Shown piece by piece: positions 1 through 40,512 of a DNA stretch of 40,512 nt (positions are counted from its first letter, which is position 1; each line of letters opens with the position of its first letter). The stretch lies in NCBI GenBank assembly GCA_014859305.1, contig JACUUM010000019.1, positions 1 to 40,512 on the forward strand, read 5' to 3'. The notes beneath the pieces were generated by a model. It was not told the origin of the DNA. It saw only the letters and a program-made list of their open reading frames with translations, and ran no database searches. Source of the DNA: Coriobacteriia bacterium. Lineage in GTDB: Bacteria; Actinomycetota; Coriobacteriia; Anaerosomatales; Kmv31. The position numbers were made by a program, and so were the translations under genes.

Positions 1-913
1 GGGGGGAGTCGAACCATACGATCCGGCTCCCCTCGGCTCGTGCGCCTTCCGAGGTGCGGACGCCGTTCCCGGCCAGAGGCTCCTCGAGCAGGATGCCTCC
101 GTGCTCCGACGCATCGAGGATCCGCGCGTGCCGCGCGAGTTCGGCGGTCTCACCGGTCGTGCGCGACCAGAACCGGACGCTGCCGTGCTCCTCGCCTCCC
201 TGCTCGCTCACGACGAAGAGCACTCCTGCGGGGAGGGAGAAGGCAGGGCCGAACCCGTGGCGCGCAGGCGCGGAGGCGATCTTCACGGGTCGTCCTCCCT
301 CGATGATATACAGGTCCTGGTCGACCGGGTCGACCCGAGGATCGGAGCGGGCGACGGAGAAGAGCGGCGGTCCGCTGGCCTCCGCGGACCCCAGCCCGGA
401 CACCGCGCCCTTGGTGGGAACGGGGCGTGCCTCGCCGGAACGCAGGTCCCGCTCCCATAGCGCGTCCTCGTCACCGTCCCCGGAAGCGATGTAGTACGCC
501 CGGCCGTCGGTCACGGCGACCACGTCGCCGATGTCGCAGGCCAGTGACGTGACCTCGCCGGTCTCGGCGGAGAACGACATCAGTTCCAGGCGGCCGTCGC
601 GGATGCGCTCGTACAGGACCTCGGAGAGCTCCCCGACGGGGCGCAACAGCAGCGACCAGTCGATCTCACCCCCCGCTGCGAACAGCCGTCTGGGTCCGCT
701 GCCGTCCAGCCTGGCGGAGAACACCTCGTTGTCGCCGGTCGAGTACACCACCGTCCAGTCGGCGTAGCGTTCCGGCACCTCGCCCGCGCCGGTCCCCCGT
801 CCGCTCCCGTCGCCTCCGGCACCCCCTCGCGTCGCGCAGGACGCCTGCAGCAACAGCGCCGAGGCCGCGACGGCCAGCAGGAGCCCGGCGCGGAACACGC
901 TTCTCCCTCTCAT
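1..913 (-). CDS. Exported lipoprotein with beta-propeller-like repeats (3' part beyond window)
   Basis: The reading frame starts with ATG at 913 and stays open to the left edge, so about 304 residues are seen and the C-terminus is missing. The N-terminus has an Arg-rich start, a hydrophobic stretch and a lipobox ending LLLQASC, which predicts lipid attachment and export. The rest is beta-rich with blades resembling TolB/WD40-type propellers (for example YADWTVVYSTGDNEVFSARL and DQDLYIIEGGRPVKI). An SD-like GAGGGG lies upstream. It begins 25 bases after the stop of the NlpC/P60 gene on the same strand, so the two are probably one operon. No enzyme motif is visible; a binding or envelope role is only a guess. 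Confidence 0.72.
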   Translation of the reverse strand, partial: MRGRSVFRAGLLLAVAASALLLQASCATRGGAGGDGSGRGTGAGEVPERYADWTVVYSTGDNEVFSARLDGSGPRRLFAAGGEIDWSLLLRPVGELSEVLYERIRDGRLELMSFSAETGEVTSLACDIGDVVAVTDGRAYYIASGDGDEDALWERDLRSGEARPVPTKGAVSGLGSAEASGPPLFSVARSDPRVDPVDQDLYIIEGGRPVKIASAPARHGFGPAFSLPAGVLFVVSEQGGEEHGSVRFWSRTTGETAELARHARILDASEHGGILLEEPLAGNGVRTSEGARAEGSRIVWFDSP

Positions 914-938
914 CGTCCACCCCTCATCCCAGGGCCCT

Positions 939-2708
939 TCACCAGTTACGGTAGCGCCGCGTCTCGTAGCCGTAGTCGCTCAGCCACTTGGCGGTACGCG
1001 TCCATGCGACCACCCGGTCCTTGCTGCTGGACGTGGTCGACTCCCACACGGCTGAGTCCTTCGTGCTCGTGAAGTAGCGGAAGGCGATCGCGTGGCTGCC
1101 CGGCCGCAGGTAGAGGTCCGCGCACTTCATGCTGGTCCTGGAGATGGGGTAGGAGAAGTTCTTGAGCGTGGTGGTGCTCTGCTTCGTCCCGAGCCCCCAT
1201 AGCCGGGAGACGAAGCCCGAGCAGTCCACGCCGGCGGTGCAGGAGCGCTTGCTCGTGCCCGAGGTGTTCACGTCGCCGGCGTCCTTGCCGTCCTTCATCG
1301 CCCGGTTGAACGTGGTCGGCAGGTCGAAGCCGCCCCAGCAGTACGGGACCGAGGAGTATGTCTTGCCCGGCGCCGTGATGTAGGCCGGCCGGTGGTCGCC
1401 GCAGGAGCGCGTGTAGTTCGCGGAGCTGCAGTACCATCTGTCGCCGACGTAGGCCCACGCACGGTCGTTAGCGTCGAGGCGCGTCCAGATGGCGAACGCC
1501 GGTTCGGGCAGCAGTCTCTCCCCGGCCGTGCGCCACGCCCTGCTCAACCACCCGGCGGCGTACACCCGCGACGCGTCCGCGTGCTCCGAGCCCGCGTCCG
1601 CGCCGGCCCGGTCCACGTCGACGGCGCACCGGTCCGCCGGAGCCGCCGCCTCCGTGCCGGCGTCGGGCGCCGGCTCCTCGGCAAGCCGCTCGATCGTGAC
1701 GCGCTCCGCGCCAGGCACCAGGCAGAACACCTCACCCGCCGCGCTGACGCGCACCCCGTGGACCGGGTGCGTCGCGAAGCGCTCGGCGGGGAGCCGGAAG
1801 ACGCCGCATGGAGCGTCGCCGTCGAACGCCTGGACGTACGAAGCCGACCACGAGCCGTCCTCGGCGATCTCGTCGACGAGCACGTACTCCACGCCGTCGG
1901 CGTCGGTGTCCAGCGGCTTCAGTCTGCCGAGGACCCCCTCGGTCCTCACCTGCAGACGGCGCGTCCTGCGCCCGCGCTCGAACACGCGCACGACGCCGGC
2001 GTGGTCGCCTTCCCAGTCGACGGAGACGAGCCGTGCGCCCGCCCGGCGGGTGCGGAGGCCGAACGCCGGGGCGTCCGACGCTGCGACGTCCACGCGGCTG
2101 CCGCTGCGCACGAGCGGCGGTCTGCGGGCAGGGACCGCGCGTCCGCGCTCCAGGAGCGGGACGTGCCAGCTGCCGTCGAGCTCGAGGTAGACGTCGTCGC
2201 CGACGCCGGGGTGGTCCTGTACGGCGATCCCGGTGACCGCCTGGGCGGAGTACTCGTCCGGCACCTCCCAGGACTCCTCCGGCTCGCCGTCGAGGCCGAG
2301 CCTGACGACGAGGGCGGGCTGCGCGGCGACGTCCATCAGGTACAGCGCCTCCTCCGTCACCGCGATGTCCTCGGGCGCGACGAGCGGCGACGGCACGGGA
2401 AGCTCGCCCGTGAGAGCGCCGTCGGCACCCAGCGTCACGACCTTGCCGTTGACCCCGTCCACGATCCAGAAGGCGCCGTCGGGCGCGACCGCGAACGCGG
2501 ACACCCCCCAGGCCTCCTCCGGACCCTCCTCGACGCCGAGCCGCCCCGGGCCCGACCCCACCGGCAGTCCCGCGACCACCCGCGGCGCGGGCCCCTCCGC
2601 TCGGGGGCCGTTCTCCGCGGCGGCCGCCGGTGCGAGCGCCTGCGCGGCGACGTACACGCCGAGCAGCGCCACCGCCCATCGCATCCTGCGTGTCGGGCTC
2701 CCATCCAT
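939..2708 (-). CDS. Secreted beta-propeller protein with C-terminal NlpC/P60-type cysteine peptidase domain
   Basis: 589 residues from ATG 2708, preceded by GGAGAGAGAGGGG. Residues 1-31 form a signal peptide (twin Arg near the start, hydrophobic core, cleavage near AAAAAE). Residues about 40-400 look like NHL-type propeller blades (FWIVDGVNGKVVTLGADG). The last 150 residues are Cys- and aromatic-rich and contain GVDCSGFVSRLWG, the nucleophile motif of NlpC/P60 peptidases, with C496 as nucleophile and H539 in GSHAIAF as likely base. The family cuts peptidoglycan stem peptides or related amide bonds. The pairing of a propeller with the peptidase suggests a surface-targeting domain. The frame is open upstream to 3932, but that extension overlaps the opposite-strand kinase gene and has no signal peptide, so it was not used. 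Confidence 0.8.
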   Translation of the reverse strand: MDGSPTRRMRWAVALLGVYVAAQALAPAAAAENGPRAEGPAPRVVAGLPVGSGPGRLGVEEGPEEAWGVSAFAVAPDGAFWIVDGVNGKVVTLGADGALTGELPVPSPLVAPEDIAVTEEALYLMDVAAQPALVVRLGLDGEPEESWEVPDEYSAQAVTGIAVQDHPGVGDDVYLELDGSWHVPLLERGRAVPARRPPLVRSGSRVDVAASDAPAFGLRTRRAGARLVSVDWEGDHAGVVRVFERGRRTRRLQVRTEGVLGRLKPLDTDADGVEYVLVDEIAEDGSWSASYVQAFDGDAPCGVFRLPAERFATHPVHGVRVSAAGEVFCLVPGAERVTIERLAEEPAPDAGTEAAAPADRCAVDVDRAGADAGSEHADASRVYAAGWLSRAWRTAGERLLPEPAFAIWTRLDANDRAWAYVGDRWYCSSANYTRSCGDHRPAYITAPGKTYSSVPYCWGGFDLPTTFNRAMKDGKDAGDVNTSGTSKRSCTAGVDCSGFVSRLWGLGTKQSTTTLKNFSYPISRTSMKCADLYLRPGSHAIAFRYFTSTKDSAVWESTTSSSKDRVVAWTRTAKWLSDYGYETRRYRNW

Positions 2709-2906
2709 GCGCGTGCCCCTCTCTCTCCGGTTCGTCCGACCGCTCCCGCAGGCGGGCGGCGTGGCTCGCCCGCTCGGACGGCCGCGACCCGGGGAGGCGC
2801 GCGGCCGGAGAGCATACGGCGGCAGCGTAGGGTAGAGGTCTGACCGTCGTCTTAACGGGATCTGACCACGCGGAACAGCCGCGCGCGTCCGCGCCGGTCC
2901 TCGGCA

Positions 2907-2919
2907 TACAATGGGCGCA
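2907..2919 (+). promoter_or_regulatory. -10 element of a likely leaderless pdtaS transcript
   Basis: TACAAT at 2907-2912 lies so that transcription would start near 2919, the A of the ATG. There is no Shine-Dalgarno sequence before this ATG. No good -35 box is seen. Confidence 0.4.
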
Positions 2920-4391
2920 TGAGCACACGACCCCCTCTCACGCTGGACCTGCCGGCCGACACGCCCGCCGGGACGCGCGAGCACCTCGCCAACGTCGCGC
3001 GCAACCTGCAGCTGCTGGCCGACCTCGGTTACGGCACGGTCTCGCTCGCGCTGGCCGAGGATGAGGCCGGAGCACGGGGTGGAGGCGAAGGCGGCGTGGA
3101 GGCGGGCGGCGCGCTTCGCGTGCTGGCCGAGGCGCGCCCGATGACGGCCGTCCCGGCGGTGGCGACCAGCCGAGTGGGCCGCCGGCTGACGGCCGACGAC
3201 GAGCCGGAGGCGTTCGAGGCGCTGGCCGCGGCCGGGCCGGTGATCGGCGTCCGCCGCCGCACCACGCGCGGCATGAGGTACGCGACCGAGGCCTACCCCG
3301 TCGGCGACCCGCCCTACGCCGTCGTCCTGCGCGACCTCACCGAGCAGGTCGTCGAGGCGCCGGGCAAGATGGAGCGCGTGTTCATGGACGCGGCCGAGGT
3401 GCTCCTCGGCGTGCTGCGGGACGGGCCGCTGCGCGACCTCGCCAACGGCGAGCCGTTCATCACCCACCGGGTGGCGGGGGACGGCGTGCTCACGCTCGAC
3501 GAGCGGGGGCAGGTGCGCTACGCGAGCCCGAACGCGGTCAACATCATGCGCCTCGCGGGGGTGGACGGACCGGTGACGGGGCTGTCCGCCGAGGGGCTGC
3601 CGGGCGGCGCGCAGGCCGTCGCCCCCGTCCTCGGCTCCGGGGGCGCGCTCGCCACCGAGGTCGCAACGGCCGCCCGCGTGCTCAGTTACCGCACCCTGGC
3701 GCTGCCGCGTGGCGCGCTCGTGCTGGTCGAGGACGTCACGGAGGCCAAGCGGCGCGAGGCCGAGATCAAGGTCAAGGAGGCGACCATCCGCGAGGTGCAC
3801 CACCGCGTGAAGAACAACCTGCAGACGATCGCGTCGCTCCTGCGCATCCAGGCGCGCCGCTCCGGCAGCGACGAGGCGTCGCGGGCCTTGCGAGAGGCGG
3901 TCGAGCGCGTGAGCTCGATGGCGGTGGTGCACGAGATGCTCGCGGGGTCCACCGAGGAGCGCGTGGACTTCGCGGACGCGGCGCGCACCGTGGTCGACAT
4001 GGTCGGGCGAGGCCTCTCAGGCACGGCGGAGGACGTCCGCGTCGCCGTGGAGGGCTCCTCGGGCAAGGTGCCGGCGGCCGTGGCGACCTCGCTCGCGCTG
4101 GTCACGGCCGAGCTCGTGCACAACGCGATCGAGCACGGCCTGGCGGGCACGAGCGGCGAGGTGACGGTTTCGATGCGTCGCCTGCCCGCCGAGTTGCACC
4201 TCGTGGTGCGCGACACCGGCCGCGGCCTTCCCGAGGGCTTCGACATCGCCTCGGCGTCCAACCTCGGGCTGGCGATCGTGCGCACCGTGGTGGAGGACGA
4301 CCTGCGCGGCACGCTGTCCTTCGGTCGCGGCCGCGGCACGACCGTCACCATCCGCGTCCCCGTCGACGAGGGCGAGAGGGAGGGCGCGTGA
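2919..4391 (+). CDS. pdtaS: PdtaS-like cytosolic sensor histidine kinase (HisKA_2 family)
   Basis: 490 residues, close to the usual size of actinobacterial PdtaS (about 500). Residues 1-145 match the GAF-like N-terminal histidine-kinase domain, about 180-275 is a PAS domain (GVLTLDERGQVRYASPNAVN), and about 290-370 is the HisKA_2 dimerisation helix pair with EVHHRVKNNLQTI (phospho-acceptor at H294/H295). The C-terminus is an HATPase domain with ELVHNAIEHG (N box) and DTGRGLP (G1 box). There is no membrane segment, so sensing is cytosolic. The stop overlaps the start of the ANTAR regulator by four bases (GTGA), which fits translational coupling and the cognate PdtaS/PdtaR pairing. Known PdtaS proteins respond to copper, NO or cyclic-di-GMP in mycobacteria; the signal here is unknown. 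Confidence 0.88.
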   Translation: MSTRPPLTLDLPADTPAGTREHLANVARNLQLLADLGYGTVSLALAEDEAGARGGGEGGVEAGGALRVLAEARPMTAVPAVATSRVGRRLTADDEPEAFEALAAAGPVIGVRRRTTRGMRYATEAYPVGDPPYAVVLRDLTEQVVEAPGKMERVFMDAAEVLLGVLRDGPLRDLANGEPFITHRVAGDGVLTLDERGQVRYASPNAVNIMRLAGVDGPVTGLSAEGLPGGAQAVAPVLGSGGALATEVATAARVLSYRTLALPRGALVLVEDVTEAKRREAEIKVKEATIREVHHRVKNNLQTIASLLRIQARRSGSDEASRALREAVERVSSMAVVHEMLAGSTEERVDFADAARTVVDMVGRGLSGTAEDVRVAVEGSSGKVPAAVATSLALVTAELVHNAIEHGLAGTSGEVTVSMRRLPAELHLVVRDTGRGLPEGFDIASASNLGLAIVRTVVEDDLRGTLSFGRGRGTTVTIRVPVDEGEREGA

Positions 4392-4960
4392 GGATACTGA
4401 TCGCCGAGGACGAGGCGCTCATCCGCATGGACCTGCGCGAGATGCTAGAGGAGGAGGGCCACGAGGTGGTCGGCGAGGCGCGCGACGGCGCCGAGGCCGT
4501 CGCGCTGGCCTGCGATCTCGCCCCCGACGCCGTGTTCATGGACGTGAAGATGCCCGGCACCGACGGCCTCGACGCGGCCCGGGCGATCGGGGAGCGCTGT
4601 CCGGCAGCGGTGGTGATGGTCACAGCCTTCTCGCAGGCGGAGGTGGTGCGCTCGGCCGCGGAGGCCGGTGCCATGGCCTACGTCGTCAAGCCTTTCGAGA
4701 AGAAGGACGTCATCCCGGCGCTGCACGTCGCCGTCTCGCGCTTCGCCGAGGCACGCGAGCTCGAGGAGCAGGTCTCCGACCTGGCCGAGCGGCTCGAGAC
4801 GCGCAAGGCGCTCGACCGGGCCAAGGGCGTGCTGATGGAGCGCGGTCTGAGCGAGCCCGAGGCGTTCCGGCGCCTCCGGCGGCTGGCGATGGACAAGCGA
4901 CTCACGCTGCGGCAGGTCGCCGAGGCGGTCCTGCTCGCCTCGGAGGCCGAGGAGGGATAG
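4388..4960 (+). CDS. pdtaR: PdtaR-like response regulator with ANTAR RNA-binding domain
   Basis: 190 residues starting at GTG 4388. The receiver domain (1-120) has E7-D8, phospho-acceptor D52 in VFMDVKMPG, T in MVTAFS and K in VVKPFEKK. A helix linker leads to an ANTAR domain (about 125-185) with the signature ALDRAKGVLMERGLSEPEAF and a closing LRQVAEAVLLASE. ANTAR regulators bind paired hairpins in nascent mRNA and prevent termination, so the output is probably antitermination rather than promoter binding. It is coupled to the kinase gene by the GTGA overlap. No target hairpin pair was identified with confidence in this window. Confidence 0.9.
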   Translation: MRILIAEDEALIRMDLREMLEEEGHEVVGEARDGAEAVALACDLAPDAVFMDVKMPGTDGLDAARAIGERCPAAVVMVTAFSQAEVVRSAAEAGAMAYVVKPFEKKDVIPALHVAVSRFAEARELEEQVSDLAERLETRKALDRAKGVLMERGLSEPEAFRRLRRLAMDKRLTLRQVAEAVLLASEAEEG

Positions 4961-5105
4961 CGGCCGGTCCCCGGCGGCTCTCGATCAGGCCGCCGCACGG
5001 CCTTCGCCGGCCGCTCTTCGGCCGCTCGTCGGCGATAACGGCGACTCGCGCGGTGGTAAGTACTCCCTACCGTTCGCGACCCCCGTTCGCCGAGAGGAGA
5101 CGCGC

Positions 5106-6191
5106 TTGCCCGTGCTGCGGGGTTACGACCGTTTCGGCGGAAGGCACGGCGAGTCCGCCTCCGTCGCCAACGTGCTGCGGTATCTCGGGGTGACCGCGCC
5201 GCACACCGGCGAGCCCTACACCGAGGAGATGCTCTTCGGCCTGGGCGGCGGGTTGGGCTTCGCGTACTGGGTGTTCGACTACGAGCACTTGCCCAACCCC
5301 ATGCTCGGCGTGGGCTTCCGCCGCTTCGGCTGGGAAGGGTTCGACACGGCGTTCGTCGAGGACATGTGCTCGCGCGCCGGAGCGGCTGCCGAGACGCGCG
5401 AGACCTCCAGCCGCGCCAAGGCCGACCGCGAGCTCGGCCAGGCGCTCGAGGAGGGGAGGCCGCCGGTCGTGACGGCGGACTGGGGGATGCTGCCGTGCAG
5501 CCCGGTGCCGATGGACCTCGAGTACGTTCCGCACGTGGTGGCCGTCGTCGGGGTCGACGACGCCGACGTCGTGCTGGACGACCTGGGGCCGACCCCGTGC
5601 CGGGTGCCGCGCCGGGAGTTCGCCGCGGCGCGGGCGGCGGTGCGCTCGACGCACCACCGCGTCAGGCTGATCTCGCGGGGCGAGCCCCCGCACAACCCCG
5701 CGGAGGCGATCCAGGACGCGCTCGCCGACTGCGCGGCGAGCCTGCTGGAACCGCTGCGGCCCAATGCCGGTCTGCCCGCCCTGCTCAAGTGGTCGCGCAT
5801 GATGTCCAGCCGGGTGGAGACCAAGGCCTGGCGGAAGGTGTTCGACACCCCCGCCCGACTGTCGGCCGCCCTGTGTTGGACGCACCGATGGATCGAGCTG
5901 GGCACCGGTGGCGGAGCTTTCCGGCCGATGTACGCGGACTTCCTCGAGGAGGCATCCGCCGTGATGGGCGAGCGGGCCGTGCTCGAGCTCGCGGCCACCT
6001 ACCGGGGCCTCGGCCAGCGCTGGAGCGCCCTGGGTATCGACGCGCTCGCGCTCTCCGGCGAGCCGGAGGAGGCCCTGGGTGAGCTCGACGCGTTCGCCGA
6101 CCGGCTCGCCCAGATGCACGCCGACGAATCGGCCGCGGCCCACGCCGTGCGCGAGGCGGCGGGTGAGCGCGCCGTCGTGCGCGGGGCATAG
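5106..6191 (+). CDS. BtrH_N / DUF4872 domain protein
   Basis: 361 residues. The start is TTG 5106, chosen because GAGAGGAGA lies five bases upstream and the conserved N-terminal domain begins at once. Residues about 8-170 match the BtrH N-terminal domain: a start motif FGGRHGESASVANVLRYLG, EEMLFGLGGGLGFAYW and HVVAVVGVDDADVVLDDLG. Residues about 195-330 match DUF4872, with WIELGTGGGAFRPMYADFL. BtrH itself is an acyltransferase of butirosin biosynthesis with a papain-like fold, and relatives usually carry HC in the first motif. Here the Cys position reads Gly (RHGES), so the nucleophile seems lost. It has no biosynthetic neighbours; substrate and activity are unknown. Confidence 0.75.
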   Translation: MPVLRGYDRFGGRHGESASVANVLRYLGVTAPHTGEPYTEEMLFGLGGGLGFAYWVFDYEHLPNPMLGVGFRRFGWEGFDTAFVEDMCSRAGAAAETRETSSRAKADRELGQALEEGRPPVVTADWGMLPCSPVPMDLEYVPHVVAVVGVDDADVVLDDLGPTPCRVPRREFAAARAAVRSTHHRVRLISRGEPPHNPAEAIQDALADCAASLLEPLRPNAGLPALLKWSRMMSSRVETKAWRKVFDTPARLSAALCWTHRWIELGTGGGAFRPMYADFLEEASAVMGERAVLELAATYRGLGQRWSALGIDALALSGEPEEALGELDAFADRLAQMHADESAAAHAVREAAGERAVVRGA

Positions 6192-6249
6192 GCGGGCGAC
6201 GGACGCACAGTCACGGGACCGGAGGTCGCGGGACCGGGAGGTCCGCCCC

Positions 6250-8955
6250 TCAGAAGTCGACCCCCACGCCGGGGTGGCACAGCAGGCAGATGTGGTCCAT
6301 GCCGAAGCCGCGCTCGAAGTACGGGACGCGGAGCATGTGGTTGTTGCGGCTGCCGTGGGGATTGTGGCAGGTCGAGCTGCAGGTGAGGGGCTTGTTGGAG
6401 TACTCGTCCCACGCTGAGGGGCGGGTGGGGTGGCTCACCAGACCGTCCACCGGCGCCTCGTAGGTGGCGCCGTTCCGGGGATGGCAGCGGATGCAGAGCT
6501 CGGGGTTGAAGTCGGTCAGCAGCGGCGACGCGTCCGAGCCGTGAGGCACGTGGCACCCCGCGCAGCGCTGGTCCCGGTGCGAGGACTCTCGGAACACCGT
6601 CGCATCCACCTCGTCGTGGCACCGGAGGCAGAAGTCGTCGCCCTCCCCCCGGACCAGCCGCTGGAACCGGCCGGCATGCGCCTGGTGACACCGTGTACAG
6701 GGGAAGCGGGCGCTCACCGGATGCCGGCTGGTCCGCTGGAACTCGGCGCGCACCCCGCCGTGGCACCGGTAGCACAGCGGCGGTTGGGCGGCGCGAAGCA
6801 GCGGCCCGGCGTCCGAGCCGTGCGGCGTGTGGCAGCGTGAGGCGCACGAGTCGTCGGCGAAGGGGGTGTGGCGCACGGGGAGCGTAAGCTCGCCGAGCGT
6901 GCCGGGGTGGCAGCGGAAGCACAGGCTGCGCTGCGCGACGGGCAGCAGCGCGGGCTCGGTCGCGGCATGAGCACGGTGGCAGTTCGCGCAGGTCATCCTG
7001 TTCCCGACGGGGTGCCTGCTCTGCAGCGCGAACTCCTCCGAGACGCCGGGGTGACAGCGGTAGCACAGCGGCGGCGGCGCGTCGGCCAGGAGCGGGACGG
7101 CGTCCGAGCCGTGCGGCACGTGGCAGGACCTCGCGCAGTCGTCGGTCACGAACGCCCGGTGCCGGACCGGCAGCCCCAGCTCCGCCAGGGTCGAGGGGTG
7201 GCAGCCGAAGCACAGGGCGCGGTGCGCCCTCGGGAGGAGGCCGCTGAAGCGGCTCGCGTGCGGGTCGTGGCAGTCGGCACAGCTGACCGCGACGCCGAGG
7301 GGGTGCCGGCTCGTCGAGGCGAACTCGAGCCGCACCCCGTCGTGGCACCGGTAGCAGAGAGCCGGGGCGCGCTCCGCGAGCAGCCGTCTCACCTCGGCCG
7401 CATGCGGGCGGTGGCACCGGGTGCATCGCACCGCGAAGGGTTCGTGCCGGACCGGGGCCGCGTCCTCGGCGGCGATGCCGGTGTGGCAGCGGAAGCACAG
7501 CGAGCGCTCCTCGGCGGTCAGCATGCCGGCGTGCACGGAGGCATGCGGCTCGTGGCAGCTGCGGGTGCACGGGTCGGAGCCGAAGGGGCGATGGCGCACC
7601 CGCAGGCCCGTCTCCGCTCGCGTCTCCCCGTGACAGCGGAAGCAGAACTCCGGTTGCGCCACGGGCAGCAGTCCGCTCGCCGGCGCGGCGTGGGCCCTGT
7701 GACAGTCGGGGCAGGAGATCCGCTCGCCGACCGGATGGCGTACCGGCAGCTCGAAGTCCTCGGAGACGCCGGGGTGACAGCGGTAGCACAGCGGGGGGGG
7801 CGCCTCGGCGAGCAGGGGCCCGGCGTCCGAGCCGTGCGGCACGTGGCAGGAGGTCGCGCAGTCGTCGGTCACGAACACGTCGTGCAGCACCGGCGATCCG
7901 AGCTCGGCGAACGTCGCCGGATGACAGCCGAAGCACAGCGAGCGGTGCTGGACCGGCAGCAGGCCGTCGAAGCCGCTCGCGTGGGGCTCGTGGCAATCCG
8001 GGCAGGTCACGCTCGTGCCCAACGGGTGCCGGCTCTCCGAGGCGAACTCCAGCCGCACCCCGTCGTGGCATCCGTAGCACAGCTGCGGGGTGCGATCCAC
8101 GAGCAGGGGACGGAAGTCGGCCGCGTGCGGGCGATGGCAACCGGCGCAGCCCGAGACGAAGGGGTCGTGCCGCACCGCCGAGCCGTCGAGGCGGGCCACC
8201 TCCTCGTGGCACCCCAGGCACAGCCGGCGCTGCTCGGTGGCGAGCATGCCGGCGAAGGCCGAGGCGTGGGGCTCGTGGCAGCGGGTGCAGGGGCCCTCCC
8301 CGAAGGGCTGGTGCACCTGCCGCGAGGCCAGGTCGGCCGCGACGTGATGGCACGACACGCACAGGGTGCGCTCGTCGGCCCTGAGCAGCACCCGGTTCGG
8401 GGAGGAGTGCGGGCGGTGGCACGAGGTGCAACCGCCCTCCTCGAACGGCGGGTGCTTGACGGACAGCGCGAGCCGAGGGGCCTGGTCGGGGTGGCACGAC
8501 CAGCACAGCAGTTCGGAGGAGACGCGGAGGCCACCCTCTCGGTAGGTCACTGTCGACGTCGACTCCGAGGGCGGCGGCGCGGCCTCGTCGGGGACCAGCG
8601 GCGGACCGGAGAGCACGTACCACACGATCTGCAGCCGCACGCGCTGCAGCCAGGACCGCAGACGCTCCCACGCGCCGAAGTCGCCGGGTGTCGAGCGCAG
8701 TACCCCCATGGCCGCGTGCGGGCGGTGGCACGAGCCGCAATGCTCCTCGGCGAAGGGCGCGTGCAGCACGTCGTCGGAGAAGTCGGCGAGAACCTCCGGG
8801 TGACAGCGCAGGCACTCGATGTTCCGGCGCAGGAAGGCGCTCTCCTGGGGGGACCGCACGATGAGGACGTAGAGCACGAGCACCGCGAGGACGACGAGGC
8901 CGACGAGGGCGCCTAGGGCCCTGCGACGCCGGCGTGCGCTGTCCTCCCCGTTCAC
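6250..8955 (-). CDS. Membrane-anchored 33-haem c-type cytochrome (doubled CXXCH family)
   Basis: 901 residues from GTG 8955, with GGGAGGGACGAGGGGGGG upstream. Residues 13-34 form one hydrophobic segment that anchors the protein, leaving the rest outside the membrane. I count 33 haem-attachment motifs: 28 CXXCH and 5 CXXXCH (CATSCH, CTRSCH, CARSCH, CASRCH, CSSTCH). Most occur in pairs about 25-35 residues apart with the second followed by PHG/PHA, as in the doubled-CXXCH (TIGR01905-like) architecture. Additional His residues (SRHP, VRHxxF) are plausible distal ligands, so most haems are probably bis-His. Hemes 9-18 and 19-28 are a long tandem duplication. The natural role is long-range electron transfer at the cell surface or to a soluble partner; partners, and the ccs maturation genes it needs, are not in the window. 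Confidence 0.93.
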   Translation of the reverse strand: MNGEDSARRRRRALGALVGLVVLAVLVLYVLIVRSPQESAFLRRNIECLRCHPEVLADFSDDVLHAPFAEEHCGSCHRPHAAMGVLRSTPGDFGAWERLRSWLQRVRLQIVWYVLSGPPLVPDEAAPPPSESTSTVTYREGGLRVSSELLCWSCHPDQAPRLALSVKHPPFEEGGCTSCHRPHSSPNRVLLRADERTLCVSCHHVAADLASRQVHQPFGEGPCTRCHEPHASAFAGMLATEQRRLCLGCHEEVARLDGSAVRHDPFVSGCAGCHRPHAADFRPLLVDRTPQLCYGCHDGVRLEFASESRHPLGTSVTCPDCHEPHASGFDGLLPVQHRSLCFGCHPATFAELGSPVLHDVFVTDDCATSCHVPHGSDAGPLLAEAPPPLCYRCHPGVSEDFELPVRHPVGERISCPDCHRAHAAPASGLLPVAQPEFCFRCHGETRAETGLRVRHRPFGSDPCTRSCHEPHASVHAGMLTAEERSLCFRCHTGIAAEDAAPVRHEPFAVRCTRCHRPHAAEVRRLLAERAPALCYRCHDGVRLEFASTSRHPLGVAVSCADCHDPHASRFSGLLPRAHRALCFGCHPSTLAELGLPVRHRAFVTDDCARSCHVPHGSDAVPLLADAPPPLCYRCHPGVSEEFALQSRHPVGNRMTCANCHRAHAATEPALLPVAQRSLCFRCHPGTLGELTLPVRHTPFADDSCASRCHTPHGSDAGPLLRAAQPPLCYRCHGGVRAEFQRTSRHPVSARFPCTRCHQAHAGRFQRLVRGEGDDFCLRCHDEVDATVFRESSHRDQRCAGCHVPHGSDASPLLTDFNPELCIRCHPRNGATYEAPVDGLVSHPTRPSAWDEYSNKPLTCSSTCHNPHGSRNNHMLRVPYFERGFGMDHICLLCHPGVGVDF
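6631..8079 (-). repeat. Tandem duplication of a ten-haem block (two copies of about 723 bp)
   Basis: Inside the cytochrome, 7357-8079 (hemes 9-18) and 6631-7356 (hemes 19-28) align motif for motif. The Cys codon of heme 9 (8079) and heme 19 (7356) are exactly 723 bp or 241 codons apart, as are the shared stretches at 7824 and 7101 coding for PHGSDA. The order CYGCHDGVRLEFAS, HPLG, PHAS, CFGCHP, FVTDDCA, PHGSDA, CYRCHPGVSE recurs in both. A weaker part copy recurs 97 codons further on at about 6810. Confidence 0.85.
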
Positions 8956-9048
8956 AGGACCCCCCCTCGTCCCTCCCGCGTCGAGAAGGGTCTTTACCCA
9001 ATCACCGGAAGGGTCCGGGCTCGAGCGCCCCCCGCGCCGGACGGGAGG

Positions 9049-9894
9049 TCACCGAAGGGCGCCGATGTAGCCCGGGTCGGGCTTCTCGCTCTGGGTGAGC
9101 ACGTGCCCGATGCGCTGCTCGGGCGTGCGCGCGAAGACCTGGCGGACGCGCCGCTCGTCGGCCGTGTGGCGCACCTCCACCTCCACGCTGTCCTCGCGGA
9201 TGCGGATGAGGTTGTAGGACGGCTGGGTCACGCCGCGCGTGCGCCAGGAGGTGGCCGTGCCGCTGGTGACGGCCAGCATCCCCGCAATCGGCCACACGTG
9301 CGGCACGTGCTTGTGCCCCGCGAGCACGAGGTCCACCCCCGCCTCCATCAGGATCTCCAGGATGTCGCCCGCGTCCCACGCGATGTTGCGCTCGCGCCCC
9401 GTCCCGGGCACGGGCACGAGGTGATGGTGTACGACGAAGACCTTGTACGCGTCGTCGCCCGCGAACTGCTCCCGGAGCCATCCGTAACGGTCTCGGCCGA
9501 TCTCGCCTTCGTTCAGGTCCGGCTTGCTCGAGTCCGCGCAGACCACGCGCATGCGCGTCGGGCCGGGGTCACCGCCGGCCGGGAAGGGGAAGTCGCGGGA
9601 GTAGAACTTCTGGCCGAAGATGCGGTCGAAGAACACGTAGCCGACGTTGCGGCTGTCGTGGTTGCCGGGGATGACCACCTTCTCGGTGCATTCGACGCGG
9701 TCGATGTAGCTCTTGGCGAGCTCGAACTGGTCGGGGTAGCCCTTCTCGGTGAGGTCGCCGGGGCAGGCGACCAGGTCGGGGCAGTCGCGGTTCAGGTCGT
9801 GGATGAGCCGCTCCATGAGGCCCGCGTCGAACCGGCCGTCCCCGCAGTGGATGTCCGAGAACTGCCCGATGGTGCACACGCCGTCGGTCGTCAC
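9049..9894 (-). CDS. Calcineurin-like metallophosphoesterase (CpdA-like)
   Basis: 281 residues from GTG 9894, chosen because GGAGG ends eight bases upstream and the first catalytic motif comes only about 12 residues later; the longer open frame up to 10332 has no support. All five motifs of the family are present: SDIHCGDGRF (Asp and His), ACPGDLTEKG, IPGNHDSRN, VVHHHLVPVP and LAGHKHVPH. These bind a two-metal centre and hydrolyse phosphodiesters or phosphomonoesters. The closest general type is the class III cyclic-nucleotide phosphodiesterase CpdA group, but the substrate cannot be told from sequence. No signal peptide, so cytosolic. Divergent from the hdrBC-glt operon. Confidence 0.85.
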   Translation of the reverse strand: MTTDGVCTIGQFSDIHCGDGRFDAGLMERLIHDLNRDCPDLVACPGDLTEKGYPDQFELAKSYIDRVECTEKVVIPGNHDSRNVGYVFFDRIFGQKFYSRDFPFPAGGDPGPTRMRVVCADSSKPDLNEGEIGRDRYGWLREQFAGDDAYKVFVVHHHLVPVPGTGRERNIAWDAGDILEILMEAGVDLVLAGHKHVPHVWPIAGMLAVTSGTATSWRTRGVTQPSYNLIRIREDSVEVEVRHTADERRVRQVFARTPEQRIGHVLTQSEKPDPGYIGALR

Positions 9895-9989
9895 GGCCGT
9901 CACCTCCGAGGGTCGCCGCCGACCCCGCCTAGGTTCCCTGTAAGGGCGTTCCTCCAACACCCGGCGGAACGACGACCGCCTCGCCGCGC

Positions 9990-10005
9990 GTTTCGGGCGT
10001 GTCTC
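9990..10005. promoter_or_regulatory. Candidate GlnR-like site upstream of the hdrBC-glt operon
   Basis: Read on the minus strand this is GAGAC-N6-GAAAC. It lies about 43 bases upstream of a possible -10 box (TAAACT, 10048-10053) and resembles the GAAAC-N6-GAAAC pair in front of glnA. Actinobacterial GlnR boxes use GTnAC-N6-GAAAC half-sites, so this is a partial match only. Confidence 0.3.
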
Positions 10006-10047
10006 CCGCGCGTGAACCCGCCCCTTCCCGGGTACGTTCTCCCGTGC

Positions 10048-10053
10048 TAAACT
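10048..10053 (+). promoter_or_regulatory. Possible -10 box of the hdrBC-glt operon
   Basis: TAAACT, with TTCCCG 17 bases upstream as a weak -35. It would give a leader of about 120 bases containing the hairpin at 10064-10083. Confidence 0.3.
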
Positions 10054-10063
10054 CGGTATCCGA

Positions 10064-10083
10064 GCGGCACGCCGTCGTGCCGC
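10064..10083. promoter_or_regulatory. Perfect inverted repeat in the hdrBC-glt leader
   Basis: GCGGCACG-CCGT-CGTGCCGC, an 8-bp stem with a four-base loop, between the possible promoter and the hdrBC start. It could be an operator or an mRNA hairpin. No run of T follows, so it is not a standard terminator. Confidence 0.4.
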
Positions 10084-10183
10084 GACACACGTGAGCAACG
10101 GCGCTCGCATCCGGACCCGACAGGGGCCGGCGGCGGGCGTTTCCGTTCGGTCGCCCGCCGGACGCACCGATCCCGGAGGCGAC

Positions 10184-11518
10184 ATGAACGATCTCGCGGT
10201 CTTCTGGGGCTGCACCATACCGGCGCGCTTCCCCTTCATCGAGAAGTCGACGCGGCTCGTCCTCGGCGACATGGGCGTACGCGTGCGCGAGCTCGAGGGC
10301 CATACCTGCTGCCCCGAGGGCGTGCTGGTCAAGCCGAGCAGCGAGCGCGCGTTCTACACGGCCGCGGCCCGGAACCTCGCGATCGTCGAGAAGGCGGGCC
10401 TGGACGTGGTGACGCCGTGCAACGGGTGCTACTCCACCTTCAAGGAGGTCTCCAGCCACCTCATCACCCACTGGCGCGAGCGTGACGCGATCAACGACCG
10501 CTTGTCGGCGGAGGACCTTCGCTACGACGGGCGCCTGAAGGTGACCCACTTCGCCGAGTGGCTGACCGACGGGATCGGGACCGGCGTGGTCGCCTCGAGG
10601 ATCACCCGCCCGCTGTGGGGCCTGCGCATCGCGGTACACCACGGCTGCCACCTGCTGCGCCCCCAGCCCGCCGTGCGCTGGGACGACCCGCTGCACCCCC
10701 GGAAGGTCGAGGAGCTCGTCACCGCGCTGGGCGCCCGGGTGGTGGACTACCCGACCAGGATGCAGTGCTGCGGCGGCGCGCTGGACCGCATGGGCGAGCG
10801 GGAGAGCTCGCTGGCTTTCGCCCGCCGCAAGCTCACCGACGTCCAGCGCGAGGAGGCCGACGCGCTGGTGGTCGTCTGCCCGAGCTGCTTCCAGCAGTTC
10901 GACCTGAACCAGGCGGCCCTGCAGCGCGCCAAGGAGGACGTGAACGTCCCGGTCCTCTACCTCTCCGAGCTCGTCGCGCTCTCGATGGGGCACGAGCCCG
11001 AGGAGCTGGGGCTGGACATGCATCGCGTGTCGGTTGAGCCCTTCCTCGAGAAGTGGGGTGACCGCCAGGCCGACAGGGTGCGCCTCGAGGCCTTCTTCGA
11101 CGTGTCGCTGCTCGGCAGGTGCTACGCCTGCCAGGCGTGCAAGGACGACTGCCCGGTCTGCAAGGTCGACCCCTCCTTCCAGCCTACCGAGATCGTCGGA
11201 GACCTCGTGCGGGGTCACCTCGACGACGTGATCGCCGGCGGCGGGCTCTGGAAGTGCCTCGAGTGCTACACGTGCCAGGAGCTGTGCCACTCCAGGATCG
11301 GCATGGCCGGGACGTTCCGCAAGCTCAAGGAGCTCGCGATGAGCGCGGGCAGCGGACCCGACCCGGTCTCGGCGGCCTACAGGCAGTTCCTCGAGGCCGG
11401 CGTGCTGGGCAAGCCCAAGGAGTCCGCCCGAAGGAAGCTCGGGCTCGACCCGCTCCCGCCGACCGGCGGCGACGCGGTGGCCCGCCTGCTGTCGAACGAG
11501 CCGGAGGAAGAGCGATGA
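10184..11518 (+). CDS. HdrB-HdrC fusion protein (heterodisulfide reductase-like, two CCG domains plus two [4Fe-4S])
   Basis: 444 residues from ATG 10184 with GGAGG six bases before it. Residues 1-270 are HdrB-like, with two complete CCG cluster motifs: C10-X31-C42C43-X35-C79xxC82 and C155-X39-C195C196-X35-C232xxC235, each suited to a non-cubane [4Fe-4S] cluster. Residues about 305-375 are HdrC-like, with two ferredoxin motifs: C313xxC316xxC319xxxC323 and C358xxC361xxC364xxxC368. No flavin HdrA domain is attached or nearby. The stop overlaps the ATG of gltB1 by four bases (ATGA). Because of this coupling I infer that it passes electrons to, or from, the glutamate synthase in place of GltD. It is not likely to reduce CoM-S-S-CoB here; the natural thiol or electron partner is unknown. 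Confidence 0.85.
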   Translation: MNDLAVFWGCTIPARFPFIEKSTRLVLGDMGVRVRELEGHTCCPEGVLVKPSSERAFYTAAARNLAIVEKAGLDVVTPCNGCYSTFKEVSSHLITHWRERDAINDRLSAEDLRYDGRLKVTHFAEWLTDGIGTGVVASRITRPLWGLRIAVHHGCHLLRPQPAVRWDDPLHPRKVEELVTALGARVVDYPTRMQCCGGALDRMGERESSLAFARRKLTDVQREEADALVVVCPSCFQQFDLNQAALQRAKEDVNVPVLYLSELVALSMGHEPEELGLDMHRVSVEPFLEKWGDRQADRVRLEAFFDVSLLGRCYACQACKDDCPVCKVDPSFQPTEIVGDLVRGHLDDVIAGGGLWKCLECYTCQELCHSRIGMAGTFRKLKELAMSAGSGPDPVSAAYRQFLEAGVLGKPKESARRKLGLDPLPPTGGDAVARLLSNEPEEER

Positions 11519-12744
11519 GCGAGACGACCGGGCCGTTGCTGAACGAGGAGGGCCGGCCGCGCTACCGCGAGGAGGCGTCCTTCAAGATCCATGGCGGTTG
11601 CGGGCTGATGGGCATCTGCGACACCTCGGGTGAGCTGATGGGCGGTGAGGTCGCACTGCGCTCCATCGCGGTGCAGCACGACCGGGGCAACGGCCTGGGC
11701 GGCGGGTTCGCCGGTTACGGCATCTACCCCGAGTTCCCCGAGCACTTCTGCTTCCACATGATGTACCACGACGTCCGGGGCAAGGAGGACGCCGAGGCCG
11801 CCTTCGACCGGTACTTCCTCGTCGACCTCGCCGAACCGATGCCCACGCGCGCGACGAAGGGCGTCACGGACGCGCCGCTGCTGTGGCGCTACTTCCTGAC
11901 CCCCGACCCGCACAAGCTCGAGGCCTCCGAGATGAGCCCGGAGGACTTCGTCGTGCACACCGTCATGCTCATCAACTCGTCGGTGGACGGGGCGTTCGTA
12001 GCCTCCTCGGGCAAGAACATGGGCGCGTTCAAGGGCGTGGGCTTCCCCGAGGAGATCGGGCACTTCTTCCGTCTCGACGAGTACGCCGGCCACACCTGGG
12101 TCGGCCACAACCGGTTCCCGACGAACACGCCGGGCTGGTGGGGCGGCGCGCACCCCTTCACGCTGCTGGACTGGTCGATCGTCCACAACGGGGAGATCTC
12201 CAGCTACGGCATCAACAGCCGCTACCTCGAGCAGTTCGGCTACAAGTGCACGCTCGGCACCGACACCGAGGTCGCGGCGTACCTCTTCGACCTCATGCTG
12301 CGCCGCCACAAGCTGCCGCTCGGCCTGGCCTGCAAGGCGCTGGCCAGCCCGTTGTGGAGCGAGATCGACAGGATGCCGGCCGAGGAACGCGAGGTCATGC
12401 GCTCGCTGCGCGCAGTGTACGGCTCGGGCATGCTGAACGGACCCTTCGCGATCGTGCTGGGCTTCAACGGCGGCATGGTCGCCCTCAACGACCGCATCAA
12501 GCTCCGTCCGCTCGTCGCGGCCAAGGCCGGCCCCGTGGTGATGGTGGCCTCCGAGGAGAGCGCGATCCGCGCCGTGCTGGACGGTCCCGACGAGGTCTGG
12601 GCGCCGAAGGCCGGCGAGCCGGTCGTCGCCCGCGTAGCGGGGATGGACTGGCCGATCCACGGCGACCTGCACCTCTCCGCCGACGAGATCTCCTGCGCCG
12701 TGACCGGCATGGAGGGATCGTGCGAGACCGTGGAGGTGGTCTAG
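11515..12744 (+). CDS. Glutamate synthase, amidotransferase subunit (archaeal-type split GltB, domain 1)
   Basis: 409 residues from ATG 11515. This is the class II glutamine amidotransferase part of glutamate synthase, which releases ammonia from glutamine for the synthase subunit. The nucleophile is expected at C29 in HGGCGLMGICD, so a 28-residue leader must be removed to expose it, as in other GltB proteins. Further supporting motifs are GHNRFPTNTPGWWGGAHPF, DWSIVHNGEISSYG and LGTDTEVAAYLFD. It overlaps hdrBC by ATGA and abuts gltB2 without a gap, so all subunits should be made in equal amounts. Confidence 0.9.
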   Translation: MSETTGPLLNEEGRPRYREEASFKIHGGCGLMGICDTSGELMGGEVALRSIAVQHDRGNGLGGGFAGYGIYPEFPEHFCFHMMYHDVRGKEDAEAAFDRYFLVDLAEPMPTRATKGVTDAPLLWRYFLTPDPHKLEASEMSPEDFVVHTVMLINSSVDGAFVASSGKNMGAFKGVGFPEEIGHFFRLDEYAGHTWVGHNRFPTNTPGWWGGAHPFTLLDWSIVHNGEISSYGINSRYLEQFGYKCTLGTDTEVAAYLFDLMLRRHKLPLGLACKALASPLWSEIDRMPAEEREVMRSLRAVYGSGMLNGPFAIVLGFNGGMVALNDRIKLRPLVAAKAGPVVMVASEESAIRAVLDGPDEVWAPKAGEPVVARVAGMDWPIHGDLHLSADEISCAVTGMEGSCETVEVV

Positions 12745-14256
12745 GTGCCGAGCACCTTCATCCAGCCGGAGTTCAAGGTCAAGATCGACTACGACAAGTG
12801 CCACAAGTGCGGGCGCTGCGTGCAGCAGTGCGGCTGGGGCGTCTACTCGTTCAACGAGCGCCCGATCCCCGACGACTCCAAGTGCCGGGCGTGCCACCGC
12901 TGCGTGACGTACTGCCCGGCGCACTGCATCACCGTCGCCAAGAGCGAGCTGGCCTTCCGTGACAGCGACAACTGGTCGCCGGCTCTTCGGAAGTCCGTGT
13001 GGCGCCAGGCCGAGACGGGCGGCGTCCTGCTGACCGGCATGGGCAACGACAAGCCCTACACGAAGATCTTCGACCACCTCGTGCTGGACGCGTGCCAGGT
13101 GACGAACCCGTCCATCGACCCGCTCCGCGAACCCATGGAGCTGAGGACGTACCTCGGCCGCAAGCCGGACTCCGTGCGGGTCGAGACCGACGGCGAGGGC
13201 GGGCTCAAGCTCGCCGAGGGCGGCGGGATGTGCAACAACATCGAGCTCGCCGTCCCGATCGTCTTCTCGCCGATGAGCTACGGTTCGGTCTCGCTCAACG
13301 TGCACAAGTCGCTGGCGATGGCGGCTGGCAGACTCGGCATCCTGATGAACACCGGCGAGGGCGGGCTGCACGCCGACCTGTATCCGTACGCGGAGAACGT
13401 CATCGTGCAGGTGGCGTCGGGGCGGTTCGGCGTCGACCCCGAGTACCTGGATCGCGGGGCGGCCATGGAGATCAAGATCGGCCAGGGCGCCAAGCCCGGC
13501 ATCGGCGGGCACCTGCCCGGCGAGAAGATCGACAGGGAGGTCTCCTCCACGCGCATGATCCCGCAGGGCTCCGACGCGATCTCGCCCGCGCCGCACCACG
13601 ACATCTACTCCATCGAGGACCTTCGGCAGCTCATCTACGCCCTCAAGGAGGCGACCGGATACAAGCCCGTGGGCGTGAAGATCGCGGCCGTGCACAACGT
13701 GGCGGCCATCGCCAGCGGCATCGTGCACGCCGGCGCCGACTACGTCTACCTCGACGGTTTCCGTGGCGGCACCGGCGCGGCGCCGGCCGTCATCCGGGAC
13801 CACATCGGCATCCCCGTCGAGGTCGCCGTCGCGGTCGTCGACCAGCGCCTGCGCGACGAGGGGATCCGCAATCACGCCTCGATCGTGGCGGCCGGCTCCA
13901 TCCGGTCCTCGGCGGACATGGCCAAGGCGATCGCGCTGGGCGCGGATGTCGTGGCGATCGGCAGCGCCACGCTGATGGCGCTGGGCTGCCACCTGTGCCA
14001 GGGGTGCCACACCGGGTCGTGCTCCTGGGGCCTGACCACGCAGAAGCCCGAGCTGACGCGCCGCCTGGACCCCGAGTGGGGCGCGGAGCGGCTGACGAAC
14101 CTCGTGAACGCCTGGAGCCACGAGCTGCAGGAGATCCTCGGCGCGCTGGGCGTGAACGCCGTGGAGTCGCTCCGCGGGAGCCGCGAGCGGCTGCGCTCCA
14201 TCGGGCTCGACGAGCAGATGAACAAGGTCCTCGGCGTCAGACCGGTCGGGATGTGA
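12745..14256 (+). CDS. Glutamate synthase, FMN synthase subunit with N-terminal ferredoxin domain (archaeal-type GltB, domain 2)
   Basis: 503 residues from GTG 12745, immediately after the gltB1 stop. Residues 15-62 hold two [4Fe-4S] motifs (C19xxC22xxC25xxxC29 and C47xxC50xxC53xxxC57). The rest is the FMN-binding alpha/beta barrel that makes glutamate from 2-oxoglutarate and ammonia, with SPMSYGSVSLNVHKSLA, NTGEGGLHADLYPY, DYVYLDGFRGGTGAAP and VAAGSIRSSADMAKA. The three cysteines of the [3Fe-4S] cluster are kept as C-X5-C-X4-C in LGCHLCQGCHTGSC. The added ferredoxin domain means electrons arrive from an iron-sulfur donor, which fits the HdrBC partner upstream. Confidence 0.93.
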   Translation: MPSTFIQPEFKVKIDYDKCHKCGRCVQQCGWGVYSFNERPIPDDSKCRACHRCVTYCPAHCITVAKSELAFRDSDNWSPALRKSVWRQAETGGVLLTGMGNDKPYTKIFDHLVLDACQVTNPSIDPLREPMELRTYLGRKPDSVRVETDGEGGLKLAEGGGMCNNIELAVPIVFSPMSYGSVSLNVHKSLAMAAGRLGILMNTGEGGLHADLYPYAENVIVQVASGRFGVDPEYLDRGAAMEIKIGQGAKPGIGGHLPGEKIDREVSSTRMIPQGSDAISPAPHHDIYSIEDLRQLIYALKEATGYKPVGVKIAAVHNVAAIASGIVHAGADYVYLDGFRGGTGAAPAVIRDHIGIPVEVAVAVVDQRLRDEGIRNHASIVAAGSIRSSADMAKAIALGADVVAIGSATLMALGCHLCQGCHTGSCSWGLTTQKPELTRRLDPEWGAERLTNLVNAWSHELQEILGALGVNAVESLRGSRERLRSIGLDEQMNKVLGVRPVGM

Positions 14257-14268
14257 GGAGGACGCGAG

Positions 14269-15087
14269 ATGCCTGAGTCAGCGGTGAGCGCCGGTCTCTT
14301 CCAGGGTTACCGGGAGGTCGTCCCGAGCGTGAGGGTCGAGGGCGGGCGCGCGGCGATCGACGCGTCGGGCGTGTACTACAAGCAGCTCAACGAGGCGGTG
14401 CGCGCCGCAGTCGCCGAGGGCGCCGGACACGTCGTCGTCGAGAACGTCAACGGCCAGCGCTACATCGGCGCGGGCATCGGCGCCAAGGGCGTGCGGATCG
14501 AGGTGCGCGGCACGGCGGGGAACGACACGGCGATGTTCATGAACGGGCCGACGGTGGAGGTCTTCGGGAACGCTCAGGACGGTATCGGCAACACCATGAA
14601 CGCGGGCACCGTGATCGTGCACGGCGACGCGGGCGACGTGCTGGGCTACGGCATGCGCGGAGGTTCGGTGTTCGTCGGCGGCGACGTGGGCTACCGGGTC
14701 GGCATCCATATGAAGGCGTATGAGGGCCTGAGGCCGGTCGTGGTCTGCGGTGGCAAGGCGCGCGACTTCTTCGGCGAGTACATGGCCGGCGGCATGCTGG
14801 TGCTGCTGGGGATGCGCTCGCGGTTCGCGGGCCCCCCGGTCGGCTGCTACGTCGGGACCGGCATGCACGGCGGCGTGATCTACCTGCGAGGCGAGGTCGA
14901 GGCGTGGCAGTGCGGCAAGGAGGTCGGCGTGTTCGCCGCCGACGACGGGGACATGTCCGAACTCGGGCCGGTGCTCGAGGAGTACTGCGCGGCGCTGGGC
15001 GAGGACGTCGCCGAGGTGCTGGACGCGCCGTTCACCAAGCTGGTCCCCGTGAGCCACCGGCCCTACGGCAAGCTGTACGCGTACTGA
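14269..15087 (+). CDS. Glutamate synthase, GXGXG-domain subunit (split GltB, domain 3)
   Basis: 272 residues from ATG 14269, with GAGGA upstream and a 12-base gap to gltB2. It is the right-handed beta-helix of GltB, built from GXGXG repeats: IGAGIGAKG, GNAQDGIGNTMNAG, GDVLGYGMRGG and VGTGMHGGVIY. In fused GltB this domain is structural and holds the amidotransferase and synthase domains together. In archaeal and some anaerobic bacterial genomes it is a separate protein, as here. It ends the operon: the next gene is on the other strand. Confidence 0.9.
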   Translation: MPESAVSAGLFQGYREVVPSVRVEGGRAAIDASGVYYKQLNEAVRAAVAEGAGHVVVENVNGQRYIGAGIGAKGVRIEVRGTAGNDTAMFMNGPTVEVFGNAQDGIGNTMNAGTVIVHGDAGDVLGYGMRGGSVFVGGDVGYRVGIHMKAYEGLRPVVVCGGKARDFFGEYMAGGMLVLLGMRSRFAGPPVGCYVGTGMHGGVIYLRGEVEAWQCGKEVGVFAADDGDMSELGPVLEEYCAALGEDVAEVLDAPFTKLVPVSHRPYGKLYAY

Positions 15088-15111
15088 GGACGGGCCGCCG
15101 TGACGAGCCCG

Positions 15112-15573
15112 TCAGCGCGCCTCGACGAGGGCCGCCTCCTCCAGCGCCTCGGCCACGCGGCCGTACTTCTCGTGGATGTGCCGAGGGTAGAACTGCGCCA
15201 GCGCCCGCAGCCCGCGGGCGATGTCGCCGAGCACCCCGGTGTCGCCGTCGGCGTAGCGCTCGCCCGCCTCGTGCAGCCGCGTGGTCGCGCCACGCGCCCA
15301 TTCGTGCTCCCGTACGAGCCGGTCCATCGCCTTGGCGTGATCCGGCTCGAGCGCCCTGCCCGAGAGGCTCTCGAACAGGATGTCCTCCTCCTTGCCGTGG
15401 TGGCAGGCGTCGGCGTAGGTACGCATGAAGTCGGCCACGGTCGACACGTAGGCGGGCGAGAGCTCGCGCGCCGTCCGGATCCTCTCCTCGGTGCGGCTCA
15501 TGTCGCGCACCACGCGCTCGATCAGCCGGTGCTCCATCATCAGCATCCCCGCCGGGTCCCTCGTCGCTCGCAT
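15112..15573 (-). CDS. Hemerythrin HHE-domain protein
   Basis: 153 residues from ATG 15573, with GGAGGT four bases upstream; the longer frame to 15774 runs into glnA and was rejected. It is a four-helix bundle with candidate di-iron ligands H15 (MMEHRLIE), H58/H59 and E62 (DACHHGKEED), H90 (REHEWARG) and H132/H134 with E135 (YPRHIHEKYG). Such proteins bind O2 or NO or help protect iron-sulfur enzymes. Its place between the oxygen-sensitive glutamate synthase cluster and glnA, on the other strand, is suggestive of protection, but nothing proves it. Confidence 0.85.
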   Translation of the reverse strand: MRATRDPAGMLMMEHRLIERVVRDMSRTEERIRTARELSPAYVSTVADFMRTYADACHHGKEEDILFESLSGRALEPDHAKAMDRLVREHEWARGATTRLHEAGERYADGDTGVLGDIARGLRALAQFYPRHIHEKYGRVAEALEEAALVEAR

Positions 15574-15648
15574 GCAGACCTCCGACCAGCCGACGGCCGT
15601 CGGGCCGTACGTACCCGGAAAGGGAGGCGAATCGGGCTCCGACGATGC

Positions 15649-15680
15649 GAAACGCAGGCGAAACAATCGGCCGGTATCCT
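15649..15680 (+). promoter_or_regulatory. glnA upstream region: GAAAC-N6-GAAAC direct repeat and possible -10
   Basis: GAAAC occurs at 15649-15653 and 15660-15664 with exactly six bases between, the half-site spacing of actinobacterial GlnR boxes. TATCCT at 15675-15680 is a possible -10. The regulator is probably the GlnR-like protein just downstream of glnA. Confidence 0.4.
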
Positions 15681-15754
15681 CACCTCGAGAGTCTTCGCCC
15701 GCAGGTACGACCAGGCCCCGTGGAGGGCCGTGGCGCAGCTGAAGGAGGATCGTG

Positions 15755-17092
15755 ATGACGCCCAAGTTCGACAAGGACTACGTGCTCAAGACGGTGGAGG
15801 AGCGCGGGGTCCGCTTCATCCGCTTCTGGTTCACCGACGTGCTCGGCTTCCTGAAGAGCTTCGCGGTGACCGACACCGAGCTCGAAGGCGCGTTCGAGGA
15901 GGGCATGGGCTTCGACGGCTCGTCGATCGACGGCCTCACGCGCATCCAGGAATCCGACATGGTCGCCTTCCCGAACCCCGAGACCTTCCAGGTCCTGCCG
16001 TGGAGGCCCACGGAGGACGGCGTGGCCCGCATGTTCTGCGACATCACGAATCCCGACGGCGCACCGTTCGAGGGGGACCCGCGCTACGCGCTGAAGCGCG
16101 TGCTGGCCAAGGCCGGCGACATGGGCTACACGATGTACGTCGGCCCCGAGCTGGAGTTCTTCTACTTCGCGGACTCGTGCGGCACCGACGTGCTCGACCA
16201 GGGCGGCTACTTCGACCTCACGCCGCTCGACGTCGCGAGCGACCTTCGGCGCGAAACGGTGCTCACGCTCGAGAAGCTCGGCATCCCGGTGGAGTACAGC
16301 CACCACGAGGTCGCGCCCAGCCAGCACGAGATCGACCTGCGCTACGCCGATGCGCTCAGCATGGCCGACAACGTGATGACGTACCGCCTGACCGTCAAGG
16401 AGATCGCCATGGCCAACGGCGTGTACGCCACGTTCATGCCCAAGCCCATCCAGGGCCGGAACGGCTCGGGGATGCACACGCACCAGTCGCTCTTCAGCGA
16501 GGCCGGCAACGCGTTCTTCGACCCGGACGATCCCGAGGGCTACAACCTCTCGACCGTCGGCAAGCACTACATCGCCGGTCTTCTCGAGTACGCCCCGGAG
16601 TTCTGCGCGGTGACCAACCAGTTCGTGAACTCGTACAAGCGCCTGGTGCCCGGCTACGAGGCCCCCACCTACGTCACCTGGGCGCGCCGCAACCGCTCGG
16701 CGATGGTGCGCGTCCCGATGTACAAGCCCGGCAAGGAGGCCGCGACCCGCGTCGAGTTGCGCTCACCCGACCCCTCGGCCAACCCGTACCTCGCCTTCGC
16801 CGCGATGCTCGGAGCCGGGCTCAAGGGCATCGAAGAGGGCTTGGAGCTCATGCCCGAGGCCACGAACAACGTCTTCAGGATGACCGAGGACGAGCTGGAC
16901 GCCGCCGGCATCAAGACGCTGCCGAAGAACCTCGGCGAGGCCATCGAGCTGTTCGAGCACAGCGAGCTGATGAAGGAGGTCCTGGGCGAGCACATCCACG
17001 AGTTCTTCGTGCGCAACAAGAAGGCCGAGTGGGCCGAGTACGTGTCCTACGTCTCGCCTTGGGAGCAGGACAAGTACCTCTCCGTCCTGTAG
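15755..17092 (+). CDS. glnA: Type I glutamine synthetase (GSI-alpha size)
   Basis: 445 residues. ATG 15755 is preferred over the GTG just before it because AGGAGG ends six bases upstream. Makes glutamine from glutamate, ammonia and ATP, feeding the glutamate synthase next to it. Key motifs: GMGFDGSSIDG near the N-terminus, the metal and substrate region GPELEFFYF, EVAPSQHEIDLRY, NGSGMHTHQSLF and ARRNRSAMVRVP. The length and the C-terminus match GSI-alpha enzymes, which lack the 25-residue insert and NLYDLP adenylylation site of GSI-beta. So feedback or protein-protein control is more likely than GlnE adenylylation. A strong hairpin follows the stop. Confidence 0.95.
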   Translation: MTPKFDKDYVLKTVEERGVRFIRFWFTDVLGFLKSFAVTDTELEGAFEEGMGFDGSSIDGLTRIQESDMVAFPNPETFQVLPWRPTEDGVARMFCDITNPDGAPFEGDPRYALKRVLAKAGDMGYTMYVGPELEFFYFADSCGTDVLDQGGYFDLTPLDVASDLRRETVLTLEKLGIPVEYSHHEVAPSQHEIDLRYADALSMADNVMTYRLTVKEIAMANGVYATFMPKPIQGRNGSGMHTHQSLFSEAGNAFFDPDDPEGYNLSTVGKHYIAGLLEYAPEFCAVTNQFVNSYKRLVPGYEAPTYVTWARRNRSAMVRVPMYKPGKEAATRVELRSPDPSANPYLAFAAMLGAGLKGIEEGLELMPEATNNVFRMTEDELDAAGIKTLPKNLGEAIELFEHSELMKEVLGEHIHEFFVRNKKAEWAEYVSYVSPWEQDKYLSVL

Positions 17093-17134
17093 AGCGGACG
17101 GCGGGTGCGGGGCTCCGCAGGAGTCGCGTTGCGC

Positions 17135-17166
17135 GACACCGGGCGGGAGTCGGACCGCCCGGTGTC
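17135..17166 (+). terminator. Hairpin terminator after glnA
   Basis: GACACCGGGCGG, loop of eight bases, CCGCCCGGTGTC: a perfect 12-bp stem between the glnA stop and the regulator gene, followed by CGCTCTTC. The T run is short, so termination may be partial. Confidence 0.65.
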
Positions 17167-17207
17167 CGCTCTTCACACCGACCCGGGGAGGCGCGAGGAT
17201 CGTGCAC

Positions 17208-17872
17208 ATGAGACGCGTGCTCGTCGCCTCCGACGACGCCCACACCAGGGCCTGGGTCGCCCGGTCCCTCGACGCGCTGGACGTGCAGCTCGGTCAGGTC
17301 CCCCTGGTCGGCCTCGCCTCCGCGCTGGCCGCGGGCGAGACGGACCTCGCGGTCGTGGACGGGACACCTCGCCGGAGCCGCTGTTGCAGGTCGTCGAGCA
17401 CGCGGCGGCGTCGGGCGGCGACCTGAGGCTGCTGATCCTGGTCGAGCGGAACGCGTTGGGGACCTTGCGGCTGCCCGTGCGCATGGCGGGCGACTTCATG
17501 GTGAGAGGCGGCTCCTCGGACGAGCTCGCTGCCCGGGTGCGAGCGCTGATGTGGCCCGGCGAGGAGGCGACCGACCAGGAGCTCGTGCGCGTGGACGAGC
17601 TGACGCTGAACCTGGCCACCTACCAGGCGTACCTGGGTACCGGGCCCATCGACTTCACGTACCTGGAGTACGCCTTGTTCTCGTTCCTCGTGACGCACCC
17701 GAACCGGGCGTACAGCCGGGAGATGCTGTTGCGCCGCGTGTGGGGCTCGGAGTACTACGGCGGCTCGCGCACGGTCGACGTCCACGTGCGGCGCGTCCGC
17801 TCGAAGATAGGCGGCGAGCTGTCGCGCCGGCTGGAGACGGTCCGCAACGTCGGGTACCTCTGGCGCGGCTGA
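17208..17872 (+). CDS. GlnR-like OmpR-family regulator, disrupted by a one-base frameshift near 17360
   Basis: The protein begins in the frame of ATG 17208 (MRRVLVASDDAHTRAW), which continues up to VVDG at about 17360. From about 17363 the homologous sequence continues in the -1 frame (DTSPEPLLQVVEH) to the stop at 17872, as if one base of GGNGAC were missing. The receiver is atypical, as in GlnR. The winged helix is clear: IDFTYLEYALFSFLVTHP, LLRRVWGSEYYGGSRTV, DVHVRRVRSKIG and VRNVGYLW. These resemble actinobacterial GlnR, and its place after glnA agrees. The shift may be a sequencing error, a true mutation or programmed slippage; the DNA-binding half is intact in either case. RegX3-like regulators are the main alternative. 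Confidence 0.6.
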
Positions 17873-17899
17873 CGGCCTCGCCGCGCTCGTGCCGCCGCC

Positions 17900-18288
17900 C
17901 TACGCGCGCGACACCCCTTGCATCACCGTCCCCACGAAGCGGTAGGTGATGCGGCTCTCCTCGGCGCATTCGCCGCGCACGCCGTGACGCCGCCAGAAGT
18001 CGCACATCTCAACGGCATGTCCTCCGCGATGCCCCTCACACCGGTCACGTCGGGGCGGTCGGGGAGGTAGGCGAGCATCTCGGGTGTGGGATCGAGAACG
18101 ACCACGGGACGCCTGAACGCGTCGGCGAGCTTCGCGGCCAGGGCGCCGGTGCCGCCGCCGAGGTCGAGGATCCGCCCGTCGGGGCCGACGTAGGGCGCCA
18201 GCCAGCGGACGACCCGCGCGATGTCCTCGGCGTCCCATCTGTCCGCGAACCGCCCGAACAGCGGCGCCGCCCGGTTGAAGAAGCCCAC
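17900..18288 (-). pseudogene. Remnant of a SAM-dependent methyltransferase (internal deletion)
   Basis: From GTG 18288 the frame codes for a normal methyltransferase N-terminus, with helix FADRWDAEDIARVVRWL, SAM motif I ILDLGGGTGALAAKL and acidic motif VVVLDPTPEML, then GIAEDMP at about 18016. There it loses coding character. In the next frame, a typical C-terminus appears (WRRHGVRGECAEESRITYRF, ending at 17900). About 70-80 residues that should hold motifs IV-VI are absent. So an internal deletion with a frame change has removed the catalytic centre. It stands between the regulator and polA, and is divergent from polA. A short translated stub of 121 residues is possible but would not be an active enzyme. 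Confidence 0.65.
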
Positions 18289-18303
18289 GGCGCTCCCCTC
18301 GGG

Positions 18304-18309
18304 TAGAAT
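18304..18309 (+). promoter_or_regulatory. Possible -10 box of polA
   Basis: TAGAAT, which would put the transcript start near 18316, 32 bases before the polA ATG. No convincing -35 box. Confidence 0.35.
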
Positions 18310-18347
18310 CGGATGGTCCTTCCCACGGTACCCGAAAGGCCCTCAGG

Positions 18348-21014
18348 ATGCCGAAGCGAACGGTGGCGGTCGTCGACGGCAACAGCCTCGTGCACCGCGC
18401 GTTCCACGCTCTGCCGCCGACGATGACGGCGCCGGACGGCCGTCCCACCAACGCCGTGTTCGGCTTCGTCTCGATGCTGGTCAAGATGGTGGGCGACCTG
18501 AAGCCCGACGGCGTGGTGGTCGCGTTCGACCGCGGGAAGCCCGCGTTCCGCACGGAGGTGATGGAGCGCTACAAGGTCCACCGCAAGCCGATGGCCGACG
18601 AGCTGCGCGTGCAGTTCCCGATGGTGCGCGAGGTCCTCGACGCGCTCGGCGTCCCCGTCCTGGAGGTCGAGGGGTGGGAGGGCGACGACATACTCGGCAC
18701 GCTCGCGGAGCGCGCGAAGGCCGAGGACGTGAATGCGCTGCTGGTGACCGGCGACCGCGACGCCCTGCAACTCGTGGACGACGACGTGAGCGTCGTGAGC
18801 ACGCGCAAGGGGATCACCGACATCGTCGTGTACGACCGCGAGGGCGTGATCGAGCGCTGCGGGGTGCCGCCTGAGCGCATCCCCGACTACCTCGGACTCA
18901 AGGGCGACACCTCCGACAACATCCCCGGCGTGCCGGGCGTGGGGGAGAAGACCGCGGCGAGGCTCGTGAGCGAGCACGGTTCGCTGGAAGCGGTGCTCGA
19001 GGCGGCGTCGGGGATCAAGGGCAAGCTCGGCGAGAACCTGCGCGAGCACGCAGAGGAGGCCCTCGCGAGCCGCGAGGTCGCCACGATCCGGCGGGACCTT
19101 CCGCTCGAGGTCGACCTGAACGCCGTGCGCTGGGGGGACTGGGACCCGCGCGCAGTCCTAGAGACGTTCAACCGCTTCGCCTTCACGACGCTCGTGGACC
19201 GCGTGTTCGCCAGCGCGGAGGCGGCCGCCGGAGCACCTCCCTCGCCGGCTCCGGCGGCTGCGGAGCCTTCGGTCGGCCCGCCGCCGGTCTCCGTCCTCGG
19301 GGGCCCCGAGGCTCTGCGGCGGCTGCGGGAGCGGCTCGCGGCCGAGCCCGGTTCCTGGGTCGGGGCGGCGCTGGACGACGGAGCGGGCGAGACGCTCTTC
19401 CCAGGCGAGCGGACGCTGGCGGCGGCGTACGCCGAGGAGACGCTGGTGTGCGCCGGGGGCGACGCGCGGGCGGCGGCGGTCGCGCTCGTGCGGTCGGGGC
19501 GCGCCGCGAGCGGCGACGTCAAGGGGCTGCTGCGCGTCGCCTGCGCACCCGGAGACGACGACCACGACTGCGTCGCGGCCGCGGAGGTGGACGCGCCGCG
19601 CCTGTTCGACTGCGGGGTCGCCGCCTACCTGCTGCAGTCGAACCGGCCCTCCTACGACCTGCCGCGCCTGACCGAGGAGCACCTCGGGAGGCGTCTGCCC
19701 GAGCCCGGCGACCCGGGCGGCCGCGCGGCGGCGCGGGCGCGCTCCGCGGCCGAGCTGCGTCCGGTGCTGCGCGAGAAGCTCGAGCGTGACGGTTCGGCCG
19801 AGGTGTTCGACCGCATCGAGATGCCGCTGGCGCCCGTGCTCGTGCGCATGGAGGACGTCGGCGTGGGCATCGACTGCGAGGTGCTCGACGCGCTGACGTC
19901 CGAGCTCGCCGGGCGCATCGGGGCCTTGCGCGACGAGATCGTCTCGCTCGCGGGGGTCGAGTTCAACCCCGACTCGCCCAAGCAGCTCGCCGAGGTGCTC
20001 TTCGAGAAGCTTCAGCTACCGGTCGGGAAGCGCACCAAGACGGGGTACTCCACCGACTCGAGCGTGCTGCAGGCGCTGGCGCCGTCCTACCCCGTCTGCG
20101 CGCGCGTGCTGGAGTATCGCGAGCTCACGAAGCTCAAGTCGACCTACATCGACGCTCTTCCGAGACTGCTGGGCGGCGACGGCCGGCTCCACACGACCTT
20201 CAACCAGACGGTCGCCGCCACGGGCCGCCTCTCCTCGTCCAACCCGAACCTGCAGAACATCCCCATCCGCACCGAGCTGGGGCGCCGGATCCGCGCGGCG
20301 TTCGTCCCCGCCGTGCCGGGCGACCTGATGGTGACAGCCGACTACTCGCAGATCGAGTTGCGCATCCTCGCGCACCTCTCCGAGGATCAGGGGCTGATCG
20401 AGGCGTTCACGTCCGGCGCGGACTTCCACGCCGCCACCGCCGCTCGCGTCTTCGGCGTCGCACCGGAGGACGTCGACGCCGAAGGACGCCGTCGCGCCAA
20501 GGCCGTGAACTTCGGGATCGTCTACGGCATCTCGGCGCACGGCCTCTCGGAGTCGCTCGGCGTCGGGCGGGCCGAGGCGCAGGAGATGATCGACCGCTAC
20601 TTCGCGGCATACCCGAGGGTGCGCGAGTACCTGGACCGGGTGGTGGCCGAGGCGCATCGCGACGGATACGCGACCACCGTCTTCGGCAGGAAGCGCCACA
20701 TCCCCGAACTCGCCTCGTCCAACTGGAACCTGCGCTCGTTCGGCGAGCGCACGGCCATGAACCACCCTATGCAGGGGACCGCCGCCGACGTCATGAAGCT
20801 CGCGATGATCGAGGTCGACCGCCGGCTGCGCGAAGAGGGGTTCGCGTCCCGGATGGTGCTCCAGGTCCACGACGAGCTCGTCTTCGAGTCGCCCGCCGGC
20901 GAGGTCGAGCGCTTGGGGGCGCTCGCCCGCGACACGATGTCGGGCGTGGCGAGCCTGGCGGTCCCTCTGGTCGTCGACGTGTCCTCGGGACCGGATTGGG
21001 CGAGCGCGAAGTAG
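18348..21014 (+). CDS. polA: DNA polymerase I
   Basis: 888 residues from ATG 18348 with AGG close upstream. Residues 1-290 are the 5' nuclease (VVDGNSLVHRAFHALPP, LLVTGDRDALQLVDD, GLKGDTSDNIPGVPGVGEKT). About 320-500 has the fold of the 3'-5' exonuclease but is Ala/Gly-rich and lacks the DxE catalytic pattern, so proofreading is probably lost, as in many actinobacterial PolA proteins. The polymerase domain is complete: motif A DYSQIELRILAHLS, motif B RRRAKAVNFGIVYGIS and motif C QVHDELVFE. It works in DNA repair and Okazaki-fragment maturation. The order polA-rpsA-coaE-uvrB is typical for Actinomycetota. Confidence 0.96.
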   Translation: MPKRTVAVVDGNSLVHRAFHALPPTMTAPDGRPTNAVFGFVSMLVKMVGDLKPDGVVVAFDRGKPAFRTEVMERYKVHRKPMADELRVQFPMVREVLDALGVPVLEVEGWEGDDILGTLAERAKAEDVNALLVTGDRDALQLVDDDVSVVSTRKGITDIVVYDREGVIERCGVPPERIPDYLGLKGDTSDNIPGVPGVGEKTAARLVSEHGSLEAVLEAASGIKGKLGENLREHAEEALASREVATIRRDLPLEVDLNAVRWGDWDPRAVLETFNRFAFTTLVDRVFASAEAAAGAPPSPAPAAAEPSVGPPPVSVLGGPEALRRLRERLAAEPGSWVGAALDDGAGETLFPGERTLAAAYAEETLVCAGGDARAAAVALVRSGRAASGDVKGLLRVACAPGDDDHDCVAAAEVDAPRLFDCGVAAYLLQSNRPSYDLPRLTEEHLGRRLPEPGDPGGRAAARARSAAELRPVLREKLERDGSAEVFDRIEMPLAPVLVRMEDVGVGIDCEVLDALTSELAGRIGALRDEIVSLAGVEFNPDSPKQLAEVLFEKLQLPVGKRTKTGYSTDSSVLQALAPSYPVCARVLEYRELTKLKSTYIDALPRLLGGDGRLHTTFNQTVAATGRLSSSNPNLQNIPIRTELGRRIRAAFVPAVPGDLMVTADYSQIELRILAHLSEDQGLIEAFTSGADFHAATAARVFGVAPEDVDAEGRRRAKAVNFGIVYGISAHGLSESLGVGRAEAQEMIDRYFAAYPRVREYLDRVVAEAHRDGYATTVFGRKRHIPELASSNWNLRSFGERTAMNHPMQGTAADVMKLAMIEVDRRLREEGFASRMVLQVHDELVFESPAGEVERLGALARDTMSGVASLAVPLVVDVSSGPDWASAK

Positions 21015-21049
21015 CGCGCCCACGCCCTGCCTCGTCCCTGGCTCGGGAA

Positions 21050-21574
21050 CTACTTCTTGACGACCAGCAGGACGCTCACGTCGGTGCGCCCGCTGTCCGC
21101 CTCCCGGGTGACGTACACCGCGCCGTTCTCGTCCGTGCCGCGCCTGAGGTTGAAGGCGGTGTTCCGGGTGCCGTCGCTCTCGCCGTCGAAGGAGCTGTCG
21201 AGCGTCCAGTCCGTCTTGGCCAGCTCGGCCTTGTACCACTCGACGACCTTCGCGTGGTCGTCGGCGGTCCTGATCCAGAACGTGAACTGCCGAGCCTCGC
21301 CGACCTCGATGGTGCTGCTGTCGCCTATCTCGCCGTCGTAGACCGGGAAGCCGGCCGGGAAGTCCTTCGGGAGGCCCCCGCCGGCGGAGTACGAGACGGA
21401 CTCCCCGTCCTTACCCGTGTACGTGACCGCATCGCCGTCCTGCTCCACCTTCACGCCGGTCGCCTTCTCGACCGCTTTCTCCGCGGCCTTCTCGCCGAGC
21501 TTCGCGCACCCCGCCGAGGACAGGACCAGCAGCGTCGCCAGCGATAGCACGAGGATCCGGTTCCGGTGACGCAT
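21050..21574 (-). CDS. Small lipoprotein of unknown function
   Basis: 174 residues from ATG 21574. Residues 1-23 are a lipoprotein signal (LVLSLATLLVLSSAGC). The mature part begins with an amphipathic repeat KLGEKAAEKAVEKATGVKVE, then GLPKDFPAGFPVYDGEIGDS and a compact beta-rich domain (QFTFWIRTADDHAKVVEWYK, DVSVLLVVKK). The PAGFPVYDG element is seen in other actinobacterial lipoproteins without known role. It is convergent with polA and divergent from rpsA. An upstream GTG at 21580 is an alternative start. No function assigned. Confidence 0.75.
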   Translation of the reverse strand: MRHRNRILVLSLATLLVLSSAGCAKLGEKAAEKAVEKATGVKVEQDGDAVTYTGKDGESVSYSAGGGLPKDFPAGFPVYDGEIGDSSTIEVGEARQFTFWIRTADDHAKVVEWYKAELAKTDWTLDSSFDGESDGTRNTAFNLRRGTDENGAVYVTREADSGRTDVSVLLVVKK

Positions 21575-21724
21575 GTCCACCCACCCCTCTCCGTCGTCCG
21601 CCGGCGCCGCCGGCACGTCCTCCGGCATCGTAGCATCCCGGGACCTGGCCTTCAGTGCGCCTACATCCCGGCGGCACGGTGCTTGCGGGACGTAGTGCAC
21701 GTGGCGGAGAACGTCGTGCTGCGG

Positions 21725-21730
21725 TAAGAT
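21725..21730 (+). promoter_or_regulatory. -10 box for rpsA with a long leader
   Basis: TAAGAT. Transcription from here would leave a leader of about 120 bases before the chosen rpsA GTG. The -35 region (about 21702, TGGCGG) is poor. Confidence 0.4.
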
Positions 21731-21819
21731 ACTCGTTCAACTGTCCGCGACGGCGGGCGGCCAGGCATGCAGGCCCCCAGACACATGTATGGAAAGCCAT
21801 CGACCGAGCGAAGTACATG

Positions 21820-21847
21820 CGGAAGGGGCCCCGATACGGAAGGGGCC
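21820..21847 (+). repeat. Direct repeat in the rpsA leader
   Basis: CGGAAGGGGCC at 21820-21830 and again at 21837-21847, six bases apart, just before the rpsA start. Each copy holds GGAAGGGG, which could bind the ribosome or act as a protein-binding site on the mRNA. Confidence 0.5.
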
Positions 21848-21856
21848 GAAGACCCA

Positions 21857-23095
21857 GTGGAGTTTCCCGACAGCATCATCGAGCAGGAGCGCGAGTACAC
21901 CGACGAGGAGATGCACGCGCTCATCGACGGCACCATCACCGACTTCGACGACGGGGATCTGGTCACCGGCGAGATCGTCAAGGTGGAGCGGGACGAGGTC
22001 CTGCTCGACATCGGCTACAAGTCCGAGGGCGTGATCCCCGCCCGCGAGCTCTCGATCCGCAAGGACGTGGACCCCGGCGACGTCGTCGTGGTCGGCGACC
22101 GGATCGAGGCGCTCGTCCTCCAGAAGGAGGACAAGGACGGCCGCCTCATCCTCTCCAAGAAGCGCGCCGAGTACGAGCGCGCGTGGGTGGACATCGAGAC
22201 CAAGTTCAACTCCGGCGAGACCGTCGAGGGCGAGGTCATCGAGGTCGTCAAGGGCGGTCTCATCATCGACATCGGCCTGCGCGGCTTCCTGCCCGCCTCG
22301 CTCGTCGACCTTCGCCGCGTGAAGGACCTCTCGGTCTACACCGGCACGCGACTCGAGGCCCGGGTCATCGAGATGGACCGGAACCGCAACAACGTGGTGC
22401 TGTCGCGCCGCGTCGTGTTGGAGGAGGGCCGCAAGCACGAGCGCCAGGAGATCCTCGGCAAGCTGCAGAAGGGCATGATCCTGCCGGGCACGGTCTCTTC
22501 GATCGTGGACTTCGGCGCGTTCGTGGACCTCGGCGGCATCGACGGGCTCGTGCACATCTCGGAACTGTCGTGGAGCCACGTCAACCATCCCAGCGAGGTC
22601 GTGGCGGTGGGAGACAAGGTCGACGTGCAGGTGCTGGACGTGGACCTCGAGCGCGAGCGCATCTCCCTGGGCCTGAAGCAGACGACCGAGGACCCGTGGA
22701 AGCAGCTCGTCAAGAAGTTCCCGATCGGGTCGCTCATCAAGGGCCGCGTCACCAAGCTCGTCCCGTTCGGCGCGTTCGTGGAGCTCGGCGACGGCGTCGA
22801 GGGGCTGGTGCACATCTCCGAGATGGCCAAGGGCCACGTCGAGACCCCCGAGCAGGTCACGTCCGTGGGCGCCGAGGTGATGGTGAAGGTGCAGGACGTG
22901 GACCTGGACCGCCGCCGTATCTCGCTTTCGATGCGCGCGGCCGCCGAGGCGATGGGCCTCGCCGAGGAGGATCTCGGTGAACCTGCCGAGGAGGAGCCCG
23001 CCGCCGAGGAGCCCGCCGCCGAGGAGGAGCCGACCGCCGCCGAGGAGCCCGCCGCCGAGGAGGAGCCCGCCGCCGAGGAGCCCGCCGAGGAATGA
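21857..23095 (+). CDS. rpsA: 30S ribosomal protein S1
   Basis: 412 residues from GTG 21857. A longer frame begins at 21767, but its first 30 codons have low GC in third positions, unlike every gene here, and no homology to S1, so they were treated as leader. Four S1 RNA-binding domains lie at about 33-103, 120-186, 207-275 and 292-361, with typical DFGAFVDLGGIDGLVHISEL and PFGAFVELGDGVEGLVHISE. The tail from about 369 on is a low-complexity run of Glu-Pro-Ala units. Four domains are usual for Actinomycetota, against six in E. coli. It brings mRNA to the 30S subunit. A GC-rich hairpin follows. Confidence 0.92.
   Translation: MEFPDSIIEQEREYTDEEMHALIDGTITDFDDGDLVTGEIVKVERDEVLLDIGYKSEGVIPARELSIRKDVDPGDVVVVGDRIEALVLQKEDKDGRLILSKKRAEYERAWVDIETKFNSGETVEGEVIEVVKGGLIIDIGLRGFLPASLVDLRRVKDLSVYTGTRLEARVIEMDRNRNNVVLSRRVVLEEGRKHERQEILGKLQKGMILPGTVSSIVDFGAFVDLGGIDGLVHISELSWSHVNHPSEVVAVGDKVDVQVLDVDLERERISLGLKQTTEDPWKQLVKKFPIGSLIKGRVTKLVPFGAFVELGDGVEGLVHISEMAKGHVETPEQVTSVGAEVMVKVQDVDLDRRRISLSMRAAAEAMGLAEEDLGEPAEEEPAAEEPAAEEEPTAAEEPAAEEEPAAEEPAEE
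22981..23092 (+). repeat. GAG-GAG-CCC-GCC-GCC tandem repeat coding for the acidic S1 tail
   Basis: Short in-frame units coding for EEPAAEEPAAEEEP make up the last 37 codons of rpsA. The length of such tracts varies easily by slippage. Confidence 0.8.
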
Positions 23096-23134
23096 GCGGC
23101 GCCGCGTCGGCGGCTGCGGGGGATCGTCAACTAG

Positions 23135-23170
23135 CGGGGCCGGGTGCGCTGAGAGGCGGGCCCGGCCCCG
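23135..23170 (+). terminator. Hairpin after rpsA
   Basis: CGGGGCCGGG and CCCGGCCCCG pair over 10 bp around a 16-base loop. There is no T run, so it may reduce rather than stop transcription into coaE. Confidence 0.5.
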
Positions 23171-23195
23171 AGCATCGTCAGCTACGGGAGTAGAC

Positions 23196-23807
23196 GTGTT
23201 CGTATTGGTGCTCACAGGCGGGGCGGGAGCGGGCAAGTCAGAAGCCGGCCGCTTCTTCTCGCAACGCGGCGCTGTCGTCGTCGACCTCGACGACGTCGCC
23301 AAGGACATGATCGAGCCCAAGGGCCCGGCGTACGAAGCCGTGGTCGCCGAGTTCGGGCGGGGGATCCTCGACCGGGACGGCCGCGTGCGCACCGCGGCTC
23401 TCGCCGCCGCCGCGTTCGCCGACGCCGAGGCGACCCGTCGCCTGAACGCCGCCGTGCATCCTCACGTCACCGCCGAGGTCCGGCGGCTGCTCGGCGCACT
23501 GGCGGCGCTCCCCGAGCCACCGGCGGTGGTCGTCCTGGAGGTCCCGCTGGTCACCGAGGTGCCGGAGATCGCGGAGTCGGCGGACCACGTGCTGACGCTG
23601 GAGGCCGACCCCCGCGTACGGGTCGCGCGCCTGACGGCGCGGGGCATGGAGGAGTCGGACGCCCTGCGCCGCCTGGCACGTCAGGGTACCGAGGAGGAGC
23701 GCGTCGCTCTCGCCGACAGCGTCATCCGCAACGACGGAGGCTCCGACGAGCTGCACGGGCAGCTCGCCGCCTTCTGGGCGAGGGAGGTGGTGCCCCATGT
23801 CGCGTGA
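23196..23807 (+). CDS. coaE: Dephospho-CoA kinase
   Basis: 203 residues from GTG 23196, with GGGAG five bases upstream; the frame is open further up but only into the rpsA tail and hairpin. Phosphorylates the 3' hydroxyl of dephospho-CoA, the last step of CoA synthesis. The Walker A motif is TGGAGAGKS (residues 7-15). Then come VVVDLDDVAKDMIEPKGPAY, the LNAAVHPHV motif, VVLEVPLVTE and DPRVRVARLTARG in the lid. The end overlaps the lytic transglycosylase gene by 11 bases, so the genes are co-transcribed. Synteny after rpsA is the usual actinobacterial one. Confidence 0.9.
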   Translation: MFVLVLTGGAGAGKSEAGRFFSQRGAVVVDLDDVAKDMIEPKGPAYEAVVAEFGRGILDRDGRVRTAALAAAAFADAEATRRLNAAVHPHVTAEVRRLLGALAALPEPPAVVVLEVPLVTEVPEIAESADHVLTLEADPRVRVARLTARGMEESDALRRLARQGTEEERVALADSVIRNDGGSDELHGQLAAFWAREVVPHVA

Positions 23808-24420
23808 GCGGCCGCTCGCGCCGCACCGCGTCGCTCTCGTCGCGGTGGCCATCCTCCTCGGAGCGCTGGCGCTTCTCGCGCTGAACGGGCCGGAGTGGGT
23901 CCAGCGCGCGTACAGGCCCCTGCGACACGAGAGCAGGATCGCCGACGCGGCGGACTCGTACCGGCTGGACCCCTACCTCGTCGCGGCGGTGATCAACGTG
24001 GAGTCCGGTTTCGACCCCGGACGGGTCTCCAAGCGCGGTGCCGTGGGGCTCATGCAGGTGATGCCGGCCACCGCGGAGGAGCTGCGCGACCCGGGGACCT
24101 CCCCCGAGGAGGTCACGCCCGAGCGCCTGAAGGACCCCGAGACGAACATCGAGTACGGCACGGGCTATCTGAGCCGGCTCGTCGAACGGTACGGTGGCGA
24201 CGTGGAGGCCGCCCTGGCCGCCTACAACGCCGGGCCGTCCAACGCCGACCGTTGGCGCAGCGAGGCGGCGAGGGCCTCGGCCGAGGAGACCCGCATCGTG
24301 GACGCGATCGGGTTCCCGGAGACTCGGCGCTACGTCCGGGAGGTCCTTCGCCAGCGCGACGACTACGAGCGGCTGTACCCCCAGGCGTTCACGACAGCCG
24401 GCAAGGGGGGCCCCGAGTGA
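23797..24420 (+). CDS. Membrane-anchored lytic transglycosylase (SLT domain)
   Basis: 207 residues from ATG 23797. Residues 11-30 are a single hydrophobic segment (signal anchor). The SLT fold follows, with the catalytic glutamate E69 in [14 protein letters not shown], the [16 protein letters not shown] motif, [12 protein letters not shown] and ALAAYNAGP. Cuts peptidoglycan between MurNAc and GlcNAc with 1,6-anhydro product formation. It overlaps coaE by 11 bases and uvrB by four, so it is expressed with two housekeeping genes, an arrangement also seen in other anaerobic bacteria. Confidence 0.9.
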
Positions 24421-26537
24421 GCGGTGGGGGCGGGCGCAGGCATCTGGAGGGGCCCGGCGACGCGCCGGCCGAGGCGCGCGCCCTGCGCGTCGTCTCCGCG
24501 TTCGAGCCCGCCGGCGACCAGCCCGGGGCGATCGAGTCCCTCGCCCGCGGCGTGCGCGAGGGGATGCGGTACCAGACGCTCCTGGGCGTGACGGGCTCAG
24601 GCAAGACCTACACGATGGCCAAGACGATCGAGGCCGTTCAGAAGCCCACGCTCGTCATGGCCCCGAACAAGACCCTCGCCGCTCAGCTCGCGGCGGAGTT
24701 GCGCGAGTTCATGCCGGACAACGCGGTGGTCTACTTCGTCAGCTACTACGACTACTACCAGCCCGAGGCCTACGTGCCCGCGACCGACACCTTCATCGAG
24801 AAGGACGCTTCGATCAACGAGGAGGTCGAGAAGCTCCGTCACGCGGCGACCGCCTCCCTGCTGTCGCGGCGCGACGTCGTCGTGGTGGCCAGCGTGTCCG
24901 CCATCTACGGGATCGGTTCACCCGAGGACTACGCGGGTACCGCCGTGTTCCTCGAGCACGGTGCCACGCTCGACCGCGACGACCTCATCCACCGCCTGAT
25001 CGGCATCCAGTACGACCGCAACGACTACGAGCTCGCGCGCGGGACGTTCCGGGTCCGCGGCGACGTCGTCGACGTCTTCCCGCCGTACGCCGACCACCCC
25101 GTGCGCGTCGGGTTCTTCGGCGACGAGGTCGATTCCGTCGCAGAGGTGGACCAGCTCACGGGCGAGGTCCTCGGTGCGTACGAGTCGATCCCGGTGTGGC
25201 CGGCGACCCACTACGTCACGATGCCGGACAAGCTGACCAGCGCGCTCGCGTCGATCCGGCAAGAGCTCGGGGAACGCCTCGCGCGACTCGAAGCCGAGGG
25301 CAAGCTGCTGGAGGCGCAACGCCTCGAGATGCGCACGAACTACGACCTCGAGATGCTCGAGACGCTGGGATTCTGCTCGGGCATCGAGAACTACTCGCGC
25401 CACCTCGACGGACGGGCTGCGGGCGAGCCGCCGTTCTGCCTCATCGACTACTTCCCTCGCGACTTCCTGTGCATCATCGACGAGAGCCACGTGACGGTGC
25501 CGCAGCTGCACGGCATGTACGAGGGAGACCGCTCGCGCAAGCTCACGCTGGTCGAGCACGGCTTCCGGCTGCCCTCGGCCCTGGACAACCGGCCGCTGCG
25601 CTTCGACGAGTTCGAGGCGCGAGTGCCGCAGTCCGTCTACGTCTCCGCCACGCCCGCCGATCACGAGCTGCGCGTCTCCGACCAGGTGGTCGAGCAGATC
25701 ATCAGGCCGACGGGGCTGGTCGACCCGAAGGTGGTCGTCCGCCCGACGAAGGGTCAGGTAGACGACCTGATGCACGAGGTCCGGGAGCGCGCTGCCCGCG
25801 AGGAGCGCGTCCTCGTCACCACGCTCACCAAGAAGATGGCCGAGGACCTCACCGACTACCTCTTCGAGCAGGGGGTGAGGGCGCGCTACATCCACGCCGA
25901 CGTCGGTACGCTGGAGCGGGTCGAGATCCTGCGCGACCTGCGCAAGGGCGTCTTCGACTGCCTCGTCGGCATCAACCTGCTGCGCGAGGGCCTCGATCTC
26001 CCCGAGGTGTCGCTGGTGGCCATCCTTGACGCCGACAAGGAAGGGTTCCTGCGCAACGCCCGCAGCCTCATCCAGACGATCGGGCGCGCCGCGCGCAACG
26101 TGTCGGGGGAGGTCATCATGTACGCCGATGACGTGACCGACTCCATGAGGTCGGCCATAGGCGAGACCGACCGCCGCCGGGAGCTCCAGACGGCGCACAA
26201 CCTCGAGCACGGCATCGAGCCGCAGACGATCCGCAAGGCCGTCGCCGACATCGTCCAGTACGTGAGGGAGGCCGACGCGGGCTACACCACCGCCGAGGAG
26301 GCCGCGCGCGAGCTCGCGCGGCTGTCGCGCGAGGAGGTCATGCGGCTGCTCTCCACGCTCGAGGACGAGATGGCCGCCGCCGCGGGCGCCTTGGACTTCG
26401 AGTCCGCCGCACGGCTACGGGACCAGGTCGTGAGGTTGCGGGCGCAGGTGGAGCGCTCGACAGAGGACCAGGTGCTCGACCGCCTGAGGAGCGGCGCCCG
26501 GAAGGGCTCCAGGTACGGCGCGCGTAAGCGGCGCTGA
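24417..26537 (+). CDS. uvrB: UvrABC excision nuclease subunit B
   Basis: 706 residues from GTG 24417, which overlaps the previous stop (GTGA). Damage-verifying helicase of nucleotide excision repair. Motifs in order: Walker [14 protein letters not shown], the beta-hairpin region [20 protein letters not shown], Walker [41 protein letters not shown] and QTIGRAARN. The C-terminal UVR helix pair ([20 protein letters not shown]) binds UvrC. The first 25 residues are an extension, Gly/Arg-rich, not found in most relatives, so a slightly later start is possible. Confidence 0.95.
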
Positions 26538-26765
26538 GGGGACGGGCGCTACGGCCGCGCGCGCGAGCGGGGACGCGAGCGGGCGCTCTCGTCCTGGGTA
26601 GGCGGGCGGTTCTGCTCGCGGCCCGTGGGGAAGGAAGCGCATCGGCAGCGTCGAAATAGGGGATGGCGAGCCGAAGCGGGGGCTGTGTGCCGGCGCGCGC
26701 GGCGGACCTGGAGAGCATCCGCCGGACCGGGCGCGGGGACTCGAGACGTGGGGGTGAGGGGCCGG

Positions 26766-27599
26766 ATGGACCTGCTTCAGATCAACGTGACGCTCGACAT
26801 CCTCTTCGTGGTGGTCTACATCGCGGTCTGGCTGTTCCTCGGGTGGCACTTCACCTGGGACATCAAGACCGGCAGGTTCCACAAGAAGTGGGTGGAGGGC
26901 AAGTGGCCGGAGCATGACCACGGACCGCCCCCCGCGATGCCCAAGATCCTGCACGCCACGCACATGTTCTCGATTATCTTCCTCGGCATAAGCGGCATGT
27001 ACATCCGCTTCCCGTTCTTCTCCGGCGGGCGCGTGTTCATGCGTTACACGCACTACTTCTTCATGATCGTCGTGACGATCAACCTCGTGTGGCGGGTCTG
27101 GTACGCCTTCTGGTCGAAGAACCGGGACTGGCGAGAGTTCGCCATCACGAAGAAGGATGCGAGCACGGCCCTGGGGGTGCTGAAGTACTACGGGTACCTG
27201 AGCAACGAGAAGCCCCATGTGGCCAAGTACAACGTGATGCAGAAGATGAGCTACCTGCTGTTCCTCGGCATGATGGTGCTCCAGGCGTATACCGGCTTCG
27301 CGCTCGTGACGCAGAAGTTCATCTTCGGCTTCAGCCCGCGCGACCTGCTCGTGGGCTGGTGGCTCGGCGGCCTGTTGGGCAGCGTGGACCTCGCGGGCTG
27401 GTACGCCAGGACGCTGCACTATGTCCTGAACTGGGCGTTCATCATCATGACGACGATCCACGTGTACCTGTCGGCCACCGTCGACATCCCGGTGACGCTG
27501 AACTTCTTCGGCCTGAAGGACCTCGAGCCGCACCCCCACGGCGAGCCGTTGCCCGAGCCCGCTCCGGTCGCGACCGCGATGCGCTCGCCGTTCGAATGA
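26766..27599 (+). CDS. Di-haem cytochrome b (b561/HyaC/FdnI-like integral membrane subunit)
   Basis: 277 residues from ATG 26766, with GAGGGG upstream; GTG 26748 is an alternative. About five membrane helices lie near 8-28, 64-84, 95-115, 160-180 and 215-237. Possible haem ligands are H63/H66, H96, H218 and H232, the pattern of the cytochrome b subunits of Ni-Fe hydrogenases, formate dehydrogenases and thiosulfate reductases. These exchange electrons between a periplasmic partner and the quinone pool. Its own partner subunits are absent, which is odd for the family; the multihaem cytochrome in this window is one conceivable partner. A terminator follows. Confidence 0.85.
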   Translation: MDLLQINVTLDILFVVVYIAVWLFLGWHFTWDIKTGRFHKKWVEGKWPEHDHGPPPAMPKILHATHMFSIIFLGISGMYIRFPFFSGGRVFMRYTHYFFMIVVTINLVWRVWYAFWSKNRDWREFAITKKDASTALGVLKYYGYLSNEKPHVAKYNVMQKMSYLLFLGMMVLQAYTGFALVTQKFIFGFSPRDLLVGWWLGGLLGSVDLAGWYARTLHYVLNWAFIIMTTIHVYLSATVDIPVTLNFFGLKDLEPHPHGEPLPEPAPVATAMRSPFE

Positions 27600-27623
27600 C
27601 GCGGTCATACATCAGGGACGGCA

Positions 27624-27647
27624 GCGGCCCCGCTCCGGCGGGGCCGC
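27624..27647. terminator. Bidirectional hairpin terminator
   Basis: GCGGCCCCG, loop CTCCGG, CGGGGCCGC: a perfect 9-bp stem between the convergent cytochrome b gene and the unknown gene at 27684-28364; CTTCTCTC follows on the plus strand. Confidence 0.7.
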
Positions 27648-27683
27648 GCTTCTCTCGGGACGAGGCGGCAGGCCGACGGCGCG

Positions 27684-28364
27684 CTAGGGGATGAACTGCT
27701 CCTCGATCCGGACGACCGCACCGGCGGACACGGTGAACCAGTAGGGCATGGAGTGCAGCCGCTGCTCGGGGGCGGCCCCTCCGGGCATCGCGTCGGCGAA
27801 CCGCCCCAGCGGGATCTCCTTCGCGGCGATCTCCTCGGTCTCGGAGAACCAGCTCCACACCACCGTCTTGGCGTCCTTCGCCACGGGCAGGGTGCGCAGC
27901 TTGGTGTTCCGGTTGCGGATGTAGTACTGCTCGCCGTCGAGCGGGCCCAGGCCGTCCGCCTCGTGGGCGGACGCCGCGGCCTCGCCCGTCAGGAGCTCCG
28001 CGTAGTCCACGACGAGGGAGAGGTCGTCCCCCGCCCAGACGACCTTCTTGACGTAGCCGATGTTCTTCTCGGTCTTGGCCGGCGCCCCGTCCTCGGGGGT
28101 GTCGTCCGCCGGCTTCTCGGTCGCCCGGTCGGCGGCCGCTCGCCGAAGCGCCGTCGTCGCCGAGGCGAGCTCCGCCTCGAGCTCGAGCGTCCGGCGCTCG
28201 AACTCGGCCGCCCTGCGCTCCGTTTCGGCCCAGCGGCTCTCCGCGGCCTTGGTCGCGCGCCCCTGCAGGTACCACACACCCGCTCCGGAGACCATCGCTC
28301 CGGCTATCACGAGCGCACCGGCCACCAGTACGCTCAGGCCCGCGATCGGCTTGTTCGCGTCCAC
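27684..28364 (-). CDS. Unknown single-pass membrane protein with coiled coil
   Basis: 226 residues from GTG 28364 with AAGGTGG upstream; GTG 28373 is an alternative. Residues about 8-30 are a membrane segment (GLSVLVAGALVIAGAMVSGA), followed by an Ala/Glu/Arg-rich coiled coil to about 80 (ERRAAEFERRTLELEAELA). Then comes an acidic linker and a globular C-terminal domain (GYVKKVVWAGDDLSLVVDYAE, YYIRNRNTKLRTLPV, MPYWFTVSAGAVVRIEE). The GYVKKV...NRNTKLRTL pattern looks like a solute- or wall-binding domain outside the membrane, but I do not recognise the family. Divergent from msrB. Confidence 0.65.
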   Translation of the reverse strand: MDANKPIAGLSVLVAGALVIAGAMVSGAGVWYLQGRATKAAESRWAETERRAAEFERRTLELEAELASATTALRRAAADRATEKPADDTPEDGAPAKTEKNIGYVKKVVWAGDDLSLVVDYAELLTGEAAASAHEADGLGPLDGEQYYIRNRNTKLRTLPVAKDAKTVVWSWFSETEEIAAKEIPLGRFADAMPGGAAPEQRLHSMPYWFTVSAGAVVRIEEQFIP

Positions 28365-28447
28365 GGTTCCCACCTTCGCATCGTGTGAGGAACCTGTCCT
28401 CCGACGACCGCCGGCCGCCGTCGGGCCGCGTCCTCCACGGCGCAACT

Positions 28448-28483
28448 GTACCCCGCGGAGGCCGGGGAAGGAAAGCGGGGTAC
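28448..28483. promoter_or_regulatory. Perfect inverted repeat upstream of msrB
   Basis: GTACCCCGC and GCGGGGTAC, nine bases each, separated by 18 bases, in the divergent region between msrB and the unknown membrane protein gene. It could be an operator for either gene or a leader hairpin. Confidence 0.4.
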
Positions 28484-28516
28484 GTACTGCTCGAAGCCGG
28501 GGACGCGGAGGTCCGG

Positions 28517-28963
28517 ATGGACAAGGTGATCCGAACGGACGACGAGTGGCGGGCGCTCCTGCCGCCGGAGCGGTTCCGTGTGCTGAGGCGGGCCGGAACG
28601 GAGCGGCCGTTCGACAACGAGTACTGGGACCTGGACGCCGACGGCGTGTATCACTGCTTCGCCTGCGGCCTGCCCCTGTTCGACTCCCGAACCAAGTTCG
28701 AGTCGGGGACGGGCTGGCCGAGCTTCCGGGAGCCGGTCGCGCCGGAGAACGTCCTCGAGAGGGCCGACGTCACCCTGGGTGTGCGGCGGACGGAGGCCGT
28801 GTGCGCCAGGTGCGAGTCGCACCTGGGGCACGTGTTCGAGGACGGACCGCCGCCGACGGGTCTGCGGTACTGCATGAACTCGCTGGCGTTGCGCTTCGTG
28901 CCGCGCGGGCAGGCGGGTGCGGGCGAAGGCGCGGGATCGCCCGAGGAGGAGGCCGGCCCGTGA
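28517..28963 (+). CDS. msrB: Peptide methionine-R-sulfoxide reductase MsrB
   Basis: 148 residues from ATG 28517, with GGAG six bases upstream; the longer frame upstream lies in the promoter region. Reduces the R form of methionine sulfoxide in proteins. The structural zinc site is complete (C47xxC50 and C96xxC99) and the catalytic nucleophile is C119 in GLRYCMNSLALRF. The core motif FESGTGWPSF is present. The last 20 residues are a Gly/Glu-rich tail. The stop overlaps the GTG start of msrA (GTGA), so the two reductases are made together. Cys, not Sec, is used here. Confidence 0.95.
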   Translation: MDKVIRTDDEWRALLPPERFRVLRRAGTERPFDNEYWDLDADGVYHCFACGLPLFDSRTKFESGTGWPSFREPVAPENVLERADVTLGVRRTEAVCARCESHLGHVFEDGPPPTGLRYCMNSLALRFVPRGQAGAGEGAGSPEEEAGP

Positions 28964-29664
28964 GTCTCTTCGGCAGGGGAGGACGGACCCGGGCACGTCC
29001 CCCCATCGACGCCTCGGCTCCGGAGCGTACCCGCTCCGCCACCTTCGCCCTGGGTTGATTCTGGGGCCCGGACGCCAGGTTCGGCGTCATCGAGGGGGTG
29101 GTGCGGACGCGGGTGGGCTACTGCGGCGGGACCTCGCCGGACCCCACGTACCGCGCGATCGGCGACCATGCCGAGACGCTGCAGGTGGATCACGACCCGG
29201 ACCGCGTGGCGTACGAGGACCTCCTCGAGGTCTTCTGGTGCGCGCACCGGCCCACCTCCCCGCCGTGGTCGCGGCAGTACATGTCCGCGGTCTTCTACGA
29301 CGGGGACGAGCAGCGGGCGCTCGCCGAGGCGAGCCGCGACCGGGTGGAGGAGGCGACCTCGCAGCGGGTGTACACGGAGATCGCCCCGCTGCGACGCTTC
29401 TACGTGGCCGAGGACTACCACCAGAAGTACCGGCTGCGCCGCGACCGGGAGCTGATGCGGGAGTTCGCCGAGATGCTCCGCGACGAGGGCGCGTTCCGCG
29501 ACTCCACGGCCGCGGCCCGCGTCAACGGCTTCCTGGACGGCTTCGGCGACCTGGCCCTTCTCCGGGCCGAACTGGACGGCTACGGACTGAGCGAGAACGG
29601 GAGGGAACGGCTCCTGTCCTTGTCCGGCGGGCTCGGCGTGCTGTCGCCGGGATGTCCGCTCTGA
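28960..29664 (+). CDS. msrA: Peptide methionine-S-sulfoxide reductase MsrA, probable selenoprotein (TGA 29056-29058 = Sec33)
   Basis: 234 residues from GTG 28960 if the in-frame TGA at 29056-29058 is read as selenocysteine. Before it the frame codes ATFALG and after it FWGPDARFGVIEG, so the TGA stands exactly at the nucleophile of the family motif GCFWG. The rest is an intact MsrA: VGYCGGTSPDPTYRAIGDHA, DLLEVFWCAHRPTS, RQYMSAVFYDGDEQ and FYVAEDYHQKYRLR. Possible resolving cysteines are C232 near the end (SPGCPL), and those in GYCGG and FWCAH. The gene overlaps msrB by GTGA, with GAGGAGGAGG upstream. A hairpin suited to SECIS follows the TGA. Ordinary gene calling would start it at 29098 and lose the active site. 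A nonsense mutation or sequencing error (TGC or TGT to TGA) is the alternative, made less likely by the hairpin and by the intact downstream frame. Confidence 0.85.
29056..29090 (+). promoter_or_regulatory. SECIS-like element directly after the msrA TGA codon
   Basis: After the TGA come 12 bases, then GACGCC (29071-29076), loop AGGTTC (29077-29082) and GGCGTC (29083-29088): a perfect 6-bp stem. The loop begins 18 bases after the TGA, and G is its second base, followed by G and U. Bacterial SECIS hairpins lie within the coding region, with the apical loop roughly 16-37 bases after UGA and a G in its first two positions; the E. coli fdhF hairpin begins 11 bases after UGA and has a GGU loop. Confidence 0.7.
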
Positions 29665-29671
29665 ACCGCCC

Positions 29672-29710
29672 TTGAGACCGCGCGCCGCTCCTGGTATACA
29701 GGTCATATGA
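29672..29710 (+). promoter_or_regulatory. Promoter and operator of the cadC-like/ATPase operon; leaderless start
   Basis: TTGAGA (29672-29677), 17 bases, TATACA (29695-29700): the best promoter in the window. It puts the transcript start at about 29707, the A of the ATG. The palindrome TCATATGA (29703-29710) covers this start and is a candidate operator for the repressor it precedes. Confidence 0.65.
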
Positions 29711-30105
29711 GCAGCCATTCAGATGACCGGGACCGGACGCTCCTCGAGGAGTGCGACGTGCGCGTCGTGGACGAGCCCGCCGTGCGCCGTGTCCGTGCGC
29801 TTCTCCGCCCCCGACGCCTCGGTGACGAGGCGGAGCTCTTCGCCGCGCTGGGGGACGCCACGCGGCTCACCATACTCGCCGCCCTGGCGCAGCAGCCCCT
29901 GTGCGTGTGCGACCTCGCCTCGCTCACCGGCGTGAGCCAATCGGCCGTCTCCCACCAGCTGAGGATGTTGCGCGAGCGGCGGCTGGTGTCCTTCTCGCGC
30001 GACGGCAAGCGCGCCGTGTACCGCCTGGCCGACCGGCACGTAGCCACGCTGCTGGAACAGGCCCGGGAACACGCCGACGAAGGTCGGGAGGCGGCTCCGC
30101 GATGA
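29707..30105 (+). CDS. ArsR/SmtB-family metal-responsive repressor (CadC-like)
   Basis: 132 residues from ATG 29707. The winged helix has ELFAALGDATRLTILAAL, then PLCVCDLASLTGVSQSAVSH in the recognition helix region. The CVC pair (C66, C68) is the alpha-3 metal site of ArsR/CadC repressors, and an N-terminal Cys (C16 in LLEECDVRVV) fits the extra ligand of CadC. So soft metals such as Cd(II), Pb(II), possibly Zn(II), should release it from DNA. It overlaps the ATPase start by ATGA and most likely represses its own operon through the palindrome at its start codon. The mRNA seems to lack a leader. Arsenite as inducer cannot be ruled out, but the ATPase partner argues for divalent metals. Confidence 0.88.
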   Translation: MSSHSDDRDRTLLEECDVRVVDEPAVRRVRALLRPRRLGDEAELFAALGDATRLTILAALAQQPLCVCDLASLTGVSQSAVSHQLRMLRERRLVSFSRDGKRAVYRLADRHVATLLEQAREHADEGREAAPR

Positions 30106-32681
30106 GCGTGCAGCGGACGGCCCGCATCCCGCTGGAGTTGCCCTCGTCCGAGCATTGCGCGGGCTGCGTGCACGCGCTGCGGGAGGCCGTGGAGGCGCTG
30201 CCCGGGGTCCGCACCGTCGAGCTCGACGCGCGCGGTCCGGCCGTGACCGTGACGTACGACCCCGGGACCGTCTCGGAGGAGTCGCTGCGTCGCGAGACCG
30301 AGCTCCTCGGCATGAGGATCGGGTCGGAGCGCGGCCACGTCGTCTTCAAGCTCACGGGCCTGGACTGCCCGGACTGCGCGCGCACGGTCGACAAGTCCGT
30401 CTCCCGCGTCGACGGAGTGCTCTCCGCCGACCTGGTCTTCGCCAGCGGGCTGATGGTCGTCGAGTACGAGTCCGGGTCCGACCCGACGGACGAGGTCGTC
30501 TCGATGGTCCTCAGCATGGGCTACGGCATCGAGCTCGTGGAGCAGGCCGCCGGCCGCCGCACCGCCGAGTTCCGGCTGCTGGGGCTGGACTGTCCCGATT
30601 GCGCGGCGAAGCTCCAGGCGAGCCTGGGCGCCGCTCCGGGGGTGCACGACGCCGTCGCGGACTTCGGCGCCGCCCGCCTGCGGGTCGTGTACGACCCGGC
30701 ACGGACGGGTCCGGAGCCCCTGGCGGAGGCGGTGCGCGCAGCCGGCTACGACGTCGAGGCGGAGGCCCCCTCCGAGGAGGAGCGTCCCGGCTGGCCGGCC
30801 TCGCACCGCCAGGAGATCACCGTTGCCGTCGGCGCCGCGCTCGTCGCCGCCGGCTGGCTGCTCTCCTGGTCGGGGGCGCCGGAGGGCGCGGTCGTCGCCG
30901 CGTACGCGGGCGCGATCGCCGTCGCCGGCGCGCGGATCGCGCGCAGGGCTCTGGCTTCCGTGCGGGCCCGCTCGCTCGACATGAACGTGCTCATGACCGT
31001 GGCCGTGGCCGGCGCGGCCGCGATCGGCGAGTGGAACGAAGGCGCCGCGGTGGTCGTGCTGTTCGCGGTCGGCAGCCTGCTCGAGTCCCGCGCGCTCGCC
31101 CGTACGCGCGCGTCGATCCGGGCGCTCATGGACCTGGCGCCGCCGAAGGCCCGCGTCCGGCGGGACGGCGGCGAGTTCGAGGTCGCCCCCGCGGAAGCGG
31201 CGGTCGGGGACGTCCTGCTCGTGCGCCCCGGGGAGCGTATCGCGCTGGACGGCCGGGTGGCCGGGGGGTTCTCGGCCGTCGACGAGTCGCCCATCACCGG
31301 CGAGTCGGTCCCGGTGGACAAGGCGATCGGCGACGAGGTGTTCGCCGGTACGCTCAACACGTCCGGGCGCTTGGAGGTGCTGGTGACCGCCGAGGCCGCG
31401 GACTCGACGATCGCGCGCGTCGTCTACATGGTCGAGGAGGCCCAGGCGCAGCGCGCGCCGTCCCAGCGGCTGGTCGACCGCTTCACCCGCTACTACACCC
31501 CGGCCGTGGTCGGCCTCGCCGTCGCGATCGCGGCCGTGCCTCCGCTGGCAGGGCCGGCGCTGGGTTTCCCCGCCCCGTTCTCCGAGTGGTTCCGCCGCGC
31601 GCTGGTCATGCTCGTGGTCTCCTGCCCGTGCGCGCTCGTGATCTCGACCCCCGTCGCCATCGTGTCCGCGATCACACGGGCCACCCGTGACGGCGTCCTG
31701 GTCAAGGGCGGCCTGTTCCTGGAGACGGCGCCGCGGGTGCGGGCGGTGGCCATCGACAAGACGGGCACGCTCACCCGCGGAGCCCCGCAGGTCTCCGACG
31801 TCGTGCCGCTTGACGGTCCGCCCCCGTCCGAGATCCTCGGGACCGCCGCCGCCCTCGAGGCGCACTCCACCCACCCGCTCGCGGCCGCCGTGGTCCGGGC
31901 GGCCGGAGGCGGCGACGGCGAGGGCGTGACCGAGTTCGCCGACGTGCCCGGCCGCGGAGTGAGGGCGGTCCTCGGCGGGAAGCGGTACGCGCTGGGCAAC
32001 CGCGCGCTGGCCGAGGAGGAGGGGGCGCTGGACGGGGCCGCCGCCGAAGCGGTCGGACGCCTGGAGGACGAGGGCAGGACGGTTCTGGTGCTCGCGTCGG
32101 AGGGCCGCGCCCTCGGGCTCATCGGGCTCGCCGACGAGGTGCGCCCGGAGGCGCCCGACGTGGTCGCCAGGCTTCGTGCGGGAGGCGTGGAGCACGTGGT
32201 GATGCTCACGGGCGACAACGAGCGCACGGCCGGCGGCGTGGCACGTCACGCGGGGGTGGCCGAGTTCCGGGCGCGATTGCTGCCCGAGGACAAGGTGACC
32301 GCGGTGCGCGAGCTCAAGGAGCGGTACGGTACGGTGGCGATGGTCGGCGACGGCGTCAACGACGCGCCGGCGCTGGCCGTCTCGGACATCGGGGTGGCGA
32401 TGGGCGCCAAGGGCAGCGACACCGCCCTGGAGACGGCCGACGTGGCCCTCATGCGCGAAGGGCTGGGCCCGCTGCCGGGCTTCCTGGCGCTCGGCCGCCG
32501 CACCGTCGCGAACATCGCCCAGAACGTCGCGGTGTCGATCGCAGTGAAGCTCGCGGTGCTCGTGCTGGCGGTCCTCGGCATAGCCACACTGTGGATGGCG
32601 GTCTTCGCCGACACGGGCGTGTCGCTGCTGGTGACGCTGAACGGGCTCAGGCTCCTGCGAGCCCGGCCTCGAGGTACCTAG
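30102..32681 (+). CDS. P1B-2-type Cd/Zn/Pb-exporting ATPase with three N-terminal HMA-like domains
   Basis: 859 residues from ATG 30102. Three HMA-like domains fill residues 1-225, with metal-binding pairs HCAGC (C19, C22), LDCPDC (C89, C92) and LDCPDC (C164, C167). The membrane domain holds the CPC motif SCPCALVISTP, DESPITGESVPVDK in the actuator, DKTGTLTRG (phosphorylated Asp), HSTHPLA in the nucleotide domain, MLTGDN and VGDGVNDAPAL. The last helix has FADTGVSLLVTLNGLRLL, whose Asp is typical for the Zn/Cd/Pb group and not for copper pumps. Moves metal out of the cytosol. It is translationally coupled to the repressor. Confidence 0.92.
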   Translation: MSVQRTARIPLELPSSEHCAGCVHALREAVEALPGVRTVELDARGPAVTVTYDPGTVSEESLRRETELLGMRIGSERGHVVFKLTGLDCPDCARTVDKSVSRVDGVLSADLVFASGLMVVEYESGSDPTDEVVSMVLSMGYGIELVEQAAGRRTAEFRLLGLDCPDCAAKLQASLGAAPGVHDAVADFGAARLRVVYDPARTGPEPLAEAVRAAGYDVEAEAPSEEERPGWPASHRQEITVAVGAALVAAGWLLSWSGAPEGAVVAAYAGAIAVAGARIARRALASVRARSLDMNVLMTVAVAGAAAIGEWNEGAAVVVLFAVGSLLESRALARTRASIRALMDLAPPKARVRRDGGEFEVAPAEAAVGDVLLVRPGERIALDGRVAGGFSAVDESPITGESVPVDKAIGDEVFAGTLNTSGRLEVLVTAEAADSTIARVVYMVEEAQAQRAPSQRLVDRFTRYYTPAVVGLAVAIAAVPPLAGPALGFPAPFSEWFRRALVMLVVSCPCALVISTPVAIVSAITRATRDGVLVKGGLFLETAPRVRAVAIDKTGTLTRGAPQVSDVVPLDGPPPSEILGTAAALEAHSTHPLAAAVVRAAGGGDGEGVTEFADVPGRGVRAVLGGKRYALGNRALAEEEGALDGAAAEAVGRLEDEGRTVLVLASEGRALGLIGLADEVRPEAPDVVARLRAGGVEHVVMLTGDNERTAGGVARHAGVAEFRARLLPEDKVTAVRELKERYGTVAMVGDGVNDAPALAVSDIGVAMGAKGSDTALETADVALMREGLGPLPGFLALGRRTVANIAQNVAVSIAVKLAVLVLAVLGIATLWMAVFADTGVSLLVTLNGLRLLRARPRGT

Positions 32682-32736
32682 CGGCAGGACGCGCGCCCGG
32701 GCGCGTCGAAGGTGACGGGTGGGAGGTGCATCTCCG

Positions 32737-33081
32737 GTGACCGACGAGTTCATGCGCTTCATGGCCGCTTGGGCGCTCGTGCACGAGACGGCCGACGAGG
32801 GATGGAAGGCCGCCGTCGCACGCGGGGAGACGCAGGAGACCGGTGAGATGGAGCAGGGGCCGGAGGCCTTCGTCGACGGGCTCTCCGCGGCGATCGCCGC
32901 GGAGAAGGAGCGCCTGAAGGCCGCGCTCGCAGCGGGCGGGGTCGAGCCGCCCGGCAGCCGGGCGGACGTCTCGGCGAGGCTCGACGAGCTGCGCTTCGAG
33001 GTCGGGGAGCTGCGGGGTCGGATCGAGTCGCTCGCCGCGCAGCTCGAGGGCATGCTCGCCTCCGAGGAGCCCGAGGAGTAG
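32737..33081 (+). CDS. Small coiled-coil protein of unknown function
   Basis: 114 residues. GTG 32737 is chosen because GGGAGG lies 10 bases upstream; the frame is open to 32719 but that GTG sits inside this site. It is helical throughout: an aromatic N-terminal helix (FMRFMAAWALVHETADEGW), a Glu-rich middle (VDGLSAAIAAEKERLKAALA) and a C-terminal heptad pattern (LDELRFEVGELRGRIESLAA). No membrane segment. It stands three bases before the UbiB-like kinase gene and is probably translated with it. It may be phasin-like or a partner of the kinase; this is a guess. Confidence 0.65.
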   Translation: MTDEFMRFMAAWALVHETADEGWKAAVARGETQETGEMEQGPEAFVDGLSAAIAAEKERLKAALAAGGVEPPGSRADVSARLDELRFEVGELRGRIESLAAQLEGMLASEEPEE

Positions 33082-33084
33082 CGG

Positions 33085-34440
33085 GTGCGGTCCCGCGTGC
33101 GCCGCGTCGCAGCGGTGCTCGGGCGCCGGTGGGCCGGCGCGGCCGTCCGCTCCCGCTTCGGGCTGTCGCCCGCGGCGCGGCGCCGCGCCACGTTCGCCCG
33201 GGCGACGCGCGAGGCGTTCGAAGAGCTCGGACCGACGTTCGTGAAGCTCGGGCAGCTCGTGAGCGTGCGTCCCGACGTCTTCGCGCCGGAGCTCGTCTTC
33301 GAGATGGAGCGGCTTCAGGATCGCGTGGCCCCGCTGCCGGCGGCGCGCGTGCGCGAGACGATCCGCCGGGAGTTCGGCCGCGAGCCGGAGGCCCTCTTCG
33401 CTACCTTCTCCGACGAGCCGCTCGCCTCGGCCTCGATCGCGCAGGTGCATCCGGCCACTCTGCGCGAGGCGTACCGGCCGGTCTTCGGCGAGGAGCTGCC
33501 GGCCGGCGCGGAAGTGGCCGTGAAGGTCGTGCGCCCGGGGGCGGCGGAATGCATCGAGGACGACCTGCGGAACCTGCGGCGCCTGACGGCGGCGCTGGCG
33601 CGCTCGCCCGTGGGCAGGCGTGTGGACGTCGAGGGTCTGCTCGAGGAGTTCGCCGCGTCGCTGGGGCGCGAGGTCGACCTGCGCAACGAGGCCCGGGTCG
33701 CCGACCGCTTCGCGTTCGACTTCCGCGACGACCCGGTGGCCTTCTGCCCGCGCGTGGTGTGGACGCGCACCACACGGCGTGTCCTGACGATGGAGTACGT
33801 GCGCGGGTGGCGCCTCTCCGAGCTCGACGACGCCGTGCGTGCGGGCGTGGAGGGGTACCGGCTCGCGCTGCACGGCGCGGAGGTCTTCATGAGGCAGGTC
33901 CTCGTGCAGGGGCGCTTCCACGCCGACCTGCACCCCGCGAATCTGCTGCTGACCCCCGACGAGAGGATCGCGTACCTCGACTTCGGCATCGTCGGGGAGC
34001 TGGCGCCGGTCCAGCGCGCGCACGTCGCGCAGGTGCTGCTCGCCACCGTCTACGGCGACGCGGAGCGCGCGCTGCGGTACTCGGCGGAGCTCGGGCTCGT
34101 GGTGCCCGAGGAGATCGGGGCCCGGGTGCGCGAACGGGTCGCGGCGCTGATGGCGCGTACCCTCAAGCGCGAGCCCGCGGACGTGAAGGGGTTCGCCACC
34201 GGCTTCCTGTCGATCATGTCCCGCCACGGGGTCCGCATACCGCGCGGGTTCGGGCTGCTCGTCAAGGCGTTGGTGACGGTCGAAGGGTGCAGCCGCCTCT
34301 TCTACCCCGACATCGACATCCTGCGCGCGGCCAAGCCCTTCGCCACGCGCCTGGTCGCGGAGGCGCTGCTCGACCCTGCCCGGCTCGCGGAGCGCACGCC
34401 GCACGCCCTGCGCGCCGCGGTGCGCGAGCTGCTGTCCTAG
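33085..34440 (+). CDS. ABC1/UbiB-family atypical kinase
   Basis: 451 residues from GTG 33085 with GAGGAG six bases upstream. Signature elements are all present: KxGQ in FVKLGQLVSVRPD, the Ala-rich nucleotide loop ASASIAQVHPA, VAVKVVRPG with the ATP-site Lys, EVDLRNEA, FHADLHPANLLL (catalytic loop) and YLDFGIVGEL (metal-binding DFG). Members are needed for ubiquinone or other isoprenoid metabolism and act as ATPases. In this organism menaquinone or another membrane lipid is more likely than ubiquinone. Unlike many relatives it has no clear C-terminal membrane pair. It meets larE tail to tail with a one-base gap. Confidence 0.85.
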   Translation: MRSRVRRVAAVLGRRWAGAAVRSRFGLSPAARRRATFARATREAFEELGPTFVKLGQLVSVRPDVFAPELVFEMERLQDRVAPLPAARVRETIRREFGREPEALFATFSDEPLASASIAQVHPATLREAYRPVFGEELPAGAEVAVKVVRPGAAECIEDDLRNLRRLTAALARSPVGRRVDVEGLLEEFAASLGREVDLRNEARVADRFAFDFRDDPVAFCPRVVWTRTTRRVLTMEYVRGWRLSELDDAVRAGVEGYRLALHGAEVFMRQVLVQGRFHADLHPANLLLTPDERIAYLDFGIVGELAPVQRAHVAQVLLATVYGDAERALRYSAELGLVVPEEIGARVRERVAALMARTLKREPADVKGFATGFLSIMSRHGVRIPRGFGLLVKALVTVEGCSRLFYPDIDILRAAKPFATRLVAEALLDPARLAERTPHALRAAVRELLS

Positions 34441-34441
34441 G

Positions 34442-35335
34442 CTACGCGCCCTCGCGGGCCGTCTTCCGCTCCTCGGGGGCGAGCACGTCGTTCATGCTGC
34501 CGCTGCGGTAGCCCTCCAGGTCCAGGGCGACGTACGGGAAGCCGCCGGCCCTCACCGCCTCGAGGACCTGCGCGCGGGACTCCCAGGCGCGCTGCATCTC
34601 GTCGGCGCCCACCTCGACGCGCGCCACCTCGCCGTGCGCGCGCACGCGGGACTGCCGCAGCCCCAGCGCCCGCAGCCCGTCCTCGGCCAGCATCACCCGC
34701 TCCAGGTCCTCGGAGGTGATCTCGCAGCCGTAGGGGAAGCGCGAGGCGAGGCACGCCATGGAGGGCTTGTCCCAGTTCGGCAAGTCGAGCATGCGTGCCA
34801 CGTCGCGGACGTGGGCCTTGGTCATGCCGACGTCGCGCAAGGGCGTGAGGATGTCCAGCTCGGCCGCCGCCCGTGCCCCCGGGCGGTGGTCGGCGTCGTC
34901 GTCGGCGTTGCTGCCGTCGGCCACGTGCTCCAGCCCGCGGACCTCCGCAACGGTCTTGAGCAGGCCGAAGAGCTCGCTCTTACAGTGGTAGCAGCGGTCC
35001 GGTCCGTTCGCGCGGAAGCGGGGGTCGGCCAACTCGTTGGTCTCGACCTCCATCACGCGCAGGCCCAGCGCGGCGGCGGTGGAGCGCGCGGAATCGGCCT
35101 CGCTCGGGGGGTAGGTGTCGGAGAGCGCGAGCACGGCGAGGCAGGATGAGCCCATCACGGCGTGCGCCGCGACCGCCAGCAGAGTGGAGTCGACGCCCCC
35201 CGAGTACGCCACCAGCACGCTGCGAAGCGACGAGAGGCGCTCGAGCAGCAGTTCGTAGCGGTCGCCCGGCGTCCGGGCCGCGCTCGACCCGGACGAGTCA
35301 CCGGTGTTCCCGCTCGGCAAGAAGGCCCCCCTCAC
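34442..35335 (-). CDS. larE: ATP-dependent sacrificial sulfur transferase LarE
   Basis: 297 residues from GTG 35335. An alternative is TTG 35320, which has AGGGGGG five bases upstream and fits better with a transcript starting near 35347. The PP-loop is [14 protein letters not shown], followed by [39 protein letters not shown] and [19 protein letters not shown], which match LarE closely. The enzyme adenylates the pyridinium dicarboxylate and gives sulfur from its own Cys, probably that in [11 protein letters not shown], for the nickel-pincer cofactor. LarB and LarC, and any Lar racemase, are not in this window. Confidence 0.88.
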
Positions 35336-35353
35336 GCGGTCAGCGAGTCTCGG

Positions 35354-35362
35354 ATTATATCA
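35354..35362 (-). promoter_or_regulatory. Extended -10 promoter of larE
   Basis: Read on the minus strand: TGATATAAT, a consensus TATAAT with the TGn extension. Start of transcription expected near 35347. No -35 box, as is usual for extended -10 promoters. Confidence 0.6.
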
Positions 35363-35388
35363 GTCATGTCCCCGAGTCGCGGGCTCGC

Positions 35389-35394
35389 TACACT
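35389..35394 (+). promoter_or_regulatory. Possible -10 box of acs
   Basis: TACACT in the divergent region between larE and acs; implies a leader of about 85 bases. The -35 is weak. Confidence 0.3.
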
Positions 35395-35484
35395 GTCGGA
35401 AGGAGTCCGTCGGCGCCTCCTGGGGGGCCGGAGGGGAAGGATACCAGGGGACGCCGTTCCCGAGCTGAAGGGGAGGTGGCCGGG

Positions 35485-37485
35485 GTGGTCCGAGAGCGCA
35501 CGGAGGCGGGCATAGAGCGGCTCGCGGCGGAGGGGCGCGCGTACGAACCGCCCGAGGAGCTGGCCGCGAGCGCGGTCGTGGGCGGGATGGAAGCCTACAC
35601 CGACATGTACCGCCGCTCGGTGGAGGATCCCGAGGGGTTCTGGCGGGACGTCGCCCTGGCCGAGGTGGAGTGGACGGAGCCGTTCCGCACCGCTGCGGCG
35701 GGCGGCTTCGAGGAGCTCGACTACGCGTTCTTCGCCGGCGGGAAGCTCAACGTCTCGGCGAACTGCGTCGACCGGCACCTGCACACGTGGCGGCGCAACA
35801 AGGCCGCGATCATCTGGGAGGGCGACGACGGCTCGTCGCGCACCTACACCTACCAGCAGCTGCACAACGAGGTCTCGCGCTTCGCCAACGTGCTGCGCAA
35901 GAAGGGCGTCGGGCGCGGCGACCGCGTGGCGGTCTACCTGCCGATGATCCCGGAGCTTCCCGTGGCGATGCTCGCGTGCGCGCGGATCGGCGCGATCCAC
36001 TCGGTGGTCTTCGGCGGGTTCTCCTCGGCCGCGCTCAAGGAGCGCATCCAGGACTGCCAGGCCAAGCTGCTCATCACCGCGGACGAGGGCATGCGTGGCG
36101 GCCGTCGCGTCGCGTTGAAGGTCTCCGCCGACGAGGCCATGTTCGAGTGCCCGTCTGTCGAGGCGTGCGTGGTGGTCAAGCGAGGGGCGGGCGAGGTGGA
36201 CATGGAGCCCGGCCGGGACACCTGGTGGCACCAGGAGGTGACGGCGCCTGAGGTGCGCAAGCCGAGCGAACCTGAGGTCATGGACGCCGAGGACCCTCTG
36301 TTCATCCTGTACACGAGCGGGTCCACCGGCAAGCCCAAGGGCGTGCTGCACACCACCGGCGGCTATCTCGTCTTCGCCGTGCACAGCTTCGAGACCGTCT
36401 TCGACCACCGCGACGAGGACGTCTACTGGTGCACGGCCGACATAGGCTGGGTCACGGGGCACAGCTACATCGTCTACGGCCCGCTGGCCGCCGGCGCGAC
36501 CGTGCTGATGTTCGAGGGCGTGCCCACCTATCCCGACCCCGGGCGCTTCTGGCAGGTCGTCGAGAAGTATGGTGTCACGCTGTTCTACACCGCGCCCACC
36601 GCGCTGAGAGCGCTGATGCGGCACGGCGACGGGTGGCCCGAGCGCTACGACCTGAGCAGCCTGCGGGTGCTCGGGACGGTGGGCGAGCCGATCAACCCCG
36701 AGGTCTGGGAGTGGTACCGGCGCACGATCGGGCGGGACGAGCTGCCCGTGATCGATACGTACTGGCAGACCGAGACCGGCGGGGTCGTCATCACGCCGTT
36801 CCCCGGGGCCACCCCTCTCAAGCCCGGTTCGGCGACGGTGCCGTACTTCGGCGTGGTGCCCAAGGTGCTGCGTGAGGACGGCGGCGAGGCCGCGCCCGAC
36901 GAGGGCGGCTACCTCGTCATCGACCGCCCGTGGCCGGGTATGCTGCGCGGGACCTGGGGCGACCCGGAGAAGAAGCGGCTGCGCGAGGTGTACTTCGAGC
37001 GCTTCCCGGGGCGCTACTTCACCGGCGACGGCGCGCGCGTCGACGCGGACGGCTACTTCTGGCTGCTCGGCAGGGTTGACGACGTGATAAACGTCTCCGG
37101 GCACCGCATCGGGACGGCCGAGGTCGAGAGCGCGCTGGTGAGCCACGAGGCGGTCAGCGAGGCCGCGGTCGTGGGCTTCCCGCACCCGGTCAAGGGCGAG
37201 GCCATCCACGCGTACGTCGTCCTGCGCGACGGCGTCGTGCCCTCCGAGGACCTCGCGAAGATCCTGACCGGGCACGTGCGCAAGGCCATCGGCCCGATCG
37301 TCAAGCCGGACCGCGTCCAGTTCGTGTCCGACCTCCCCAAGACGCGTTCGGGCAAGATCCTGCGCCGGATCCTGCGCAAGACCGCCGCGGGCGAGCGCGA
37401 GCTCGACGCGTTCGGCGACCTGTCGACGCTGGCGGACCCGAAGGTCGTGAAGGAGCTGCTGGCCGGCGCCGAGACGTACTGGTAG
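35485..37485 (+). CDS. acs: Acetyl-CoA synthetase (AMP-forming)
   Basis: 666 residues from GTG 35485, with GGGGAGG eight bases upstream; the longer frame runs through the promoter region. Activates acetate to acetyl-CoA via acetyl-AMP. Motifs: [18 protein letters not shown] in the N-terminal cap, [20 protein letters not shown] (P-loop), the acetate-site [43 protein letters not shown] (hinge) and [15 protein letters not shown] with the catalytic and acetylatable Lys. The size and all conserved blocks match Acs rather than a long-chain or propionyl enzyme. It heads a run with two small genes. Confidence 0.94.
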
Positions 37486-37521
37486 TCCGGAGCGGCCCCA
37501 TCCTGGGAGGAGGTCGAGCGC

Positions 37522-37764
37522 GTGTTCGAACTCGGCGCGTTGGAGCTGCTGCTCATCGTGCTCGCGGCGGTGCTGCTGTTCGGCCCGGCGGTCGTCGTGA
37601 CCTGGCTCGTGCTGACGTTCGCGCGCGGGTCCGAGCGGCCGGGGACGCCGGGCGGGATCGACGAGCGCACCGACCCGGCGATGGTCGTGGCGCGCGAGCG
37701 GTTCGCCGCCGGCGAGATCACAGCCGAGGAGTTTGAGAGCATCAAGCGAACCCTGGGGTATTGA
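37522..37764 (+). CDS. Small membrane protein with SHOCT domain
   Basis: 80 residues from GTG 37522, with AGGAGGT seven bases upstream. One long hydrophobic segment (residues about 8-33, LLLIVLAAVLLFGPAVVV) leads to a cytosolic tail that ends in a SHOCT motif, ARERFAAGEITAEEFESIKR. SHOCT domains occur at the ends of many unrelated membrane proteins and may help oligomerisation. It lies between acs and the cytochrome c gene on the same strand. Confidence 0.8.
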   Translation: MFELGALELLLIVLAAVLLFGPAVVVTWLVLTFARGSERPGTPGGIDERTDPAMVVARERFAAGEITAEEFESIKRTLGY

Positions 37765-37794
37765 GGGGTAGGTACGCGTCAGGAGGTGGGGCGG

Positions 37795-38382
37795 ATGCAG
37801 GGCAAGGGGTTGCTGGTCGCCGCTGCCGCGCTGATCGTCGTCGGGCTCCTGGGAACGGCGGCCGCGGGGGCGTACCTGGCGAGCGAGGAGGCTCGCCGGG
37901 CGACGCGGGCCCCGCGGGCCGACGAGGGCCGTCGCCCCGGTGAGGAGGCGACGCGGACCCCGGCCCCGCGACGGGCTCCGCGCCGGCGCTTCCCGCGCGG
38001 CGGGGACTTCTCCTCGGCGGGCGAACGCATCTGGTACACGGGCGTGGGCGAGGAGGGTCCCATACCGAGGGAGCCCTCGTTCGGCCCGGCCATGATGGGC
38101 GGCTGCGCCGTGTGTCACGGCGAGGACGGACGCGGGAGCCGCTTCTACATGATGGGGCGGACTTTCGACGCTCCCGACATCCGCTACTCCACGTTGACCT
38201 CCGAGCACACCGAGGACGGCGAGACCGAGGAGGCCTGGACCGACGAGGACATCGCCCGCGCCGTGCGGGAGGGCGTGGACCCGGGCGGCGAGGACCTCGA
38301 GGACACCATGCCGCGCTGGGACATCACCGGCGCGGATCTCGACGCGCTGCTCGAGCACATGAGAGCGCTGGACGGGGGGTAG
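37795..38382 (+). CDS. Membrane-anchored mono-haem cytochrome c
   Basis: 195 residues from ATG 37795, which has AGGAGG eight bases upstream; the GTG at 37786 falls inside this site. Residues 6-28 are a signal anchor. A long Arg/Pro/Glu linker (30-70) leads to a class I cytochrome c domain with GCAVCHGEDGRG (C104, C107, H108) and Met ligand probably in EDTMPRWDIT. Likely carries single electrons at the outer face of the membrane. The order with a SHOCT protein and acs has no obvious meaning. It is convergent with glnD. Confidence 0.87.
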   Translation: MQGKGLLVAAAALIVVGLLGTAAAGAYLASEEARRATRAPRADEGRRPGEEATRTPAPRRAPRRRFPRGGDFSSAGERIWYTGVGEEGPIPREPSFGPAMMGGCAVCHGEDGRGSRFYMMGRTFDAPDIRYSTLTSEHTEDGETEEAWTDEDIARAVREGVDPGGEDLEDTMPRWDITGADLDALLEHMRALDGG

Positions 38383-38426
38383 CGCCGCCGCCGGCGGGGG
38401 TCGGGCGTCGCCGCCCGGCCTGCCGG

Positions 38427-40512
38427 CTAGCGGCCTGCGAGCCGCTCGCGCACCCGCATGGAGACGTGGCCGAGCACGCCGGGCTCGCGGTGCGAGCCGT
38501 CCGCTGAGGAGACCCTGAAGACGTCCTGCGCCACGCCGTCCTGGACGAGGGCGTTCGCCCAGGCGACATCGAGGCCGGCGTCCGACAGCGCCGCCGCGAG
38601 GTCGTGGAGGAGCCCGACGCGGTCGCCGGCCTCGATCTCGACGAGCGTGTGGGCCGGGTCCGAGGCGTCGAAGCGCACCGAGGGCGCGGGCGAGGCGGAC
38701 GGCGGGGAAGGATAGTGGCGCCGCCGCTCCTCGAGACGGGCGTCGAGCGAGAGCCGGTCGCGCGTCACGGCGCCGAGCAGCCGCTCGACCTTGGCCCAGG
38801 TGTCGGGGCCGGGGGTGGCGAGCGTGGCCGAGCGCACGGTGAACGAGTCGATCGCCACACCTCCCCACCCGTGGGCCGCGGCGGACAGCACGTCGAGTCC
38901 GGCGAGCGCGAACACACCGGCGACGTCGGCGAAGAGGCCGTGGCGGTCGTGCGCGGCCACGTCGACGTTCCAGCTCCCCTTCACCGGGCCGGGATGCACG
39001 CCGAGGACGGGCGGCGCCCCGCTGCCGGCGGCCAGGAGCCCCGCCACCAGGCGGGCGTCGGCGGCCGCCGCCTCGGGGGACCGGGACGCGAGGTAGCGCG
39101 GCGTGGCCGCTGCGAGCCAGGAGCCGCCGCGCCCGGGGGGCTCCTCGCCCAGGGCGTCGCGCGGCACCTCCCCGGGCTCGCGCGGCGCGTGCTCGGCGAG
39201 GGAGGCTCGCACGGCCGCGACCAGCCCGGCGAGCAGCACCGCGTGCCAGGCCGTCCACGCCCCCGGGCCGGTGGCGGCCGCGTCGGCGGCCGCGAGCAGG
39301 TGCAGGGCCGCCAGGGTGCGCTCGCCGGGGATCCGGGCCGCCAGGGCCGCGACGGCGCGGGCGTCGCCGGGGTCGGTGCGAAGGGCGGCCTCGGGCAGCA
39401 GCAGGTGCTCGCGGACGAGCCGCGCGGCGAAGGCCGCCTCGTGCGCCGTCAGCCCGCAAGCACGCGCGGCCCGCTCCGCCGCCGGGGCGCCGCGAGCGGG
39501 GTGGCCGGGACCGCTCTGGGCCTTGCCCGCGTCGTGCGTGAGCGCGGCGAGGAGCGCGGGCGCGAGGTCTCCGGCCTCGCAGGCCGAACGTGCCAGCAAG
39601 CGGTCGGCGCCGGCCAGGGCGGGCAGCGCGCAAGCGGCAGCCACGCAGTGGGCGCCCACGGTGAGCGTGTGCGAGAGGCCGGGCCGGCGCAGCGTCATGA
39701 GCGGCCGCAAGCCGGGGACGAGGATGTCCAGGTGCCCGCGCCGCGCCCAGCACTCGACCTCCTCGGCTCGGCCTGCCTGCACCGCGGCGAGGAGCGCCTG
39801 GGCGTCCGGCGCGGGCTGAAGCCTCGAAGCCGGCGGCAGGGCCCGCAGTGCGCTTCCGGCCGCTGCGGAGCGGACCGCGCGCAGCGCATCGTCGGCGACG
39901 GGCAGCGCCGCTTGCACGCGATCGGCGGCCTGGCCGAGCCCCTCGGCCTCCTCGGCGGTCATCACGGCGCCTCCGCCGAGCCGCTGCAGCCGCCAGCGCG
40001 CGGCACAGATCGCCGCGCCGGCCTCTCGCAGCTCCGCTACGTCCTCTGCGCTCGCCAACCCTGCCTCCACCAGGGCCTCGAGCCCCTCACTCGGGCGGCC
40101 GAGGAGGATCGCCGCCGTCCACGCCATCTCGTCGAGGTCGCGCTGGCCGCCCGGACCCTCCTTGAGGTCGGGCTCGAGCAGGTACGGCGAGCCGGCGCGC
40201 GGACGGGAGGCCAGCTCGCGCAGGAGGCTGGAGCGCCGACGGCGCGCCTCGGCGGCGACGGAGGCGAGCACGGCGGAGGCGTACCCCGCGTCCCCCGCCG
40301 CCGCGCGCCCGGTGAGAGAGGCGGTGAGCGTCTCGAGGTCGTGGCGGCACGCGCGCAGGTGCTCCCTGCGCGTGCGCACCTGGTGACCCACCTTCAAACC
40401 CGCGTCCCAGAGAGGGTAGAGGAGCTCCCTGGCAGCCTTCCGCACGGCCTCGCCGCGGTCCTCGGTCAACAGGAGCAGGTCGAGGTCGGAGCACGGGAGG
40501 AGCCGCCGCCGG
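38427..40512 (-). CDS. glnD: [Protein-PII] uridylyltransferase / uridylyl-removing enzyme GlnD (5' part beyond window)
   Basis: The frame is open to the right edge, so 694 C-terminal residues are seen. The first ones, RRLLPCSDLDLLLLTED, are the end of the nucleotidyltransferase active site (SDxDL), followed by LLEPDLKEGPGGQRDLDEM, the HD domain (SHTLTVGAH, LTHDAGKAQSG, REHLLLPEAA) and two ACT domains (WNVDVAAHDRHGLFADVAG and HTLVEIEAGDRVGLLHDLAA). The transferase part modifies PII when glutamine is low; the HD part reverses it; the ACT domains sense glutamine. It is unusually rich in Ala and Arg. glnB and amtB are not in the window and might lie just upstream, as in other Actinomycetota. Confidence 0.9.
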   Translation of the reverse strand, partial: RRRLLPCSDLDLLLLTEDRGEAVRKAARELLYPLWDAGLKVGHQVRTRREHLRACRHDLETLTASLTGRAAAGDAGYASAVLASVAAEARRRRSSLLRELASRPRAGSPYLLEPDLKEGPGGQRDLDEMAWTAAILLGRPSEGLEALVEAGLASAEDVAELREAGAAICAARWRLQRLGGGAVMTAEEAEGLGQAADRVQAALPVADDALRAVRSAAAGSALRALPPASRLQPAPDAQALLAAVQAGRAEEVECWARRGHLDILVPGLRPLMTLRRPGLSHTLTVGAHCVAAACALPALAGADRLLARSACEAGDLAPALLAALTHDAGKAQSGPGHPARGAPAAERAARACGLTAHEAAFAARLVREHLLLPEAALRTDPGDARAVAALAARIPGERTLAALHLLAAADAAATGPGAWTAWHAVLLAGLVAAVRASLAEHAPREPGEVPRDALGEEPPGRGGSWLAAATPRYLASRSPEAAAADARLVAGLLAAGSGAPPVLGVHPGPVKGSWNVDVAAHDRHGLFADVAGVFALAGLDVLSAAAHGWGGVAIDSFTVRSATLATPGPDTWAKVERLLGAVTRDRLSLDARLEERRRHYPSPPSASPAPSVRFDASDPAHTLVEIEAGDRVGLLHDLAAALSDAGLDVAWANALVQDGVAQDVFRVSSADGSHREPGVLGHVSMRVRERLAGR

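Follow-up and report, generated by a model that had tools for sequence, protein, structure and literature searches.

A 33-haem membrane-anchored cytochrome of the Anaerosomatales, probably a lengthened relative of the order's 15-haem MtrA/DmsE-like protein

Results

The window, i.e., the whole stretch of DNA analysed (40,512 nucleotides of contig JACUUM010000019.1, assembly GCA_014859305.1), comes from a Coriobacteriia bacterium of the order Anaerosomatales with a genome (G000) of 2.13 Mb that is 98% complete. Its main feature (Table 1) is a long gene read from 8955 to 6250, with a GC content by codon position of 72/55/93; the plus strand of this segment is interrupted by stops. The product carries 28 CXXCH and 5 CXXXCH motifs (66 Cys and 72 His in 901 aa), as an earlier sequence-only reading had counted, and shuffled copies of the protein contain a mean of 0.77 and a maximum of 8 motifs. 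Chance motifs or a wrong strand are thus ruled out by the shuffling, the plus-strand stops and the GC pattern. A single hydrophobic segment, accompanied by nothing but haem-repeat matches, agrees with the same reading's claim of one N-terminal anchor and no other domain, and the positive-inside rule predicts an N-in/C-out topology. The repeats comprise 15 stretches of PF09699 with overlapping cytochrome c3/NrfB-like matches. By score, the protein belongs to the doubled-CXXCH family PF09699 (462 bits over the 15 stretches vs. a cut-off of 20.6) as well as to TIGR01905 (471 bits vs. 25.2).

Table 1. Coordinates of the 33-haem cytochrome gene and its parts within the window
Feature	Position	Strand	Remarks
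33-haem membrane-anchored MtrA/DmsE-like cytochrome gene	6250..8955	minus	901 aa, GTG start
N-terminal transmembrane anchor (predicted)	8854..8922	minus	residues ~12-34, after RRRRR; from sequence and helix 4-33 in AlphaFold model
Haems 1-8	8080..8814	minus	residues 48-292; N-terminal part common with the order's 15-haem proteins, long linker between haems 2 and 3
Linker helix between haems 2 and 3	8608..8676	minus	residues 94-116; similar segment in the order's 15-haem proteins
Haems 6-15, first copy of 10-haem duplication	7570..8289	minus	residues 223-462; unit identities 42-88% at offset 10
Haems 16-25, second copy of 10-haem duplication	6847..7569	minus	residues 463-703
Haems 27-33	6253..6774	minus	residues 728-901; C-terminal part common with 15-haem proteins, ends in CLLCHPGVGVDF

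The haem sites are laid out with considerable regularity. A 78-residue step, whose helix possibly lies on the membrane, separates haems 2 and 3; the spacing from haem 3 to haem 31 is 22–25 residues, and the predicted density from haem 3 on is one haem per 24.6 residues. The 33 sites alternate strictly between two types: odd haems are followed by a spare His 17 residues past the first Cys (this distance being 16 at haem 5 and 21 at haem 31), and even haems by xPH or xAH at +7, or at +8 where the motif is CXXXCH. An obvious candidate distal His is thereby available for 32 of the 33 haems, which have the appearance of electron-transfer haems. No His follows the motif of haem 33 within its own segment, and this haem would need a ligand from elsewhere in the protein. 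The CXXXCH motifs are those of haems 12, 16, 22, 26 and 32, all even-numbered. That they all precede PHG or PHA and recur regularly, as had been remarked from the sequence, is correct but not special to them, since xPH/xAH trails every even haem, including those with CXXCH. Their 4-6-4-6 spacing follows from the 10-haem duplication, which pairs haems 12/22 and 16/26, and the CXXXCH of haem 32 corresponds to the sole CXXXCH of the 15-haem relatives described below.

A motif search of ORFs found no other multihaem gene in the 40-kb window. The cytochrome gene is separated by 93 bp from a metallophosphoesterase gene upstream of it (9049-10332) and is convergent with a BtrH/DarH-like gene. It might form an operon with the phosphoesterase gene, although nothing ties the phosphoesterase to cytochromes, and that gene is absent next to the related 19-haem gene of another genome of the order (G101); the closest ORFs upstream of that 19-haem gene match DUF763 and DUF420. 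A scan for sigma-70-like promoters, of little value at 72% G+C, gave no match at the gene. Elsewhere in the window, an HdrB/HdrC-like fusion stands beside three genes that together encode a glutamate synthase, a gene with a hemerythrin domain and a glutamine synthetase (10091-17092), and a PdtaS-type histidine kinase is paired with an ANTAR response regulator (2919-4960). A predicted tRNA-Ala (ggc; 35610-35703) falls inside an acetyl-CoA synthetase-like ORF (35146-37485) near its N-terminal end, so that either the true start of the latter gene lies farther downstream or the tRNA is a false prediction.

The genome contains cytochrome c maturation genes (ResB at C35:15968 and, close by, CcsA at C35:17590), and the absence that would have spoken against a functional haem protein is therefore not observed. 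There is no sign of an outer membrane, and neither the MtrB/PioB barrel (PF11854) nor Omp85 (PF01103) was found in this 98% complete genome; an MtrAB conduit in the strict sense is accordingly lacking. Two cultured Anaerosomatales have a Gram-positive wall and 17–18 multihaem cytochromes, including MtrA homologues, and one of them reduces iron (PMC9686372). Placement in this order (OPB41) agrees with sequence comparisons: DNA polymerase I of the genome shows 63–66% identity to its counterpart in three MAGs, two labelled Coriobacteriia and the third HGW-Actinobacteria-6, and over the region used for the tree, the two Coriobacteriia MAGs have 15-haem proteins identical to those of genomes assigned to the same order.

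The same contig C35 encodes a 15-haem relative (C35:23796-25244; 482 aa, 14 CXXCH and 1 CXXXCH) that is 34–36% identical to the 33-haem protein and resembles it in its anchor, haem 2-3 linker, haem spacing, C-terminal haems with CXXXCH and VG-hydrophobic end. Its haem 15 (CLSCHKTVGIEF) is as His-poor as haem 33. The 15-haem gene sits downstream of ResB/CcsA between a 1703-aa giant with 43 motifs (37 CXXCH and 6 CXXXXCH) and a 12-haem protein whose N-terminal region is of the NapC/NirT type (PF03264), an assignment made by Pfam for this genome only. The cluster (C35:15000-28945, L168) also holds TPR and NHL proteins; a 1848-aa Big_5 protein with 16 motifs is encoded upstream of it. A second group of cytochromes in this genome (20, 12 and 7 haems, with a cytochrome b561-type membrane protein; C18, L172:2980-7699) may represent a second quinol-to-outside route. 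These cytochromes were collected by searches, so that the set given for the genome is a minimum.

A search with the 33-haem protein finds matches at E <= 1e-20 in 48 of the order's 69 genomes. Exactly 15 haems are present in all 32 copies examined from the order (28 plus those of G000, G101, G016 and G034) and in all eight examined from elsewhere in the phylum; the latter (L158-L165) have near-identical spacing, with the long haem 2-3 linker missing in L162-L165. Among 22 loci with flanking sequence, 21 have another multihaem gene within a few kb of the 15-haem gene, the exception ending at a contig edge, whereas the 33-haem gene stands alone in its window. In 11 of these 22 loci the adjacent gene encodes an 11–12-haem protein (neighbours being judged by haem count). 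From genome to genome of the order, the giant cytochrome next to this gene differs in motif number (37, 43, 50 or 58 motifs; L167:3-6179, L179:210-5777, L173:2262-6218, L192:75-5474), and the 15-haem neighbour is constant.

Residues 1-346 and 724-901 of the 33-haem protein match both ends of the 15-haem proteins, and the middle accounts for 18 more haems. Haems 6-15 and 16-25 form a duplication with 63–68% amino-acid and 72–74% nucleotide identity in overlapping blocks, a dN of 0.25–0.30, a dS of 0.66–0.70 and hence a dN/dS of ~0.4 between the repeats. These values show the duplication to be old and subject to purifying selection, and they make an artefact from assembling repeats unlikely (the copies differ by 24–37% at the DNA level). 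The 18 extra haems derive partly from this old 10-haem duplication. An expanded form is found in only two of the 69 genomes, the one analysed here and G101, which keeps a separate 15-haem copy beside its 19-haem gene. In a tree built on the first eight haems, the 33- and 19-haem proteins group together (support 97/98) on two long branches, which makes their sister relationship likely rather than settled. The haem numbers 15, 19 and 33 are all odd, as expected if haems were added in pairs. The 33-haem protein is best explained as an ancient sister of the order's 15-haem anchored cytochrome.

The best sequence match in the PDB is MtrA (6r2q chain A, E 2.5e-21; the sequence file names this chain 'Cystathionine beta-synthase', apparently a labelling error, the fold library giving it as Mtr complex). 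In the phmmer alignment haems 7-13 coincide with haems of MtrA in both motif and distal His, so that the predicted ligand layout is that of MtrA. AlphaFold models were made without haem: the full-length one is good only to about residue 400 (mean pLDDT 57 beyond), and a second one, for residues 487-901, is of moderate confidence. MtrA is the only Foldseek match in the PDB for both modelled parts (E 6.5e-6 and 6.6e-5; TM normalised to MtrA 0.50–0.53 for models partly of low confidence). On TIGR03508 (the MtrA/DmsE decahaem family) the protein scores 373 bits against a cut-off of 192, a sum over six repeated stretches, its 33 haems being at variance with the ten of that family; its 15-haem paralog stays below the cut-off at 171. 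What the protein has in common with MtrA of Shewanella MtrCAB and with DmsE is thus the pairing of CXXCH motifs and the agreement in position of both motifs and distal His. The difference lies in the 10 haems of MtrA and the MtrB barrel that encloses it (PMC7198977), as against 33 membrane-anchored haems in a genome lacking MtrB and Omp85.

OmcS, OmcE and OmcZ, toward which the sequence-only reading had looked for comparison, turn out not to be the relevant relatives, MtrA/DmsE being best by both sequence and fold: none of the three gave a Foldseek match for either modelled part, and OmcS appears in the profile search at 1e-6 only, without a stretch of its own. An OmcS-type relation is not supported by this faint profile match and the missing fold match. 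A search of the viral fold library gave no match, and a plasmid search one distant match from Photobacterium.

Several relatives outside the order have long haem arrays. Two with 42 haems, one in the Anaeromyxobacter MAG L037 and the other in the Deltaproteobacterium MAG L041, are 29–30% identical over most of their length and likewise have long paired arrays, but belong to different phyla and alternate less strictly between odd and even sites. A related 1466-aa protein of a Desulfuromonadales MAG (L052:3599-7999) has 73 CXXCH, i.e., ~20 residues per haem. The expectation that 33 would be among the larger actinobacterial haem counts is fair, but the count is exceeded by the 37 CXXCH and 6 CXXXXCH of the giant in the same genome and by 58 motifs within the order. 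A record is ruled out by the former and by the 42–73 haems of relatives elsewhere.

Discussion

Taken together, our analysis favours a probable role of the 33-haem protein as an anchored MtrA/DmsE-like electron wire, lengthened in two-haem steps, that carries electrons outward through a monoderm wall. One N-terminal helix would hold the protein to the outer face of the cytoplasmic membrane, and 18 haems would have been inserted, in two-haem units, into the middle of a 15-haem-like array. A quinol dehydrogenase, for example the 12-haem NapC/NirT-type protein of C35, may feed electrons in at haems 1-2 close to the membrane, and the C-terminal haem, which would lie at the outer wall edge or close to it, may pass them on to a surface cytochrome or acceptor; these candidate partners (the NapC/NirT-type protein for entry, giant cytochromes for exit) are suggested because they neighbour the 15-haem gene. 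We infer that all 33 haems are bis-His-ligated and form one extended chain, by extrapolation from the models past residue ~400. The 78-residue step after haem 2, the orphan position of the gene (in contrast to the 15-haem gene) and the restriction of expanded forms to two of 69 genomes count against this reading. An earlier proposal of a haem chain running through a Gram-positive wall is in line with the anchor, the extracytoplasmic location, the ccs genes and the lack of any sign of an outer membrane, whereas its wall-spanning and conducting parts keep a presumptive character.

The ten haems of MtrA span 80 Å at 8.9 Å per step (PMC7198977). At this pitch, the 32 steps between 33 haems would amount to ~284 Å (~28 nm) and the 14 steps between 15 haems to ~124 Å. 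With Gram-positive peptidoglycan thickness quoted as 20–80 nm (PMC7911101), a candidate range for this organism, the 33-haem form could in principle suffice on its own to bridge a thin monoderm wall, and the 15-haem form probably could not. The stronger proposition, that one membrane-tethered polypeptide crosses the whole peptidoglycan wall without porin or polymer and that the length series 15/19/33 tracks the bridged distance, is tentative, and we consider it possible yet doubtful.

Other explanations of such a long array have been weighed against the wire. The 33 haems might instead serve as an electron buffer at the membrane at times when an acceptor is lacking, with length reflecting capacity and not distance. 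The dense array would suit this function, and charge storage has been suggested for such arrays in the available sections of PMC7399161. We nevertheless regard it as unlikely, given that MtrA, the nearest homologue of solved structure, forms a linear wire and that both ends are common with a 15-haem protein adjoining an 11–12-haem protein in about half of its loci; storage and conduction are in any case compatible. Direct reduction of an extracellular acceptor by the protein, through an open haem site, is less likely still: the missing His after haem 33 could mark an exposed exit site, but all other haems have regular candidate distal His, a catalytic domain is absent, and the last haem of the 15-haem protein is equally His-poor, with several spare His preceding it, one of which could serve as ligand.

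The orphan position of the gene, its occurrence in two of 69 genomes, its long tree branch and, for what the scan is worth at such a G+C content, the missing promoter match could also indicate a redundant, little-used duplicate of the 15-haem protein with no role of its own. This is similarly improbable in view of an intact ORF that has kept all motifs and 32 distal His and of the dN/dS between its repeats. Finally, the OmcS-like CwcA of Thermincola has been proposed, as the 33-haem protein is here, to carry electrons across a Gram-positive wall (PMC7911101), and the latter might by analogy be a subunit of an OmcS-type polymeric nanowire. In addition to the faint profile match and the missing fold match, an anchor on each copy would hinder polymerisation, making this account very improbable. 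CwcA has six haems per subunit in a proposed stacked polymer, whereas the array considered here is one polypeptide.

The anchored-wire interpretation extends a pattern known from other phyla. The available sections of PMC7399161 describe Burkholderiales cytochromes with 24 and 49 haems, along with others from Anaerolineales, that are likewise dense arrays with haem numbers varying between close relatives, those of Burkholderiales lying beside an outer-membrane porin; haems were apparently gained or lost in pairs, and a molecular-wire role was suggested. These sections also report 37 multihaem genes in a Coriobacteriales genome, and the lengthened form is not among the cases described there. 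Thus, while long paired arrays and haem-number variation were already known, what is new relative to that part of the literature is a fixed-length 15-haem protein with a sister lengthened to 33 haems, a clean case in a monoderm actinobacterial order.

Overall, if the wall-crossing proposition is true, a single chain would be long enough for the wall, unlike in the stacked-polymer model of Thermincola. The order offers 15-, 19- and 33-haem versions with matching ends, in which length may be compared with wall thickness and conductance with haem number, and the 33-haem protein may provide a natural template for long protein wires.
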